The position numbers and the translations under genes are program-made. DNA of 64,000 nt, from contig NZ_SEWF01000021.1 of the NCBI RefSeq assembly GCF_004168285.1, forward strand, positions 1-64,000. Direction: 5' to 3'. Numbering within the stretch: the first letter of the stretch is position 1; each line of letters opens with the position of its first letter. Below the pieces are notes generated by a model. The model searched no databases and was not told the origin of the DNA. It saw nothing but the letters and a program-made list of their open reading frames with translations. Of the stretch, positions 1-64,000 are shown piece by piece. The stretch is from Emticicia agri (GTDB taxonomy: Bacteria; Bacteroidota; Bacteroidia; Cytophagales; Spirosomataceae).

Positions 1-396
1 AGATGCTACTTTAGCTGTATAAGGGTGTTTGGAAAGCATGATAGGCAATGAATCCACCAAAGATACATTATCATAGCAATCATTAAAATTCATTTGATTC
101 ATCAAATGGGAAATAATTACCTCAAAATGCCAGTATATTGCATTAATTCGTGCATTATAAGCTTGATATGACGGCAATTTTGGAAACCATGATGACCAAT
201 GATTGACCATATAATTATAAGTTGAGCGATGGCTATAATGGCCTTCGAAAATACCACATAGGTAAATCGTTATTGCCTCTTGGTCTGTAAATTCAGGACA
301 ATTATTATTGCTCTGTCTTTGGAAATGTAAACTCATGTGCGTATCATAGCACTCACAAACAAGGCTGTAAGTTTGTATTAATTGTAAAGGTCGCAT
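1..396 (-). CDS. DDE-type transposase, N-terminal part, cut by the window edge
   Basis: An open frame of 132 codons starts at the ATG complementary to 394-396 and runs off the left edge without a stop. An in-frame TGA lies shortly upstream of the ATG, and AGGAGT lies about 20 bases before it. The protein begins MRPLQLIQTYSL and contains LVDSLPIMLSKHP near its end, which resembles the first catalytic Asp region (hDS-P) of IS982/IS4-like transposases. The family call is from motif memory only. The downstream catalytic residues and the other end of the element are outside the window, so it cannot be said whether the gene is intact. It is the only mobile-element gene seen here. Confidence 0.7.
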   Translation of the reverse strand, partial: MRPLQLIQTYSLVCECYDTHMSLHFQRQSNNNCPEFTDQEAITIYLCGIFEGHYSHRSTYNYMVNHWSSWFPKLPSYQAYNARINAIYWHFEVIISHLMNQMNFNDCYDNVSLVDSLPIMLSKHPYTAKVAS

Positions 397-448
397 TTTG
401 CAATTTAACAAAATACTCCTTGTTTGTTTCTGATAATTTCAACCCTTG

Positions 449-467
449 ATTCACATTAAAAGTGAAT
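449..467. repeat. 6-bp inverted repeat upstream of the transposase
   Basis: ATTCAC and GTGAAT are separated by seven bases between the transposase start and the esterase stop codon. It may belong to the end of the insertion element. On the minus strand the bases starting at 485 read ACCTC, and some IS982-type ends begin with ACC, but the opposite end is not visible so the boundary is a guess. Confidence 0.3.
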
Positions 468-486
468 TAACGTAAGTAAAGAGGTA

Positions 487-1380
487 TTATTTCCCGAACA
501 ACCATTTCAAAAAAACAGGCATAGCTTCACTCCATGTTTTCGGATTATGTTCTCCATCTTTTACTTCGTAATACACTATATCAACGTTTTTTTTGTAGCC
601 AAGGTTTTCTAATTCGGTAATTAAGTCAAGGGTATCTTCAATTGAGTCTATAATGCCATTATTATTTCTGTCGTCTTTTTCGTCATTTGTACCACATTCA
701 AACCAGAATTCCTGCCCATGATGATAACTACCATTTTTTACGATCGTGTGCATAATTCTGTCTTTATCTTCATCATACCCTTCTTCATAAGCTTTCTTGC
801 GCCACCAGAATGACCCACTGAATACCCCGACCTTAGAAAAAACTTCAGAATTATTCCAGACAATATCCATAGCAGAAAGACCACCTAAAGAAAACCCGCA
901 GAAGAAATTATCTTTTTTGTCTGCTGATACTGAATAATACCCTCTGATATAAGGTAAAAACTCTTTTACGATAAAGTTAGTATAGTGCTGGGCTAAATCA
1001 CCTCTGTTTTTATAGTCTGCCACAGAAGCTGTTCCATATTCTCTTAGCCGCTTTTCGTTGGTATGAATAGCCACCAAAACAAAAGGTTCTATTTCTGAGT
1101 TCTGATAAAGATTCAGTATTACCTTTTCCATATTCAGGGCTGATAAGTCCTGTCCGTCATTCATTAATAATACTTTGCCGGGTTGAACATTGTTCTGATA
1201 ATTGGGTGGTAAAATTACATCGTATATAACTTCTCTGTTTAGGTATTCTGACTGAATTTTAAGGTTTTTCTGAACGGAAATCTGATGCACTTGTGAGTAG
1301 GTTTTAATGGATAAAAAGACTGATAAAAAAGTAATTAGCCGTATTGCCCGAACAAAATTTTTCCAAATCATTTGTTTCAT
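487..1380 (-). CDS. Secreted esterase-family alpha/beta hydrolase
   Basis: A 297-residue protein with an N-terminal hydrophobic segment (about residues 12-25) ending TYSQ, consistent with a signal peptide and a periplasmic or outer location. It has the esterase-D/enterochelin-esterase-like fold pattern: nucleophile elbow GFSLGG at 162-167 (Ser164) and a C-terminal DGEHNPKTW with the likely catalytic His278. DDRNNNGIID near 236-245 looks like an EF-hand-type calcium loop inserted before the acid/histidine region. The substrate cannot be read from the sequence. ATG at 1380 is used; a second Met at residue 4 is an equally possible start. The stop codon lies two bases from the possible end of the insertion element on its left. 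It is transcribed away from the ligase cluster on its right and is probably not part of it. Confidence 0.8.
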   Translation of the reverse strand: MKQMIWKNFVRAIRLITFLSVFLSIKTYSQVHQISVQKNLKIQSEYLNREVIYDVILPPNYQNNVQPGKVLLMNDGQDLSALNMEKVILNLYQNSEIEPFVLVAIHTNEKRLREYGTASVADYKNRGDLAQHYTNFIVKEFLPYIRGYYSVSADKKDNFFCGFSLGGLSAMDIVWNNSEVFSKVGVFSGSFWWRKKAYEEGYDEDKDRIMHTIVKNGSYHHGQEFWFECGTNDEKDDRNNNGIIDSIEDTLDLITELENLGYKKNVDIVYYEVKDGEHNPKTWSEAMPVFLKWLFGK

Positions 1381-1663
1381 TGATTAAAATCGACTAATAT
1401 TTCAGTTAAATGTTTTATTCTGACAAAAATACAAATTCATCATACGAAAACACCAAAACTAATCAAAACAATATTTTATTTTTTATTACACAATTTATAC
1501 AAAATTTTATATTTGACAAAAAGATAAAAACATTTAATAATCAAAATTTTATTTGGCAAAATATTTTTTCATATACAGATTATCTGCGATTTTTGCATAA
1601 AAATATTTCATCAATCAAATAAACTGCTCTTAAAGCAAAGACCTTTTAAGCACTCTAAGCTGT

Positions 1664-2383
1664 ATGGACGAAAAACATATTAAATTCTTTTCTCATTTTT
1701 TGGGCAGAGATATTGACATTTTAATTAGTGGCCATTGGGGCTATCCGATTCTTATGTTTCCGACCTCTATGGGCAATTACCTTCAAAACCGTGACTTCGG
1801 ACTCAATAATTCTGTTGCTAATCTCGTAAATGACGGTAAAGTAAAACTTTATAACGTTGATAGTATCGATTTCCAGAGTTTCTATGGACAAGGATTATCT
1901 CCAAATGTCAAAATTTTCAATTATAACCTCTATACCCGTTTCATTCGGGAAGAACTGGTTCCATCAATTCAGAGAGAATGTAGCGTTCACCGTATTGCCG
2001 TTGCCGGATGCAGTTTCGGAGGATACCATTGTACCAACTTTGCCCTGAAATACCCCGATGTAGTGGATTATTGTTTCAGCCTGAGTGGAGCATTTGACAT
2101 TAAGAGTTTCATGAAAGGATACTTTGATGATAATGTGTATTTCAATAATCCGATTGATTATATGCAGAATCAGGATGGTTGGAAATACAATCACATGAAA
2201 ATTGTATTGGGCACCTCTGATTGGGATATATGCAAAGATGACAACATTAATATGTCAAGAATACTCGCCGCCAGAGGCATTGACCACTGGTATGATGAAA
2301 AGAAATGGGCATCGCACGACTGGCCACTCTGGCGCATGATGTTCCCTGAATATGTAGGCAAAATGGTGGCCGGACAGTTATAA
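1664..2383 (+). CDS. Esterase-like alpha/beta hydrolase, first gene of the ligase cluster
   Basis: A 239-residue cytoplasmic protein without a signal peptide. It has a nucleophile elbow GCSFGG at 115-120 (Ser117), a probable acid Asp in GTSDWD (186-188) and a C-terminal SHDWPLW with His218, so a full alpha/beta-hydrolase triad is present. It resembles the COG4947 group of putative esterases, whose substrates are not known. The next four genes on the same strand are two ATP-grasp-type ligases, a YbdK-type carboxylate-amine ligase and a glutamine amidotransferase. The hydrolase may therefore release or trim an ester or amide product of that pathway; this is inference from neighbourhood only. 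About 280 AT-rich bases upstream would hold its promoter. Confidence 0.8.
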   Translation: MDEKHIKFFSHFLGRDIDILISGHWGYPILMFPTSMGNYLQNRDFGLNNSVANLVNDGKVKLYNVDSIDFQSFYGQGLSPNVKIFNYNLYTRFIREELVPSIQRECSVHRIAVAGCSFGGYHCTNFALKYPDVVDYCFSLSGAFDIKSFMKGYFDDNVYFNNPIDYMQNQDGWKYNHMKIVLGTSDWDICKDDNINMSRILAARGIDHWYDEKKWASHDWPLWRMMFPEYVGKMVAGQL

Positions 2384-2479
2384 GGCCATAATTGATTAAA
2401 TCCGGTTATACAGTAAAATGAATTTATATCCATTACATTTAATAAAATAATAAAGCAAAATCTAAATCAAGACTTGTTT

Positions 2480-3592
2480 ATGAAAAAAATAGGAATTCTT
2501 TTTGGCATGGAAGACACTTTTCCGTGGGCATTTATTGAAGAAGTAAACAGAACTGCTCCTGCAGGAATCATCGCCGAGCCTGTATCAATTGCTAAAGTAG
2601 AACAAGGGGTAGCAACAGATTATGCCGTAATTATAGATAGAATATCACAAGATGTGCCATTTTACAGAGCATATTTAAAAAATGCAGCCCTTTGCGGTAC
2701 AGCAGTAATCAACAACCCTTTCTGGTGGAGTGCTGACGAAAAGTTTTTCAACAACTGTCTGGCTATAAAGTTAGGTGTTCCGGTACCTAAAACGGTTCTT
2801 TTACCATCAAAAGAAAGACCAACAGATACCACTGAAAAATCATTCAGAAACCTTAAATTTCCGATGGATTGGGAATATATGTTCGGCCAAATCGGTTTCC
2901 CGGCCTATATGAAACCTCATGCAGGTGGTGGCTGGAAAAGTGTGTATAAAGTATATGACCCAAATGACCTTTGGCAAAAACACGAAGAAACAGGCCAGTT
3001 AGTGATGTTATTGCAAGAAGAAATTCAGTTTACTGATTACTATCGTTGCTACTGCTTGAATGGTAAATATGTACATATTATGCCGTACGAACCACGCAAT
3101 CCGCATCATTTACGTTATGCTACACAACCTAAAACACAAGGTGAAGAGCATAAAAAATTGATGGCAACTATTACAGACTATGTATTAAGATTAAACAAAG
3201 CATTAGGTTACGATTTTAATACGGTTGAATTTGCCATCCGTGACGGAATCCCTTATGCCATTGACTTCTGTAATCCTGCGCCGGATGCTGATGTAAATTC
3301 GGTAGGACAGAAGAATTTTGAATGGATTGTGGAAAATGCTGCTAAAATGGCTATTGAAAGAGCGATTGAGCAAAAAGATGGCAAAAATAACTGTACCTGG
3401 GGTACATTTATAGGGTCTTCGGCCTTAGGAAATGGGGCTGATTTATTGATACCATCAGCACAAAATCCTGTAGCAGAGAAAAAACCTGCGCCTGCTAAAA
3501 AAGCAGAAGCAACACCAAAGGCAGCTCCGGCCAAGAAAGCTCCGGCTGCTAAAAAGGATGAAGCTTCTGCAAAACCAGCAAAGAAGAAATAA
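2480..3592 (+). CDS. ATP-grasp ligase with lysine/alanine-rich C-terminal tail
   Basis: A 370-residue protein counted from ATG 2480; a TTG two codons earlier is in frame but less likely. Visible ATP-grasp features are the lysine and glycine-rich loop YMKPHAGGGWKSV (143-155), the hinge-like LLQEEIQ (177-183), and a metal-binding end with IDFCNPAPD (261-269), where Asp takes the place of the usual Glu before the Asn. ATP-grasp enzymes join a carboxylate to an amine or other nucleophile through an acyl phosphate. Residues about 331-370 are a low-complexity tail of PAKKA-like units ending AKPAKKK, similar in composition to histone H1 tails and unrelated to the catalytic fold. Substrates are unknown. 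It is followed after 83 bases by a YbdK-type ligase, with a stem-loop between them. Confidence 0.85.
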   Translation: MKKIGILFGMEDTFPWAFIEEVNRTAPAGIIAEPVSIAKVEQGVATDYAVIIDRISQDVPFYRAYLKNAALCGTAVINNPFWWSADEKFFNNCLAIKLGVPVPKTVLLPSKERPTDTTEKSFRNLKFPMDWEYMFGQIGFPAYMKPHAGGGWKSVYKVYDPNDLWQKHEETGQLVMLLQEEIQFTDYYRCYCLNGKYVHIMPYEPRNPHHLRYATQPKTQGEEHKKLMATITDYVLRLNKALGYDFNTVEFAIRDGIPYAIDFCNPAPDADVNSVGQKNFEWIVENAAKMAIERAIEQKDGKNNCTWGTFIGSSALGNGADLLIPSAQNPVAEKKPAPAKKAEATPKAAPAKKAPAAKKDEASAKPAKKK

Positions 3593-3603
3593 ACGAATGA
3601 ATA

Positions 3604-3633
3604 GGTTGGCAATATGCCTGATTATTGCCAACC
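3604..3633 (+). promoter_or_regulatory. Perfect 10-bp stem-loop between two ligase genes
   Basis: GGTTGGCAAT at 3604-3613 pairs exactly with ATTGCCAACC at 3624-3633 around a 10-base loop. No T-run follows, so it is not a classical terminator. It begins 12 bases after the ATP-grasp stop and ends 43 bases before the next start, so it could set mRNA stability or unequal expression of the two ligases. Confidence 0.55.
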
Positions 3634-3675
3634 AGACTAAACTGTTCCACTGTTAACCCCTGAACTAAGAAAATT

Positions 3676-4773
3676 ATGTCACAATTCACATTAGGTATTG
3701 AGGAAGAATTTCAGACTATTGACCCAAAAACTCGTGAGCTTCGTTCACACATGTCTAAATTAGTTGAGGGAGGCCAGGTAATTTTGCAGGAAAGAATCAA
3801 ACAGGAAATGCACCAGGCGGTGGTGGAAATGATTTCAAGCGTTTGCGAGAATATTCAGCAAGCCAGAGAGGAAGTAACTTATCTGCGACGGATGTTGTTT
3901 GACTTAGCTGCTAAACAGAATCTTCAGATTGCAGCAGCAGGAACGCACCCGTTTTCAGACTGGCAGAAACAATTAATTACGCCTAATGAAAGATACGAGA
4001 AGCTAATAGACGATATGCGCGATGTGGCTCGCTCAAACCTGATTTTCGGTTTGCACGTTCACGTTGGTATCCCAAACCGGGAAGAAGGTATTCAGATTCT
4101 GAATACTGCAAGGTATTTCCTGCCGCATATTTATGCGCTCTCTACCAACTCTCCATTCTGGTGTGGCCGTAATACAGGTTTCAAATCTTATCGGTCGAAA
4201 GTATTTGATAAATTTCCAAGAACAGGTATTCCTGATTATTTTTCGAGCGTTGCAGAGTACGATAATTACGTTAATCTGTTGATAAAAACTAATTGTATTG
4301 ATAATGGAAAGAAAATCTGGTGGGATATCCGTTTGCATCCTTTCTATCCTACGGTCGAATTCAGAATATGTGATATTCCGATGCGGGTCGATGAAACTAT
4401 CTGTTTAGCAGCACTGATGCAGGCAATTATAGCCAAAATTCATAAGTTACATAAACAGAATTTGAGTTTTCGTACTTATCATAGAATGCTCATCAGCGAA
4501 AATAAATGGCGTGCTGCCAGATATGGGATTCAAGGAAATCTGATTGATTTTGGTAAAGAAACAGAAGTTCCCTATTCTCATCTGGCCGAAGAACTTATGG
4601 AATTTGTGGATGATGTATTAGATGAGTTAGGAAGTCGTAAAGAGGTAGAGTATATTCATGAAATACTAAAAATGGGCAGTGGAGCAGACCGACAATTAAA
4701 AGTATTTGAAGAAACAAACAGCCTGAAATCGGTGGTTGATTACATTGTTTCAGAAACTAAAATCGGTCTTTAG
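3676..4773 (+). CDS. YbdK-type carboxylate-amine ligase (GCS2 family)
   Basis: A 365-residue protein of normal length for the GCS2/YbdK family, which forms gamma-glutamyl-type amide bonds using ATP on a glutamine-synthetase-like fold. It opens with LGIEEEFQ (6-13), the family's metal-binding Glu cluster, followed by AAAGTHPF (87-93), LHVHVG (126-131) with paired histidines, and NSPFWCGRNTGFKSYR further on. WWDIRLHPFYPTVEFRICD matches the conserved C-terminal core. E. coli YbdK has only weak glutamate-cysteine ligase activity and its true substrate is unsettled. Here the flanking ATP-grasp and amidotransferase genes argue for a dedicated pathway rather than glutathione synthesis. No gshB-like glutathione synthetase can be named from the neighbours. 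Confidence 0.9.
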   Translation: MSQFTLGIEEEFQTIDPKTRELRSHMSKLVEGGQVILQERIKQEMHQAVVEMISSVCENIQQAREEVTYLRRMLFDLAAKQNLQIAAAGTHPFSDWQKQLITPNERYEKLIDDMRDVARSNLIFGLHVHVGIPNREEGIQILNTARYFLPHIYALSTNSPFWCGRNTGFKSYRSKVFDKFPRTGIPDYFSSVAEYDNYVNLLIKTNCIDNGKKIWWDIRLHPFYPTVEFRICDIPMRVDETICLAALMQAIIAKIHKLHKQNLSFRTYHRMLISENKWRAARYGIQGNLIDFGKETEVPYSHLAEELMEFVDDVLDELGSRKEVEYIHEILKMGSGADRQLKVFEETNSLKSVVDYIVSETKIGL

Positions 4774-4820
4774 TAAGTGAACGAAACAGTCGCTTAATTT
4801 TGTTATATGCTTTTAATAGC

Positions 4821-4865
4821 AATAAAATCCTGTAAGGTATTTACTTACAGGATTTTATTTTTGTT
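4821..4865 (+). terminator. Rho-independent terminator after the YbdK-type gene
   Basis: A perfect 16-bp stem (4821-4836 with 4844-4859) and a 7-base loop are followed by a short T-rich stretch. It separates the YbdK-type gene from the amidotransferase, so the cluster is not one simple operon. Confidence 0.85.
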
Positions 4866-4928
4866 AATTTTGTATTAAATTTTACTAATATAAGCCTTGC
4901 TGCCTATACAGCAAGCCTGTTGTGTTTT

Positions 4929-5741
4929 ATGAATATTGCAATTTTAGACCTTTACGACGGAAAAACCAATGAGGGTATGCGTTGTATTAAGATGTTATGC
5001 GACCAGTTTTTATCGCAGGAAGGGATTAATGGTGGCTATGATATTTTTGATGTGCGTCAAAAAAATGAAATCCCGGACATAAACAAGTATCAGATTTTTA
5101 TTTCTACAGGTGGCCCGGGCAGTCCATTACCGGAAGGCCATGCCTGGGAACAGAAATATTATGACTTTATAGACTCTATTTTTGCCTATAACAAGCACAA
5201 TGAAGTAAAGAAATATGTTTTTCTGATTTGTCATTCTTTTCAGATTGTGAGCCATCATTTAGGATTTGGTCAGGTATGCAAAAGAAAATCAACTTCATTT
5301 GGTGTGATGCCTATGCACCGCACAGAAGATGGCCAAAATGAGCCCTTATTCGAGAAATTGCCTGAGCTTTTCTTCGCTGTCGACTCAAGAGATTATCAGT
5401 TGATACAACCCAACTGGGAGAAAATCAACGAATTTGGGGCAAAAATACTGTGTTTAGAAAAAGTCCGGCCTTATGTTCCTTTGGAAAGGGCAGTTATGGC
5501 TATCAGATTTTCTGATGAAGTTTTCGGTACCCAGTTTCACCCTGAAGCAGACTCAGAAGGAATGATGCGTTATTTTAAGCAGGAAGAAAAAATGCTGGCA
5601 GTTATTAAGGAATATGGTGTCGAAAAATACGAAGAAATGATTGAGCGTTTAGACGACCCTGACAAGATTATGCTTACCGAATCGGTTGTTATCCCGACAT
5701 TTCTCCGTACTGCCACCGAAAATATTTTGGAATTGGCATAA
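4929..5741 (+). CDS. Class I glutamine amidotransferase-like protein
   Basis: A 270-residue protein counted from ATG 4929; an upstream TTG at 4920 is in frame but less likely. It shows the class I glutamine amidotransferase pattern: oxyanion-side STGGPGSP (59-66), nucleophile Cys101 in LICHSFQ, and the His-Glu pair in FHPEAD (His204, Glu206). Such domains hydrolyse glutamine to supply ammonia, or act as gamma-glutamyl hydrolases on amide bonds. A C-terminal part of about 60 residues extends past the amidotransferase fold. Placed between two ligases, it could feed ammonia to one of them or cleave a gamma-glutamyl intermediate; the sequence does not decide which. A strong stem-loop lies on each side, so it probably has its own promoter. 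Confidence 0.85.
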   Translation: MNIAILDLYDGKTNEGMRCIKMLCDQFLSQEGINGGYDIFDVRQKNEIPDINKYQIFISTGGPGSPLPEGHAWEQKYYDFIDSIFAYNKHNEVKKYVFLICHSFQIVSHHLGFGQVCKRKSTSFGVMPMHRTEDGQNEPLFEKLPELFFAVDSRDYQLIQPNWEKINEFGAKILCLEKVRPYVPLERAVMAIRFSDEVFGTQFHPEADSEGMMRYFKQEEKMLAVIKEYGVEKYEEMIERLDDPDKIMLTESVVIPTFLRTATENILELA

Positions 5742-5752
5742 TTGATATTGAT

Positions 5753-5784
5753 AAACTGGTTATAGCTTCCTATAACCAGTTTTG
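5753..5784 (+). terminator. Terminator-like stem-loop after the amidotransferase
   Basis: A perfect 13-bp stem (5753-5765 with 5770-5782) with loop CTTC ends in a four-base T-run. The T-run is short, so termination may be partial. Confidence 0.65.
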
Positions 5785-5856
5785 CCTTACTTCAAAAATT
5801 ATTTGTGTTTTGTAACCACAATCTTTAATTTCAATCCATTAATACTTCTCCTATTT

Positions 5857-7053
5857 ATGATACCTGAAATTCGTCAGCAATACAATGAAAGTTTTTCCAA
5901 TGAAAAGTATCAGGCGTTATTAGCCGAGATTGAAAAAGATTTTCCTTCACAATTAGACTTTCGGGTGGCTGAAACGCCAGTATTTGTACCGCAATCACTC
6001 AAAATTAGGCTTCTACAGGCTTGCAATGATATTATTGATTCTTTACTTAAAGACGACTTCAAAGCCTGGACGATCAGGGCAATTCCGGCCAATCAGCATG
6101 TACCCAATGAAGACAATCATCCGAATTTTTTAGCCATTGATTTTGCAGTTTGTCGGGATGAAAATGGAGACCTGACTCCACAATTAATTGAATTACAGGG
6201 ATTTCCGTCATTATATGGGTATCAGTGGTATATAGGTCAGAAGTATAAGAAATTCTTCTACAATCCTAAGAATTTCAATCAGTACTTCAACAGACTGAAT
6301 ATGGCTACTTATGTAGAGTTTATGAAAAAAGTTTTTCTGGGAGGCGAAAAGGCTGAGAATGTTATTCTGCTTGAAATTTATCCCGAAAAACAGAAAACAA
6401 GGCTTGATTTTGAAATCACCAAACAGTTGTGGGGTATTGAATCGGTTTGCTACACTAAAATAAAGAAAGACGGTCGTAAACTCTATTATGAAAAAGACGG
6501 TAGAAAAATTAAAATCAAACGCATCTACAACCGCCTGATTTTTGATGATTTATTGCAGAATTTCCCTGATTTAGAAACAGACTTTAAACTAACTGATGAT
6601 GTTGATGTAAAATGGGTAACACATCCAAACTGGTTTTTCAGAATCAGCAAGTTTACTTTACCCCTACTCAACAGTCCATTTGTACCTAAAAGCTATTACT
6701 TATCAGAATTAAAAGAATATCCTGCTGATTTAGAAAACTACGTATTAAAACCCTTGTTTTCGTTTGCCGGAAGCGGTGTAAAACTCAATTTCACCAAAGA
6801 AGATTTAGATGCTATTGAAGACAAGGAAAACTTTCTGATTCAGCGTAAAGTGAAATATGAACCCATTATTAAAGACCCAGATGGCAATCTGATAAAAACA
6901 GAAATCAGAATGTTATTTGCCTGGGAAGATTCAGCACCACGCCCTACACTTGTTACAAATCTGGCCCGATTGAGCAGAGGAGAAATGATTGGGGTAAACT
7001 TTAATAAGAATTTTGATTGGGTTGGCGGTAGTTGCGGATTCTTTGAAGACTGA
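5857..7053 (+). CDS. ATP-grasp-like protein, last gene of the ligase cluster
   Basis: A 398-residue protein from ATG 5857. An in-frame TTG at 5782 would start inside the preceding stem-loop and is rejected. The C-terminal half has YVLKPLFSFAGSGVKL, a lysine plus glycine-rich loop typical of ATP-grasp, then FLIQRKVKYE, which resembles the ATP hinge. The N-terminal half has LTPQLIELQGFPSLYGYQ, which looks like the acidic metal-binding strand that normally sits at the C-terminal end, so the fold may be circularly permuted. That reading is tentative. Charged stretches such as KKDGRKLYYEKDGRK fill the middle. The substrate is unknown. It closes the five-gene run and is followed by a strong terminator. 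Confidence 0.75.
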   Translation: MIPEIRQQYNESFSNEKYQALLAEIEKDFPSQLDFRVAETPVFVPQSLKIRLLQACNDIIDSLLKDDFKAWTIRAIPANQHVPNEDNHPNFLAIDFAVCRDENGDLTPQLIELQGFPSLYGYQWYIGQKYKKFFYNPKNFNQYFNRLNMATYVEFMKKVFLGGEKAENVILLEIYPEKQKTRLDFEITKQLWGIESVCYTKIKKDGRKLYYEKDGRKIKIKRIYNRLIFDDLLQNFPDLETDFKLTDDVDVKWVTHPNWFFRISKFTLPLLNSPFVPKSYYLSELKEYPADLENYVLKPLFSFAGSGVKLNFTKEDLDAIEDKENFLIQRKVKYEPIIKDPDGNLIKTEIRMLFAWEDSAPRPTLVTNLARLSRGEMIGVNFNKNFDWVGGSCGFFED

Positions 7054-7081
7054 TGCTCTGCAACCTTACAATTGAGTATAG

Positions 7082-7119
7082 ATGCCGATAATCGTAAAAG
7101 CGACTTATCGGCATTTTTT
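7082..7119 (+). terminator. Rho-independent terminator ending the ligase cluster
   Basis: ATGCCGATAA at 7082-7091 pairs with TTATCGGCAT at 7105-7114, with a further small inner stem, and six T residues follow. Confidence 0.9.
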
Positions 7120-7201
7120 CAATAATTCTTTATATCCAGTATATTTTTTCGATTTTATTGATTAGTTTGGAAGTCTATTCAACCAAGAATTCCTATTACA
7201 C

Positions 7202-8569
7202 ATGAAATCAAATCAGACCTACTTCATTTTCTTACTCCTCCTCTTTGGTTTTAGTGTTTCTGCACAAACCTTTTCTGTAAGTGAAAACAAACGTTTCTTA
7301 TTAAAAGATGGCAAACCTTTTTTCTGGTTAGGAGATACCGCATGGGAATTATTCCATCGCCTCAACCGGGAAGAAGCAGATTTCTATCTTAAAAAACGTG
7401 CTTCACAAGCCTATACAGTTATTCAGGCAGTTGCATTGGCTGAGTTTGACGGCTTGAATGAGCCGAACCCTTATGGAGAAAAACCTTTGATTAACAATGA
7501 CCCTACAAAGCCCAATGAAGCTTATTTTAAACACGTCGATTTTATAATTGATAAAGCGGCTGAATATGGTTTAACCATAGGTTTTTTACCAACCTGGGGA
7601 GATAAACTGAATAAATCAAGCTGGGGTAAAGGTCCTGAGGTTTTTACTGTCGATAATGCCCGGATTTATGGTAAGTGGCTATCAATCCGTTACAAAAACA
7701 AAAAAAATATAATCTGGATACTGGGTGGAGACAGGCAACCACGAGACAACTCAAATGATGTAGAAGTCTGGAGAGCTATGGCTGCAGGTATTGTAGAGGG
7801 TGTGGGTGGCAATGATAATGCCCTTATAACTTACCATCCGCAACCAAATAAAGAAGGTTCAAGCCAATGGTTTCATGACGATGAGTGGTTTGACTTTAAT
7901 ATGTTTCAGAATGGGCATTGCAGAGATACCCCTATTTATGATAATATCAAACGTTCTTATGACCGCACTGTGATAAAACCGGTAATTGATGGCGAACCTA
8001 TTTATGAAGATCACCCAGTTTGTTTTAATGTCAATGATTTAGGTACGTCAAACGCTTACGATGTGCGTAAATATGCCTATCTCGACCTTTTTGCTGGCGC
8101 ATTCGGGCATACCTATGGTTGCCATGACATCTGGCAAATGTATTCAGCAAATCGTGAAGCGGTGAATGGTCCGCATATTTACTGGCAGGAAGCAATGGAA
8201 TTGCCCGGTGCCAGACAAATGCAACATGCCAGACGATTAATAGAATCACGTCCTTTTTTGGACAGAGTACCAGACCAGTCATTAATCGTTGAAAATGACT
8301 TAGCCGCAAGCGAACGCATTCAGGCAACCAGAGGAAAAGATTATGCCTTTATTTATTCTGCCGCCGGAAAACCATTTACAGTTAATTTAGGTAGAATATC
8401 AGGCACTCAACTCAATGCTTACTGGTTTGACCCCAAAAATGGTAAAGTGCAGGAGATTAATAAAGTTGAGAATAAAGGTACTCAAAAATTTACTCCTCCA
8501 CGTTCAGGCTATGGGCAAGACTGGGTATTGGTTTTAGATGATGCTTCTAAGAATTTTCCTAAACCATAA
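7202..8569 (+). CDS. Secreted GH140-like (DUF4038) glycoside hydrolase
   Basis: A 455-residue protein with a clear signal peptide (about 1-21, ending SVSAQ). The core begins with KDGKPFFWLGDTAWELF and continues through NIIWILGGDRQPR and VIDGEPIYED, the pattern of the DUF4038/apiosidase-like TIM barrel. Asp177 and Glu265 are the likely acid/base and nucleophile. The last 90 or so residues, ending in a beta-rich part with YWFDPKNGK and DWVLVLDD, fit the small collagen-binding-like C-terminal domain usually found with it. GH140 members release apiose from pectic rhamnogalacturonan II, but many relatives have other or unknown targets. No other pectin gene is nearby, so the substrate is open. It sits alone between two terminators. 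Confidence 0.85.
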   Translation: MKSNQTYFIFLLLLFGFSVSAQTFSVSENKRFLLKDGKPFFWLGDTAWELFHRLNREEADFYLKKRASQAYTVIQAVALAEFDGLNEPNPYGEKPLINNDPTKPNEAYFKHVDFIIDKAAEYGLTIGFLPTWGDKLNKSSWGKGPEVFTVDNARIYGKWLSIRYKNKKNIIWILGGDRQPRDNSNDVEVWRAMAAGIVEGVGGNDNALITYHPQPNKEGSSQWFHDDEWFDFNMFQNGHCRDTPIYDNIKRSYDRTVIKPVIDGEPIYEDHPVCFNVNDLGTSNAYDVRKYAYLDLFAGAFGHTYGCHDIWQMYSANREAVNGPHIYWQEAMELPGARQMQHARRLIESRPFLDRVPDQSLIVENDLAASERIQATRGKDYAFIYSAAGKPFTVNLGRISGTQLNAYWFDPKNGKVQEINKVENKGTQKFTPPRSGYGQDWVLVLDDASKNFPKP

Positions 8570-8599
8570 GTATAATCTTAGCAATCATCTATACTTTCT

Positions 8600-8628
8600 G
8601 GACTTCTTCTTTTGGAGAAGTCCGTTTT
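8600..8628 (+). terminator. Terminator between convergent genes
   Basis: An 8-bp stem (8600-8607 with 8616-8623) is followed by GTTTTG. It lies between the GH140-like gene and the convergent secreted-protein operon. Confidence 0.65.
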
Positions 8629-8629
8629 G

Positions 8630-9343
8630 TTAAAAGTCTCTATACTCAATACTCACGCCTCTGATACTAAGAAAAGTCCAGGTATTAGCCGAATTTCTCA
8701 ATTTTAAAGAATAGACGTAATTCTGATTATCTATTTCTAATAAGTTAATCGGGAATTCAGCTACAATCAATGATGAGTTTGAAGAAGTTGGTGTGGTAAA
8801 ACTAAAAATGGTACTTAGACCACTCCCCTCATTTAGTGGTGCCTGCACAATATCTCCAATTAGAGAGTTAGGCTCAATAGGGTATGAATAAAAAGTAATT
8901 TTTATAGAGGCCAGTTTGCTTCTATGCGGAAAATAAAGAGGAGCTAAAAGCGTTTTATTACTACTTGTAGAAATTGAAGTTATTCTATCTGCATCATAAC
9001 TTACTATATCAATTCCTAAGCCCGAAGCTTGTCCTTCTGATTGTACATCCCAATCTAATCTGAATGCAACAGGTGGAATACTAAAATATCCAACTTTGTA
9101 TCCCGTTACTAAATAACCCTCTCCATTAGCATAGATTGGTCTTGCAATGAAAGGGTTTCCGGTTGCCAGACCACTGGCCCTAACAGTATGGCTTTCTGTA
9201 ATACCCTGTACTTTTAAATTCCCTTGTACATCCTGAATATGAGTTCCATTCGGATCGATAGTAACTGATTTAGGTTGAGGTATTTGTGCAAATATTTGAG
9301 CTGAAAGTAAACAAAAGCCAAAAATAAACCATATGTTTTTCAT
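8630..9343 (-). CDS. Secreted protein of unknown function, third gene of operon
   Basis: I do not recognise the family. The 237-residue protein has a signal peptide (about 1-19, ending QIFAQ). The mature part is beta-rich and low in charge, with many Ser, Thr and Tyr residues, and carries no visible enzyme motif. Its early part, PNGTHIQDVQGNLKVQG, resembles the start of stalk or fibre proteins that precede an S74-type domain, but no such domain is present. Its ATG overlaps the stop codon of the S74-domain gene upstream by one base (TAATG on the minus strand). The two are therefore probably translationally coupled and may form one surface structure. Confidence 0.7.
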   Translation of the reverse strand: MKNIWFIFGFCLLSAQIFAQIPQPKSVTIDPNGTHIQDVQGNLKVQGITESHTVRASGLATGNPFIARPIYANGEGYLVTGYKVGYFSIPPVAFRLDWDVQSEGQASGLGIDIVSYDADRITSISTSSNKTLLAPLYFPHRSKLASIKITFYSYPIEPNSLIGDIVQAPLNEGSGLSTIFSFTTPTSSNSSLIVAEFPINLLEIDNQNYVYSLKLRNSANTWTFLSIRGVSIEYRDF

Positions 9344-10584
9344 TATTTTTTAGTTTTAGGGGTATTAAGAGTGGTTTCCTGAGCTAATATTACTTTCTCA
9401 AGTCTTTCAACTCTGGATAATAAATCTTCATTTTGTTTTTGCAGAATTTTATTCGCTTCCACCAGATGAGGGATTAATCCTACGTAATTGACTGATAAAA
9501 AACCTTTGGCATCAGTGGTTACCAATTCAGGGAAAATCTTTTGAATTTCCTGCGCAATAAAACCAGTTTGCAAGTCTGTCATTTTCTCATTCTTCCACAA
9601 ATAATTAAAACCTTTCAACTGAGAAAGTCTTAGAGACGAGTTCTGAACTGGCCGAAAATCTTTCTTTAACCGGATATCAGAACAAATAGTCGGAGTAGTT
9701 GCATAACAAATGCTTCCAGAATAGACATTCCATCTTTGAATCCAATCATTCAAACCATAACCAAAAATTCCCATTTCACTATTCCCCCTCATACCGATAT
9801 AACCATCTGAGAGAGAGTTACTTGAAAAGTCAATTCCCGCATCGGCGGTATTTGCCCCTTTAAAAACTTTTAACTTCCCATCAAAATAAGCACTATAACC
9901 ATTAACTGATGAAGCCAATAAGGCTACATTTCCAGCAGAAACTGCCACAACTCCATAGCTATCTGTAGAATGCCCGTAAACACCTTGCCCAATAGTTGAA
10001 AAGCCGGCAACTGCCGGATATCTATAAGAAGTACCATATACACCATAACCAGTCTGTGACTCACCTTCAATTCCATTTCCTGATACTGATCTACCTTTTA
10101 CACCCACAAAAGAATCTGAAATACCAACCATACCATACCCCGAAGTCGATGAACCTAAAACACCATAGCCACTCGGTGCAACTCCTTTGATGGCAGTGTT
10201 ATTTAATCCGGCTGGTGCAGTAACTGTCAAGAAATCAGAAGCTATCGGTGTTACGTTCCCAATCCATACATTAGTACCATTATTTTTAAAATTATCATCA
10301 GCTACCCAGTTAGTGCCACTGTTACGCAAAGTCTGATGATTTGTACCCGAAGGAAGCGAATTTGTTCCTACTAAGTTAAGCCACGAAGTTCCGTTCGAAT
10401 ATTCATGTATGTTTTCGGTAGTATTAAATAAAACACTACCTGTTCCTACAGTATTGGCCGAGGGTCGATTAGAAGTAGTATATTTGGGAAAGGCAATACT
10501 CTGGCTGCTTATTTCACCTGATTGTCCTATGGCTATTTTAATCGCTAATAAAATAACACATATACATAGTAGTAATTTTTTCAT
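9343..10584 (-). CDS. Secreted fibre-like protein with S74 intramolecular chaperone domain
   Basis: A 413-residue protein with a signal peptide (about 1-20). Residues about 130-235 hold irregular repeats of the type GYGVxGxS, such as SGYGVLGSS, SGYGMVGIS, TGYGVYGTS and GQGVYGHS, suggesting a beta-helical or triple-stranded shaft. From about 300 the sequence SDIRLKKDFRPVQ, then LKGFNYLWKNE, then TGFIAQEIQKIFPELV is the classic peptidase S74/endosialidase chaperone domain, which trims itself off and helps trimer folding. A terminal coiled coil follows (ILQKQNEDLLSRVERLEK). In phages such domains sit on tail fibres; in Bacteroidota, chromosomal secreted versions are common and no phage genes surround this one. 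It overlaps the genes on both sides (ATGA upstream, TAATG downstream). Confidence 0.85.
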   Translation of the reverse strand: MKKLLLCICVILLAIKIAIGQSGEISSQSIAFPKYTTSNRPSANTVGTGSVLFNTTENIHEYSNGTSWLNLVGTNSLPSGTNHQTLRNSGTNWVADDNFKNNGTNVWIGNVTPIASDFLTVTAPAGLNNTAIKGVAPSGYGVLGSSTSGYGMVGISDSFVGVKGRSVSGNGIEGESQTGYGVYGTSYRYPAVAGFSTIGQGVYGHSTDSYGVVAVSAGNVALLASSVNGYSAYFDGKLKVFKGANTADAGIDFSSNSLSDGYIGMRGNSEMGIFGYGLNDWIQRWNVYSGSICYATTPTICSDIRLKKDFRPVQNSSLRLSQLKGFNYLWKNEKMTDLQTGFIAQEIQKIFPELVTTDAKGFLSVNYVGLIPHLVEANKILQKQNEDLLSRVERLEKVILAQETTLNTPKTKK

Positions 10585-11006
10585 AATTTCTTAAAAGTGT
10601 AGGTCAGAATATTCTTTTTATAAGGTCCCATTTTGGTGGCATCAACACTAAAATCTACTTTATTTCCTTTCTGTTCAACTTCGTAAATCAGTTCTTTCAG
10701 ACCCATTGCCTGTGCAATTTCTTTAGTAAAATTGCCTCTTAGAATCAATTGACTACCCTTTAATTCCCATGTGCCTTCCTGAATCAAATTATCTTGTCGG
10801 GCAATAAATTTGCTGTTACTCATAAATTCCCAGATTATACTTACACCTTTCTCTTTAAGGTTATTCAGCGCTGTTAAGGTAGTGCCATTTTGTTTCGTTA
10901 TAGAGAAGGTTGTACTCTCGCATTCCCATTTTCCGTTTAAAGTTTGGGCACATAGATTGTTCAGCAAAAGCAAAGTGCAAAGCACTGAAGTCAGGTAAAA
11001 TTTCAT
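10581..11006 (-). CDS. Small secreted lipocalin-like protein, first gene of operon
   Basis: A 141-residue protein with a signal peptide (about 1-20, ending NNLCAQ). The mature part starts LNGKWECES and continues in alternating short strands with GTWELKGSQLILRG, a pattern of small lipocalin-like or META-like beta barrels that bind a ligand or act as surface scaffold. There is no catalytic motif. The last four bases overlap the start of the fibre-like gene (ATGA), which marks it as the promoter-proximal member of a three-gene secreted operon. The 210 bases upstream carry the aconitase terminator and presumably this operon's promoter. Confidence 0.75.
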   Translation of the reverse strand: MKFYLTSVLCTLLLLNNLCAQTLNGKWECESTTFSITKQNGTTLTALNNLKEKGVSIIWEFMSNSKFIARQDNLIQEGTWELKGSQLILRGNFTKEIAQAMGLKELIYEVEQKGNKVDFSVDATKMGPYKKNILTYTFKKL

Positions 11007-11161
11007 GCTAATAATAAGTTTAATTATCTGACAAAATAACTCAATAAAGAAACCGCTGTAAATAGCATATTGATGTTACAGAATTAGCCTCTAAGTAAAA
11101 AGCTTTATATAAAAATGCTCGATAAGTGTAATAGAAGCGAAAAACATAAGCGAAGAAGGCA

Positions 11162-11195
11162 AAAAAAATATCCTGCGTTTCCACAGGATATTTTC
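11162..11195 (-). terminator. Rho-independent terminator of the aconitase gene
   Basis: An 11-bp perfect stem (11166-11176 with 11185-11195) runs into eight T residues when read on the minus strand, 22 bases past the aconitase stop. Confidence 0.9.
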
Positions 11196-11217
11196 AGGTA
11201 ATATATAATTTCAGGTA

Positions 11218-13482
11218 TTAAACTTCTGCCGCAATCAGATTTAAGGCTGAACCAGCTTTGAACCAGCCAATCTGGCTTGTATTATACGTGTGGTTCAATT
11301 TGATTTCGTCTTTAGACCCGTCTGCATGATGTGCTACTAAAGTCAAAGGCACTCCCTCGGCAAAGGTGGTTAAACCTAAGATATCGAAAGTATCATTTTC
11401 CTGAATTTTGTCATAATCTGCCGGGTCAGCAAAAGTCAATGCCAGCATCCCTTGTTTTTTCAAGTTTGTTTCGTGGATACGAGCAAATGAACGAACAACA
11501 ATAGCACGAACACCTAAGTGACGTGGCTCCATAGCTGCGTGCTCACGTGATGAACCCTCACCGTAGTTTTCGTCTCCCACTACAATGGTTCCCACACCTG
11601 CGGCTTTATAGGCACGTTGCACAGCCGGAACTTCACCATATTCGCCTGTTATCTGATTTTTCACTTTATTGGCAGTACCGTTAGCAAAGTTAATGGCCCC
11701 AATCAACAGGTTATTAGAGATATTATCTAAATGACCACGGTATTTTAACCAAGGACCTGCCATAGAGATATGGTCAGTAGTACATTTACCTTTAGCTTTT
11801 ATCAATAATTTTAATCCAGTCAGGTCAGTACCTTCCCATGCTTTAAATGGCTCGAGTAATTGTAAGCGGTCAGATGTCGGGCTAACGGCTACTTTCACAC
11901 CGCTACCATCTTTTTTAGGTTTCTGGTATCCGGCATCTTTTACATCAAAACCCAATGGAGGTAATTCAACACCTAATGGTGGGTCTAATTTCACCTGTTC
12001 ACCTTTTTCGTTAGTCAAGGTATCTTTCGCAGGGTTGAAAGTAAGGCTACCTGCAATAGCAAAAGCCGTTACGATTTCGGGAGAGGCTACGAATGCGTGC
12101 GTATTCGGGTTACCATCTGCACGTTTCGCAAAGTTTCTGTTAAACGAAGTAATGATTGAGTTACGCTCTCCTTTTTCTGCACCATGTCTTGCCCATTGCC
12201 CGATACACGGTCCACAGGCATTGGCTAACACTACGCCACCTATCGAGCTAAACGTGTCTAAAATACCATCTCTTTCAGCCGTATAACGTACCTGCTCAGA
12301 ACCTGGGGTAATCGTAAACTCCGCTTTGGCAGCAATGTGCTTGGCAGCAGCCTGTGCAGCAATTGAGGCGGCACGTGTCATATCTTCATAAGAAGAGTTA
12401 GTACATGAACCTATCAAACCTACATCTAATTTCTCAGGCCATTTGTTTTTCTTAACAGCTTTAGCGAATTTAGAAAGAGGCCAGGCCAAATCTGGTGTGA
12501 ATGGACCATTGATACGTGGTTCTAATCTTGAAAGATTGATTTCAATTACCTGGTCATAATATAGTTCAGGATTATCAATACATTCCTGGTCAGGACGAAG
12601 TAAGTCTTTAATGCCATTGGCTAAAGAAGCTACTTTTGCACGGCCGGTTGCTTTTAAGTAAGCAGCCATTTTACGGTCATAACCAAACAATGAAGTAGTG
12701 GCACCAATTTCAGCACCCATGTTACAGATAGTACCTTTACCAGTTGCCGATAAAGCATCTGCACCCTTACCTATATATTCAACAATATATCCTGTTCCAC
12801 CTTTTACAGTCAGGCGGCCTGCTACTTCAAGAATTACGTCTTTTGCAGAAGCCCAGCCTTTTAGTTTTCCGGTTAATTTTACGCCAATTAGTTTTGGCAT
12901 TTTCAACTCCCATGCCAGACCCGACATTACGTCGCAGGCATCAGCACCACCCACGCCAATGGCTACCATACCCAAACCACCTGCGTTTGGTGTATGTGAG
13001 TCAGTACCAATCATCATACCGCCCGGAAAAGCATAGTTTTCAATCACTACCTGATGAATGATACCAGCACCTGCTTTCCAGAAACCAATACCGTATTTAT
13101 TAGAAACCGATGAAAGAAAATCATAAACCTCTTTATTTTTTTCGTTGGCAACTTTTAAATCATCTACCGCACCCACTTTAGCCTGAATCAGGTGATCACA
13201 ATGAACCGTAGACGGAACAGCAACTTTTGGGCGTCCGGTAGTCATAAACTGTAATAATGCCATCTGAGCGGTAGCATCTTGCATAGCTACACGGTCAGGA
13301 GCAAAATCCACATAATCAACCCCTCTGTTATATGCTTTTTCGGGAGCCCCTTCCCATAAGTGAGAATAAAGAATTTTTTCCGCTAAGGTCAGAGGTTTTC
13401 CCACTATTTTGCGGGCTGCTTCTACCCTTTCAGGCATTCGAGCATAAACGCTCTTAATCATATCTAAATCAAAAACTGCCAT
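11218..13482 (-). CDS. acn: Aconitate hydratase, mitochondrial-like type
   Basis: A 754-residue cytoplasmic enzyme converting citrate to isocitrate in the tricarboxylic acid cycle. The iron-sulfur ligands are visible: Cys360 in [12 protein letters not shown], and Cys423 and Cys426 in [10 protein letters not shown]. Other conserved blocks are [13 protein letters not shown] (159-171), STVHCDH and, in the C-terminal swivel domain, [12 protein letters not shown]. Length and block order fit the mitochondrial-type aconitases used by many Bacteroidota rather than the longer bacterial AcnA or AcnB. It is a single-gene unit, with a good promoter upstream and a terminator downstream. Confidence 0.97.
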
Positions 13483-13544
13483 TTGTAAAGAAATTTTTAA
13501 ATGTTAAAAACTCAAATCCGGATTGAGGAGATGAAGGATTGCGC

Positions 13545-13574
13545 CAAAATTACGAAACATCATCAAATTACAAA
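13545..13574 (-). promoter_or_regulatory. Bacteroidota-type promoter of aconitase
   Basis: On the minus strand TTTG (complement of 13571-13574) lies 18 bases before TAATTTTG (complement of 13545-13552), a full match to the TTTG/TAnnTTTG pattern. It sits about 60 bases before the aconitase ATG. The whole 13483-13788 gap has no gene; its right half should hold the topA promoter, for which I found no clean match. Confidence 0.65.
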
Positions 13575-13788
13575 TAGTAATTTTTTAAATATTAATAAAA
13601 ATAGGTATTCAAATACCCTCAAATCCCGTTTTTAATAATATGTCTCCATAGAAATAACCTCAATGCCCTACTTTTTTGTTCAAATATTTTCGGTTTTATA
13701 TTATTTTAATAATTTTTCTAAAACTTTTGTGCTCACTTTTGCATTAATATCTTAATATCGCACAAAAATTAAAATTAAAGGCCAAAGA

Positions 13789-16257
13789 ATGTCGAAGAAC
13801 CTAGTAATAGTTGAGTCGCCCGCAAAAGCAAAAACCATAGAAGGTTATCTCGGAAAAGATTTTACAGTCAAATCAAGTTTTGGCCATGTAAGAGATTTAC
13901 CTGAAAAGGAATTAGGAATTGATATCAGTAAAAATTTTACTCCCAAATATGCTATTTCTTCAGATAAAACAAAAGTAATCAGTGAGTTGAAGAAACTGGC
14001 CAAAGAATCTGAAACAGTATGGCTTGCCACTGACGACGACCGTGAAGGAGAAGCCATCTCATGGCACTTGAAAGAATCGTTAGGTTTAAAAGATTCAACC
14101 CCAAGAATTGTTTTCAGAGAAATTACCAAAAAAGCAATTACTACTGCCATTCAGAATCCACGTACGATTGATATGGATTTAGTGAATGCGCAACAAGCCC
14201 GCCGGATTCTTGACCGACTGGTAGGTTTTGAATTATCGCCTGTTTTATGGCAAAAAATCAGAACAGGAGAAAGAACCAATTTATCGGCAGGGAGAGTACA
14301 ATCGGTAGCGGTAAGGTTGATAGTTGAACGTGAAAGAGAAGTTGATGCCCATAATGCCAAATCATCATTTAAAGTAATTGCCCAGTTTTTAGTCGAAAAA
14401 GGTAAAATACTGAGTGCAGAGTTACCTAAGAACTTTGAGACTGAACAACAGGCACGTACATTTTTAGAAAAATGTATCAATGCCATTTTTACCATCAGAA
14501 ATTTAGAGGTAAAACCGGCTAAAAAATCACCCGCTGCGCCGTTTACTACTTCAACCTTACAACAAGAGGCTTCGAGAAAATTAGGCTTTTCGGTTTTACA
14601 AACCATGACCGTAGCCCAGAAATTGTATGAATCGGGTAAAATCTCTTATATGAGAACTGACTCAACAAACCTTTCGGGAGAAGCGATTGAAAAGGCAAAA
14701 ATTCAGATTGAAAATGCTTACGGAGAAAAATATGTAAAGGTTAGGCAATATAAAACCAAAAGTGAGTCGGCACAGGAGGCTCACGAAGCTATCAGGCCTA
14801 CAGATTTTGGCGTAGAACGCATAGAAGGAGACAGAAGCGAGCAACGTCTCTATGAGTTAATCTGGAAACGGTCTATTGCCTCGCAAATGGCAGATGCAGA
14901 ACTCGAGCGAACCATTGCCACAATAGGTATATCTACTACTTCAGAAGAACTGATTGCTACAGGTGAGGTAATTAAATTTGATGGTTTTCTAAAAGTATAT
15001 TTAGAGTCAAGTGATGATGAGGATGAAGAAAATAAAGGAATGTTACCACCTTTATCAATTGGGCAAATCCTTAATCTTTCAGAAATGAAAGCCACTGAAA
15101 GATTTTCTAAACCATCAGCAAGATATACAGAGGCAAGTCTGGTAAAAAAATTAGAGGAAATGGGTATAGGACGTCCCTCTACCTATGCACCAACCATTAC
15201 TACTATTATTAAGCGTAATTATGTAGTAAAAGAAGACCGCCCGGGTAAGGAAAGAAACTTCAAAGAATTTTCTTTGAAAAATAATACCATTACTGAGAAA
15301 ACAGGGACAGAAACCTACGGTACAGAAAAAGCTAAATTGTTCCCTACAAATATCGGAATTGTAGTAAACGATTTTCTGGTAGAAAACTTTGATGATGTAA
15401 TTGATTACAGTTTTACGGCTAATGTTGAAAAAGATTTTGATAAAGTAGCCGATGGCAAAGTAGAATGGCAAAATATGATTGCCGATTTCTACAAAGATTT
15501 TCATCAGAAAGTAGAACAGGCCGATGGGGTGAAGGCAACAAAAGGTGCCAGAGAACTTGGTATAGACCCCAAAACAGGCAAAAAGATTTCGGTTAAGATA
15601 GGCAAGTTTGGGCCTTATGTGCAGTTGGGCGATATCAATGATGAAGAAAAACCTGTATTCGCCAGTTTATTAAAAAATCAATTGGTTGATACCATTACCT
15701 TAGAAGATGCCCTCGCATTATTTGAAATGCCCAAATTACCTCGGGAAGTAGGCTTTTATGAAGATAAACCATTGGTAGTGGCTACTGGGAAATTCGGGCC
15801 GTATATCAGACATGATGATAAGTTTTATAACTTGGAAAAAACAGATGACCCCTATCTGGTATCAGAAGAAAGAGCCATTGAAGTAATTGAAGCCAAACGC
15901 AATAGCGGAGATTTGTCTCAACCTAAAGATTTAGGCATTTTTGAGGGATTGGCAGTGAATGTGGGTAAAGGCAGATTCGGCTTTTATGTGAAACATGGCG
16001 ACAAATATTATAATATTGATAAAGGAACCAATGCCGCCGAAATAAGTATTGATAAAGCCATTGAAATTATTAAAGCCAAAAAAGCGGCTGAAAGCAATAA
16101 GATTATCAAAGAATTCCCTGAAAACAAGACTATACAGGTACTGAACGGGCAATATGGACCTTATATTAAAGCAGGTAAAAGAAATGTGAAGATACCTAAA
16201 GGTACAGACCCCGCTTCTCTAACTTTAGAAGATTGCTTGAAACTGGCAAATGGATAA
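13789..16257 (+). CDS. topA: DNA topoisomerase I
   Basis: An 822-residue type IA topoisomerase that relaxes negative supercoils. The Toprim domain begins KNLVIVESPAKAKTIEGYL, with the acidic ATDDDREGEAISWHL motif. The active-site Tyr287 is in ISYMRTDSTNLSG, and GIGRPSTYAPTI is present in the core. The C-terminal 250 residues hold four short repeats of the type GxFGPYhxxGD (KIGKFGPYVQLGD, ATGKFGPYIRHDD, GKGRFGFYVKHGD, LNGQYGPYIKAGK) and no four-cysteine zinc ribbons, unlike E. coli TopA. Downstream genes follow at 30 and 28 bases, so it may head a loose operon with the sirtuin and the serine hydrolase. Confidence 0.97.
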   Translation: MSKNLVIVESPAKAKTIEGYLGKDFTVKSSFGHVRDLPEKELGIDISKNFTPKYAISSDKTKVISELKKLAKESETVWLATDDDREGEAISWHLKESLGLKDSTPRIVFREITKKAITTAIQNPRTIDMDLVNAQQARRILDRLVGFELSPVLWQKIRTGERTNLSAGRVQSVAVRLIVEREREVDAHNAKSSFKVIAQFLVEKGKILSAELPKNFETEQQARTFLEKCINAIFTIRNLEVKPAKKSPAAPFTTSTLQQEASRKLGFSVLQTMTVAQKLYESGKISYMRTDSTNLSGEAIEKAKIQIENAYGEKYVKVRQYKTKSESAQEAHEAIRPTDFGVERIEGDRSEQRLYELIWKRSIASQMADAELERTIATIGISTTSEELIATGEVIKFDGFLKVYLESSDDEDEENKGMLPPLSIGQILNLSEMKATERFSKPSARYTEASLVKKLEEMGIGRPSTYAPTITTIIKRNYVVKEDRPGKERNFKEFSLKNNTITEKTGTETYGTEKAKLFPTNIGIVVNDFLVENFDDVIDYSFTANVEKDFDKVADGKVEWQNMIADFYKDFHQKVEQADGVKATKGARELGIDPKTGKKISVKIGKFGPYVQLGDINDEEKPVFASLLKNQLVDTITLEDALALFEMPKLPREVGFYEDKPLVVATGKFGPYIRHDDKFYNLEKTDDPYLVSEERAIEVIEAKRNSGDLSQPKDLGIFEGLAVNVGKGRFGFYVKHGDKYYNIDKGTNAAEISIDKAIEIIKAKKAAESNKIIKEFPENKTIQVLNGQYGPYIKAGKRNVKIPKGTDPASLTLEDCLKLANG

Positions 16258-16287
16258 TTTTTACCCGATAAACCTATTCCCTATCTC

Positions 16288-16983
16288 ATGAAAAAGCTGG
16301 TTGTTTTAACAGGTGCAGGCATCAGTGCCGAAAGTGGTTTAAAAACCTTCAGAGATAGCGATGGTTTATGGGAAAATCATAGTATTGAAGACGTAGCAAC
16401 ACCGGAAGGCTGGAGAAAAAATCCAGCCTTGGTTTTACAGTTTTATAATGACCGTCGTGCCAAAGCGTACGAAGCCACCCCCAATGCAGGGCATCTGGCT
16501 TTAGTCGAACTGGAAAAATATTTTGAGGTAAACATAATTACCCAGAACGTTGACAATCTTCACGAAAAGGCCGGTTCGACCAGTGTATTACATTTACACG
16601 GAGAGCTGAATAAAGTCAGAAGCATTAAAAATAGCCATTTAATTGCTGATATTGGCGGAAAAGCCATTGCAATTGGAGATTTAGCTGAAGATGGACACCA
16701 GCTTCGTCCGCATATTGTATGGTTTGGAGAAGCCGTTCCGATGATTGAGCCAGCCACTGATATAGCCATAAATGCAGATATTTTTGTTGTAGTGGGTACA
16801 TCACTACAAGTATATCCTGCAGCCGGACTTCTCAATTACGTAAATAAAACAAAGCCTAAATTTATGGTTGACCCACATATTCCGGAGGCTTCTTCCAACT
16901 ATAAGAACATTACTTTTATTACAGAAACGGCATCCATTGGGGTTCCTCAATTAGCAGAAATTCTCATCAGAGACTTTCAATAA
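16288..16983 (+). CDS. cobB: Sirtuin-type NAD-dependent protein deacylase lacking zinc cysteines
   Basis: A 231-residue sirtuin that would remove acyl groups from lysine using NAD. NAD-binding LTGAGISAESGL (7-18), FRDSDGLW, ITQNVDNLH (84-92), catalytic His104 in LHLHGEL, and VVGTSLQVYPAAGL are all present. Tyr53 and Arg56 in QFYNDRRAK match the Tyr-x-x-Arg pair that in SIRT5/CobB-type enzymes recognises succinyl or malonyl lysine, so deacylation of acidic groups is likely. The segment between LHLHGEL and RPHIVWFGE, where most sirtuins have four zinc-binding Cys, contains none; it has ELNKVRSIKNSHLIADIGG instead. The fold must be stabilised without zinc. It sits between topA and a serine hydrolase. 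Confidence 0.93.
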   Translation: MKKLVVLTGAGISAESGLKTFRDSDGLWENHSIEDVATPEGWRKNPALVLQFYNDRRAKAYEATPNAGHLALVELEKYFEVNIITQNVDNLHEKAGSTSVLHLHGELNKVRSIKNSHLIADIGGKAIAIGDLAEDGHQLRPHIVWFGEAVPMIEPATDIAINADIFVVVGTSLQVYPAAGLLNYVNKTKPKFMVDPHIPEASSNYKNITFITETASIGVPQLAEILIRDFQ

Positions 16984-17011
16984 TCTCAACATACCTAATA
17001 CCATTTTCTTC

Positions 17012-18106
17012 GTGAGAAAAATCATTTTACTCTTGCTTATGGCAAATGTCTCTTTTGCACAGCTATTTCAGAAAAAATTAGATTCTCTTTTACAAGCACA
17101 TGCAGAGAAAGATAAAGCAGGAATGGCTGTGCTTGTAATGAAAAACGGAAAAACGCTCTATAAAGAAGGTTTTGGGTTGTCGAACATTGATACACAAACC
17201 CCTATTACTCCGGAAACCAATTTCAGAATGGCGTCTGTGTCGAAACAGTTTACAGCAGCTTGTATTATTTTACTTGAAAACAAAAAGAAGCTCAGTTATG
17301 AAGATAATCTACTGAAATTCTTTCCTGATTTCAACAAGGAAATTGGTTCTCAAATACAAATCAAACACTTACTTACACATACTTCAGGCATTTTAGATTA
17401 TGAAGAACTAATTCCCGACAATCAGAAAGAACAACTTTCTGATGCCGATGTATTGCAGTTTCTGAAAGTGCAGACCAAAACTTATTTCAAAGCAGGTAGT
17501 AAATTCCGCTATAGCAATTCGGGCTTTTGTCTGTTAGAACAAATTATAGAAAAGGCTTCGGGGCAAAATTTTGTTACTTTCATCAAGGCTAATGTTTTTG
17601 AGCCTTTAGGTATGAATAACAGCACTATTTATGAAGCTGGCAGACCAATGCTCAACAGGGCAATGGGCTATGCCCGTGATAAATCTGGTAAGGTTGTATT
17701 TGCAGATCAGAGCATTACAAGTGCTACCAAAGGTGATGGCTGTGTTTATAGCTCATTAGAGGATTACAGTAAATGGTATCAGGCTATAGCAAGTAACAGA
17801 CTATTTCATGTAGTAGATGAATTGAAGAAGATAAACCATCTAATAGAAGGAAATAAAGATATTAATTATGGCTTGGGTTGGTTTAATGGTTATGGCGATA
17901 AGGGTATAGAATTATATCATACCGGAAGTACATGCGGGTTCAGTAATGTAGTGAATGTAGTGCCTGGAAAACAATTCTTATTCGTATATTTTTCTAATAT
18001 TGCCGATAATCACTCTTTAGAAAAACCTATCAGAGACTTGTTAAGGGCTGAAAAAATTGATAACACAGAGATTGACTTCGCAAAAGTCTTGAGTTTGACT
18101 AATTGA
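17012..18106 (+). CDS. Secreted serine hydrolase of the beta-lactamase/PBP family
   Basis: A 364-residue protein. The GTG at 17012 is chosen because it gives a complete signal peptide (MRKIILLLLMANVSFAQ), which a later ATG would break. Active-site motifs of class C beta-lactamase-like enzymes are present: SVSK (Ser75, Lys78), YSNSGF (about 168) as the YxN element, and HTGSTCGF (about 311) in place of KTG. Many members with HTG are peptidases or esterases acting on D-amino acid peptides or small esters rather than true beta-lactamases, so the substrate is open. It lies 28 bases after the sirtuin and ends at a shared terminator. Confidence 0.88.
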   Translation: MRKIILLLLMANVSFAQLFQKKLDSLLQAHAEKDKAGMAVLVMKNGKTLYKEGFGLSNIDTQTPITPETNFRMASVSKQFTAACIILLENKKKLSYEDNLLKFFPDFNKEIGSQIQIKHLLTHTSGILDYEELIPDNQKEQLSDADVLQFLKVQTKTYFKAGSKFRYSNSGFCLLEQIIEKASGQNFVTFIKANVFEPLGMNNSTIYEAGRPMLNRAMGYARDKSGKVVFADQSITSATKGDGCVYSSLEDYSKWYQAIASNRLFHVVDELKKINHLIEGNKDINYGLGWFNGYGDKGIELYHTGSTCGFSNVVNVVPGKQFLFVYFSNIADNHSLEKPIRDLLRAEKIDNTEIDFAKVLSLTN

Positions 18107-18127
18107 CACATCGATAAGTCCATAAAC

Positions 18128-18166
18128 AAGAAAGCCTGACTCTTAGCAAGAATCAGGCTTTCTTAT
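18128..18166. terminator. Bidirectional terminator
   Basis: A perfect 12-bp stem (18128-18139 with 18153-18164) lies between the convergent serine hydrolase and thioredoxin genes, with T-rich sequence on the plus side. Confidence 0.8.
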
Positions 18167-18176
18167 CTTATATATT

Positions 18177-18503
18177 TTAGTTCAATTGAGCTTCTAATTT
18201 TGAAGTAAGTATGTGTTTCGGAACAGCCCCAACAATTTTATCAACTAACTGACCATTTTTGAAAATCATCAAAGTCGGGATTGAACGAATACCGAAGTTC
18301 ATCGGAACATTTGAGTTAGCATCAACGTCCATTTTACCAATGATGGCTTTGCCTTCATAATCGCCAGCCATTTCTTCAACTACTGGTCCAATCATTTTAC
18401 AAGGGCCACACCATTCAGCCCAAAAATCTACTAATACCGGTTTGTCAGAGTTAATCAGTTCAGCAAAATTTGCATCCGTGACTTCAATTGCTTTATGTGC
18501 CAT
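18177..18503 (-). CDS. trxA: Thioredoxin
   Basis: A 108-residue cytoplasmic disulfide reductase of standard length. FWAEWCGPCKMIGP places the redox pair in WCGPC at 31-35, and IRSIPTLMIFKNG carries the conserved cis-proline. There is no signal peptide. It lies 104 bases after dnaE on the same strand, followed by a terminator, and could be read from dnaE transcription or its own promoter. Confidence 0.97.
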   Translation of the reverse strand: MAHKAIEVTDANFAELINSDKPVLVDFWAEWCGPCKMIGPVVEEMAGDYEGKAIIGKMDVDANSNVPMNFGIRSIPTLMIFKNGQLVDKIVGAVPKHILTSKLEAQLN

Positions 18504-18607
18504 TTTATAATGATTTAGTACCTTTTTACGCGTTATGCAGAAAGGTTTTTTATTTTATTATTTTGTTTATTATACGTCTAACAAATCAACATTTAATAAA
18601 AGTTCCA

Positions 18608-21600
18608 TCAGGCAAAGACAACATTTTCTTCACCAACAATTTGTTTCAATTCTTTCACAAAATCGTTTGTAGAAGCCACTTTTGCCCTTCTTGAAAGCAG
18701 CAAAACATCTAATCTTTCATCAGCATCATGTACTGACAATTTAAAATCGAAATTACCCGGATAGCGGGTAGTCATTGCATCAATTTCTTCAATCAATTGT
18801 GCATTGATTTGCTGTAAACCTAAGGTGATTTTAATTTCCTTAAACATTTTGTTTCTTAATTCACTTAATAATTCCATGCTTACAGGTTTAAAATCCCATT
18901 CTCCTTCCCTGCCCCACTTATTCTGTAATTTGCCTCTGATAAAAAGAAATAAACCCATATTGAGGAATTTCGAGAAATTGACATAATCTTGCCCGAAAAG
19001 CATCATTTCCATGCTTGACCCATAGTCTTCTATTTTCAGAATCCCAAACGGATTGCCGTTCTTCGATTGCTTGTGTTGTACATTGGTTACCACCCCACCA
19101 ATCGTAATTTCTTTATTCTGATTATTTGGTTCAAAAACCTGGTCAAGTGGCACACAACGCCTCATTTCCATGGCAAATTCATCTAATGGATGACCCGATA
19201 TATAAAACCCTACTACGTCTTTTTCTAACCTGAGTTTTTCTATATCTCCCCATTTCTCACAATGATTTATCTTCGGTTTAGCAATATCGAAACCACTGCC
19301 ACCAATGGCACCAAAAAGAGAGTTTTGTCCGGCAGAAGCATTCTCATGGTGCTTATTGGCATACCTGATTAATTTCTCAATCAATGTAGTACCATCGGCA
19401 TTATCAAAATACTGAGCCCTGTGTAAATCTGTGAAACAATCAAATGCCCCCGCATAAGCAAAAGACTCAAGCGTCTTTTTATTGACTGTTCTTAGATTAA
19501 CTCTGGTAATGAAATCAAAAATATCAAGAAAAGGTCCTTTTTTGGTTCTTTCTTCAATAACAGCATCAACAGCCGCATCACCAGAACCCTTAATACCCCC
19601 CATTCCAAAACGAATGTCTCCTTTTTTATTGACACTGAACTGCTTTTGTGATTCGTTAACATCAGGTCCTAAAACAGTTAATCCCATAGATTTACACTCT
19701 TCCATAAAGAAAGTAATTTTTTCTATGTTACCCAATTGTGAGGTCATAACGGCAGCCATATATTCAGACGGATAATGGGCTTTGAGATAGGCCGTCTGAT
19801 AGGCAACAAAAGCATAACAGGTTGAGTGAGATTTGTTAAAGGCATAAGAAGCAAACGCCTCCCAGTCTGTCCATATCTTCTCCAATTTCTTTTCGGGGTG
19901 TCCCTTAGCTTTCGCTCCTTCTAAAAACTGTGGTTTTAGTTTGTCAAGTGTTTTCCGGTCTTTTTTACCCATTGCTTTACGCAAAACGTCTGCATCGCCT
20001 TTAGTAAATCCGGCTAACTTTTGCGATAGTAACATTACCTGCTCCTGATATACGGTAATCCCATAAGTTTCACCCAGATACTCTTCCATATCCGGCAAGT
20101 CATAACTTACTTCTTGCAAACCATGTTTACGTTTAATAAAGTCTGGTATATAAGCAATCGGGCCCGGACGGTACAAGGCATTCATGGCAATTAAATCATC
20201 CAGACGGTCAGGTCTCAGGTCTTTCATGTATTTTTTCATACCGTCAGACTCGAACTGAAACACCGCATTGGTTTCACCCCTCTGGAACAACTCGTAGGTC
20301 AACTTATCATCTAATGGAATACTATCTATATCGATTTCAAGGTCATGGTTTTCTTTAATCATACGCAGACAATCTTTGATAATTGTTAAGTTGCGCAGAC
20401 CCAGAAAGTCCATCTTAATTACCCCTGCATCCTCAATAATTTTCCCTTCATATTGGGTAACTAATAAATCAGAATCTTTTGAAGTAGAAACTGGCAGAAT
20501 ATTGAATAACTCTTCAGGAGCAATAATAATCCCTGCGGCGTGGATGCCCGTGTTACGAATCGTCCCCTCCAGTTTCTCAGCCTGCTGCATTACTTTGGCG
20601 GTAAGGTCATTGCCGTGGTATAATGCCCGCACTTTCTTTACATTCTCAATCTCATCAGGCTGTAGGCCGATTTCCGTTAGACTTTTAGGCCCCTCTAAAG
20701 GATAATGAATCAATTTTTTGAAATCAATTCCATAAGTAGGTTTATCGGGTATTAGTTTAGCTATATAGTTGGCATCTGCCAAAGGTAACTCCATCACCCG
20801 CGCCACGTCTTTAATAGACGACTTGGTAGCCATTGTACCATAGGTAATAATTTGGGCTACCTGATTTTTGGTATATTTCTGCACCACATAATCTATTACT
20901 TTCTGACGACCTTCATCATCAAAATCGGTATCAATATCGGGCATTGACTTACGGTCAGGGTTCAGGAATCGCTCAAATAGCAGATTATACTTAATCGGAT
21001 CAATATTAGTAATACCAATACAATAAGCCACGGCACTTCCGGCTGCACTCCCACGCCCCGGCCCAATCATTACCCCTAAATCACGCCCGGCCTTAATGAA
21101 GTCTGATACAATCAGGAAATACCCGGCAAAACCCATTGATTTAATAGTAAACAACTCAAAATCAAGGCGTTCCTGTACTTCCGAACCAATTTCTCCATAG
21201 CGTTGTCTGGCACCTTCATAGGTTAAGTGCTTCAGGTATTCCCATTGGTTCATTACATCGTCTGCATGAACTTTAAATTCCGGAGGAATCGGGAAGTTCG
21301 GCAGCATGATGTCACGCTTCAGCTTGAGTGTTTCAACTTTCCCTACAATCTCATTCGTATTATCTATTGATTCAGGAATGTCGCTGAAAAGTGTCGACAT
21401 CTCCTGGGTAGTCTTGAAATAAAACTGGTCGTTGAAGAAGGCAAAACGTGTATCTCTCGACATCGCCTCATCATCATTAAACTCTTTGGCTGATGGGGTC
21501 GATAATTTTTCGTTGGTATTTACACAAAGCAGAATATCGTGGGCTACCCAGTCTTGCTGGTCAACATAGTGGCTATCGTTGGAAGCAATTACCTTTACAC

Positions 21601-22192
21601 CATATTTTTTGGCAAATTTCAACAACACTTCGTTGGCTCTGATTTGCTCAGGAATATCATGGCGCTGAATCTCCACATAATAGTCTTCTCCAAACCTGTC
21701 GAGCCACCATTTAAATTCCTTTTCTCCCTCTTCTTCTCCTTTTTTTAAGATAGTTTTAGGCACTGAAGCGCCAATACAGCAAGTGGTAGCAATCAATCCT
21801 TCTTTATATTGTTCAATCAAGGCCTTAGTAATACGTGGGAATTTACCATACAATCCCTCAATAAAACCCAATGAACACAGTTTAGTCAGATTTTTATAGC
21901 CGGTAGGGTTTTTCGCCAGCAAAAGCTGATGAAAACGTTGGTCTTTTTGCTCTTTGGTAAATTGTTTTCGGGTGTGGTCTTCTACCACATAAAACTCGCA
22001 ACCAACTATGGGCTTCACATTGTATTTTCCGGCAGTAGCTACAAAATCAAATACACCGAACATATTTCCATGATCGGTAATAGCCATTGCTGGCATATTG
22101 TCGGCCTGGGCTTTTGCAAATAATTTGTTTATATCGGAAGCACCATCGAGGAGTGAAAACTGGGTGTGGTTATGTAAATGGGAAAATTGCAT
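18608..22192 (-). CDS. dnaE: DNA polymerase III alpha subunit
   Basis: An 1194-residue replicative polymerase. The N-terminal PHP domain starts FSHLHNHTQFSLLDG and includes AITDHGNMFG. The palm has GPGRGSAAGSAVAYC and PDIDTDFDDEGR with catalytic aspartates, and the finger region has YHGNDLTAKVMQQAEKLEG. Helix-hairpin-helix and OB-fold parts follow (EITIGGVVTNVQHKQSKNG). The length is typical for Bacteroidota DnaE. The 262 bases before it are shared with the divergent PfkB kinase gene. Confidence 0.97.
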   Translation of the reverse strand: MQFSHLHNHTQFSLLDGASDINKLFAKAQADNMPAMAITDHGNMFGVFDFVATAGKYNVKPIVGCEFYVVEDHTRKQFTKEQKDQRFHQLLLAKNPTGYKNLTKLCSLGFIEGLYGKFPRITKALIEQYKEGLIATTCCIGASVPKTILKKGEEEGEKEFKWWLDRFGEDYYVEIQRHDIPEQIRANEVLLKFAKKYGVKVIASNDSHYVDQQDWVAHDILLCVNTNEKLSTPSAKEFNDDEAMSRDTRFAFFNDQFYFKTTQEMSTLFSDIPESIDNTNEIVGKVETLKLKRDIMLPNFPIPPEFKVHADDVMNQWEYLKHLTYEGARQRYGEIGSEVQERLDFELFTIKSMGFAGYFLIVSDFIKAGRDLGVMIGPGRGSAAGSAVAYCIGITNIDPIKYNLLFERFLNPDRKSMPDIDTDFDDEGRQKVIDYVVQKYTKNQVAQIITYGTMATKSSIKDVARVMELPLADANYIAKLIPDKPTYGIDFKKLIHYPLEGPKSLTEIGLQPDEIENVKKVRALYHGNDLTAKVMQQAEKLEGTIRNTGIHAAGIIIAPEELFNILPVSTSKDSDLLVTQYEGKIIEDAGVIKMDFLGLRNLTIIKDCLRMIKENHDLEIDIDSIPLDDKLTYELFQRGETNAVFQFESDGMKKYMKDLRPDRLDDLIAMNALYRPGPIAYIPDFIKRKHGLQEVSYDLPDMEEYLGETYGITVYQEQVMLLSQKLAGFTKGDADVLRKAMGKKDRKTLDKLKPQFLEGAKAKGHPEKKLEKIWTDWEAFASYAFNKSHSTCYAFVAYQTAYLKAHYPSEYMAAVMTSQLGNIEKITFFMEECKSMGLTVLGPDVNESQKQFSVNKKGDIRFGMGGIKGSGDAAVDAVIEERTKKGPFLDIFDFITRVNLRTVNKKTLESFAYAGAFDCFTDLHRAQYFDNADGTTLIEKLIRYANKHHENASAGQNSLFGAIGGSGFDIAKPKINHCEKWGDIEKLRLEKDVVGFYISGHPLDEFAMEMRRCVPLDQVFEPNNQNKEITIGGVVTNVQHKQSKNGNPFGILKIEDYGSSMEMMLFGQDYVNFSKFLNMGLFLFIRGKLQNKWGREGEWDFKPVSMELLSELRNKMFKEIKITLGLQQINAQLIEEIDAMTTRYPGNFDFKLSVHDADERLDVLLLSRRAKVASTNDFVKELKQIVGEENVVFA

Positions 22193-22454
22193 ATATCGGG
22201 TTTGCTTATAATACTATAACACTAAATTACGAAAAAAACTGTCCTTGTCATCATTTATTTATCAACAAACCGATAAATCCCTGAATATCAGTAGTCGTTT
22301 TCAGCGTTTTTTCAGTCTAATAAAAAGACCGTTTTCTATGCAATAAGTTTTTCAGGTTTTTAATTTCTATTTACCATTTTTTTAGCAATTTTACCGCCCC
22401 TATCTATTTTGTACTATTAGCATAAATCTTAGTAAGAATTTAATATCCTGACGA

Positions 22455-23477
22455 ATGCCTATTATCAGAAGTGAAATTGAAGCCATTTTTCAAAGAATAA
22501 GTAACCTGCGTGTTGGAGTCATTGGTGATTTTGCAGTCGATTTTTATTATGACATTAATTATCAGACTGGTGAGTTCTCGGTTGAAACAAATAAAGAAGT
22601 TTTCTGGGCCAGTAAACCACATTCTTCATTAGGTGGTGCAGGAAATGTTGTTAATAATTTAAGTGCATTAGGCATTAAAAATATCTGTATTTTCGGGTGT
22701 ATTGGTAACGATATTTACGGGCGTGAAATGCAGAGTCTTTTTCATGGAATAGGTGCGGACACCAAATACTTAAAAATTCTCTCTACTGATTGGGATACCT
22801 GTACTTATACCAAGCCTATGGCAAAAGACGGTGAATCGAACCGTTTGGATTTCGGCACAAACAATCAGTTATCTGACCATTTATTCAATGAATTGCTTGA
22901 TACATTGGCACAATCATTACCAGAGCTTGATGTGTTAGTGATTAATCAGCAATTCCCTAATCCGTTATTGAACCCACAAAGGATAGAGCAGCTTAATTCG
23001 CTGATAGCCAAATCACCAAATTGCCTTTTTGTGTCCGATTTACGAGCCTATGGGTATTGTATCAAAAATACAATCCTGAAAGTAAATACCGAAGAAATGG
23101 CCAGATTATTGAATGTAAAGGAAATTGATGAAGCAGATGAAAGTGCCTGTGTTGAACATGGAAAAACTTTACAAAATCAGATAGGAGATTGTCTGATCGT
23201 AACCAGAGGAGAATATGGCATTTTGTATCTGGATAAAGAAGAAACACAGAACGTAAAGGCTATACCTATAAGCAATGAAATAGACACCGTAGGGGCTGGC
23301 GATACGGTTGTGGCAGCGTTTTCGGCCAGCAGAGGTGCCGGTGCGTCTATACTTCAATCATTAGAGATTGCGAATCTGGCAGCTGCCGTAACCGTGCAGA
23401 AACTCAGACAAACAGGCACGGCCACCTTAAACGAAATTTTATCAGTTTATCAGAAAAATTCAACTCAAAATAGATAA
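22455..23477 (+). CDS. PfkB-family carbohydrate kinase
   Basis: A 340-residue ribokinase-fold sugar kinase. N-terminal VGVIGDFAVDFYYD and SLGGAGNVVNNLSALG give the sugar-binding side; DTVGAGDTVVAAF (around 275-287) is the ATP/anion-hole signature with the catalytic Asp. The overall layout recalls the heptose-7-phosphate kinase half of HldE, but the nucleotidyltransferase half is absent and the substrate cannot be assigned. Its stop is 8 bases before an AGE-family epimerase start, so the two are almost certainly co-transcribed and may phosphorylate the product of, or a sugar related to, that epimerase. The gap upstream is shared with divergent dnaE. Confidence 0.88.
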   Translation: MPIIRSEIEAIFQRISNLRVGVIGDFAVDFYYDINYQTGEFSVETNKEVFWASKPHSSLGGAGNVVNNLSALGIKNICIFGCIGNDIYGREMQSLFHGIGADTKYLKILSTDWDTCTYTKPMAKDGESNRLDFGTNNQLSDHLFNELLDTLAQSLPELDVLVINQQFPNPLLNPQRIEQLNSLIAKSPNCLFVSDLRAYGYCIKNTILKVNTEEMARLLNVKEIDEADESACVEHGKTLQNQIGDCLIVTRGEYGILYLDKEETQNVKAIPISNEIDTVGAGDTVVAAFSASRGAGASILQSLEIANLAAAVTVQKLRQTGTATLNEILSVYQKNSTQNR

Positions 23478-23485
23478 CAACACCT

Positions 23486-24763
23486 ATGTACTCAAAAGAA
23501 ACCGCTATTCAACTTCGTGACGAAATAATTAACTACCTTAATACTGGCCTCCTACCTTTCTGGATAAGCCGTACGGTCGATAATCAATACGGGGGCTTCC
23601 TGACCCACTTTGACCAGTTTGGCAACGATTCGGGAGAAGATGAAAAATCATTGATTGCACAATCCCGTTCAGTATTTACTTATTCATCTGCCCATCGTGC
23701 CGGATATGGCGGAGGAAAATTAGCTGAAATGGCTAAACACGGGGTAGATTTTTTGATAGATAAAATGTGGGACCATGAGTATGGCGGTTTTTACTGGATG
23801 GTGAATCGTAAAGGCGAAGTAACGATTGATGAAAAAATTATCTATGGACATAGCTTTGCCATTTACAGCCTGAGTGAATATACATTGGCCACAGGCGACC
23901 CAAGAGGAAAAGAATATGCCGAAAAAGTATTCGACCTATTGCAAAAATATGCGGTTGACACCTATTATGGTGGCTATTGGGAAATGTTTTTAAGAAACTG
24001 GGATTTAAAAGGCTCGGGTGCCGCAGGTGGAGATAGAAAAACATTAGACGCCCATATGCACTTAATGGAAGCATTTACCACCCTCTATGAATGTACAGGC
24101 CAGCAGGTGCACCGCCGTAAATTATTAGAAATCATAGAATTACTGACCAAAAAAATCATGCACCCTGAATACGGCACTGGTATTCCGCAATTCTGGGCTG
24201 ACTGGACAGTAGCGCCACAAATTAAGTTTGATATTGTATGGGGTTGGGATAGATTTTCGGAAGATGGGCAAAAAGCCTCCGCAGAAGATAATACCAGCTA
24301 TGGGCATAATTCTGAGTTTGCGTGGTTGCTTATGCATGCACTGGATATTTTAGGCTTGCCATACGATACTCATCGTGAGCAAATCATCAAATCTTACAGC
24401 CATTCGGTAGATTATGGAGTAGATTGGGAACATGGTGGCGTATATGTAGAAGGCTCTCATGCCGGAGATGTATATGATCGGGAAAAAGAATTCTGGCAAC
24501 AGGCAGAAATGCTAATAGGGATGTTAGATGCCTTCAGATACCTGAAAGATGAAAAATACTGGAAGGCTTATGTGAATGTACACCGCTTTGTTTTCGACAA
24601 AATGATTAATCATGCTTTGGGTGAATGGTGGCCTTTAATGACACGCCAGGGTGAGCCCATCTGGAAGCACATGAGCCATTCGTGGAAGATTAATTACCAT
24701 GATGTGCGTTCGATGGTTCAATCTGTAGTACGATTAAATAAGATTTTGGACTCAGATTTGTAA
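23486..24763 (+). CDS. AGE-family sugar 2-epimerase (cellobiose/mannobiose 2-epimerase-like)
   Basis: A 425-residue cytoplasmic protein with the alpha/alpha six-barrel pattern of N-acylglucosamine 2-epimerases. The features match cellobiose 2-epimerases: NQYGGFLTHFD near the N-terminus, YGHSFAIYSLSEY, YGHNSEFAWLL and C-terminal KHMSHSWKINYHDVRS, supplying the three conserved histidines of the active site. The likely reaction is interconversion of glucose and mannose at a reducing end. There is no signal peptide, so the sugar must be imported. The neighbouring PfkB kinase is in the same operon. A mannosylglucose phosphorylase, the usual partner of mannobiose epimerase, is not in the window. 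Confidence 0.88.
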   Translation: MYSKETAIQLRDEIINYLNTGLLPFWISRTVDNQYGGFLTHFDQFGNDSGEDEKSLIAQSRSVFTYSSAHRAGYGGGKLAEMAKHGVDFLIDKMWDHEYGGFYWMVNRKGEVTIDEKIIYGHSFAIYSLSEYTLATGDPRGKEYAEKVFDLLQKYAVDTYYGGYWEMFLRNWDLKGSGAAGGDRKTLDAHMHLMEAFTTLYECTGQQVHRRKLLEIIELLTKKIMHPEYGTGIPQFWADWTVAPQIKFDIVWGWDRFSEDGQKASAEDNTSYGHNSEFAWLLMHALDILGLPYDTHREQIIKSYSHSVDYGVDWEHGGVYVEGSHAGDVYDREKEFWQQAEMLIGMLDAFRYLKDEKYWKAYVNVHRFVFDKMINHALGEWWPLMTRQGEPIWKHMSHSWKINYHDVRSMVQSVVRLNKILDSDL

Positions 24764-24788
24764 AAACAAGATTTAAATAGTAATTTTG
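24757..24788 (+). promoter_or_regulatory. Bacteroidota-type promoter of rpmI-rplT
   Basis: TTTG at 24757-24760 and TAATTTTG at 24781-24788 are 20 bases apart, a full match to the phylum pattern. The -33 element overlaps the end of the epimerase gene. Confidence 0.65.
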
Positions 24789-24832
24789 CAGCCCAATTTA
24801 CTTTTTTGTTCAATACTTAAAGTTTCAGTACA

Positions 24833-25027
24833 ATGCCAAAACAAAAAACCAATTCTGGAGCAAAAAAACGCTTCAAAATTACAGGTACTGGTAAGATTAA
24901 GCGTAAACACGCTTTCCATAGCCACATCCTGACCAAAAAATCAAACAAACGTAAAAGAAACCTTGTTTCTGCTACATTAGTAAGTCCGGCAGATACTAAC
25001 CGTATCGAGTCGTTATTAAGCATGTAA
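24833..25027 (+). CDS. rpmI: 50S ribosomal protein L35
   Basis: A 64-residue basic protein beginning [30 protein letters not shown], with [10 protein letters not shown] in the middle, the standard L35 sequence. It is followed after 104 bases by rplT. The usual upstream partners infC and thrS are not adjacent: a sugar epimerase precedes it. L20-mediated autoregulation of this leader, known in other bacteria, cannot be judged by eye. Confidence 0.98.
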
Positions 25028-25131
25028 TTGTAGTCTCCGGACTCTTACACTGGTTCAATTGTTTCACCCGATGAATGGCACCAAAGAGCTTGGTTAAACC
25101 GGGCCGCCAAAGTCAAAAAACTAAAATTAAA

Positions 25132-25476
25132 ATGCCAAGAAGTGTCAATCACGTTGCCTCAAGAGCAAGACGTAAAAAAGTTTTAAAATTAGCCAAAGGC
25201 TATTACGGACGTCGTAAGAATGTCTGGACGGTTGCTAAAAACGCCGTTGAAAAAGGTTTAGTTTACGCCTATGAAGGTCGTAAGCAAAAGAAAAGAAGTT
25301 ACCGCCGTTTGTGGATTGTGCGTATTAATGCAGGGGTACGTCCTTTAGGATTATCTTATTCTGTTTTAATCGACAAATTAAACAAGGCTGGCATTGAATT
25401 AAACAGAAAAGTATTGGCCGACTTAGCAATGAACCACCCTGAGGCGTTCAGAGCAGTAGTTGAGAAAGTAAAATAA
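25132..25476 (+). CDS. rplT: 50S ribosomal protein L20
   Basis: A 114-residue protein starting [20 protein letters not shown], with [10 protein letters not shown] and [11 protein letters not shown], the L20 core. An in-frame ATG at 25075 would add 19 residues that are not part of L20, so ATG 25132 is chosen. L20 binds 23S rRNA early in assembly. It is the second gene after rpmI and is followed by a strong terminator. Confidence 0.98.
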
Positions 25477-25503
25477 ACAGCAGATTAATTATTCTCTGTC
25501 ATA

Positions 25504-25537
25504 AGAGGTATCAATTCAGATTGGTACCTCTTTTTTT
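25504..25537 (+). terminator. Rho-independent terminator of rpmI-rplT
   Basis: An 11-bp stem with one G-T pair (25504-25514 with 25521-25531) and a six-base loop is followed by seven T residues. Confidence 0.92.
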
Positions 25538-25548
25538 ATATCATATAA

Positions 25549-26004
25549 TCAACTTTCAACAATTAATGTTTTCAGCCCTTTCCATTTACCTTCGGCATCT
25601 TTCCCTATCAGGTATGCCTCAACTTCTACCCTACCTGCTCTCAGATACTCTAATTCTGTCAGGTTTTCCTGCATAATAGCCTTGATTTTGGCAAACTTTT
25701 CTGCCCGTTCTTTTTCATAATCGGTCCACCAGTCCTGCTCTTCAAGCACTACCTTAAAGAATTTTTCCCAGGGAAGAGTCTCTACTCTATCAGCCGGGGT
25801 CAGACCAATATATTTTCTGAATAAAATAGTATTAAAGGGTGCCGGATGGTCTGCCTGCCAGTCAATCACCTTTACCTTTTCATCAGATTCACTTGGGTAT
25901 AATACATCAACAGCATTTTCTTTTAGTAAATCAACCACAGATTTTTGAGCTACGCTTGTTTCTTTTGAAGATTCTGACTCAACATTATTTTTTTCTGATT
26001 CCAT
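25549..26004 (-). CDS. NuiA-like nuclease inhibitor family protein
   Basis: A 151-residue cytoplasmic protein. After a variable acidic N-terminus of about 24 residues, the pattern DLLKENAVDVLYPSESDEKV, WEKFFKVVLEEQDWWTDYE, FAKIKAIMQENLTELEYLR and VEVEAYLIGKDAEGKWKGLKT follows the NuiA family from start to end. NuiA of Anabaena is a tight inhibitor of the sugar-nonspecific nuclease NucA. The call is by motif memory and no search was run. No NucA-like nuclease is in the window. It is a single gene convergent with rplT and divergent from the DUF937 gene. It could protect the cell from its own or a foreign nuclease; that is inference. Confidence 0.7.
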   Translation of the reverse strand: MESEKNNVESESSKETSVAQKSVVDLLKENAVDVLYPSESDEKVKVIDWQADHPAPFNTILFRKYIGLTPADRVETLPWEKFFKVVLEEQDWWTDYEKERAEKFAKIKAIMQENLTELEYLRAGRVEVEAYLIGKDAEGKWKGLKTLIVES

Positions 26005-26120
26005 TTTGTTACTTTACAAAAATTTAATAGTCTAAAAATTGCATATTTAAACCGGATTCTGGTTTAAATGTAAGAAAAAAATAATAACTTACCCTTTAAT
26101 AACCATAAAAAAACAAGAAA

Positions 26121-26711
26121 ATGTTAGAAGTTTTGCAAGGTCTCATTCAGCAATATGGCCAAGGTGCCGTAGTTAGCAATCCTGCTGTACCAAATCAACA
26201 TAATGAAGGTGTCATGAATGAAGTAATGACAGGTCTTATGGGTGGCTTGTCGAACCAGGCCAATAGTCAGGGTGGACTTGGCAGTTTACTTGGATTGCTT
26301 GGTGGTGGCTCAGGTTCTGGTCAAAGTATGATGTCTAACCCGATTGTTGGTAACATTGCTCAAAGTGTTATCAGCAACCTGATGCAAAAATTTGGCTTGT
26401 CAAATTCGGCTGCTGCAAGTGTAGTGGCAAGTATGATTCCACAGGTATTAGGAAGCCTGATTAATAAAGCAAACGACCCCAATGATGACTCAGTAAGTAC
26501 CGGAGGTATCATGGATGTGCTATCAGGTGGGAAAACTTCAGGCATTGATTTCGGAAGTATTCTCAGCCAGGGTGCCGGAGCCTTATCTGATGGTAAATTA
26601 GATATGAACGATTTGATTAATATTGCCGGCGGAGCTATGGGAGGCAGAAAACCACAAAACAGCAGCGAAGGACTTGGGGGGCTTTTAGGAGGCCTTTTTG
26701 GTGGCAAATAG
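26121..26711 (+). CDS. DUF937/YidB-like glycine-rich protein
   Basis: A 196-residue protein without a signal peptide. It has Gly/Ser/Asn-rich low-complexity stretches (SQGGLGSLLGLLGGGSG at about 50 and GGLLGGLFGGK at the end) flanking a helical core with NIAQSVISNLMQKFGLSNSAAASVVASMIPQVLGSLI. This is the repeat-like pattern of DUF937 and YidB-type proteins, whose function is not established. The neighbours give no hint. Confidence 0.75.
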   Translation: MLEVLQGLIQQYGQGAVVSNPAVPNQHNEGVMNEVMTGLMGGLSNQANSQGGLGSLLGLLGGGSGSGQSMMSNPIVGNIAQSVISNLMQKFGLSNSAAASVVASMIPQVLGSLINKANDPNDDSVSTGGIMDVLSGGKTSGIDFGSILSQGAGALSDGKLDMNDLINIAGGAMGGRKPQNSSEGLGGLLGGLFGGK

Positions 26712-26735
26712 TTATTGATTAAAATTTAACCAAAG

Positions 26736-26802
26736 CCAAACCATTAAATCATTGCCGTATAATCAATTATGGCCGGATTTTTATGGTTTGGTTTTTCTTT
26801 TT
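26736..26802 (+). terminator. Terminator after the DUF937 gene
   Basis: CCAAACCAT at 26736-26744 pairs with ATGGTTTGG at 26783-26791 around a long loop that holds a small inner stem (GCC/GGC). It is followed by TTTTTCTTTTTT. Confidence 0.65.
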
Positions 26803-26965
26803 TAATACTTTTGCATGATAAACCTATACTCGAAAAGTAATAATACGCAAGCTGTTTGAACATTTATTAAAAGAGTTCTTTACCTGACCATCAAATAGTA
26901 TGATACGTATTAAGGTAAATATTAATATTTAGTTTTATGCTTTGGCAGTGTCTAATAAAAAAAAT

Positions 26966-29536
26966 ATGACTCTTAAATCTCCATACCTACTGTTTGCTCT
27001 TTTGCTGATAATAGTTACTGCAAATGCTCAGATAAGCATCACTTTTCCGATGGAAAAAGCTGTGTTTCAGAGAAACCAGAATAATCTTGCAACACTTTCA
27101 ATTGCCGGAAGTTTTCCTGCCAACATTTCCATCAGCTACGTTCAGGCGCGTTTGATAAACCCTTACAATGAAGGTATTGTCATTGATTGGACAACCATAC
27201 AGAATAGTCCTTCCGGCGGAGTTTTTAACGGAAACCTTTCAGGTGTTCCTGCCGGGTGGTACAGGCTGGAATTGAGGAGTTTTTCTGGTGGTAATATCAG
27301 CGGAACTGCTACCCTCAACCGGGTGGGTGTAGGTGAAGTTTTCTTAATTGCAGGACAATCTAATGCACAGGGTTTAGAAGGTATTGCTACAGGTGCCGGT
27401 GATGAGCGCGTTGTAGCCCATAATGAGCTGACATGGTATGACAGTAATGCCGGACAATGCGACAACAAATTTCCGAGTTATCCGGCTTTTACCCAGCTTT
27501 CTGATGGTTATATCTCTAAAACTGGTTATAGCGCCTGGTGTTATGGCAGATTGGGCGACTTACTCACCAGCAGGTTAGGGATTCCGGTTGCTTTTTTTAA
27601 TGCAGCGGCCACTTCCACTTCAAGTATCAATTGGAAAGAAAGTTCTTTAGGTCAACCAACTGCCAATCATTATAATCCTAACCAATCTACCTTTTGTAAT
27701 CAATTGGGAGTTCCTTATTCAGGTTTGAAACGAATTATGAATTATTATGCCTCTGTTTTTGGTGTAAGAGCTATTTTATGGCATCATGGAGAAACAGATA
27801 ATTTTATTAATACCCTTGGTAGTGAATATCACACCAATGTAAATGATGTAATCAATAAAAGCCGTAACGACTTCGGCAGCACTATTCCGTGGGTTATTTC
27901 AAAAGCTACACTTTTTAATTATAGCGATACACAGGCTGATATAAAAGTAGCCCAACAAAATCTGGGTGGCAACAATGGAAACAAAATTTTCCCCGGCCCT
28001 GACACTGATGTGCTGAATGCCAGTTATAGACAAGATGATGTGCACTTTAATCATAGTGGAGTAGTAGAATTAGCCAATCTCTGGGAGACAGCACTCGATC
28101 AAAACTTCTTTAATAATGCTACGCCTATTCCGGCTAAAATACTTCCGACGGTGAGTGTAAGCCAAGTAAATTCTGAGTTTCAGTTAACTGCTCCCGGAGG
28201 ATATGTAGCCTATAAATGGGTAAGACTTGATATTGGCAATGCTGATTACGAAGACCCTGCCGAATCGACAGCACAGATGATAAGCAGAACCAGTGGTACT
28301 TACCGCTGTTACCTGACAGATAACCAAGGCAATATTACATTCACTCAACCTGTAATCTGCGGCTGCTCAGGGGCAATCAGTTGCAATGGTTTAACTTATC
28401 TTTCAGATATGGTAGCTTGTACTGCTATTAATGGTCTTGGAGCTGTTAAGTACGACCAGAGTAATGATGGTGCCCCTATCAAACTAAAAGGTATTACTTA
28501 TCCTAAAGGCATTGGGTGTCATGCCAATTCTGAAATTACTTACAAGCTTAATGGAAATTTTGGGCGGTTTATCACACATATAGGTATTGATGATGAAATT
28601 GCTCCACCACCTACACGTGGCTCAGTTTATTTCAGAGTATATGCCGATAATGCCCTGCGCTACGAAAGTCCATTACTTAGCAATACAAGTGCTACAATTA
28701 AGCTCAATATAGATGTAACAGGCGTACAGGAGTTAAAATTAATTACCAATCAGGGACCTGATAATTTTAATTTTGACCATACCGACTGGGCAGGAGCCAG
28801 ATTACACTGTGTAGATAACCAGGCACCATCTATCCCGCAAAACCTAAATGTAAGTCAGGTAGGGCAAAGCTGTGCTACCATTACCTGGACTGCTTCAACT
28901 GACAATATGGAGGTTGAAAAATATGATATTTATGTGGATGATGTTTTGGTAGGTTCGGTTGATGCTCCGGTAACGAATTATAATATTCAGGGTCTGGAGC
29001 CCCTGCATTACTATACAGTTAAGGTAAGAGCCCGAGATTTCTCAGGTAATTCATCAGGATTTAGCAATGTGGCAGAAATAGTTACTTCTTCAGGGTTAAT
29101 TATTGCAGCCTCACCACAAACCATTAATATAGGCCAATCGGCAACTTTAGAAACCTATGGATGTTCTGGTGGCTCAATTATCTGGAGCCCTGGCATTACA
29201 GCCCAAACCCAATCAGTCAGCGTAAGTCCAACTGTTACTACAGAATATTCTGCGGCTTGCAAAATCGGAAACTGTACCAGTACACCTGTAAAAATAACTG
29301 TCAAAGTCATTCCCAATTGTGCTACTTCTTATAATTTGGTTAGTCCCACCGATGATTTCTATGGGTCAAATGTCAACCTCAATTTCAGAGCCTCTACGGT
29401 TATTACTGCCCGCAATGTAATTTTGCCCGATGCTAAAATCATGTACCAGGCCGGGCAATCGGTTACGCTCCAGCCAGGATTTCAGGTTGAATACGGCACG
29501 GTTTTCCGAGTCCAGATTGCCGGGTGTAATAATTAA
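26966..29536 (+). CDS. Large secreted SGNH-type esterase with NPCBM, FN3 and C-terminal stack domains
   Basis: A protein of 856 residues from ATG 26966; a TTG eight codons earlier is in frame but would spoil the signal peptide. Signal peptide about 1-22 (TANAQ). The catalytic part has FLIAGQSNAQG, the sialate O-acetylesterase-like GQSN block, then WHHGETDN and DDVHFNHSG, giving Ser, Asp and His of an SGNH fold (about residues 125-380). An NPCBM-like sugar-binding domain follows (ITYPKGIGCHANSEITYKL), then a fibronectin III domain (CATITWTASTDNMEVEKYD), and a tail with YQAGQSVTLQPGFQVEYG that resembles the three-coathanger stack seen on secreted Bacteroidota proteins. Likely a cell-surface or released carbohydrate esterase; its substrate is unknown. 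Confidence 0.85.
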   Translation: MTLKSPYLLFALLLIIVTANAQISITFPMEKAVFQRNQNNLATLSIAGSFPANISISYVQARLINPYNEGIVIDWTTIQNSPSGGVFNGNLSGVPAGWYRLELRSFSGGNISGTATLNRVGVGEVFLIAGQSNAQGLEGIATGAGDERVVAHNELTWYDSNAGQCDNKFPSYPAFTQLSDGYISKTGYSAWCYGRLGDLLTSRLGIPVAFFNAAATSTSSINWKESSLGQPTANHYNPNQSTFCNQLGVPYSGLKRIMNYYASVFGVRAILWHHGETDNFINTLGSEYHTNVNDVINKSRNDFGSTIPWVISKATLFNYSDTQADIKVAQQNLGGNNGNKIFPGPDTDVLNASYRQDDVHFNHSGVVELANLWETALDQNFFNNATPIPAKILPTVSVSQVNSEFQLTAPGGYVAYKWVRLDIGNADYEDPAESTAQMISRTSGTYRCYLTDNQGNITFTQPVICGCSGAISCNGLTYLSDMVACTAINGLGAVKYDQSNDGAPIKLKGITYPKGIGCHANSEITYKLNGNFGRFITHIGIDDEIAPPPTRGSVYFRVYADNALRYESPLLSNTSATIKLNIDVTGVQELKLITNQGPDNFNFDHTDWAGARLHCVDNQAPSIPQNLNVSQVGQSCATITWTASTDNMEVEKYDIYVDDVLVGSVDAPVTNYNIQGLEPLHYYTVKVRARDFSGNSSGFSNVAEIVTSSGLIIAASPQTINIGQSATLETYGCSGGSIIWSPGITAQTQSVSVSPTVTTEYSAACKIGNCTSTPVKITVKVIPNCATSYNLVSPTDDFYGSNVNLNFRASTVITARNVILPDAKIMYQAGQSVTLQPGFQVEYGTVFRVQIAGCNN

Positions 29537-29728
29537 GAGATTGTGTCAGATTGTACATTTTAATTTTTCTCCAAAACTATCCTATAAGCCAAAATCGCTT
29601 TATTTAGTACTGATTCATAAGTTACCTACTGTCAATCTGTCAGTTTTTCCTGCCAAATATATGCTTGGCACGTCCATTGAGGAAGTAGTAATAAATACTT
29701 TGAATTAATTTACTGATAAATAAAAAAT

Positions 29729-31621
29729 ATGGGAAAAATTATTGGAATCGACTTAGGAACAACCAACTCTTGCGTTGCCGTAATGGAAGGTAACGAACCA
29801 GTTGTTATTGCTAACAGCGAAGGTGCCCGCACAACTCCTTCAATCGTAGCGTTTTTAGAAAATGGTGAGAAAAAAGTAGGGGCTCCTGCTAAGCGCCAGG
29901 CAATTACCAATCCTAAAAACACGATACAATCTATTAAACGCTTCATGGGAAAACGTTTCAATGAAGTAAGTGCAGAAATGAAAACAATCTCTTATGATGT
30001 AGAACAAGGCCCTAATAATACGCCTCGTGTACGCATAGGAGACCGTCAATATACTCCACAGGAAATCTCAGCTTTCATTCTTCAAAAAATGAAGCAAACA
30101 GCAGAAGATTACTTAGGAACAACTGTCAGTGAAGCCGTAATCACAGTTCCTGCTTATTTTAATGACGCCGAGCGTCAGGCAACCAAAGAAGCAGGGCTGA
30201 TTGCAGGGCTTGATGTGAAACGTATCATTAACGAACCTACTGCTGCAGCACTTGCCTATGGTCTTGACAAGCAGGGCAAAGATTTGAAAGTAGCGGTGTT
30301 CGACTTGGGTGGTGGTACATTCGATATTTCAGTACTTGAATTAGGTGATGGTGTATTTGAAGTAAAAGCAACTGATGGTGATACACACTTAGGTGGTGAT
30401 GACTTCGACCAGGTAATTATCGAATGGTTGGCTGATGAATTCAAAAAAGATGAGGGAATCGACCTTCGTCAGGATGCAATGGCCTTACAGCGTTTGAAAG
30501 AAGCTGCTGAGAGAGCTAAAATTGAATTATCAAGCTCGGCACAAACAGAAATTAACCTGCCGTATATTTTCCCGGTAAATGGTATTCCAAAACACCTGGT
30601 AAGAAGCCTGAGCCGTTCAAAATTTGAGCAATTGGCCGATAAATTAATTCAGAGAGCAATGGAGCCTTGCCGCAGAGCCATGAAAAACTCAGGTCTGAAT
30701 AATAGCGATATTGATGAAGTAATATTGGTAGGTGGTTCAACCCGTATCCCTCGTGTGCAGGAAGAAGTGGAGAAGTTCTTTGGTAAAAAGCCTTCCAAAA
30801 ACGTAAACCCTGATGAAGCAGTTGCAATCGGTGCGGCGATTCAAGGTGGTGTTTTGACAGGTGAAGTAAAGGATATTCTTTTGTTAGATGTTATTCCACT
30901 TTCATTGGGTATCGAAACTATGGGTGGAGTATTTACCAAAATGGTTGAAGCGAATACAACTATTCCAAGCAAAAAGAACGAGATATTCTCGACCGCAGCA
31001 GATAACCAGCCTTCGGTAGAATTACACATCTTACAAGGTGAACGCCCAATGGCAAGCCAGAATCGTACGCTTGGTAGATTCCACCTGGATGGTATTCCAC
31101 CTGCACCACGAGGAGTACCTCAAATTGAAGTAACATTTGACGTTGATGCCAATGGTATCCTGAATGTAACTGCGAAAGACAAAGGTACAGGCAAAGAGCA
31201 AAAAATCCGTATTGAGGCTTCATCTGGTTTATCAGATGCCGAAATCCAAAGAATGCGTGATGAAGCAAAAGCGAACGAGGAAGCAGATAAAGCTGAAAGA
31301 GAAAAAGTAGAGAAAGTAAATGCTGCCGATACCATGATTTTCACCACTGAAAAGCAGTTGAAAGAATATGGTGATAAATTATCTGCAGGTAATAAATCGG
31401 CCATTGAAAATGCTTTAGCAGAACTTAAAGCTGCTCATGGTACAAGAGATGTAGCAGCAATTGATGCCTCTATGGAGAAAATAAACAATGCCTGGCAGGC
31501 AGCTTCTCAGGAAATATATGCTGCAGGCGCTACGCCAACTGGCGAACCAACTAATACTGGTACAGCAGGTGCTGGCAAAGACGAAGAAGTTACTGATGTA
31601 AATTACGAAGAGGTAAAATAA
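29729..31621 (+). CDS. dnaK: Chaperone DnaK (Hsp70)
   Basis: A 630-residue protein. The nucleotide-binding domain starts [21 protein letters not shown] and includes [16 protein letters not shown] and [13 protein letters not shown]. The substrate-binding domain follows from about 390 ([14 protein letters not shown]). The helical lid ends in a Gly/Thr-rich linker and acidic [12 protein letters not shown], a usual DnaK tail. No CIRCE-type inverted repeat is visible in the 192 bases upstream, and dnaJ/grpE are not adjacent. The gene stands alone between a secreted esterase and a shared terminator. Confidence 0.98.
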
Positions 31622-31641
31622 GTCAGTAAATTGAAATACAT

Positions 31642-31673
31642 AAAAAACTCCCTTATTACTAAGGGAGTTTTTT
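31642..31673. terminator. Bidirectional terminator after dnaK
   Basis: A perfect 14-bp stem (31642-31655 with 31660-31673) has loop TTAC and A and T runs on its two arms. It serves dnaK and the convergent DUF2147 gene. Confidence 0.92.
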
Positions 31674-31692
31674 GTTATAAGCTATTTTGCTA

Positions 31693-32118
31693 TTAATCTG
31701 CTTTAGTGAAGTGCGAAGTCCGACCTATAATTGAAATACCAATAAAACCTCTCACATCTAATCTGGTTGGGCTCGAAAGGGTCATTTTGCATGAATAGGT
31801 TTTGCCATTTTTAGGGTCATATACTTCTCCGTCTTCCCAGGTAGTTTTACTTTCCTGTGTAAAATTTTTAAGGTTTACCAATCCTATCAACGGCCTTGTT
31901 CTTAGTTTTTCATCAGGATTTTCTTTATCTGTTCGCGGTTTACCACCATCATTTGGCTCCTTTAACCAGACAATTTTACCGAATATTTTCTCTCCTTGCT
32001 TAAAAAACTGAATTTTAGCGCTTTTTTCTTCATTATACCAGGTACCCTGCGTAATATCCTGAGCGAAAGCGAATTTTGAAAGTAAAAATACAATAACAAA
32101 TAAAGATAGTTTTTTCAT
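31693..32118 (-). CDS. DUF2147-family secreted protein
   Basis: A 141-residue protein from the ATG complementary to 32116-32118; an in-frame TTG two codons earlier is less likely. Signal peptide about 1-20 (SKFAFAQ). The mature part has QGTWYNEEKSAKIQFFKQG, GKIVWLKEPNDGGKPRTD and LRTRPLIGLVNL, the DUF2147 pattern of a small lipocalin-like barrel. The function of the family is not known. Ends at the terminator shared with dnaK. The PAP2 gene upstream stops 25 bases before it, so read-through from trpS-PAP2 is possible. Confidence 0.85.
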   Translation of the reverse strand: MKKLSLFVIVFLLSKFAFAQDITQGTWYNEEKSAKIQFFKQGEKIFGKIVWLKEPNDGGKPRTDKENPDEKLRTRPLIGLVNLKNFTQESKTTWEDGEVYDPKNGKTYSCKMTLSSPTRLDVRGFIGISIIGRTSHFTKAD

Positions 32119-32143
32119 GTGCAAATGTGAGAATCCCTCAGTT

Positions 32144-32707
32144 TTAAGTTAGTAATGATTGATTGAATTGAGTAATTGAAAAATAAATGACATAAGTACT
32201 TAACAAGCCGGCAATAGCTCCTGCCATTAAATCGGTAGGATAATGTACCCCTACATATATACGACTGTAAGAGACCAAAATTGCCCATAAAAAAAGAAAA
32301 TATTTCCATTTGGTCTGCCTCCTACTGATAAGTGTAAAAGCCAATGCAAACGCAAAAGTATTGGCAGCATGGCTCGAAGCAAAACCATATTGTCCGCCAC
32401 AACCGCCAACTACATGCACAAGGTTTTCTATGGCAGGGTCGTGGCAAGGTCTGAAACGTTGAAAATAAGGCTTCATCAGACCCGACGTAACCCTATCGGC
32501 CAGCCCTACCGAAATCAGAACAAAAATCAGTTTATACCAGGCGTTTTTCCTGATTACAACAAAAATATAATAAATAATATAAATGTAAAGAGGAATCCAT
32601 GTTAACCGATAGGTTACCCAATACATGACTGTATCCCAGAACGGAGAATGAAAACTATTAAGCCATAGAAACCATTCATATTCGGCATATCTGATAGTTT
32701 CTATCAT
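32144..32707 (-). CDS. PAP2-family membrane phosphatase
   Basis: A 187-residue protein with about five membrane segments. The three PAP2 active-site blocks are seen as KPYFQRFRPC (about 79-88), SSHAANTF (about 111-118, in place of the usual PSGH) and SRIYVGVHYPTD (about 146-157). Such enzymes dephosphorylate lipid phosphates such as undecaprenyl or phosphatidyl phosphates at the membrane. It begins one base after the trpS stop codon, so translation is probably coupled, although no functional link to tryptophan charging is evident. Confidence 0.9.
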   Translation of the reverse strand: MIETIRYAEYEWFLWLNSFHSPFWDTVMYWVTYRLTWIPLYIYIIYYIFVVIRKNAWYKLIFVLISVGLADRVTSGLMKPYFQRFRPCHDPAIENLVHVVGGCGGQYGFASSHAANTFAFALAFTLISRRQTKWKYFLFLWAILVSYSRIYVGVHYPTDLMAGAIAGLLSTYVIYFSITQFNQSLLT

Positions 32708-32708
32708 A

Positions 32709-33683
32709 TCAATTGAATCCTAAAACTTTTCTTACTTCTGCAATCGTTTGTCTGGCTATCTCTGCTGCTTTTTCCTCTCCCTCTTTCAGTTTCTTTTCAA
32801 GAGCTTCAGTGTCTTCTGTATAATAATTATAAAGCTCTCTTTCTTTTTCAAACTTTTTACAGATCAACTCATACAATGCCTGCTTGGCATGTCCATAGCC
32901 ATAGCCACCTCTTAAATAATTCTCACGCATGGTTGCAGTTTCTGCTTCATCTGCCATTAAAGAAAATAGCTTGAAAGTTACATCTGTATCAGGGTTCTTG
33001 GGTGCTTCTAAGGGCGTACTGTCTGAAATAATTGATTTTACTGACTTCAACAATTGTTTTTCAGGCAAGAATATATCAATATAATTGTTATAAGATTTAC
33101 TCATTTTAGACCCGTCTGTACCCGGTATTACCATCACACTTTCATCAATCAAAGGCTCAGGAATCGTTAATACCTCCCCATAGGTTCTGTTAAAAGCTCC
33201 TGCAATGTCTTTCGACATTTCAAGGTGCTGCTTCTGGTCTTTTCCCACAGGCACAAAATTCGCATGATACAAGACTATATCAGCCGCCTGTAATACCGGA
33301 TAAGTAAATAGTCCGGCATTTACATCTGAAAGCCTGTCAGACTTATCCTTGAAAGAATGAGCATTCGCCAGCATCGGATAAGGTGTCTGGCATAATAAAT
33401 ACCAGGTAAGCTCTGTATGATATTGCGCCAGACGAGACTGACGATAAAAGTAGTTTTTATCTGCATCGAAACCACAGGCAAGCCATGCAGAAGCCACTGC
33501 ACGGGTATTGGCGGCCAATTCCTCTGCATTTTTAACGGCAGTTAGCGAATGAAGGTCAGCAATGAATAGAAAAGATTCATTTTTTGATTGTTGAGAAAGC
33601 TTGATTGCAGGTAAAATAGCACCTAAAATATTCCCCAAGTGCGGTCGGCCCGTTGCCTGGATACCTGTCAGAATTCTTGTCAT
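32709..33683 (-). CDS. trpS: Tryptophanyl-tRNA synthetase
   Basis: A 324-residue class I synthetase. TGRPHLGN at 11-18 stands for the HIGH motif and KMSKS lies near residue 195 in GTDGSKMSKSYNN. GKDQKQHLEMSKDIA is the conserved middle block. Length and motifs are standard. It is first in an operon with the PAP2 phosphatase. Confidence 0.97.
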   Translation of the reverse strand: MTRILTGIQATGRPHLGNILGAILPAIKLSQQSKNESFLFIADLHSLTAVKNAEELAANTRAVASAWLACGFDADKNYFYRQSRLAQYHTELTWYLLCQTPYPMLANAHSFKDKSDRLSDVNAGLFTYPVLQAADIVLYHANFVPVGKDQKQHLEMSKDIAGAFNRTYGEVLTIPEPLIDESVMVIPGTDGSKMSKSYNNYIDIFLPEKQLLKSVKSIISDSTPLEAPKNPDTDVTFKLFSLMADEAETATMRENYLRGGYGYGHAKQALYELICKKFEKERELYNYYTEDTEALEKKLKEGEEKAAEIARQTIAEVRKVLGFN

Positions 33684-33723
33684 AGATTTTAATATTTTTT
33701 CAATAATATGATGTAATTTGAGG

Positions 33724-33755
33724 CAAAAATAGACAAATTACTAATGCTTACTCAA
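33724..33755 (-). promoter_or_regulatory. Bacteroidota-type promoter of trpS
   Basis: On the minus strand TTG (complement of 33753-33755) lies 21 bases before TATTTTTG (complement of 33724-33731), about 40 bases before the trpS ATG. The -33 part overlaps the start of the divergent DUF2461 gene. Confidence 0.5.
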
Positions 33756-34412
33756 CTTACACTTCAATTTTTAAAAAACCTTGAAGAAAATAACAATCGG
33801 GAATGGTTTCAGGCAAACCGTGAGGAGTATGACCGGGCAAAAGCTTCTTTTGAAAAGCTATGCCAGGACATATTGAATGGATTATCAGCATTTCAGGACG
33901 ACTTGATTAATACTAAAGTAAAAGATTGTATTTTCAGAATTAACCGTGATATACGTTTCTCAAAAGATAAATCTCCTTATAAAAAATACTTTTCTGCGGC
34001 TTTTGGTCCCGGTGGAAGGTCGTCCGGAAGAATTGACTTTTTTCTTCAGATACAGCCCGATAACTTATCAACTTTGGGTGGTGGCATGTGGGAACCCACC
34101 TCTGCCCATCTGGTAACTTTCAGACAGGAGATAGACTATAATCCAGAGCATTTAAAAAGCATTATCGATACCCCTACATTCAGAAGCTATTATAATCATA
34201 TATCAGGCGAAAAAGTAAAAAATGTTCCCAAAGGGTATTCAGCTGACCATCCTGACATTGAATTGCTAAAGTATAAACAACTCTTTTTTTATCACCAATT
34301 TACAGACAAAGAGGTAATTGCCAAAGATTTTGCACAAGAAGTAATCAAAGGATGTGCTATACTTAAACCATATCTTGACTATCAGAATCAGCTCTTTTAT
34401 GATAATGCATAA
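33744..34412 (+). CDS. DUF2461-family protein
   Basis: A 222-residue cytoplasmic protein. It opens with FLKNLEENNNREWFQANREEYD and continues with FRINRDIRFSKDKSPYKKYF and GGGMWEPTS, the conserved blocks of DUF2461 (TIGR02453). No function is established for the family. It is divergent from trpS and its stop lies two bases from the stop of the convergent aminotransferase, with no terminator between them. Confidence 0.9.
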   Translation: MLTQLTLQFLKNLEENNNREWFQANREEYDRAKASFEKLCQDILNGLSAFQDDLINTKVKDCIFRINRDIRFSKDKSPYKKYFSAAFGPGGRSSGRIDFFLQIQPDNLSTLGGGMWEPTSAHLVTFRQEIDYNPEHLKSIIDTPTFRSYYNHISGEKVKNVPKGYSADHPDIELLKYKQLFFYHQFTDKEVIAKDFAQEVIKGCAILKPYLDYQNQLFYDNA

Positions 34413-34414
34413 GC

Positions 34415-35608
34415 CTAATCAATATTATCTAAAATAATTGCGCAGGCCTGTCTGATTTCTTCTTCTGTAATAATTAATGGCGGAGCTATGCGCATGGAAT
34501 TATCGCAATACAAAAACCAGTCTGTGATAACGCCCTTTGTAATGGCTCTGTCAATGATAGGTTTAAGAACTTCAAAATTATCAAATTCAACAGCCATCAT
34601 TAATCCTTGATTACGCACCTCTTTAATTTTTGGGTGTACTAATAGCTTTTTAAATAGCTCGGCCTTTCTTTTTACCTCATTTATTAAATTACCTTCTAAA
34701 ATAGTTGAAAGAGTAGCTAATGAAGCCGCACAGCTTACCGGATGCCCACCAAAGGTAGTAATATGCCCTAAAATCGGATTGTCTTTAAAAACCGACATAA
34801 TCGCTTGTGGCGCAATAAAAGCCCCAATGGGCATTCCTCCACCCATTCCTTTGGCACATAGCAATATATCAGGCACAACTTCATATTGCTCAAATGCCCA
34901 GAAAGTACCTGTTCGTCCAAAACCAGATTGTACTTCATCAAAAACCAATAATGCCCCTACTTCATCGCACCGTTTTCTCAATTGTTTCAGATAAATTGGA
35001 TTAGCAGGCCGCACACCTGACTCCCCTCCTACGGGTTCAAAAAAAACTGCGGCTGTTTTATTTGTAATTTTTTCTAAATCAATTAATTGATTTCTATGGA
35101 TTTTTGTAATGGATGGCAGTAAGGGTCTGAAATTTCTTTTAAAATGCTCGTCTCCCAAAGACAATGCGCCTTGTGTAGAGCCATGATAGGAGTTATAACA
35201 GGAAACTATCTCTGTTCTCCCCGTAAACCGCTTGGTTAGCTTCATTGCACCCTCTACAGCCTCGGTTCCTGAGTTCGTAAAATAAACATTATCTAATTTT
35301 AACCCAGAAGAAGTCTGAAAGTCAGTCAGAGTCTTGGTCAAGGCCTGCGCCAGCATTACCTGTGATTGCTGAATATACTCGCCATACACCATCAGGTGCA
35401 TATACTTATCTAACTGGTCTTTAATAGCATTTACTACATTCAGATGTCGGTGTCCCACATTGCTGACCCCTATTCCGGCAATTAAATCCATGTACTTTTC
35501 ACCGTTTTTCTCATACAAATAGATGCCTTCTGCTTTCTCAATTTCGAGTGCCAATGGGAAGTCAGAGGTCTGTGCCATATTTTGCAGGAAAATTTGTCGA
35601 TGATTCAT
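34415..35608 (-). CDS. Class III aminotransferase (acetylornithine/GABA type)
   Basis: A 397-residue PLP enzyme. VFDEVQSGFGRTGTFWAFE supplies the cofactor Asp, and LCAKGMGGGMPIGAF holds the Schiff-base Lys. YFTNSGTEAVEGAMKLTKRFTGR and TTFGGHPVSCAASLATL are further class III blocks. The family includes acetylornithine, ornithine and 4-aminobutyrate aminotransferases; no arginine genes are adjacent, so the amino donor is not assigned. A possible promoter (TTTG, 19 bases, CAAATTTG) overlaps the terminator upstream of it. Confidence 0.9.
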   Translation of the reverse strand: MNHRQIFLQNMAQTSDFPLALEIEKAEGIYLYEKNGEKYMDLIAGIGVSNVGHRHLNVVNAIKDQLDKYMHLMVYGEYIQQSQVMLAQALTKTLTDFQTSSGLKLDNVYFTNSGTEAVEGAMKLTKRFTGRTEIVSCYNSYHGSTQGALSLGDEHFKRNFRPLLPSITKIHRNQLIDLEKITNKTAAVFFEPVGGESGVRPANPIYLKQLRKRCDEVGALLVFDEVQSGFGRTGTFWAFEQYEVVPDILLCAKGMGGGMPIGAFIAPQAIMSVFKDNPILGHITTFGGHPVSCAASLATLSTILEGNLINEVKRKAELFKKLLVHPKIKEVRNQGLMMAVEFDNFEVLKPIIDRAITKGVITDWFLYCDNSMRIAPPLIITEEEIRQACAIILDNID

Positions 35609-35650
35609 CAGTATTAAATTCTATTGATTATTTTTGATGCAAATTTGAGA

Positions 35651-35690
35651 TAAAAAAACTCGCAAGCAAAGCTCGCGAGTTTTACGTACT
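35651..35690 (-). terminator. Minus-strand terminator of the preceding transcript
   Basis: A 13-bp stem with one mismatch and a three-base loop (AAACTCGC arm near 35655 and GCGAGTTT arm near 35680) is followed on the minus strand by seven T residues. It lies about 300 bases beyond the LytTR gene and 43 bases before the aminotransferase start. Confidence 0.8.
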
Positions 35691-35986
35691 AACCTATTAT
35701 TTATGAGTAGATATTTACTCCAATTCCAAAAATTTCCTACATATCTTCAAATCAGCTTTTGGTTTGAACAACTTCTTACTCGTAATACGGTATTGGGCTG
35801 ACATTCTACTATCGATTCAGGATTTAGGTTTAAAGAATACCTAAATCTGATTACACACTATGCAAGGAAACACTCTTTGAATTTATACATAAAAGACGAT
35901 GTTTTCATCTAAAGAGATGCACAATATTAAACATATATGTACCTTCTTTAAAATACTTTCGACAAAACACCCGATTTTTGCGACGT
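35691..35986 (-). ncRNA. Candidate untranslated RNA or long 3' leader between LytTR gene and terminator
   Basis: This stretch has no credible gene. It ends in a strong minus-strand terminator and holds a 9-bp perfect stem-loop (35821-35829 with 35839-35847) and a smaller one near 35905-35920 (CATCT/AGATG). I could not match it to tmRNA, RNase P RNA or SRP RNA. It may be a small RNA (6S-like RNAs are one class to test) or simply a 3' untranslated region of the LytTR gene. The boundaries are only those of the gap. Confidence 0.3.
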
Positions 35987-36712
35987 CTATTTACCTCCAA
36001 TCCTACGCATAAGTTCCTCGGAGAACTGCTCACTAACAGGAATCTGGTGAGTACCAATGCTAATTTTAAGATTGCGGATAGACTCAATCTTATTGAGAGA
36101 GACAATGAAAGATTTGTGTACACGCATAAATGGCATGGAAGACAGCTTTTCTTCGATACCTTTCATGGTCATACGAGTAATGACAGGACGACTCTGTGTA
36201 GCCAAATAAATTTTGATATAGTCTTTTAAGCCTTCTATATACAAAATATCGTTGTAGCGGATTTTAACCAGCGAATACTCGGCATTTACAAAGAAATGCT
36301 CTTCTAAAGCTACGGGTGCCGTTACTTGCTGTGGCGTATTTTTCAGTTGATGCAACTCGTGTGCACGATTACAGGCCTTCAGGAAGCGTTCAAATGAAAC
36401 AGGTTTCAGCAGATAATCAATAACATTCAGTTCAAATCCTTCTAAAGCAAATTGCTCATAAGCTGTTATAAAAATAACCATCGGATTTGTAACCAGACTT
36501 TTAAGAAACTGAACACCGGTAATACCGGGCATTTGAATATCTAAAAAGAGCAAGTCTATCTGGCGCAATTCTGCTTTTTCTTTCTGAATCAACTGTATGG
36601 CTTCAAAAGCGTTTCTACAGCGTCCGACTAGTTCTAAATAGGGCACCTGCCTGATATTATCTTCTAAAAGGTCTAAGGCTAATGGTTCATCATCAATGGC
36701 TATACAACGCAT
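35987..36712 (-). CDS. LytTR-family response regulator
   Basis: A 241-residue protein from the ATG complementary to 36710-36712; an earlier in-frame ATG at 36760 adds a non-conserved leader. The receiver domain starts MRCIAIDDEPLALDLLEDN, has phospho-acceptor Asp in LLFLDIQMPG (about residue 57) and LLKPVSFERF. A LytTR DNA-binding domain follows from about 140 with FFVNAEYSLVKIRYNDILYIEGLKDYIKIY. It pairs with the LytS-like kinase 132 bases upstream on the same strand. Target genes are not known. Confidence 0.95.
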   Translation of the reverse strand: MRCIAIDDEPLALDLLEDNIRQVPYLELVGRCRNAFEAIQLIQKEKAELRQIDLLFLDIQMPGITGVQFLKSLVTNPMVIFITAYEQFALEGFELNVIDYLLKPVSFERFLKACNRAHELHQLKNTPQQVTAPVALEEHFFVNAEYSLVKIRYNDILYIEGLKDYIKIYLATQSRPVITRMTMKGIEEKLSSMPFMRVHKSFIVSLNKIESIRNLKISIGTHQIPVSEQFSEELMRRIGGK

Positions 36713-36844
36713 ATTATTGGGGGTTTTCTGGTTTTTGATGCAAATGAATTTCAGTTTCAAAATACAATTACCTTACAAAAATACAGAAATTCAAAGTAAT
36801 TATTGAAATTTAGTATATATCAAGACAGAATCCTGTCAGAAAAA

Positions 36845-37870
36845 TCAGGCTACTTGTCTTAAATTAAGTGTCAGTTCAGTCGTATAAAAATTATCTTTTT
36901 CCTCTACCAGCAACGAATGTTGGTCCGGATATAGCAATTCCAATCTTCTTTTTACATTGGTAAGACCAATGCCCGAGGCTCCGTCTTTTACCTCCTGAAT
37001 ATCTTTATTAAATTTATTCATTACCTTAAAAAGAAGCTGATTATCAATCATTTGCAGTTCTACCCTGATGATAGGTTTCTCTATCATACCTACGCCATGT
37101 TTAAAGGCATTTTCGACAAATGGTATCAGTAGCATAGGCTCAATATTTTTACTGAAAGTAGGCACTTTTACCATAAAGTCTATATCAACATAGTCTCCGA
37201 AACGCAGCTTTTGCAAATCAATATAGTTTTGCAGGTATTTTACCTCATTGTCAAGGGTTATCTGTTTATCGTCCTTTTCATAAAGCATATACCGCAATAA
37301 ATCCGACATTTTCAATAAAACAGGCTCAACGAGGTTTGATTTTTTTCTGTTCAGGGCCACCAGACTATTAAGCAGATTAAACATAAAATGCGGAGAAATC
37401 TGCGAGCGTAAAAATGAAAGTTCAGACTTTAGTCTTTCATGCTCATTATCACGCTGTGAACTTTGTTGTTTTTGATAAAATGTAAAGAAACTATAGGAAG
37501 CACTAATGCCAAAAATATACAAATACTGAAGAAAACCATTCACATAAAACAGAGTCTGATTAATGTCGTTACCTACAAAATTTATTCGAGCCATATATCT
37601 CCCTACTAACAATACAGCAATTACTACAACCAGATAAATAAAATACCTGATAGGCCTTTGTTTGTAAACTTTGGGGAATAAATATTCGGAGTGAAAATAA
37701 AACAGGAATATAGCCGAAAAAGAAGCATAAGCCCAATAATAGCCATTGCTATAAGGATTAACCTGCGGTCTTGAACTATCTCGCAAATTAATGTTCAATT
37801 GCGGTAAGGCGGTATAACCTAACCACATAATGATATGAAGAAATGGATATAGATACCTGTTTTTAAACAT
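36845..37870 (-). CDS. LytS-like membrane histidine kinase
   Basis: A 341-residue kinase. About four N-terminal membrane segments (residues about 5-130) have no visible sensor domain. A short coiled region then leads to the His_kinase block FLRSQISPHFMFNLLNSLVAL (phospho-acceptor His in SPHF). The ATPase part has LLIPFVENAFKHGVG and GIGLTNVKRRLELLY. Its partner regulator follows. The 8-bp inverted repeat at 37957-37982 is about 90 bases upstream of its start. Confidence 0.93.
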   Translation of the reverse strand: MFKNRYLYPFLHIIMWLGYTALPQLNINLRDSSRPQVNPYSNGYYWAYASFSAIFLFYFHSEYLFPKVYKQRPIRYFIYLVVVIAVLLVGRYMARINFVGNDINQTLFYVNGFLQYLYIFGISASYSFFTFYQKQQSSQRDNEHERLKSELSFLRSQISPHFMFNLLNSLVALNRKKSNLVEPVLLKMSDLLRYMLYEKDDKQITLDNEVKYLQNYIDLQKLRFGDYVDIDFMVKVPTFSKNIEPMLLIPFVENAFKHGVGMIEKPIIRVELQMIDNQLLFKVMNKFNKDIQEVKDGASGIGLTNVKRRLELLYPDQHSLLVEEKDNFYTTELTLNLRQVA

Positions 37871-37956
37871 TTGTCCGGAGTTTCAGTACAATATAGAGTT
37901 AATTAAGCATAAAGAAATTCTTTTAAGATAAAGCAGTAGTGGAATAAGACCATTAT

Positions 37957-37982
37957 TATAATTGTATAGACTTGCAATTATA
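37957..37982. repeat. 8-bp inverted repeat upstream of the histidine kinase
   Basis: TATAATTG and CAATTATA are separated by 10 bases in the 260-base gap before the kinase gene. It could be an operator, but is AT-rich and may be chance. Confidence 0.3.
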
Positions 37983-38040
37983 ACAAATTACAGCATCATT
38001 TATGAATCTAAAGTCGTCAAATCAGTCAATGTAAATGAAA

Positions 38041-38087
38041 AAAAATAAAGAAAAGCCATATACCGAATAATGCTTACAGTATATGGC
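38041..38087 (-). terminator. Terminator of the amylase-transporter operon
   Basis: A 9-bp perfect stem (38055-38063 with 38079-38087) is followed on the minus strand by TTTTCTTTATTTTT, 44 bases past the transporter stop. Confidence 0.85.
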
Positions 38088-38130
38088 AGTTTGTAGAATT
38101 ATACGATTTCAATCGCAAAAATAACAATTA

Positions 38131-39675
38131 TCAGTCTTTATCTTCTACCCGTAGAGCTAATAAGCCTGCTAATATCATAGACACACCGCCTAAAACAATC
38201 GTGTTTAAAGTATTAGCACCGAAAACTTTCATTGTAAAGAATCCTAAAATTGTAGCGGCAACAATTTGAGGAATAACAATAAAGAAATTGAAAACCCCCA
38301 TATAATAACCCATTTTGTTGGCGGGTAATGCTCCAGAAAGAATGGCATAAGGCATAGATAATATACTTGCCCAGGCAATACCAACCATACCCATTGAAAG
38401 AATGATTAATTGCGGATTGGTAATAAAATAAATAGAAATCAGGCCGATTCCGCCAATAATCAGGCAAATCATGTGGGTAACTTTACGATTGGTGCGCAGG
38501 GCAATGAGTGGAATAATAAAGGCAAATAAAGCCGCTATTCCGTTTCTTACACTTGAGCAAAGATTTAACCAGTCGGCGCCGTCGTTATACTCATGCTTTA
38601 CTCTTTGCAATACACTTACTTCTTCAGCGCTGAGTATATTTTCTTTGTTTTCTTCAAAATAATTAGCCAGATTAATGGAGATAGTTACAGGGTTCTGATT
38701 AGCTCTGTATTCGTTTATCTCATTAATATCAGCCTGTAGCGATTTGAATATCTTGCCTTCTTTCGCATCTAATTGTGGTGATTGTAATTTAGCCTGCAAA
38801 GCCGTTTCCATTTTTGTTACCAGTGCTTTATCCACCTTCATATTATATTTGGTGCTTGTAACAGCATTGGTACTATAAATCCACATAGCGAACAGACCAA
38901 ACCACGTAAAAAACTGCACAACAGCCAACTGAGCCATCGTTTTAGGCATTTTAAAGATTCCTACAAAGGTTTCTTTAAACCCGTCCATAAAACTGGCTTT
39001 TTTTAACTCCTTCTTAAACTCCTCCATATCTTCCGGAGGGAATTCATCAGTGGTAAAAACCGTATATAATACTGCTGTCAGGAATGCTACACCGCCTATA
39101 TAAAAGCTATACTTAACCGAGTCAGGAATTTCTCCAGCAGGGGCCGTATTACTAAAATGAAACCAGTTAGTGAAAATATAGGGTAATAAAGCGGCAATAA
39201 CCGAACCCACCCCGATAAAGAAACTCTGCATGGCAAAACCTGTAGTTCTTTGTTTAGAGTTTAGTTTATCCCCGACAAATGCCCTGAACGGCTCCATAGA
39301 AATATTAATAGAAGCATCAAGAATCCAGAGCATTCCCCCGGCAACCCACAAGACCGACGAATTAGGCATCACAAAGAGAGCAATTGTGGCTAAAATTGCG
39401 CCGATAAAGAAAAAGGGTCTTCTTCTTCCCCAGTAAGGATGCCAGGTGCGGTCGCTCAGATAGCCGATAATCGGCTGCACTACTAAGCCTGTTACAGGCG
39501 CAGCTATCCAAAGCAAAGGTATTTCATCTTTATTAGCTCCTAAGGTTTCAAAAATGCGGCTAACATTGGAGTTCTGTAATTCGAATCCGAACTGAATACC
39601 GAAAAAGCCGAAACTCATATTCCATATCTGCCAGAACGAAAGTAGTGGTTTGTCTTTGTTGACACTCGATGCCAT
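38131..39675 (-). CDS. SLC45-like MFS sugar transporter
   Basis: A 514-residue inner-membrane transporter with about 12 membrane segments. SFGFFGIQFGFELQNSNVSRIFE in segment 1 and GYLSDRTWHPYWGRRRPFFFIG in the first cytoplasmic loop are hallmarks of the SLC45/sucrose-maltose porter group. Residues about 275-365 form a charged loop, rich in Lys, Glu, Gln and Asn, between membrane segments 7 and 8 that is longer than in plain MFS porters. It lies 45 bases downstream of a secreted GH13 amylase on the same strand and next to a maltose phosphorylase locus, so maltose or short maltodextrin import is likely. No TonB receptor or SusD-like gene is in the locus. Confidence 0.88.
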   Translation of the reverse strand: MASSVNKDKPLLSFWQIWNMSFGFFGIQFGFELQNSNVSRIFETLGANKDEIPLLWIAAPVTGLVVQPIIGYLSDRTWHPYWGRRRPFFFIGAILATIALFVMPNSSVLWVAGGMLWILDASINISMEPFRAFVGDKLNSKQRTTGFAMQSFFIGVGSVIAALLPYIFTNWFHFSNTAPAGEIPDSVKYSFYIGGVAFLTAVLYTVFTTDEFPPEDMEEFKKELKKASFMDGFKETFVGIFKMPKTMAQLAVVQFFTWFGLFAMWIYSTNAVTSTKYNMKVDKALVTKMETALQAKLQSPQLDAKEGKIFKSLQADINEINEYRANQNPVTISINLANYFEENKENILSAEEVSVLQRVKHEYNDGADWLNLCSSVRNGIAALFAFIIPLIALRTNRKVTHMICLIIGGIGLISIYFITNPQLIILSMGMVGIAWASILSMPYAILSGALPANKMGYYMGVFNFFIVIPQIVAATILGFFTMKVFGANTLNTIVLGGVSMILAGLLALRVEDKD

Positions 39676-39720
39676 TATCTGATTGGGTTTATATAGGTTA
39701 AAGGGTTGGTTTGCTATTTT

Positions 39721-41532
39721 TTATTTAATCTCAAATATCAGCACACTGTTTTTCGGAATATCAACTTTTACTTTGTCGGCTTTTCCTTCTTCAATAACTA
39801 ATTTATTACCAAAAACTCCTTTAAAAGTATATTTTTGAGAAGGGTCAAGCTTCATCATTTCCCATGCACCAACGGGGATATTAACAGCAGTTGAATATGA
39901 ATTTTCTAAGTCAAAGTTGCAAATAAACAATAATTTTTGCTTTTCGGTAAATCTCAGGTAACTAAATATTTTTTGGTCGTTATAATGAGGTGCCTGACCG
40001 TTATTATTCACGTATTGTAAATCGAAGAATTGTCCATTCCGCACAGCATCGCTGGTATTCACAAATTTTAGTAAATCGGCATAGAATTTCCTTATTTTCT
40101 TTTGTTCGGTAGTCATTTTACCACCATCATATTTATGGTCATTCACCCAATTCTGAAACTCCGGCACACCCCAGTAATCAAAAATAGTAGTACGTCCGTC
40201 ATCGCCGCTAAAGCCTTCCGCTACATTAGGATTTACCCCTAACTCCTGTCCGAAATACAGCATGACTGGCCCCGAATGGAGCGTAGCACTCACAATCATT
40301 GAGGGAATTGCTTTAAAGGCATCTCCAACAAAAAACTTGGAACAGATGCGGTGTTCGTCATGATTCTCTAAAAAACGAATCATCTGATTGGCAAAATTTC
40401 CTGACTCATTCTGCCAGACCTTCGTAATATCGTTAGCATCTCCCCCACCCTGCATCAAACGTCTTAAACCATCATATAAACCCACTTTATCATACAGATA
40501 ATCGAATTTACCTTCGGCAATGTAAGACCAGTAAGCCGATGGGTTATAGATTTCTGCAATGAAAATCAGATGAGGGTTTACTTTTTTCACCTCGGGTATT
40601 ACCCAGCCCCAAAACTCTTTAGGAACCATTTCTGCCATGTCGCATCTGAAACCATCTATACCTTTCGAAGCCCAGAAAAGAAGAATGTCTTTCATTTTCA
40701 ACCAGGTATTGGGCACAGGATTAAAATGCGTACTGCGATTATCCAGATAGTCAATGCCGTAGTTAAGTTTTACAGTTTCAAACCAGTCGTTTATACTGGG
40801 AATGGAAGTAAAAACATCATTTCCTGTTGCTTTAGCTGGATTTTCTATAAAGGGTTCGGCAACTTTCACAGGCGGATTCACATTTTCAGGAACCACAAAC
40901 TGCTGCCCTTCTATGTAGTAGAAATTATTATTAGGCGCAAAACTTTTCAATTTATCATCATCTTCACCTAAGTCTTTTACGTGTGGTGGTTTCACATCAG
41001 AATGGTATTGACGTGCTACGTGGTTAGGCACAAAATCTATGACTACCTTCAAATCATTTTTATGGCTTCGCTTCACCAATGACTCAAATTCTTTCATCCT
41101 GTTTTTTACATTTACAGCTAAGTCGGGGTCAACATCGTAGTAGTCTTTAACTGCATAAGGCGAGCCTGCCATTCCTTTTACCACCAGTGGATTATCTTTC
41201 TGAATACCATATTTAGAATAATCTGTCATGGTTGCGTGTTCAATTACACCCGTGTACCATACATGAGATACACCAAATTTCTTTAAAGCCTGCAAGGCTT
41301 TGTCGTTGATGTCATTAAACTTTCCACAACCATTTTCCTTGATTGTTCCGTTGAATTTGTTTGTTGTTTTGGTATTGCTGAATAACCTCGTGTAGATTTG
41401 ATAAACCACCAGTTTATCGGTTTTTTTTTCACTTTCTTTTTTTTCTTTGGTCATTTTTGTAGGGGTTTGCGCTATTGCCCAGTTATAAAAGAATAACACC
41501 GCAAAGCATATAATCTTATACATCTTGCACAT
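39721..41532 (-). CDS. Secreted GH13 alpha-amylase
   Basis: A 603-residue protein with a signal peptide (about 1-22, ending NWAIAQ). The GH13 conserved regions are in order: VVIDFVPNH (163-171), GFRCDMAE with nucleophile Asp298, LIFIAEIYN with acid/base Glu327, and FLENHDEH (about 400) with the transition-state Asp. A beta-sandwich C-terminal domain follows. The spacing between regions I and II is long and has a PPHVKDLGEDDDK insert. Two possible ATG starts (41532 and 41523) are three codons apart. It is transcribed with the transporter and is divergent from a second GH13 gene. It would hydrolyse alpha-1,4-glucans outside the inner membrane. Confidence 0.93.
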   Translation of the reverse strand: MCKMYKIICFAVLFFYNWAIAQTPTKMTKEKKESEKKTDKLVVYQIYTRLFSNTKTTNKFNGTIKENGCGKFNDINDKALQALKKFGVSHVWYTGVIEHATMTDYSKYGIQKDNPLVVKGMAGSPYAVKDYYDVDPDLAVNVKNRMKEFESLVKRSHKNDLKVVIDFVPNHVARQYHSDVKPPHVKDLGEDDDKLKSFAPNNNFYYIEGQQFVVPENVNPPVKVAEPFIENPAKATGNDVFTSIPSINDWFETVKLNYGIDYLDNRSTHFNPVPNTWLKMKDILLFWASKGIDGFRCDMAEMVPKEFWGWVIPEVKKVNPHLIFIAEIYNPSAYWSYIAEGKFDYLYDKVGLYDGLRRLMQGGGDANDITKVWQNESGNFANQMIRFLENHDEHRICSKFFVGDAFKAIPSMIVSATLHSGPVMLYFGQELGVNPNVAEGFSGDDGRTTIFDYWGVPEFQNWVNDHKYDGGKMTTEQKKIRKFYADLLKFVNTSDAVRNGQFFDLQYVNNNGQAPHYNDQKIFSYLRFTEKQKLLFICNFDLENSYSTAVNIPVGAWEMMKLDPSQKYTFKGVFGNKLVIEEGKADKVKVDIPKNSVLIFEIK

Positions 41533-41533
41533 A

Positions 41534-41623
41534 GGTTAAAGTGTTTTCAAATCTAATGAGTATTTTTTTATGAAAAAAAACTTTGTTTGTGTTATTTTGC
41601 CAGATAAACGAAACACTTTACCT
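41534..41623. promoter_or_regulatory. Divergent control region of the two amylase genes with inverted repeats
   Basis: GGTTAAAGTGTTTTC at 41534-41548 and GAAACACTTTACC at about 41610-41622 are inverted near-copies, one beside each start codon. Between them, minus-strand TAGATTTG (complement of 41548-41555) fits the -7 element of the leftward gene and TTATTTTG at 41592-41599 is a near match for the rightward gene. The paired sites could bind a maltose regulator, which is not encoded in the window. Confidence 0.45.
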
Positions 41624-41625
41624 CT

Positions 41626-43500
41626 ATGAAATCCCTGTCAAAATCGGCAATTCTTGTTTTTGTACAATTATTACTATTTACTGAACTTTTTGGACAAAAA
41701 CCTGATTTGCAACGAATCAACCCTACCAACTGGTGGGTAGGCATGAAAAACCCCAACCTCCAAATCTTGCTTTATGGCAATAATATAGCTGCTCAGCAAC
41801 TCACTTTACAACCCTATGCAGGGGTAAAAATAAAAAAGACAAATAAGGTCGAAAACCCGAATTATCTATTTGTAGACTTAGAAATTGCCAAAACTACCAA
41901 GGCAGGAAAACTGGCTTTTACCTTGGGAACAGGAGCAGATGCCCTGAAAATTGATTATGAGCTAAAATCGAGAACAGCCAAACCACAAGCCGTAACGCAG
42001 GCAGATGTGGTTTATCTGATTATGCCTGACCGTTTCTCTAACGGAGACGAAACCAATGATAAATTTGACAATATGGTTGATAATAATTCTGATAGAAAAA
42101 ACCCTTGGTTGCGTCATGGAGGAGATTTACAGGGTATTATCAATCATTTAGATTATATCAAAGAATTAGGCGCTACTTCTATCTGGCTTACCCCTGTTGT
42201 TGAAAATAACCAGCCTGTTACCAATGAAGGCGGTACTATGCGCAGTGCGTATCATGGTTATGGTTTTACAGACCATTATAATGTTGACAAAAGATTAGGA
42301 GGGAATGAAGCCTACCTGAAACTTATTAAAGTTGCCCACGAGAAAGGCATTAAAGTGATACAGGATGCTGTGTATAACCATGTGGGTATCAACCACTGGT
42401 TTTTAAGAGATATGCCTTCGAAAGACTGGCTGAATCGGTGGGATAGCTATACCAATACTTCTTATAAAGATCAACCAATATTCGACATTCATGCCTCAGA
42501 ATACGACAAAAAAGTAACGTCAAATGGTTGGTTTGTACCCTTTTTACCTGATTTGAATCAGAAAAACCCGTTTCTGGCAAACTTTCTGATTCAACATGCC
42601 CTCTGGACAATCGAATATTTTGATATTGACGCCTGGCGGATTGACACATATATTTATAATGATATGGAGTTTATGAACAGGTGTAATAAGGCTATTTTAG
42701 ACGAGCACCCCACTATGTTGATTTTTGGAGAGTCGGCCGTAGGAACAGTTGTCAGTCAGTCATACTTCACCAAAAACAATTTTAATATTCCCTTTAAATG
42801 CAATCTACCTTCAAGCTGTGATTTTCAGGTTCAGAGTGCCATTAACACTGCTTTGAACGAAAAATTCGGATGGAGTGAAGGTGTAAATCGGTTATATCAG
42901 GTAATTGCACAGGACATGGTTTATCAGAACCCTGAAAGATTAGTGCCTTTTGTTGAAAACCATGATAGCGACAGATATTTCTCTGTCATCGGCGAAGACT
43001 TTAATAAATATAAGATGGGGCTTACATGGCTTTATACCTTACGGGGGATTCCACAAATGTATTATGGCACAGAAATTCTGATGAAAAACTTTAAAAATCC
43101 AACCGATGCCGAGGTGAGGAAAGATTTTCCGGGGGGCTGGGCTGGCGACAAAGAAAATAAATTTGTAGCAAGTGGCCGAAATGACAAAGAAAATGAAGCA
43201 TTTGAGTGGAACAAGAAACTTCTGAATTATCGCAAAACATCAGAGGCTATTACTCAGGGTAAGATGAAACAATTTTTACCATTCGACGGGATTTATGTGT
43301 ATTTCAGATATACAGATAAACAACGTGTAATGGTTGTCAGCAACTCTAATACTACTGAAAAAGAAATCAGCACTAAAAATTTTGCCGAGATTTTAAAAAC
43401 GTCTCAATCTGCAAAAAATATCATGACTGGTGAGACCCTGAATGATATAAAAAACATAAAAGTTCCTCCAATGACAGCCCTTATCTTAGAGATTAATTAA
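41626..43500 (+). CDS. Secreted neopullulanase/cyclomaltodextrinase-like GH13 enzyme
   Basis: A 624-residue protein with a signal peptide (about 1-23, ending ELFGQ). An N-terminal beta domain (about 24-125, with INPTNWWVGMKNPNLQILLYG) is typical of SusA-like neopullulanases. The barrel has LIMPDRFSNGDETND, then DAVYNHVG, AWRIDTY with Asp340, IFGESAVG with Glu369 and VENHDSDR with Asp447. It would cut alpha-glucan or cyclodextrins to maltose and glucose in the periplasm. It opens a rightward unit of beta-phosphoglucomutase, maltose phosphorylase and a small protein, though a stem-loop separates it from them. Confidence 0.93.
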   Translation: MKSLSKSAILVFVQLLLFTELFGQKPDLQRINPTNWWVGMKNPNLQILLYGNNIAAQQLTLQPYAGVKIKKTNKVENPNYLFVDLEIAKTTKAGKLAFTLGTGADALKIDYELKSRTAKPQAVTQADVVYLIMPDRFSNGDETNDKFDNMVDNNSDRKNPWLRHGGDLQGIINHLDYIKELGATSIWLTPVVENNQPVTNEGGTMRSAYHGYGFTDHYNVDKRLGGNEAYLKLIKVAHEKGIKVIQDAVYNHVGINHWFLRDMPSKDWLNRWDSYTNTSYKDQPIFDIHASEYDKKVTSNGWFVPFLPDLNQKNPFLANFLIQHALWTIEYFDIDAWRIDTYIYNDMEFMNRCNKAILDEHPTMLIFGESAVGTVVSQSYFTKNNFNIPFKCNLPSSCDFQVQSAINTALNEKFGWSEGVNRLYQVIAQDMVYQNPERLVPFVENHDSDRYFSVIGEDFNKYKMGLTWLYTLRGIPQMYYGTEILMKNFKNPTDAEVRKDFPGGWAGDKENKFVASGRNDKENEAFEWNKKLLNYRKTSEAITQGKMKQFLPFDGIYVYFRYTDKQRVMVVSNSNTTEKEISTKNFAEILKTSQSAKNIMTGETLNDIKNIKVPPMTALILEIN

Positions 43501-43524
43501 GTTCACTTATTAAAAAAATACAAT

Positions 43525-43560
43525 TAAGCGCAATTTTCTGGCTAACAACAATTGCGCTTA
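43525..43560 (+). promoter_or_regulatory. Stem-loop between the amylase and beta-phosphoglucomutase genes
   Basis: TAAGCGCAATT and AATTGCGCTTA form a perfect 11-bp stem around 14 bases. There is no T-run after it, so it is more likely an mRNA-stabilising or weak terminator element than a full terminator. Confidence 0.5.
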
Positions 43561-43675
43561 GAAAAACTATTTGTTAATTTGTAATACCGCAGAAAATAAT
43601 TATTTGGGTTTATAGACGACGGATAGTTTACAGCTACAAACCTGATTAAGATTGCCAAAACAACCCAAGAAAAAG

Positions 43676-44326
43676 ATGATTAAAGCATTCCTATTTGATT
43701 TAGACGGAGTAATCGTTGATACTGCCATATACCACTATCAGGCCTGGAAACAGATGGCAAATGGTTTAGGGTTTGATATTTCAGAAGAATTTAATGAGCA
43801 ACTGAAAGGGGTCAGCCGTATGGACTCGCTGGACATTATACTGACACATGGCGGGATTGAACTAAGTCAGGAAGAAAAATTAGCTTTAGCTACCCAAAAA
43901 AATGAAAATTATCTTAATCTGGTTAGCAAAATGAGTCCTGAAGATATTCTGCCGGGAGTAACCGACTTTTTTGCACAGGTAAAAAAAGAAAATATTAAAA
44001 CAGCACTGGGTTCAGTAAGTAAAAATGCCAAGTTAATTTTGGAAAGCATTGGTATGTCTGATGATTTTGATGCCATTATTGATGGTACTAAAATAGCTAA
44101 AGGCAAACCAGACCCGGAAGTGTTTCTGAAAGGTGCTGAAGAACTGGTTGTATTACCAGAAGAATGTCTGGTGTTTGAAGATGCAGTGGCAGGCGTAGAA
44201 GCAGGCAAAAACGGTGGCATGAAAGTAGTAGGTATTGGCAAAAAGGAGGTACTTACACAAGCCGATGTAGTTTTTGAAAATCTTGTAGGCGTTGATATTC
44301 ATGAATTATTAGCCCAGATAAATTAA
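43676..44326 (+). CDS. pgmB: Beta-phosphoglucomutase
   Basis: A 216-residue HAD-superfamily enzyme from ATG 43676; a TTG eight codons earlier adds a basic non-conserved leader. Motif I FDLDGVIVDT has nucleophile Asp8 and acid/base Asp10. YHYQAWKQMA and GVSRMDSLDIIL are specific cap-domain blocks of beta-phosphoglucomutase. LGSVSKNAK and FEDAVAGVEAGK are the remaining HAD motifs. It converts beta-glucose-1-phosphate, the product of the GH65 phosphorylase next to it, to glucose-6-phosphate. It is 106 bases before that gene. Confidence 0.95.
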   Translation: MIKAFLFDLDGVIVDTAIYHYQAWKQMANGLGFDISEEFNEQLKGVSRMDSLDIILTHGGIELSQEEKLALATQKNENYLNLVSKMSPEDILPGVTDFFAQVKKENIKTALGSVSKNAKLILESIGMSDDFDAIIDGTKIAKGKPDPEVFLKGAEELVVLPEECLVFEDAVAGVEAGKNGGMKVVGIGKKEVLTQADVVFENLVGVDIHELLAQIN

Positions 44327-44432
44327 CCTTGCGTATTAGACTTTAAGACAGTTACGATTTCCAAAGAAGATAACTAATTACAAAACACTTACTTTAACCT
44401 TTAATAAGCGACAACCGCTATAAAAAACGCGT

Positions 44433-46754
44433 ATGAAAAATTATATTGTCCATGATGAATGGTGCATTATTGAAGAGGGTTTTCATCCGGAATATAACGA
44501 AATTACTGAGAGTCTGATGAGCCTGGGAAATGGACGTATGGGAGGCAGAGGTAATTTCGAAGAAAAATATTCAGGTAAAACCCTACAAGGTAATTATGTA
44601 GCCGGTGTATGGTTTCCTGACAAAACTCGTGTAGGTTGGTGGAAAAATGGTTATCCTAATTATTTTGCCAAAGTACTAAATGCTTGTAACTGGACTGGTA
44701 TTGACCTTGAGATTGACGGAGAGACCCTTGATTTAGCCAGATGTGAAGTGTCTGAATTCAGACGTGTGCTGAATATGCAGGAAGGAACACTTGAACGCTC
44801 TTTTGTGGTAAAACTCCCCTCAGGTAAATCTTTAAAAATAAACACGCTACGATTTTGTAGTTTAAAAGACGACGAAGCCGGAGCCATAAGCTATTCCATT
44901 ACACCGCTGAATTTTTCAACACAAGCTAAATTAACCGTTTCTTTAGATGGAGATATTTCTAATAAAGACTCTAACCACGGAGAAAAATTCTGGAATGAGA
45001 TTAGCAAAGAAACAACACATGGTGAGTGTTATCTAACCTTAGAAACCAAAAAGTCTAAATGGGACTCGGTGCCTACTTTTCAGGTTTGTACAGGCATGAA
45101 GTTCGAGTGTTTCAAGGGTGGCGAGTCAGTCGATTGTCAAACCATGCCTATCAAAAAGGATAAGTATGTAGCCAATGAAGTAAAATTATCATTGAAGCAA
45201 AACGAAGAAACCGTGATTTATAAATATGCGGTGAATCTGTCCTCTGAAAATTATCCAGTTGAAAACCTTACGGCTGAGGCCAAAAATTATCTGGCAAGAA
45301 TTACAGCTAAAGGTTTTAATCAAATGTTAGAGGAGCAGATACTAACCTGGAAAGCCAAATGGGAAGGGAATGATATTCAGATTGATGGCGATGTGGCGGC
45401 ACAACAAGGGATAAGATTTAATATTTTTCATCTACAACAAACTTATACCGGAGAAGATTCAAGACTGAATATTGGCCCTAAAGGATTTACAGGTGAAAAA
45501 TATGGCGGCTCTACCTACTGGGATACAGAGGCCTACTGCCTGCCTTTTTATCTTTCAACGTCAGAACAAAAAGTTGCACGTAATTTATTGGTTTACAGAC
45601 ACAATCATCTGAAAAGAGCTATTGAGAATGCTGAAAAACTCGGCTTTTCAAATGGTGCTGCTTTATACCCGATGGTTACAATGAATGGAGAAGAATGTCA
45701 TAATGAATGGGAAATTACCTTTGAAGAAATTCATCGCAACGGAGCTATTGCCTATGCCATCTATGACTATATCAGATATACAAACGATGAAAACTATCTG
45801 CAAGAATATGGCTTGGAAGTTTTAATCGGAATTGCCAGATTCTGGTCTCAACGCATCAACTGGTCATCGGCGCAGCAAAAATATGTAATGCTCGGGGTTA
45901 CAGGACCAAACGAATATGAAAACAATGTGAATAATAACTGGTACACCAACTATCTGGCAGTATGGTGTCTGAAATATACGCTTGAAGCCCTTGAAAAAGT
46001 TAAATCAAATCCCTTCAGATATGAACAGATTGTAAACCTGACCAGTTTCGACGAAACTGCTGAAACATCAAAATGGAAAAACATTATCAAAAATATGTAT
46101 TTCCCTTATGATGCCGAGCGGGAAGTATTTCTTCAACAGGATGGTTTTCTTGATAAAGAGTTATTGACCGTACATGATATTGCAGAACACCGCCCTATTA
46201 ACCAGAAATGGTCATGGGATAGAATTTTAAGGTCTTGCTTTATCAAACAGGCCGATGTTTTGCAAGGTTTGTATTTCTTTGAAGATGATTTTTCAGTAGA
46301 TGTATTGCGTAAAAACTTTGATTTTTACGAGCCTATGACCGTTCATGAATCATCTTTATCTCCTTGTGTGCATGTTATACAGGCAGCTAAATTGGGCAAG
46401 AAAGATAAAGCGTATGAAATGTATGTCAGAACAGCCCGTTTAGACCTTGATGATTATAATAATGATACTGAAGACGGGCTTCATATCACCTCTATGGCAG
46501 GAACCTGGATGTCGGTTGTAAAAGGATTTGGTGGGATGCGTATCAAAGAGAATACGCTCGCATTCAGTCCATTTTTGCCGGAACAATGGCAGAGTTTTTC
46601 TTTTAGAGTAGGATTCAGACAAAATGCTTTACAAGTAGCCATCTTTCATGATTATATTACGATTGATAACCTTTCAGAAACGCCTATCTCAGTATTAGTA
46701 GAAGCCGACAGAGTAACTATTAAAGGTCTGGAAACGGTAAATATTCCTCACTAA
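44433..46754 (+). CDS. GH65 maltose phosphorylase
   Basis: A 773-residue cytoplasmic enzyme. The N-terminal beta-sandwich begins IEEGFHPEYNEITESLMSLG and the alpha/alpha barrel carries the catalytic Glu494 in GVTGPNEYENNV. The phosphate-binding region follows later (HDIAEHRPINQKWSWDR, ESSLSPCVHVI). GH65 phosphorylases split an alpha-glucosyl disaccharide by phosphate with inversion, giving beta-glucose-1-phosphate. The linked beta-phosphoglucomutase and amylases make maltose the probable substrate over trehalose or kojibiose. It is followed one base later by a small repeat protein. Confidence 0.93.
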   Translation: MKNYIVHDEWCIIEEGFHPEYNEITESLMSLGNGRMGGRGNFEEKYSGKTLQGNYVAGVWFPDKTRVGWWKNGYPNYFAKVLNACNWTGIDLEIDGETLDLARCEVSEFRRVLNMQEGTLERSFVVKLPSGKSLKINTLRFCSLKDDEAGAISYSITPLNFSTQAKLTVSLDGDISNKDSNHGEKFWNEISKETTHGECYLTLETKKSKWDSVPTFQVCTGMKFECFKGGESVDCQTMPIKKDKYVANEVKLSLKQNEETVIYKYAVNLSSENYPVENLTAEAKNYLARITAKGFNQMLEEQILTWKAKWEGNDIQIDGDVAAQQGIRFNIFHLQQTYTGEDSRLNIGPKGFTGEKYGGSTYWDTEAYCLPFYLSTSEQKVARNLLVYRHNHLKRAIENAEKLGFSNGAALYPMVTMNGEECHNEWEITFEEIHRNGAIAYAIYDYIRYTNDENYLQEYGLEVLIGIARFWSQRINWSSAQQKYVMLGVTGPNEYENNVNNNWYTNYLAVWCLKYTLEALEKVKSNPFRYEQIVNLTSFDETAETSKWKNIIKNMYFPYDAEREVFLQQDGFLDKELLTVHDIAEHRPINQKWSWDRILRSCFIKQADVLQGLYFFEDDFSVDVLRKNFDFYEPMTVHESSLSPCVHVIQAAKLGKKDKAYEMYVRTARLDLDDYNNDTEDGLHITSMAGTWMSVVKGFGGMRIKENTLAFSPFLPEQWQSFSFRVGFRQNALQVAIFHDYITIDNLSETPISVLVEADRVTIKGLETVNIPH

Positions 46755-46755
46755 A

Positions 46756-47403
46756 ATGGACTTCGACCCAAGCAATAGAATTGTTCAGTTATGTGCTGAA
46801 GGTATGAATGCAGAATTTGAGGGCAGGTTAGAAGCGTCTGAAAAGCTATTCAAACAGGCATGGGAATCGGCATCTGATAATTTTGAGGCTTTTATCGCTG
46901 CACATTATATAGCCCGGAGACAAAATTCTTTAACAGATAAGCTAACATGGAATTTAGAATCGTTTGAGTTGGCAAAAAAAGTTGAAGGAGATGCGATGCA
47001 GAAATATTTCCCATCGCTTTGCTTGAACGTCGGCAAATCTTACGAAGACCTTGGACAAAATCAGGAAGCCATTCAATATTATCAATTAGGGGCTGACTAT
47101 GCAGATGCTCTTTCAACTAACCCTTACGGAAATATGATAAAGTCTGGAATTACCGAGGGTTTGAAAAGAATGAATGCTTTAGAAAACCAAAATCCCGTTT
47201 TAGATTCATTAATTGATAAATGGTGTGAGAGAAAAGAATTAAAACCTTTATCTTTTATTCTACCTGCTTATGTAAGCAATGCAGGAACGCCATTAGATAA
47301 AGGTAAAATCATAAGTGCGTTAAGCTACCTGAGTGCCGCTAAATGTTTAAATGAAGAAGATCAGAAAATATTAGAAGAATTGATTATCAGTTTTCAGCAT
47401 TAG
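46756..47403 (+). CDS. Small TPR-like protein coupled to maltose phosphorylase
   Basis: A 215-residue helical protein with no signal peptide. Residues about 10-130 contain helix pairs of TPR type (EGRLEASEKLFKQAWESA, LCLNVGKSYEDLGQNQEAI). The C-terminal part, with PLSFILPAYVSNAGTPLDKG, is not repeat-like and I do not recognise it. Databases sometimes call such proteins rRNA adenine methyltransferases, but no methyltransferase motif is visible. The ATG follows the phosphorylase stop by a single base, so the two are made together. A role in the maltose pathway or as a general helper is possible but unproven. Confidence 0.75.
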   Translation: MDFDPSNRIVQLCAEGMNAEFEGRLEASEKLFKQAWESASDNFEAFIAAHYIARRQNSLTDKLTWNLESFELAKKVEGDAMQKYFPSLCLNVGKSYEDLGQNQEAIQYYQLGADYADALSTNPYGNMIKSGITEGLKRMNALENQNPVLDSLIDKWCERKELKPLSFILPAYVSNAGTPLDKGKIISALSYLSAAKCLNEEDQKILEELIISFQH

Positions 47404-47415
47404 AAAATACTATAT

Positions 47416-47454
47416 AAAAAAATGGCTCTTAATCCCTTTAAGAGCCATTTTTTT
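47416..47454. terminator. Bidirectional terminator ending the maltose operon
   Basis: A perfect 17-bp stem (47416-47432 with 47438-47454) has loop TCCCT and runs of A and T in the arms. Confidence 0.95.
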
Positions 47455-47474
47455 ATATAAAGATTATTATCGAT

Positions 47475-48200
47475 CTAATTCACCACAGGTCTTTTCATCA
47501 TTCTGAATGCCCTCCTGAAACCACCAACCAAAGCCCAGATACCCAGACCCAAAAGGGCTAATCCCCCTATGACGCCCAAAGCTACTGAACCTGAAGCGCC
47601 TCCGCATTGGATACCGCAAACTAATACTACAATGCCAAGGCCAAGCAAAATTATACCAAGTATGATTAATAAAACTTTAGCAGATTGGTCAGCTTTTGGC
47701 CGAAGCAAAGTTGATTTTTTTATTTTGGCAATGGCATTTTTAAAATAATTCTTGAAAACTGTTTTGGTAGTGAGCATGGAACTTTCTGACTCCCCTACAG
47801 TTGTGTTGGTAAGGGTAACTGCCAGAATCGAAAAAGGATAACTATAAGTGGGTTTAATTCCCATTTCAGCAATACGCACATGCTCATAATAGGCTGCTGT
47901 CTGATTACCAATGAATCCCCATAAGCCTGCGGCAGACAAGCAAGCCACTAATTGCATTACTTTTAATCTATAATAATACTTATGGATTAGTTCTTTGGCA
48001 TTGAAAGGGTAAACCACACAAATACCAATATTAATAATAAACATAGCCAACAAAAATGCAATAGAAAGTGAAGTACCCTCAAAAAACATTTCGGCTCCCA
48101 GTACGAAAGCCATGCGGCATTGAATGTAAAATAAAACAGGAAGAATAATGAAACGAACGAGCGTGGGGTGCTTCCCTGCCCACTTGGTAAGTGTAAACAT
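47475..48200 (-). CDS. Membrane protein of unknown function
   Basis: Not recognised. A 241-residue protein with about five hydrophobic segments (about 17-37, 42-65, 80-100, 176-198, 204-226). A hydrophilic middle of about 70 residues contains TNTTVGESESSMLTTKTVFK. The last two segments are Gly/Leu/Val-rich with a CGIQCGGASGS turn between them, and the C-terminus is basic (RRAFRMMKRP). The start at 48200 has a Thr/Lys leader and no cleavable signal. It is a single gene that ends at the terminator shared with the maltose operon. Confidence 0.65.
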   Translation of the reverse strand: MFTLTKWAGKHPTLVRFIILPVLFYIQCRMAFVLGAEMFFEGTSLSIAFLLAMFIINIGICVVYPFNAKELIHKYYYRLKVMQLVACLSAAGLWGFIGNQTAAYYEHVRIAEMGIKPTYSYPFSILAVTLTNTTVGESESSMLTTKTVFKNYFKNAIAKIKKSTLLRPKADQSAKVLLIILGIILLGLGIVVLVCGIQCGGASGSVALGVIGGLALLGLGIWALVGGFRRAFRMMKRPVVN

Positions 48201-48292
48201 AGTCGTATGGATTTTTGAGTGAATTTAATTTTTCTCAAAATTATAAGAACTATTTATACATTTCCAAGTTTTTTCTATATTTTATTTATTTT

Positions 48293-48847
48293 TCAGTACT
48301 CATCATCAAAACCTTCACTGAAATAACGGCTACTTCTCATGTCTTCCTCATCATCAAACTTGCTGCTTTTAGGTGCCATTTTCTTCAGAATTCCAATCTG
48401 TCCGTTATGGTAAAGGTCATGATTGATAATACCATGCAGAAGCGTATAGAAATCATATTCACTACCCGGAACTATTTCAGCCAGAAAATCATCAGTTTTG
48501 TCTTCAAGGCTGCTCATCAGTTCATCATGGCTCAGGGTAAGTTCCATCTGAAGGGTTTCCCACTCAAACTCATCAATTTCCTTTAAATTCCCCCAGTTCT
48601 GTTTTTCCGTTTTAATATCAAAATCAGCTTCTCCCTGAATTTTCTTTAAAGCAAAAATTCTCCAGGTCGTCATGTGGTAAACTAATTCAGCAATAGTATG
48701 AATTCCTTTCTGACGGTTTCCGGCAGTTTTAGGCTTTATATCTTTGACATTCTCCAATACCGATGGGCCATGCCATGAACCGCCATGAAAAGCGGCATTC
48801 AATAAAGTTTTAATTCTGTCTATTTCTTTAGTTTGTAGTTCTTCCAT
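48293..48847 (-). CDS. DinB-fold protein, first of two paralogues
   Basis: A 184-residue four-helix protein of the DinB/YfiT type. Metal-binding histidines are placed as in the family: the first in LVYHMTTWRIFAL and the last pair in GIINHDLYHNGQIGIL. The shared GGSWHGPSVLENV block is also found in the next gene. Members include thiol transferases and stress proteins, but most are uncharacterised. It has an acidic C-terminal extension (SSKFDDEEDMRSS) that its neighbour lacks. It lies 45 bases after the paralogue on the same strand. Confidence 0.85.
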   Translation of the reverse strand: MEELQTKEIDRIKTLLNAAFHGGSWHGPSVLENVKDIKPKTAGNRQKGIHTIAELVYHMTTWRIFALKKIQGEADFDIKTEKQNWGNLKEIDEFEWETLQMELTLSHDELMSSLEDKTDDFLAEIVPGSEYDFYTLLHGIINHDLYHNGQIGILKKMAPKSSKFDDEEDMRSSRYFSEGFDDEY

Positions 48848-48892
48848 TATATTTTAAATCTAATTCTATTGCTAACGTTTAAATATGCCTTA

Positions 48893-49357
48893 TTATTCCC
48901 ATAAAACCCAAATCATACCTAAATGATAGGTATCATGCTGAATTAATCCTGTTAATAATTTATAATAATTGTAGTCCTGACCCGGTACTAATTTAACCAG
49001 TAATTCATCGTCAAAATTTTCTAATTTTAACAGTAATTCTTCCTGATTCTTCTTTAACTGACTGACAAGATTCGGCCAGTTGGCTTGTGTAATGTCCTCC
49101 TCGGTTCCGTAATTTTCTTCTTCACTTACTAAATCAAAACGTATGTTTCCATTCAGTTTTTCTAAAACAAATTTTCTCCAGATACCAAGGTGGAAAATTA
49201 TCTGACAAATTGTGTATTTAGAGTATTCTTTTCTGGTATCAACTACATCTATAGACATTGAGTTGATAAATTCCATTACAGCAGGGCCATGCCAGGCATC
49301 TCCTCTAAAAACAGTGTCAAGGTTATCAATAATTTTGTCAAGCTCATTACGATTCAT
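48893..49357 (-). CDS. DinB-fold protein, second of two paralogues
   Basis: A 154-residue relative of the downstream gene. It has DAWHGPAVMEFI, IFHLGIWRKFVL and GLIQHDTYHLGMIWVL, giving the three histidines of the DinB metal site in the same order. Identity with its neighbour is modest, so the duplication is old. It lacks the acidic tail. It is co-directional with the other copy and probably co-transcribed. Confidence 0.82.
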   Translation of the reverse strand: MNRNELDKIIDNLDTVFRGDAWHGPAVMEFINSMSIDVVDTRKEYSKYTICQIIFHLGIWRKFVLEKLNGNIRFDLVSEEENYGTEEDITQANWPNLVSQLKKNQEELLLKLENFDDELLVKLVPGQDYNYYKLLTGLIQHDTYHLGMIWVLWE

Positions 49358-49499
49358 GCGTACCTCTCTTAATTTTCGCCAAAAATAACATTAAAATTCC
49401 GGACTGCAAATTTACCATAAGCGGAATGCCGTTCAAAGAAAGGATTTGAATACTTTACAGCAAAAAATATTCCTGAAATTTATTGAGTAGCCCTATTTT

Positions 49500-50273
49500 T
49501 TAACGATTCTGCCAGACAGCCTTCCTTTTTTCTTTAAATGCCACAATACCTTCTTGTGCATCAGATGATTGGCGAACCTCCTGCAAAAGGTTAATCAGAT
49601 ATACGTGTTGCTCATTTTCAGGAATTTCAGACAGATGCTGACAGGCTTCAATGCCTTTTTTAATGGCAAAAGGTGCGCCACTTAAAATTGTATGAATTAA
49701 ATGATGAGTATCTTCTTCAATGGCGTCATCAGTAGAAACCTGACTGACTAAACCTAAATCCAAAGCCTCTCTTGCTGAATATTTTTTACCTAAAATACAC
49801 ATTTCCAATACTTTCCGCTGAGGTATAATTTTTAACAAAGTCGCCATTACCTGAAAAGGGAAAATCCCTCTTTTTACCTCAGGCAAACTAAAATTAGCCT
49901 TTTCTGTCGCTATCACAAATGTACAACCTCCAATCAATAAAAATCCGCCTGCTAATACGTCACCTTTTACTTTTGCTACACATGGTTTCGATAAACTTTT
50001 GAAAGCATCTCCTAAAGTTATTTCTTTCTCCGGCTTAGGCAAATGGTTATTACTACTATCAAGGTCAGGATTCTGAAATACGTTTAAATCCATTCCGGCA
50101 CAAAAAACAGGCCCTTCTGCCTCTATTAATATACACCAGATATTATCCTGCATGTTGGCATAAGCCAAGGCCAGCGCAATCTCCTGTACCATTGTCGGGG
50201 TAAAGGCATTCCGCTTTTCAGGTCTGCTGAGGGTAATAATAAACAGGTTTTCTCTGAGTTCTGTTTTTATCAT
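49500..50273 (-). CDS. Enoyl-CoA hydratase/isomerase family (probable methylglutaconyl-CoA hydratase)
   Basis: A crotonase-fold protein of 257 residues from the ATG complementary to 50271-50273, which gives the usual family start MIKTELRENLFIITLSRPEK. An alternative ATG at 50324 overlaps the HMG-CoA lyase stop (TGATG) and would add 17 residues; coupling favours it, homology favours the shorter form. EGPVFCAGMDLNVF holds the first oxyanion-hole element and KGDVLAGGFLLIGGC the second. SLPEVKRGIFPFQ corresponds to the catalytic Glu region. Next to HMG-CoA lyase and a methylcrotonyl-CoA carboxylase subunit, it probably hydrates 3-methylglutaconyl-CoA in leucine breakdown. Confidence 0.85.
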   Translation of the reverse strand: MIKTELRENLFIITLSRPEKRNAFTPTMVQEIALALAYANMQDNIWCILIEAEGPVFCAGMDLNVFQNPDLDSSNNHLPKPEKEITLGDAFKSLSKPCVAKVKGDVLAGGFLLIGGCTFVIATEKANFSLPEVKRGIFPFQVMATLLKIIPQRKVLEMCILGKKYSAREALDLGLVSQVSTDDAIEEDTHHLIHTILSGAPFAIKKGIEACQHLSEIPENEQHVYLINLLQEVRQSSDAQEGIVAFKEKRKAVWQNR

Positions 50274-50323
50274 TTTCAGCTCAATGGCTGAGAAAAAAGC
50301 AATTGCAGTTTCTGAAAAATACA

Positions 50324-51154
50324 TCAGGCAATGAGGTTTTGAAAAGCAATTTTTAAAGACTCTATTTTATCAGTATCAGCATTTCCTATATAAGATAGAA
50401 TATTTTCGGTTGGCATATTACCTACCAGTTCATCTGCCGCCATCGGGCACCCACCATATCCTGCTATGGCTCCATCAAATCTTCGGCAACCTGCTATGTA
50501 GGCACTTTCTATTTTTTCTTTCCAGGTATCAGGGGTTGTATGCAGATGTGCCCCAAACTCCAGGTCAGGATGTTTTGGTATCAGGTTTTTGAATAAATAA
50601 CCAATATTTTCAGGTGTGGCTACACCAACTGTATCTGACAAAGAAAATATGCTTATTCCGAGTTGTTTCAATTGCTCTATCCAGTCTAAAACAATTTCTG
50701 CATTCCAGGCATCACCATAAGGATTGCCGAAACCCATAGAAAGGTATAATACCAGTTGTTTAGCTGATTTTACACAAATTTCCTGAATCAACTTTACTCT
50801 TTCCAATGATTCGGCTATGGTAGCATTGGTATTTCTTAACTGAAAGGTTTCTGAAACTGAAAAGGGATACCCTAAATAAGTGATTTGAGGATATAGTGCC
50901 GCTTCAATGGCTCCCCTTTCATTAGCAATAATCGCTAAGAGTTTAGTTTTCGTATTAGAGAAGTCCAACCCTTCCACAACGGCTTTCGTATCAGCCATTT
51001 GAGGGATAGCTTTTGGCGAAACGAAGCTACCAAAATCAATCGTGTCAAAAAGATTGCTTGCCAATAAATGGTTAATATAATTAACCTTTTTTTGTGTCGG
51101 AATAAAATCATGAAGCCCCTGAATAGCGTCTCTCGGGCATTCAATTATCTTCAT
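50324..51154 (-). CDS. mvaB: Hydroxymethylglutaryl-CoA lyase
   Basis: A 276-residue TIM-barrel enzyme. It begins IIECPRDAIQGLHDFIPT, with the catalytic Asp, has FGAHLHTTPD with metal-binding His residues, and carries GAIAGYGGCPMAADELVGNMPTE, the signature loop with the active-site Cys. It splits HMG-CoA to acetoacetate and acetyl-CoA, the last step of leucine catabolism. The N-terminal arm reads CPRDA where the commonest form is VPRDG/CPRDG. It lies 26 bases after the acyl-CoA dehydrogenase and overlaps or abuts the hydratase. Confidence 0.93.
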   Translation of the reverse strand: MKIIECPRDAIQGLHDFIPTQKKVNYINHLLASNLFDTIDFGSFVSPKAIPQMADTKAVVEGLDFSNTKTKLLAIIANERGAIEAALYPQITYLGYPFSVSETFQLRNTNATIAESLERVKLIQEICVKSAKQLVLYLSMGFGNPYGDAWNAEIVLDWIEQLKQLGISIFSLSDTVGVATPENIGYLFKNLIPKHPDLEFGAHLHTTPDTWKEKIESAYIAGCRRFDGAIAGYGGCPMAADELVGNMPTENILSYIGNADTDKIESLKIAFQNLIA

Positions 51155-51180
51155 AGCGCTGATTAGTAGCTCCTTCTACT

Positions 51181-52332
51181 TTATTTTCTGGTAATTTCTC
51201 TGGCAATTACCACTTTCTGAATTTCTGAAGTACCCTCTCCTATCGTGCATAGTTTGGCATCTCTATAGTATTTCTCCGCCGGATAATCCTTCGTGTAGCC
51301 ATATCCTCCATGTATCTGAACACCCTCGTTTGCTACTTCAACCGCCGTTTCAGAAGCATATAATTTGGCCATTGCCGACACTTTAGTTACCTTCTTACCA
51401 GTATCTTTTAGAAAACCCGCTTTTCGGGTTAAGAGTTCTGAAGCTTCAATTTTAGTTGCCATATCTGCCAGTTTAAAACTTATTCCCTGAAAATTTATGA
51501 TAGTTTTTCCGAATTGTTCTCTTTCCTGGGCATACTTCAAAGCCGCATCTAAAGCTCCTTTGGCAATACCCAAAGAAAGGGCAGCAATAGAAATACGTCC
51601 TCCGTCCAGAATCTTTAAAGATTGGATAAAACCATCACCTACATTTCCGAGAATATTATCTTTATGTACCCGACAGTTATCAAAGAACAAACACGCCGTT
51701 TCACTGGCACGCATACCCAATTTATTCTCTTTTTTTCCGGCAGAAAAACCCGGTGTATCTTTTTCAATCACAAAAGCAGTCATGCCATGAGAATCTCCTT
51801 TCTCTCCGGTACGGGCAATAACTACTGCCACATTTGAGCTAATGGCATGGGTAATGAAGTTTTTAGACCCATTCAGTACAAAATAATCACCATCTTCTAC
51901 GGCCGTGGTTGCCATTCCTCCCGCATCCGAACCTGTACCTGTTTCGGTCAGTCCCCATGCACCAATCCACTCACCAGAGGCTAATTTGGGTAAGTACTTT
52001 TGTTTTTGCGTTTCGTTGGCAAAAGTCAGGATATGATTAGTACATAATGAATTATGGGCAGCTACAGATAAACCGATTGACCCGCAAACCTGCGAAATTT
52101 CGTCAATGATGGTGATATACTCCTGATAACCCAGACCCGAGCCACCATAGTTTTCGGGTACAAGTACGCCCATAAAGCCAAATTCACCCATTTTATGAAA
52201 GAGGTCAACCGGGAATTTCTGGGTTTCATCCCACTCCATAACATGTGGTCGAATATAGTTTTCGGCAAAGTCTTTGGCACTTTGGCGAATCATTTCAAGC
52301 TCTTCGTCTGTCTCTAATTCAAAAACTGTCAT
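51181..52332 (-). CDS. Acyl-CoA dehydrogenase (probable isovaleryl-CoA type)
   Basis: A 383-residue FAD enzyme. WGLTETGTGSDAGGMAT is the FAD-binding signature, GSKNFITHAI follows, and the C-terminus has CTIGEGTSEIQKVVIAR with a catalytic Glu at 366, the position used in short-chain acyl-CoA dehydrogenases. Isovaleryl-CoA dehydrogenases put the catalytic base elsewhere (in an earlier helix), so by that criterion it could be a butyryl- or general short-chain enzyme. The gene context of leucine catabolism still suggests isovaleryl- or branched-chain acyl-CoA. It heads a three-gene leftward operon and is divergent from the carboxylase gene. Confidence 0.92.
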   Translation of the reverse strand: MTVFELETDEELEMIRQSAKDFAENYIRPHVMEWDETQKFPVDLFHKMGEFGFMGVLVPENYGGSGLGYQEYITIIDEISQVCGSIGLSVAAHNSLCTNHILTFANETQKQKYLPKLASGEWIGAWGLTETGTGSDAGGMATTAVEDGDYFVLNGSKNFITHAISSNVAVVIARTGEKGDSHGMTAFVIEKDTPGFSAGKKENKLGMRASETACLFFDNCRVHKDNILGNVGDGFIQSLKILDGGRISIAALSLGIAKGALDAALKYAQEREQFGKTIINFQGISFKLADMATKIEASELLTRKAGFLKDTGKKVTKVSAMAKLYASETAVEVANEGVQIHGGYGYTKDYPAEKYYRDAKLCTIGEGTSEIQKVVIAREITRK

Positions 52333-52382
52333 ATCTTTATTTGTTGGTTGTTGAGAATTAGTTGCAATACTAATTATTTTTT

Positions 52383-52398
52383 TGACAACTATTTGTCA
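52383..52398. promoter_or_regulatory. 16-base inverted repeat, candidate operator of the leucine catabolism genes
   Basis: TGACAA and TTGTCA flank CTAT in the 141-base gap between the divergent acyl-CoA dehydrogenase and carboxylase genes. To its right TTG at 52413-52415, 23 bases, and TTATTTTG at 52439-52446 could be the carboxylase promoter, with the repeat lying just upstream. Confidence 0.45.
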
Positions 52399-52473
52399 TA
52401 TTTACAGAAAAATTGTTCAATATTAAGAATTAATATCATTATTTTGCCTTACTAACGAAATTAATCAAATATT

Positions 52474-54078
52474 ATGCTAAGTCTGGAATCGCTTATAGAA
52501 GAATTGAATCAAAAGAAAAAACAAATAAAATCAGGTGGAGGTTTAAAAAAAATTCAGGCACATAAAGCCAAGGGCAAAATGACTGCCTGGGAACGCATTG
52601 AGTACCTGATTGATAAAGAATCTGAGTTTGTTGAGTTTGGGGTATTTGCTGGCGAAGGAATGTATGAAGAAGAAGGAGGTTGCCCGAATGGCGGAGTAAT
52701 TTGTGGGATAGGTTATGTGAGTGGAAAAATGTGTGTGATTGTATCAAATGATGCCACCGTAAAGGCCGGAGCTTGGTTTCCGATTACGGCTAAGAAAAAC
52801 CTGAGAGCGCAGGAAATTGCTATGGAAAACCAGTTACCAATCATTTATCTGGTTGACTCTGCCGGTGTTTTTCTACCTATGCAGTCAGAAGTTTTTCCTG
52901 ACAAAGAACATTTCGGACGCATATTCCGGAATAATGCACAGATGTCATCAATGGGGATTCCTCAGGTCGCGGCCATTATGGGCAGTTGCGTGGCAGGTGG
53001 GGCTTATCTTCCTATTATGTCAGACTATGCCTTAATTGTAGAGGGTACCGGGTCTGTTTTTCTGGCAGGGTCTTATCTGGTAAAATCTTCTATCGGCGAA
53101 GAGATAGACAATGAAACATTAGGCGGGGCTACTACGCATTGTGAGATTTCAGGTGTTACTGATAATAAATTTCCGAATGATGCAGCTTGTTTGGATGAAA
53201 TCAGAAATATTTTTGATAAAATGGGGCATAATGTCAAAGCAGGTTTTGACAGAAAACCCTCACTCCCACCCTTAAAAGACCCAGAAGAAATCTATACCAT
53301 TTTACCGACAGATAGAGTAAAACCATATGACATGGTTGAAATTATTGAGCGGATAGTTGACGATTCAGTTTTTGACCAATACAAAAAAGGATACGGCCAA
53401 ACCATTCTCTGCGGTCTAGCAAGAGTTGACGGTTGGGCAGTCGGAATTGTTGCTAATCAGCGTAAAATTGTAAAATCGAAAAAAGGAGAAATGCAAATGG
53501 GTGGCGTTATCTATTCAGATTCTGCCGATAAAGCCGCCCGATTTATTATGAACTGTAATCAGCAGAAAATACCATTGGTATTTTTGCAGGATGTTACTGG
53601 TTTTATGGTAGGTAGTCGTTCGGAACATGGCGGCATCATTAAAGACGGAGCAAAGATGGTGAATGCAATGGCCAATTCGGTAGTACCCAAGTTCACCTTT
53701 ATAGTTGGCAACTCTTATGGTGCCGGAAATTACGCCATGTGTGGCAAAGCTTACGACCCCCGATTGATTTACTCATGGGTAACAGGGCAAATGGCTGTCA
53801 TGAGCGGCGCATCTGCTGCCAAAACGCTCCTCCAGATTCAGGAAGCTGCCTTAAAAGCAAAAGGTGTAGAGATTTCAGAAGAAAAAGAAAAGGAACTCTT
53901 AACTACCATAACCGATAAATACAATTCTCAGTTAAGCCCTTATTATGCTGCCTCGCACTTATGGGTCGATGGTGTAATTGACCCTTTGGAAACCAGAAAA
54001 ATTATTTCAATGGGCATCGAGGCGGCGAATCATGCGCCTATCACCAAAAGATATAACGTCGGAGTCATTCAGACTTAA
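52474..54078 (+). CDS. mccB: Methylcrotonyl-CoA carboxylase beta subunit (carboxyltransferase)
   Basis: A 534-residue carboxyltransferase of the crotonase superfamily. It has AWERIEYLIDKESEFVEFG, GGCPNGGVICGIG, IYLVDSAGVFLPMQSEVFPD, and in the second half FLQDVTGFMVGSRSEHGGIIKDGAKMV and YGAGNYAMCGKAYDPR. The length and the AGVFLPMQ and EHGGI blocks fit methylcrotonyl-CoA carboxylase rather than propionyl- or acetyl-CoA carboxylase. It carboxylates 3-methylcrotonyl-CoA using biotin on the alpha subunit. That alpha subunit (biotin carboxylase/carrier) is not in the window. It is divergent from the rest of the leucine pathway genes. Confidence 0.93.
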   Translation: MLSLESLIEELNQKKKQIKSGGGLKKIQAHKAKGKMTAWERIEYLIDKESEFVEFGVFAGEGMYEEEGGCPNGGVICGIGYVSGKMCVIVSNDATVKAGAWFPITAKKNLRAQEIAMENQLPIIYLVDSAGVFLPMQSEVFPDKEHFGRIFRNNAQMSSMGIPQVAAIMGSCVAGGAYLPIMSDYALIVEGTGSVFLAGSYLVKSSIGEEIDNETLGGATTHCEISGVTDNKFPNDAACLDEIRNIFDKMGHNVKAGFDRKPSLPPLKDPEEIYTILPTDRVKPYDMVEIIERIVDDSVFDQYKKGYGQTILCGLARVDGWAVGIVANQRKIVKSKKGEMQMGGVIYSDSADKAARFIMNCNQQKIPLVFLQDVTGFMVGSRSEHGGIIKDGAKMVNAMANSVVPKFTFIVGNSYGAGNYAMCGKAYDPRLIYSWVTGQMAVMSGASAAKTLLQIQEAALKAKGVEISEEKEKELLTTITDKYNSQLSPYYAASHLWVDGVIDPLETRKIISMGIEAANHAPITKRYNVGVIQT

Positions 54079-54144
54079 TACCATAAGATAAAAACTAATA
54101 CAAAATCTAAAGAATGCTATTTTTTAATAGTAAATTGCAGAAAC

Positions 54145-54187
54145 AATGCTTCCACTAAATAACTATTTTGTAGGAAGCATTTTTTAT
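54145..54187 (+). terminator. Rho-independent terminator after mccB
   Basis: AATGCTTCC at 54145-54153 pairs with GGAAGCATT at 54173-54181, followed by six T residues. Confidence 0.8.
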
Positions 54188-54232
54188 TCCAGAAAGTAGT
54201 ATCATTCATCACTCCCCTTTAACTCATTGTTT

Positions 54233-57094
54233 ATGAAAAAAACTTTATTCTTTTTCTCTTTTTATCTTGCCTCAATTAGTAGTTTACTGGCGCAGAACTC
54301 AGTCAGAAAAGTAACTATAGATGTCACTTCATTTCAACAACAATTAGCGGCAACCAAGCATGAATCTGTTTTAGGTATTGGCAATGCCAAAAACTCAGAA
54401 ACAATTATAACCCTGCCTATGCCAGATGGCACATCTGCTCAGTTCAGAGTGGTTGAATATTCTATATTACCCGCAGGTATTGATAGTGATGCCAAAACAT
54501 ATTTAGGCGAGCAAGTGGGCAATCCTGCTGTTGGCTGTCGAATTACCTTAACCAAAGAGAAACTAATTGCGGTTATTCAATCTAACGGTCAGATGATTGT
54601 GATAGAACCAGACGCACAGTCCACTATTTCTAATACTTATAATGTTTATCAACAAACAAGTGAGGCCTTTGAGTGTAATGTGAATGAAGCTTTACTAAAA
54701 AACGGTCGTATCAAAGAGATTACCGGAACAAACGATTACACCAACGGTACAAGCCTGCGAACTTACAGAATGGCTATTATAGTTACCAATGAATTTTATA
54801 CCACAAGAGGTAATACCAATACTGCCATTAACAACGAATTAGCGGCCATTTTTAATAGCCTTAATGGTTTGTACGAGAAAGAAATGGCCGTCAGATTTAC
54901 CCTTAAATCTCCTGTTAACCCTGCAAGTGCCAATGTTTTCTTTCGTAAAACAGAGAACACAAATTCATATTATCAGAATGTGGACGTCATCCGTGCACAA
55001 ATGAATACGATATATGGTGTATCTAATTATGATATAGGACACGCGCTTCATACTGTAGGCGGCGGTTTGGCCTATTATGGGGTCTGTAGCAATGATTATA
55101 AAGGAGGGGGCTGGTCTGGCAGTACCACACCAAGTAGTTTTTTAATATTGGCACATGAGGTTGGTCATCAGTTTACCGCACCCCATACTTTTAATGGGAA
55201 TGGTAGTGCTGCATGTAATATAGGTAACAGAAATACCCCTACAGCCTATGAGCCTGGTAGTGGTTCTACCATTATGTCTTATCATGGTCTTTGTGCCATC
55301 ACTCAAAATCTGACCGGACCGAAAGAATCCTATTTCCATACCAACTCATTGGACAATATGATTAACTATATTCAAACCGGAACAGGAAGCACTTGCGGCA
55401 CTCCTACTGCTACAGGCAATAGTGCTCCGGTAGTTAATGCTGGTACAGCTTATACCATTCCTAAAAATACACCTTTTACTTTAATCGGTTCTGCCACTGA
55501 TGCCAATGGCGATGCACTTACTTTTACCTGGGAAGAGTATGACCAGCCTATGGCAAGTGATTCAGGGAAATTAGGACACACCAATAATGCCGTAGGTAGT
55601 ACAACTGCGCCATTATTCAGAAGCAAGCACTCCTTATCGCCTGTAAGAAATTTTCCTGACATGGCTTTTGTTTTAAATAATAGTAACAATCCACCGGATA
55701 CAGAAGGTGAGGATTTACCAAATGTAGGCAGAACAATGGTTTTTCGATTAACTGCCAGAGATAATCGTGCCGGAGGCGGTGGAGTGGATATGCACTCCCT
55801 AACCATTACAGTAGATGGGAATAAAGGTCCATTGGCCGTAACCGCACCTAATGGTGCTGAAAGTTGGGCGGCTGGTACAGCCAAAACCATTTCCTGGAGT
55901 GTAAATAGTACCAACGCTTTAAGTGCTAATGTAAATATTTTACTTTCGATTGATGGTGGAAGTAGTTATCCTTTTACCTTAGCAGCTTCCACTACTAACG
56001 ATGGTTCTGAAAGTGTAAATATCCCTGCTTATATTCCTAACTCTACTACAGCAAGGGTTAAAATAGTAAGTACCAATAGTGCAACAGCCGAGTTTTTTGA
56101 TGTAAGTAATGCCAATTTCACCATCACTTCAAATTGTAACGCTACTACATCATTTATATGCCCGGACAATGAAGTTTCAGGTAATAGTGGTGCTCCGGTA
56201 TTCAATTTAGGATTAACCAAAACAATTGGAAGTTTATACTTTAATAAAAGTAAAACCATTAGTTTTACTGGTGGGTCTATAAGACCAGTTGTAGTATACA
56301 CTGATGAAAATAAAACAGCTTGTCAAGTCCATTCATGGAATGTTAATTCTAAATTAGTAACATTTAGAGTAACTAAAACAGGTTCATACACTATTTCAGC
56401 ACTACGCAATGGCACAAGCATTGCTCCTTTCAGTATTTTTAGTGCGCTTACCTTTAATTGTGCTAATCTTACTGGTTCTAATGCTTACGGTGCAGTTAGC
56501 TGGTCTTCTAATGCAGCAATAACACTAAATGAGTGTACAACCTATTACGCCCTGGTTTATGACTTTTATGATGACTCTTCATTTAGTTTTAACTTTAGCG
56601 GCTCGGGAGATATTATTGATGTTCAAACTGAACCAGCAGGTTTGAGCTATACCTATTTAGCCGTTAATCAAACCAGCGGGCTAATTTCAGCTGTATCGTC
56701 CTCTTCAAACTTTACTTCATTGCCCGGAGGTACTTATCAGGTATATGGTGTTTCTTATGCAACTGGTTTCGATACCAATACTATGCTTAATAAAACGATG
56801 AGCCAGGCTTATGCTTTAGGTGGCTGTATTCTTTTCAGCAATAACAGCAAAAAGCTGACAATTATAGCATCGCCTTGTCCAACTAACTTAACACTCACCA
56901 ACCCTGCTAACAATATCACTTCAGGTAATGTTACCCGATTAGCTTCAGCTACCAACGGAAAAATAACTGCCACCAATCATATTACCGGAGGAAACACCAA
57001 AGCAGCCTATATGGCGAAAGCCGTGGAGTTGAACGCAGGATTTAAGGCAGAAACCGGAGTTGTTTTTACTGCAGAAACCGGAGGGTGTAACTAA
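54233..57094 (+). CDS. Large secreted reprolysin-like zinc metalloprotease
   Basis: A 953-residue protein from ATG 54233; a TTG two codons earlier is in frame. Signal peptide about 1-20 (SSLLAQ), then a propeptide-like region of about 150 residues. The metzincin motif HEVGHQFTAPH (His308, Glu309, His312, His318) is followed by TIMSYHGLC, with the Met-turn of reprolysin-type (M12B) proteases. After about residue 395, PKD/cadherin-like beta domains follow (NAPVVNAG-type starts; VTAPNGAESWAAG). The C-terminus, LNAGFKAETGVVFTAETGGCN, matches in pattern the tail of the SGNH esterase at 26966-29536, a three-coathanger stack. Likely exported to the surface or medium. Confidence 0.88.
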   Translation: MKKTLFFFSFYLASISSLLAQNSVRKVTIDVTSFQQQLAATKHESVLGIGNAKNSETIITLPMPDGTSAQFRVVEYSILPAGIDSDAKTYLGEQVGNPAVGCRITLTKEKLIAVIQSNGQMIVIEPDAQSTISNTYNVYQQTSEAFECNVNEALLKNGRIKEITGTNDYTNGTSLRTYRMAIIVTNEFYTTRGNTNTAINNELAAIFNSLNGLYEKEMAVRFTLKSPVNPASANVFFRKTENTNSYYQNVDVIRAQMNTIYGVSNYDIGHALHTVGGGLAYYGVCSNDYKGGGWSGSTTPSSFLILAHEVGHQFTAPHTFNGNGSAACNIGNRNTPTAYEPGSGSTIMSYHGLCAITQNLTGPKESYFHTNSLDNMINYIQTGTGSTCGTPTATGNSAPVVNAGTAYTIPKNTPFTLIGSATDANGDALTFTWEEYDQPMASDSGKLGHTNNAVGSTTAPLFRSKHSLSPVRNFPDMAFVLNNSNNPPDTEGEDLPNVGRTMVFRLTARDNRAGGGGVDMHSLTITVDGNKGPLAVTAPNGAESWAAGTAKTISWSVNSTNALSANVNILLSIDGGSSYPFTLAASTTNDGSESVNIPAYIPNSTTARVKIVSTNSATAEFFDVSNANFTITSNCNATTSFICPDNEVSGNSGAPVFNLGLTKTIGSLYFNKSKTISFTGGSIRPVVVYTDENKTACQVHSWNVNSKLVTFRVTKTGSYTISALRNGTSIAPFSIFSALTFNCANLTGSNAYGAVSWSSNAAITLNECTTYYALVYDFYDDSSFSFNFSGSGDIIDVQTEPAGLSYTYLAVNQTSGLISAVSSSSNFTSLPGGTYQVYGVSYATGFDTNTMLNKTMSQAYALGGCILFSNNSKKLTIIASPCPTNLTLTNPANNITSGNVTRLASATNGKITATNHITGGNTKAAYMAKAVELNAGFKAETGVVFTAETGGCN

Positions 57095-57115
57095 TTTTTT
57101 TCTATGTTCTTCTCA

Positions 57116-57149
57116 AAAGCCCTATGCGTTTGGTATAGGGCTTTGTTTT
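57116..57149 (+). terminator. Rho-independent terminator after the metalloprotease
   Basis: AAAGCCCTAT at 57116-57125 pairs with ATAGGGCTTT at 57135-57144, followed by GTTTT. Confidence 0.85.
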
Positions 57150-57446
57150 AAAATATGAGAGAAATCTTCTACAAAATTTCATCAAACTTATAGGTGCAAG
57201 TAAAAATATTCCCCAAACAAAGTACATTTATCTTACTTTAAACAAGTGGTATAGTTTTTTATACTTGAAGAATAATATTCGGCAAATTTTTGAAAGTATA
57301 GAATAATACCAATGCGTTCAACTCTTTTAGAAAAAAACTTCTCTTGAAGAAATCCGTTTAGATTGAAACCTCGTAAATATTAGTATTACAATAAATAAAT
57401 TAAATCCAATCGTAGCTTTCAACGGCTATTCATCTAAAACAATTTC
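57150..57446. other. Gene-free region before the ferritin-like operon
   Basis: About 300 AT-rich bases with no credible gene. A weak interrupted stem (GTATA/TATAC with outer CAA/TTG) lies at 57243-57267. The promoter of the ferritin-like pair should be here, but no clean match to the phylum pattern was found. Confidence 0.5.
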
Positions 57447-58169
57447 ATGCCCATGGAAACACAGAATCTGGGTTCATCGCCTGATGTGCGCTCGAAAAAT
57501 GAATCAGTAAAATCCGTAGACAGACGCAACTTTTTAAGAAGTGCCGGAATGACAACCGTTGCCGGAGCAGTATTTTTAGCTGGTTGCGACAAAGATGATG
57601 ACATGACACCTACTCCTACCTCGGTTGATTTGGGTAGTGGTGATGTAGGAATCCTGAATTATGCTTATGCGCTCGAACAATTAGAAGCTGCTTTTTACAC
57701 ACAGGTAGTTGCTACACCTTTTTCAGGCATTACAGATGCTGAAAGATCAATGCTTACCGATATTCGTGACCACGAAATCATCCACAGAGATTTTCTTAAA
57801 GCGGCACTTGGCAATAATGCCATAGCTGGCCTTGAAGTAAATTTCTCTTCTATTGATTTTACGAGCAGAGCCAGTGTTTTAGGAGCAGCTAAGCTATTTG
57901 AAGATACAGGCGTACAAGCGTACAATGGTGCAGGTAACCTGATTAAAGATGCCAATTATCTATTAATAGCCGGTAAAATTGTATCAGTTGAGGCACGTCA
58001 TGCAGCAGCTATCAGAGATTTGTTGATGCCTAATTCAACTTCGTTTGCAGGTGATGATATCATAGATGCTAAAGGACTTGATAAGGCCGTAAAACCAGCA
58101 GATATTCTGGCAGCGGTTAAGCCTTATGTGAAAACGACTATTACAGCATCAAATCTTCCAACTTCTTAA
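57447..58169 (+). CDS. Twin-arginine exported ferritin-like lipoprotein
   Basis: A 240-residue protein. DRRNFLRSAGMTTVAGAVFLAGC (about 25-47) has the twin-arginine motif followed by a lipobox Cys47, so it is probably a Tat-exported lipoprotein. The four-helix ferritin-like core carries metal ligands in the order LEQLEAAFY, RDHEIIHRDFL, LFEDTGVQAY and SVEARHAAAI (Glu, Glu-His, Glu, Glu-His). The family resembles the desiccation-related PCC13-62 group. The start could also be the ATG two codons later. A second ferritin-like gene follows after 12 bases. Such proteins may store or oxidise metal or quench peroxide; the exact role is unknown. Confidence 0.88.
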   Translation: MPMETQNLGSSPDVRSKNESVKSVDRRNFLRSAGMTTVAGAVFLAGCDKDDDMTPTPTSVDLGSGDVGILNYAYALEQLEAAFYTQVVATPFSGITDAERSMLTDIRDHEIIHRDFLKAALGNNAIAGLEVNFSSIDFTSRASVLGAAKLFEDTGVQAYNGAGNLIKDANYLLIAGKIVSVEARHAAAIRDLLMPNSTSFAGDDIIDAKGLDKAVKPADILAAVKPYVKTTITASNLPTS

Positions 58170-58181
58170 TTCAATCAGACA

Positions 58182-58979
58182 ATGAATATTTTCAATATAT
58201 TATCAGAAATAGAGAAAGTGGACGCAGACGTTCACGAAAGACTTGAGCATATTTCAAGACGCAGCATGTTTAGCACTATTGGTAAAAAAGTTTCAGCTTA
58301 TGCACTTCCTGCTTTATTGGCAACCACCATTCATAAAGCCTATGCGGCAACTCCGGGAGCCATAGATGTACTGAATTATGCGCTGACACTTGAGTACCTC
58401 GAAGATGAATTTTATAAAATGGGTAATGCCGCTGCAAATCTCATCCCTGCTGCTGAGAAACCAATTTTTACTCAGATTGGTAAACATGAAACAGCTCACG
58501 TTGCATTTTTATTGGCGGCTTTAGGAAACAAAGCAGTAGCTAAACCTAAATTTGACTTTACAGCTAAAGGTGCATTTGCCGATGTTTTCACTAATTATAA
58601 AACATTTGCCATTGTTTCGCATGCTTTAGAAGATACAGGTGTAAGAGCTTATAAAGGACAAGCAGGAAATCTGATGGCGGCTGAAGATAAACCTTTATTA
58701 GAATATGCTTTACAGATTCACTCAGTTGAAGCACGCCATGCCTCGGTTGTTCGTCGTCTGTTAAACACTAAAGGCTTTGTACCAGGCGCAAAAGGCTGGA
58801 TTACGTTGAACCAAGGTACACCTGCTGCTGTATATGCCGCAGATGATAATCTGACTCAAGGCGGAGTAAATCTGAAAGGTCTTGCCGGAAAATCAGATGA
58901 AGCTATTTCAGAAGCATTTGATGAGCCATTAAACAAAGAACAGGTGTTAGCAATTGCCACCCCTTTCATTGCGGCATAA
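58182..58979 (+). CDS. Ferritin-like protein with twin-arginine-like leader
   Basis: A 265-residue paralogue of the upstream gene. The leader is unusual: SRRSMFSTIGKKVSAYALPALLATTIHKAYA (about 25-55) has a twin-arginine-like start and a likely AYA-A cleavage site, without lipobox Cys. The core ligands are in LTLEYLEDEFYK, KHETAHVAFL, ALEDTGVRAY and SVEARHASVV, the same order as in its neighbour. About 60 residues extend after the core. Co-transcribed with the lipoprotein copy; together they may give one anchored and one soluble periplasmic form. Confidence 0.87.
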   Translation: MNIFNILSEIEKVDADVHERLEHISRRSMFSTIGKKVSAYALPALLATTIHKAYAATPGAIDVLNYALTLEYLEDEFYKMGNAAANLIPAAEKPIFTQIGKHETAHVAFLLAALGNKAVAKPKFDFTAKGAFADVFTNYKTFAIVSHALEDTGVRAYKGQAGNLMAAEDKPLLEYALQIHSVEARHASVVRRLLNTKGFVPGAKGWITLNQGTPAAVYAADDNLTQGGVNLKGLAGKSDEAISEAFDEPLNKEQVLAIATPFIAA

Positions 58980-59008
58980 GATATTTTGAAAGTAATTCTC
59001 TAAAAGAC

Positions 59009-59052
59009 AACAGCTTACCCTTTACGTATATATTAAAGGGTAAGCTGTTTAT
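59009..59052. terminator. Bidirectional terminator after the ferritin-like pair
   Basis: A perfect 16-bp stem (59009-59024 with 59034-59049) with a nine-base loop lies between convergent genes. Confidence 0.9.
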
Positions 59053-59083
59053 TATTTACCAAACTAATAAATTTTCTTATTAA

Positions 59084-60190
59084 TTAGGCATTCCACCACA
59101 CTTTATCAGGGTTTTTCTCTCCTATTACAACGGGCTCTCCAATCATGGGTGTAGTAATGGGCAGTTGACTTTTTTCTGCGGCTACTACTAATCTTTGAAT
59201 AGGCTCATTCCATGAGTGATTAGCCAATACAAATTTTCCCCAATGCACCGGAAGTAATAGTTTAGCCCCTAAGTCTAAAGCAGCCTGAGCCGTTTGTTCC
59301 GGAAACATATGTATATAAGGCCACTCTTTACCGTATTGCCCGTTTTCAAGCATTGCAATATCAAAAGGGCCATATTTATCGCCAATTTCCTTAAAATGTG
59401 TGTCATAGCCTGAATCTCCGCCAAGAAAAAGTTTGTAGCCATGTATTGAAAGTATAAAAGCCGACCATAAGGTCTTTCCTCTTGCGAGGCTTCTCCCCGA
59501 GAAATGACGTGCCGGAGCAGCTACAATCTCAATGTCATCGCTTACTTTGTGTTTATCCCACCAGTCAAATTCAACAATTTTTGATGGTTCAACTCCCCAG
59601 TATTCTAAGTGAGACCCTACCCCTAAAGATACACAAAACTGTTTCACCTTGGGTATGAGTTGTACTACTGTCTGATAATCAAGATGGTCATAATGGTCAT
59701 GCGAGAGAAATAGTATATCAATTTCAGGCAAATCATCGACTTTATAAATATCTGCGCCTGCAAATGCTTTGCCAAAAGATCCGAAAGGCGAAACAGAACC
59801 ACTCATTACCGGGTCAATCATGATGGTTACATTTTTAGATTTGATAAAATAAGTAGAATGCCCAAACCATACAATGGTAGGCTTATCTGCGCTTAAATTC
59901 TTCAAATCTGTTTTAACTGAAGGTAAAGGTGTTGAGGGTTTCACATCTTTTGGCTTACTAAAAAACTCTCTCATCATTTTCAGATAAGAAGCATCTTCGA
60001 GCGTAACAGAAGTAGGTGATAAATTCTGAAATGAATCGTTTTTATAATGGGCAGATTTCAGAATCTTTTTAAGCCTTTCACCAGATGGATTTTTACCGAA
60101 AAATTTTTGTCTCATAAAAATAATTGTACCTATAACTGCAAGGGTGATAAACGAAGAAAAGACAATAAAAGTCCTTCGGGTAAATTTCAT
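59084..60190 (-). CDS. Membrane-anchored MBL-fold metallo-hydrolase (NAPE-PLD-like)
   Basis: A 368-residue protein with one N-terminal membrane segment (about 8-26). The metal site is FLSHDHYDHLDY (HxHxDH), with WFGHSTYFIKSKNVTIMIDP before it and GGDSGYDTHF, MLENGQYG and LLPVHWGKF after it, as in N-acyl-phosphatidylethanolamine phospholipase D-like and UlaG-like enzymes. It begins 12 bases after an aldehyde dehydrogenase stop, so the two form an operon. A phospholipid- or fatty-amide-cleaving role joined to aldehyde oxidation is conceivable but not shown. Confidence 0.88.
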   Translation of the reverse strand: MKFTRRTFIVFSSFITLAVIGTIIFMRQKFFGKNPSGERLKKILKSAHYKNDSFQNLSPTSVTLEDASYLKMMREFFSKPKDVKPSTPLPSVKTDLKNLSADKPTIVWFGHSTYFIKSKNVTIMIDPVMSGSVSPFGSFGKAFAGADIYKVDDLPEIDILFLSHDHYDHLDYQTVVQLIPKVKQFCVSLGVGSHLEYWGVEPSKIVEFDWWDKHKVSDDIEIVAAPARHFSGRSLARGKTLWSAFILSIHGYKLFLGGDSGYDTHFKEIGDKYGPFDIAMLENGQYGKEWPYIHMFPEQTAQAALDLGAKLLLPVHWGKFVLANHSWNEPIQRLVVAAEKSQLPITTPMIGEPVVIGEKNPDKVWWNA

Positions 60191-60202
60191 AATAGTGTTT
60201 GG

Positions 60203-61618
60203 TTAAAGCCATTTAATGACCATATCAAGCATTTTCACTACCCGGTTAGTAGCAGGTGGATGAAACATGCTGAATGTAGAAAACTTATTCTCTACCACTG
60301 CTTTCTTATTAGAAAACTCTTCAAAGCCGTATTTGCCGAAAGACTTACCGATGCCAGAATTATTGACCCCACCGAAAGGCAGATTATTCTGTAAATAATG
60401 GATGGTCGTTTCATTAATTACTACTGCACCAGAAGAAGTGTTTTGCAGGATAAAATCAATATGACTTCTCTTCTTACTGAATATATATAAGGCCAATGGT
60501 TTTTCACTATTATTAATATAGGTACTTACTTCTTCCAGTTTATCAAAGGCTAATATCGGCAGAACAGGGCCAAAAATTTCTTCTTGCATGATTTGCATTT
60601 CTGCATTTACCTGACTAACTACCGTTGGCTCAATAAAGTTCTCAGCATCTATAGTATTTCCACCAATGGCTATTTTTGCTCCTTTCTCTACCGCATCATT
60701 AATCAATCCTTTTACTCTTTTATAATGCCTGTTATTCACTACTCTGCAATAATCCGGCGATTTTGATACATCACTGCCATACATTTTTTCAATATATTTT
60801 CCCATCTCTTCTAAAAACTGACTCGTTTTTGAGCGATGAATCAAAATATAATCAGGGGCTATACAGGTTTGCCCGTTATTCAGAAATTTCTCGGCGGCAA
60901 TAGTCTGGGCGGCAAATTTAATATCGGCAGTTTCATCGACAATGGTCGGTGATTTCCCACCTAACTCTAAAGTTACAGAGGCCAGATGCCTGGCAGCCGC
61001 CTGCATCACCACTTTTCCTATAGCAGGGCTTCCCGTAAAAAAGATATGGTTAAAGGGCAGATTCAATAATAAAGTTGCCACCTTGGCATCACCTTCTACC
61101 ACAGCCACTTCATTGGAAGGAAACAATTCATGAATCATTTCTGCTAATAATTTCGAAGCATGTGGAACAACCTCTGAAGGTTTAATAATCACTCCATTAC
61201 CTGCTGCAATGGCTTGTAGCAATGGTTTTAAGGTAAGATTAAACGGATAATTCCACGGACTCATAATCAGGCAATTTCCTTTAGGCTCGTGTATAATTTT
61301 AGAGGTAGTACCAAGCATTTTCAAAGGCGTTTCTACGCTCTCGGCTCGCATCCACTGGTCTAAATGCTTTATTATATACTTTGCCTCGCTTACTACAGGC
61401 ATTACTTCGCTGACTTTTACCTCAAACAGACTTTTCTGATAATCTGCCTGTAAAGCCTCGGCCATACGCTCCTGATTATCAAGCACCCAGTTCATAATTT
61501 TCCGTATTTTAGCAATCCGCTCTTTTGAAGTGGTAGCTGCAAGATTTAACAGATTTTTCTTCTGAAGTTGAAACAAAGTTTCTATATCCGTTTCAGCACT
61601 GGTGGGTATATGAGTCAT
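60203..61618 (-). CDS. Aldehyde dehydrogenase (class 3-like)
   Basis: A 471-residue NAD(P)-dependent dehydrogenase. MSPWNYPFNLTLKPL, VTLELGGKSPTIVD (catalytic Glu) and FLNNGQTCIAPDY (nucleophile Cys) are in place, with EEIFGPVLPI near the C-terminus. The short length and a C-terminal hydrophobic/basic end (RVVKMLDMVIKWL) match the fatty-aldehyde-type class 3 group. Its substrate is probably a long-chain or aromatic aldehyde. It is first in an operon with the metallo-hydrolase and divergent from the XRE regulator. Confidence 0.93.
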   Translation of the reverse strand: MTHIPTSAETDIETLFQLQKKNLLNLAATTSKERIAKIRKIMNWVLDNQERMAEALQADYQKSLFEVKVSEVMPVVSEAKYIIKHLDQWMRAESVETPLKMLGTTSKIIHEPKGNCLIMSPWNYPFNLTLKPLLQAIAAGNGVIIKPSEVVPHASKLLAEMIHELFPSNEVAVVEGDAKVATLLLNLPFNHIFFTGSPAIGKVVMQAAARHLASVTLELGGKSPTIVDETADIKFAAQTIAAEKFLNNGQTCIAPDYILIHRSKTSQFLEEMGKYIEKMYGSDVSKSPDYCRVVNNRHYKRVKGLINDAVEKGAKIAIGGNTIDAENFIEPTVVSQVNAEMQIMQEEIFGPVLPILAFDKLEEVSTYINNSEKPLALYIFSKKRSHIDFILQNTSSGAVVINETTIHYLQNNLPFGGVNNSGIGKSFGKYGFEEFSNKKAVVENKFSTFSMFHPPATNRVVKMLDMVIKWL

Positions 61619-61812
61619 GAATTGCCTTAGTTAAATGCGAGATGTACAAAATTCAAAAAAAACGCCTAATTATACAAAAATCTTTCAACAAGAAAACAAT
61701 TTGGTGAATTATTAAAATTTTTAGATATTCGGGGAGTGTTTATGCTTTCAATCTCTGCTAAAGAGACTAATAATCTGTAAATTGTTCCACTTATAACAAG
61801 AAATGAGCTCGG

Positions 61813-62868
61813 ATGTCATTAATAAGTAATAATCTGAAATATCTTCGTCGTATCAATGGTCTGACTCAAGATCAGTTTGCCCGTCGTATCGGTACCAAAA
61901 GAGCCAATGTGGGGGCCTATGAAGAGGCAAGGGCGGTGCCTCCTGTAGATACACTTAAAATTATTGCCAATACGTTTGGCATTAGTGTAGATGATTTTGT
62001 AAAAAAAGATATACGAAAACTAAGAGAAACCCCAGATCTTACTTTTGGATTTGAGGCCAAACCAACCTACAGCGATGATGCCCCCGAACCTGACGACCCA
62101 TTCGATTTTCCACCATCTATTGGAAATCTGATGCAGGAATTTTTAGGTAATGAAACGCCAGCACAGGAAAAAAATACGGAAATGATTGCCCAGAAGGTTA
62201 TGCTCAAACCAAACGACAAAATGCAATTTGAGCCAGAACCTATGCCCGTAAAGCCATTACCAAACCCCAATCAGGTAAAAGAATATTTTGAACCAGTACC
62301 AAAATTTATTCCAGACAATCAGCCTTATAAACCACAGCCTCAGGTAGAATACACAGAACCTGCACCAAAGTATATACAAGAAAATCAAAGCATCAAAAAC
62401 GCCATTCAGATTGTTCGGCGATTTCAGTACAACGATTACCTCATGAAAAACAAGGAGTTGAGTTTTCTGAAAACGCTGACAGAATTTCATCTGCCTACTT
62501 TACCAGCAGGAGAATACCGTGCTTTTGAGGCAACAGAGGATTTTGCTTTTGAAGGCGCTTTATTGATTGGTACCCTGATAAAGAACTGGTATGATATTGC
62601 CGATAGCAAAAATTATGTACTGGTAACCAAGCCACAAGGCATTATCTACCGCCGAGTATATAATCAGGTAAAAATTAAAGGTACTTTATTACTGAGTTCT
62701 GACAATCACCGATTCCCAAGTACTGAAATTTCTATCAATGATGTGCTTGAAACCTGGGAAATAAAAGCTTTTTTAAGTTATGTTCTTCCAGAGCCAAGCG
62801 CCAGTTTTGATAAACTGAATCATTTGGTGGGTGAAATGAAATTCGAATTAGACCGATTGAAAAAATAA
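61813..62868 (+). CDS. XRE-family regulator with degenerate S24-like C-terminal domain
   Basis: A 351-residue protein. Residues about 7-65 form a helix-turn-helix of Cro/CI type (YLRRINGLTQDQFARRIG, RANVGAYEEARAVPP). A proline/glutamate-rich linker (about 85-195) follows. The C-terminal part, with LPAGEYRAFEATEDFAFEGALLIG, YRRVYNQVKIKGTLLLSSDN and VLETWEIKAFLSYVLP, looks like the S24 (LexA/CI-type) beta fold. The serine of the usual DSMxP and the lysine dyad cannot be found, so self-cleavage is unlikely. It is divergent from the aldehyde dehydrogenase operon and might regulate it. Confidence 0.85.
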   Translation: MSLISNNLKYLRRINGLTQDQFARRIGTKRANVGAYEEARAVPPVDTLKIIANTFGISVDDFVKKDIRKLRETPDLTFGFEAKPTYSDDAPEPDDPFDFPPSIGNLMQEFLGNETPAQEKNTEMIAQKVMLKPNDKMQFEPEPMPVKPLPNPNQVKEYFEPVPKFIPDNQPYKPQPQVEYTEPAPKYIQENQSIKNAIQIVRRFQYNDYLMKNKELSFLKTLTEFHLPTLPAGEYRAFEATEDFAFEGALLIGTLIKNWYDIADSKNYVLVTKPQGIIYRRVYNQVKIKGTLLLSSDNHRFPSTEISINDVLETWEIKAFLSYVLPEPSASFDKLNHLVGEMKFELDRLKK

Positions 62869-62931
62869 CCACTTATACATTACTCTCATCATTTCCTGTC
62901 TGCCATAGTTTAATGGCTGACATTTAACCCA

Positions 62932-64000
62932 ATGACCATTACATCTAAACAGCCGAATGTTGGTACTACCATCTTCACAGTGATGTCTCAGTTAGCCGCT
63001 GAAACCGGGGCATTCAATCTTTCACAGGGGTTCCCAAATTACAATTGCTCTCCAAAGCTCATAGAATTAGTGAATCATTACATGCAAAAGGGTATGAATC
63101 AATATGCACCAATGGCTGGTATTATGCCCTTGCGTGAAATATTAGCCCAGAAAACTGCCGATTTATATCATATCCATTATCATCCGAATGATGAGATAAC
63201 TATTGTTTCTGGTTGCACCGAAGCCATATATGCAACCATGGCGGCAATTCTGCACAAAGGCGATGAAGTAATTGTTTTTGAACCCGCCTATGATAGTTAC
63301 GTACCATCTATAGAGTTGAATGGCGGCAAACCAGTATTTGTAACACTTACCGCCGAAAATGATTTCAGTATTGACTGGTCGGTGGTAAAAAGCAAGATTA
63401 CTAAGCACACCAAAGCTATCATGCTAACCACTCCACATAACCCAACCGGAAAATGTCTGACACAAGAAGATTTAGCTCAATTAGCTGAGGTAGTTAGAGA
63501 CACAGATATTTTGATTGTTTCTGACGAAGTATATGAACATATTATTTTTGATAACAGATTACATTTATCTCCTGCCTCCCACCCTGAATTAAAGCAAAGA
63601 ACCTTTTTATGTGGGTCGTTCGGCAAAACTTTTCATACTACCGGATGGAAATTAGGGTATTGTTTAGCACCCGTAGAATTAACGGCTGAGTTCAGAAAAA
63701 CGCATCAATGGATAACTTTTGCTTCACCAACGCCTATGCAATATGCCTTTGCCGATTTTATGAAAGAACCCGACAATTATTTATCTGTCCGCAATTTTTA
63801 TGAAGAGAAGCGGAATAAATTTATCAATTGGCTGAAAGGTTCAAGATTTACCCTGACACCAGCCGAGGGTAGCTTTTTTCAGATGGTATCTTATAACCAG
63901 ATAACAGACGAATCAGATTATGAATTGGCAGTAAGATGGACGAAAGAAATCGGGGTAGCTTCTATACCTATCTCAGTGTTTTATCATGAAAAATATGATA
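62932..64000 (+). CDS. Class I/II aminotransferase (methionine/kynurenine type), cut by the right edge
   Basis: An open frame from ATG 62932 (AACCCA before it) runs 356 codons to the edge with no stop. NLSQGFPNY, QYAPMAGIMPLREI, TTPHNPTGKCLT, ILIVSDEVYEHI and the PLP-lysine block GSFGKTFHTTGWKLGY are all present, as in YbdL-like methionine and kynurenine aminotransferases. About 25-30 residues are probably missing at the C-terminus. It follows the XRE gene by 63 bases. The neighbours do not define its substrate. Confidence 0.92.
   Translation, partial: MTITSKQPNVGTTIFTVMSQLAAETGAFNLSQGFPNYNCSPKLIELVNHYMQKGMNQYAPMAGIMPLREILAQKTADLYHIHYHPNDEITIVSGCTEAIYATMAAILHKGDEVIVFEPAYDSYVPSIELNGGKPVFVTLTAENDFSIDWSVVKSKITKHTKAIMLTTPHNPTGKCLTQEDLAQLAEVVRDTDILIVSDEVYEHIIFDNRLHLSPASHPELKQRTFLCGSFGKTFHTTGWKLGYCLAPVELTAEFRKTHQWITFASPTPMQYAFADFMKEPDNYLSVRNFYEEKRNKFINWLKGSRFTLTPAEGSFFQMVSYNQITDESDYELAVRWTKEIGVASIPISVFYHEKYD

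Follow-up and report, generated by a model that had tools for sequence, protein, structure and literature searches.

A conserved ligase and hydrolase gene cluster of Bacteroidota with a possible role in gamma-glutamyl (pseudo)peptide synthesis

Five neighbouring plus-strand ORFs at positions 1664-7053 of a 64,000-nucleotide stretch of Emticicia agri DNA (contig NZ_SEWF01000021.1; the whole stretch is termed the window) form a gene cluster that recurs in other Bacteroidota. There seems to be a little better than an even chance that these genes encode a non-ribosomal route to a small gamma-glutamyl (pseudo)peptide, a reading favoured by the presence of three adjoining ligases from groups that form peptide-like bonds. 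The initial annotation had described five adjacent genes on this strand, and the ORFs lie where it placed them. The features are as follows.

est0, 487..1380, minus strand: divergent PF00756 esterase (PF00756 84.6 bits, cut-off 22 bits)
est, 1664..2383, plus strand: alpha/beta hydrolase, PF00756, 239 aa
grasp1, 2480..3592, plus strand: ATP-grasp ligase, 370 aa, predicted from its model and sub-cut-off profile matches
ybdK, 3676..4773, plus strand: predicted GCS2-family carboxylate-amine ligase, 365 aa (NF010039 562.4 bits)
terminator-like hairpin, 4821..4859, plus strand: between ybdK and gat in the window copy, 16 pairs and a T-rich tail
gat, 4929..5741, plus strand: class-I GATase-fold thiol hydrolase, 270 aa (PF00117 and an invariant triad)
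grasp2, 5857..7053, plus strand: ATP-grasp ligase with a predicted glutathione-synthetase/GSP-synthase fold, 398 aa

The starts that agree with both the sequence and the homologs are 1664 for est, the ATG at 2480 for grasp1, 3676 for ybdK, and the ATGs at 4929 and 5857 for gat and grasp2. The ORF list has TTG starts at 2474, 4920 and 5782 that apparently lie too early. The hairpin splits ybdK from gat in the window, which weighs against a single pathway; the cluster region holds 9 terminator-like sites, compared with 4.5 (sd 2.2) in shuffled sequence. No Rfam match was observed in window positions 1-12000, and no tRNA was found within the window.

Gene order and co-occurrence rule out an accidental grouping. 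In the 80 named loci, which are the best 80 relatives by score, all five genes stand in order in 63; besides these, L193 has the same order with grasp1 split across two frames. An independent draw of 296 genomes of the phylum was also used, and grasp2 is present in 92 of them, with the complete five-gene order in 26 of the 92, spread over 7 families. Both grasp1 and ybdK occur in 84 of the 92 grasp2 genomes; individually, grasp1 is present in 89/92 compared with 19/204 genomes without a grasp2 match, and ybdK in 87/92 compared with 16/204. The genes thus do not occur independently, and the earlier proposal of a functional grouping, to be checked by looking for the same genes side by side in other Bacteroidota, stands. 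In 36 of the 92 genomes grasp2 stands apart from the other cluster genes, which counts against the pathway reading, as does the lack of gat in 37 of the 92. Conversely, grasp1 and ybdK are encoded elsewhere in 32 of these 36 genomes, and the co-occurrence of the three core ligases even when unlinked counts in favour. All of these genome counts are to be taken cautiously, because the searches (a single protein query at E 0.001 for grasp2; profiles at 1e-30 for grasp1 and 1e-20 for ybdK and gat) may miss diverged copies. At the level of families, gat is associated with grasp1 (p 6.9e-5) and neither with grasp2 (p 0.39) nor with ybdK (p 0.26); it is the member least bound to the cluster.

The genes are tightly packed in relatives, which also argues for a shared pathway. 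The median gaps are 59 bp for est-grasp1 (109 pairs), 25 bp for grasp1-ybdK (116 pairs), 50.5 bp for ybdK-gat (96 pairs) and 24 bp for gat-grasp2 (104 pairs, 28 touching or overlapping), with starts estimated from profiles, pairs more than 1500 bp apart excluded and both locus sets pooled, so that two stretches of DNA shared by a named and a sample locus (L152 with L080, L164 with L077) are counted twice. From -6.5 to +2.5 kb of grasp2, no other gene family is shared by more than 12 of the 92 loci; the most frequent extra neighbour is found in 12, concentrated in few families, and thus no common transporter, carrier or regulator hints at the product. Plasmid-borne spread was rejected, as a tblastn search with grasp1 matched none of 72,556 plasmid records, and an anti-phage defence system was likewise rejected, as PADLOC models matched 0/5 proteins at E <= 0.001. 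Iyer et al. 2009 reportedly surveyed predicted amidoligase gene neighbourhoods; this paper, like most subscription papers, lies outside the literature searched, in which no mention of the five-gene order was found. Predicted amidoligase neighbourhoods link peptide ligases of several folds with peptidases, as the cluster does; the parts of the two papers available do not name the five-gene order (PMC2588565, PMC4431377).

Profile scores assign ybdK to the YbdK-family carboxylate-amine ligases, an enzyme class predicted from NF010039 (562.4 vs 371 bits), TIGR02050 (308.9 vs 176.4 bits) and PF04107 (215.5 vs 21 bits cut-off). Both TIGR02050 and NF010039 match all 17 aligned ybdK members at E <= 0.001, and the ybdK profile matches PDB 1r8g at E 3.9e-65. 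Aligned with E. coli YbdK by hhalign, the cluster alignment gives E 6.6e-47 at 29% identity. The stretch NSPF...GF.S.R...RTG of plant glutamate-cysteine ligase is kept in cluster ybdK, and Pro181-Arg182-Thr183 is invariant across 17 sequences; E. coli YbdK instead carries DNG where the cluster and plant enzymes carry RTG. The cluster gene differs from other YbdK/GCS2 ligases in lying among several ligases.

The initial annotation had seen motifs of amide-forming ligases in three genes; profiles and folds bear out the ligase groups. By its score, grasp1 is not a member of the RimK family (TIGR00768 28.8 bits against a cut-off of 143.4 bits), and all of its profile matches (rimK_fam, R2K_2) stay below cut-off. 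The grasp1 model, with a mean pLDDT of 79.4 and its least confident part in the C-terminal tail, is predicted to have an ATP-grasp fold, with 3r5x as the best PDB match in Foldseek (E 7e-14) and further matches to Ddl, LysX/ArgX, RimK-domain and graspetide ligases. The LysX/ArgX and RimK-domain neighbours belong to groups with protein-modifying members. The tail itself is disordered and rich in Lys, Ala and Pro, and a Lys-rich tail closes some of the grasp1 proteins. These features would suit protein tagging, also raised by the initial annotation, in which the ligases would modify a protein by adding glutamate or a peptide, which the hydrolases would take off again. This is quite unlikely, as small-molecule ligases are the nearest relatives of YbdK and grasp2, no candidate for a tag gene appeared between the cluster genes among called ORFs of at least 70 aa, and the intergenic gaps of relatives mostly leave no room for one. 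In support of the pathway reading, in 9 of 13 fetched loci of grasp2-less genomes grasp1 is followed by a ligase of ~450-480 aa and then by gat; two of these middle ligases were scanned and both match CP_ATPgrasp_2, one over and one under the cut-off.

No match to grasp2 was found in Pfam or NCBIfam. Its AlphaFold model (pLDDT 94) resembles glutathione synthetases of the eukaryotic type as well as the peptide-spermidine ligase YgiC, and all 36 PDB chains found by Foldseek at E <= 0.001 belong to the glutathione-synthetase/GSP-synthase group, with 10-16% identity. The model thus places grasp2 in the glutathione-synthetase/glutathionylspermidine-synthase fold and not in the RimK fold; the ATP-grasp assignment of this second ligase persists. 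The leading matches include glutathione synthase 1m0w (E 6e-14), the putative GSP synthase 3n6x (2.6e-13), YgiC (7uk8, 2.5e-12) and Gss (2io7, 3.2e-11), with a TM of about 0.6 on the query. Matched by eye, since global hhalign with YgiC and Gss was unusable and the local alignment covered one stretch, grasp2 Asp94, Glu111, Lys264, Lys297 and Arg370 line up with stretches of E. coli Gss. The Arg of its R-x-D is absent from grasp2 (no Arg two before Asp94) and the Asn of its E-x-N is replaced by Gln (Glu111-x-Gln113). These differences count against the pathway reading and suggest that grasp2 may act on another substrate than the related enzymes. Another fold match (E 7.9e-11) is Cp1B (PDB 9cjn), the fungal E-64 ATP-grasp ligase, described as a stand-alone pseudodipeptide-forming ligase that joins epoxysuccinate to an amino acid (PMC12568646).

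The matches to 3n6x, Gss and YgiC, the last annotated as a peptide--spermidine ligase, point to a narrower form of the pathway, in which grasp2, in the manner of glutathionylspermidine synthase and YgiC, would couple a polyamine with the gamma-glutamyl peptide that YbdK and grasp1 produce, and gat would be the matching amidase. The polyamine gene NspC of the host and weak matches of PF03738 (glutathionylspermidine synthase) to 10/35 grasp2 sequences (best E 3.7e-4) are consistent with it. We regard this form as unlikely, because the top structural match is glutathione synthase, the window grasp2 has no PF03738 match and a distinct GSP_synth gene, scoring well above its cut-off, is present in the host at C1:206325. 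The same top match, a yeast enzyme, would fit a second narrow form, a glutathione-like thiol, in which gamma-Glu-Cys from YbdK would be completed by grasp2 to a redox tripeptide; the YbdK profile matches the plant glutamate-cysteine ligases 6gmo and 2gwc (E 1.2e-5), and the host has no GshB match. This is very unlikely given that there is no sign of cysteine use, that only 92/296 genomes carry grasp2 and that 291/296 contain the bacillithiol marker BshC (285 over cut-off). The main thiol is therefore expected with or without the cluster, whose product is probably not that thiol, and the same count weakens the candidate of a replacement thiol for bacillithiol.

For gat, the initial annotation had proposed an amidotransferase with Cys101/His204/Glu206. 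The triad is invariant in 18/18 aligned proteins and PF00117 is matched over its cut-off (32.8 vs 22.8 bits), consistent with a GATase that feeds glutamine-derived ammonia to a cluster ligase making a terminal amide; the contact or overlap of gat with grasp2 in 28 of 104 pairs would also fit. The residue two after the GATase nucleophile is usually Gly. In gat it is the invariant Ser103. An M29-type peptidase gene (one of five scanned with Pfam) replaces gat at its place in 5 loci, drawn from 4 families, and this exchange favours a peptidase role. Together with Ser103 and the absence of gat from many grasp2 genomes, it makes ammonia supply highly improbable. The amidotransferase role is thus not upheld, and gat is more likely a peptidase, by its slot a predicted gamma-glutamyl peptidase. 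An M42 peptidase gene lies before gat in L037, and an S10 peptidase gene follows ybdK in 6/6 fetched loci of family f24 (one scanned); the recurrence of exopeptidase genes (M29, M42, S10) was counted in favour of a peptide pathway.

The proposed Ser/Asp/His hydrolase is confirmed in est, which matches PF00756 at 42.3 bits (cut-off 22 bits). Asp188 and His218 are invariant in 16/16 aligned proteins and Ser117 is found in 15/16, with Asp in L054; these three probably act as the catalytic residues. The cluster is not confined to five genes, as first described, and includes a sixth, the divergent esterase est0, in about half of the copies examined: in 56/110 other est-bearing loci an est0-type gene is divergent to est and less than 1.5 kb away, a count that holds the two duplicated stretches twice. 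The window copy of est0 has a signal-peptide-like N-terminus, judged by eye.

What the genes encode, their folds and conserved motifs, and their order and co-occurrence are established by the analysis; for the substrates, the step order, the roles of gat and est and the small-molecule nature of the product, we infer the following scheme. YbdK would couple the glutamate gamma-carboxyl with an amine, grasp1 with its Ddl/LysX-like fold would attach an amino acid, and grasp2 with its glutathione-synthetase/peptide-spermidine-ligase fold would use an amino acid or an amine to lengthen the chain at its carboxyl end or to cap it there. The thiol enzyme gat, of GATase fold, may take off or recycle the gamma-glutamyl group, and the PF00756 esterases, one or two per cluster, may act on an ester or acyl form. 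A broader proposal, possible but doubtful, is that about a third of the sampled species of the phylum produce, alongside bacillithiol, a so far undescribed gamma-glutamyl conjugate that resembles glutathione or glutathionylspermidine. Its synthesis would fall to a ligase family of glutathione-synthetase fold that has not been catalogued, and its turnover to a thiol peptidase dedicated to it and to the paired esterases. If the pathway reading is right, many Bacteroidota share a small metabolite that has escaped notice, and five or six enzymes are open to direct expression and assay. The reading also suggests a function class for the grasp2 ligase family, which is absent from the Pfam and NCBIfam copies used, and species with and without the cluster provide a ready set for metabolite comparison. 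An aromatic amino acid lyase gene follows grasp1 in 8/8 fetched loci of family f24 (two scanned; another ORF called in between in 2/8), and this lyase, seen in that family alone, may be a hint to the substrate.

The five adjacent plus-strand genes that the initial annotation placed at 1664-7053 were borne out, and Pfam and NCBIfam profiles named three of them above cut-off (est, ybdK and gat). The first ligase, grasp1, matched rimK_fam and R2K_2, both under cut-off, and grasp2 had no match in either library.

Genes of the cluster and its divergent neighbour
1664-7053, plus strand: est, grasp1, ybdK, gat and grasp2, in that order
est, plus strand: PF00756 esterase; Pfam score above cut-off
ybdK, plus strand: YbdK/GCS2 ligase; NF010039, 562.4 vs cut-off 371 bits; TIGR02050, 308.9 vs 176.4
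gat, plus strand: class-I GATase-fold protein; above cut-off in profile search
487-1380, minus strand: divergent PF00756 esterase adjoining est; N-terminus signal-peptide-like by eye in the window copy

The cluster is real, widespread and functionally coupled. Gene order was read around grasp2 in 92 loci (91 fetched from one draw of 296 phylum genomes, plus the window), with neighbours defined as ≤3.5 kb start to start, so that an extra gene may lie in between. All five genes occur in order on one strand in 26/92 loci from 7 families. Est-grasp1-ybdK-grasp2 is found in nine loci, grasp1-ybdK-grasp2 in six and other partial sets in 15. The remaining 36 have no linked partners, and 32 of these 36 genomes encode both grasp1 and ybdK elsewhere. 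A named set, comprising the best 80 of at least 584 grasp1 matches and hence close relatives, includes Emticicia, Dyadobacter, Hymenobacter and Chryseobacterium; its members are Bacteroidota. Here the ordered five genes were observed in 63/80 loci, with grasp1 split in one more. The other 16 are partial, some of them on short contigs and others not; two Runella loci (L148, L150), for instance, lack gat and grasp2 within ~15 kb. Intergenic gaps are small in relatives and wider in the window, where a terminator-like hairpin lies 5´ of gat; the window copy may therefore form more than one transcript.

The initial five-gene list holds but omits the divergent esterase. Of the 110 loci outside the window that carry est, 56 have a likewise divergent counterpart of this gene no more than 1.5 kb upstream of est (12/36 in the sample set, 44/74 in the named set; 55/108 once two shared loci are counted singly). 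In the interval from -6.5 to +2.5 kb around grasp2, no family of ORFs ≥70 aa recurs in more than 12/92 loci, besides this gene and the cluster itself. The gene directly 3´ of the cluster (7202-8569) encodes a PF12904-containing, apiosidase-like glycoside hydrolase and has matches in 0/91 fetched sample loci. Three f28-family loci (L055, L056, L091) carry grasp2 in tandem duplicate, called in L056 as one 867-aa frame. In L139 (genome G208), two genes resembling, by eye, an EmrA/EmrB-type efflux pair separate grasp1 and ybdK.

Each of the 296 genomes was searched once per gene. Grasp2 is present in 92, grasp1 in 108, ybdK in 103 and gat in 70; all four are together in 50. Pairs co-occur as follows: grasp1-ybdK 91, grasp1-grasp2 89, ybdK-grasp2 87, grasp1-gat 69, ybdK-gat 58 and gat-grasp2 55 genomes. 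Counted by genome, with kinship ignored, Fisher p ranges from 1e-21 to 1e-52 over all pairs. Because genomes share kinship, the test was redone over 50 family labels: ybdK-grasp2 (p 4.0e-7), grasp1-grasp2 (1.5e-6), grasp1-gat (6.9e-5) and grasp1-ybdK (1.1e-4) are associated, and at this level gat-grasp2 (0.39) and ybdK-gat (0.26) are not. Grasp1, ybdK and grasp2 thus form the core, and gat tracks grasp1. Exceptions comprise ybdK alone (nine genomes), grasp1 alone (four), grasp1, gat and grasp2 without ybdK (four), and just grasp1 and grasp2 (one); three of the 92 grasp2 carriers lack grasp1. Locus L073 holds ybdK-gat-grasp2 without adjoining est or grasp1, and a search of the rest of its genome (G154) at E 1e-30 gave no match to grasp1 either, so that this may be a natural deletion.

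The grasp2 model (AlphaFold2, alignment with 34 relatives; mean pLDDT 94.3) matches glutathione synthetases or relatives in 36/36 PDB chains at E ≤ 0.001 (Foldseek), including yeast glutathione synthase (1m0w, 6.4e-14), a putative glutathionylspermidine (GSP) synthase (3n6x), YgiC, YjfC, E. coli GSP synthase Gss (2io7), nematode effectors of this fold and the fungal E-64 ligase Cp1B (9cjn). Matched by eye, grasp2 Asp94, Glu111/Gln113, Lys264, Lys297-Pro298 and Arg370 correspond to Gss RMDF, YEYN, GNK, VKP and LRG; the Arg of R-x-D is missing in grasp2. The grasp1 model (mean pLDDT 79.4) matches Ddl, LysX/ArgX, a RimK-domain protein and graspetide macrocyclases. Its disordered tail (pLDDT ~40), Lys/Ala/Pro-rich and encoded at ~3420-3592, is found in some relatives only.

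The YbdK family retains a plant glutamate-cysteine ligase stretch whose last residues, RTG, correspond to DNG in E. coli YbdK; this favours glutamate as the acid substrate. The host has no GshB match and encodes NspC and a separate GSP_synth gene. The bacillithiol marker BshC occurs in 291/296 genomes, which probably rules against the cluster as a bacillithiol replacement. Most likely, the cluster is a pathway for a small gamma-glutamyl (pseudo)peptide. Among the papers listed by literature searches, none dealt with the gene order est-grasp1-ybdK-gat-grasp2. Linked ligases are reported often to make successive peptide bonds (PMC4431377). PMC12568646 describes Cp1B and terms YgiC/YjfC peptidylpolyamine synthetases.

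Replacements bear on the role of gat. Its slot between ybdK and grasp2 is taken in five loci from four families (f19, f30, f38, f46) by genes that fall into one sequence cluster; the member that was scanned scores 63.5 bits as an M29 peptidase (cut-off 27). In L037, an M42 peptidase gene precedes gat, and downstream of ybdK in family f24 lies a gene for an S10-type carboxypeptidase (6/6 fetched loci). That the ligases are repeatedly paired with exopeptidases whose folds are unrelated supports a predicted peptidase role for gat. In genomes lacking grasp2, grasp1 is followed by a 451-483 aa ligase and then gat in 9/13 fetched loci, these nine being all that the ORF caller resolved; two middle ligases scanned scored 37.3 and 24.3 bits against CP_ATPgrasp_2 (cut-off 32), and at one such locus a PF00756 esterase follows gat. 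In f24, an aromatic amino acid lyase gene (two of eight scanned) follows grasp1 in 8/8 fetched loci (L136, L137, L227, L228, L230-L233), with an extra called ORF intervening in two.
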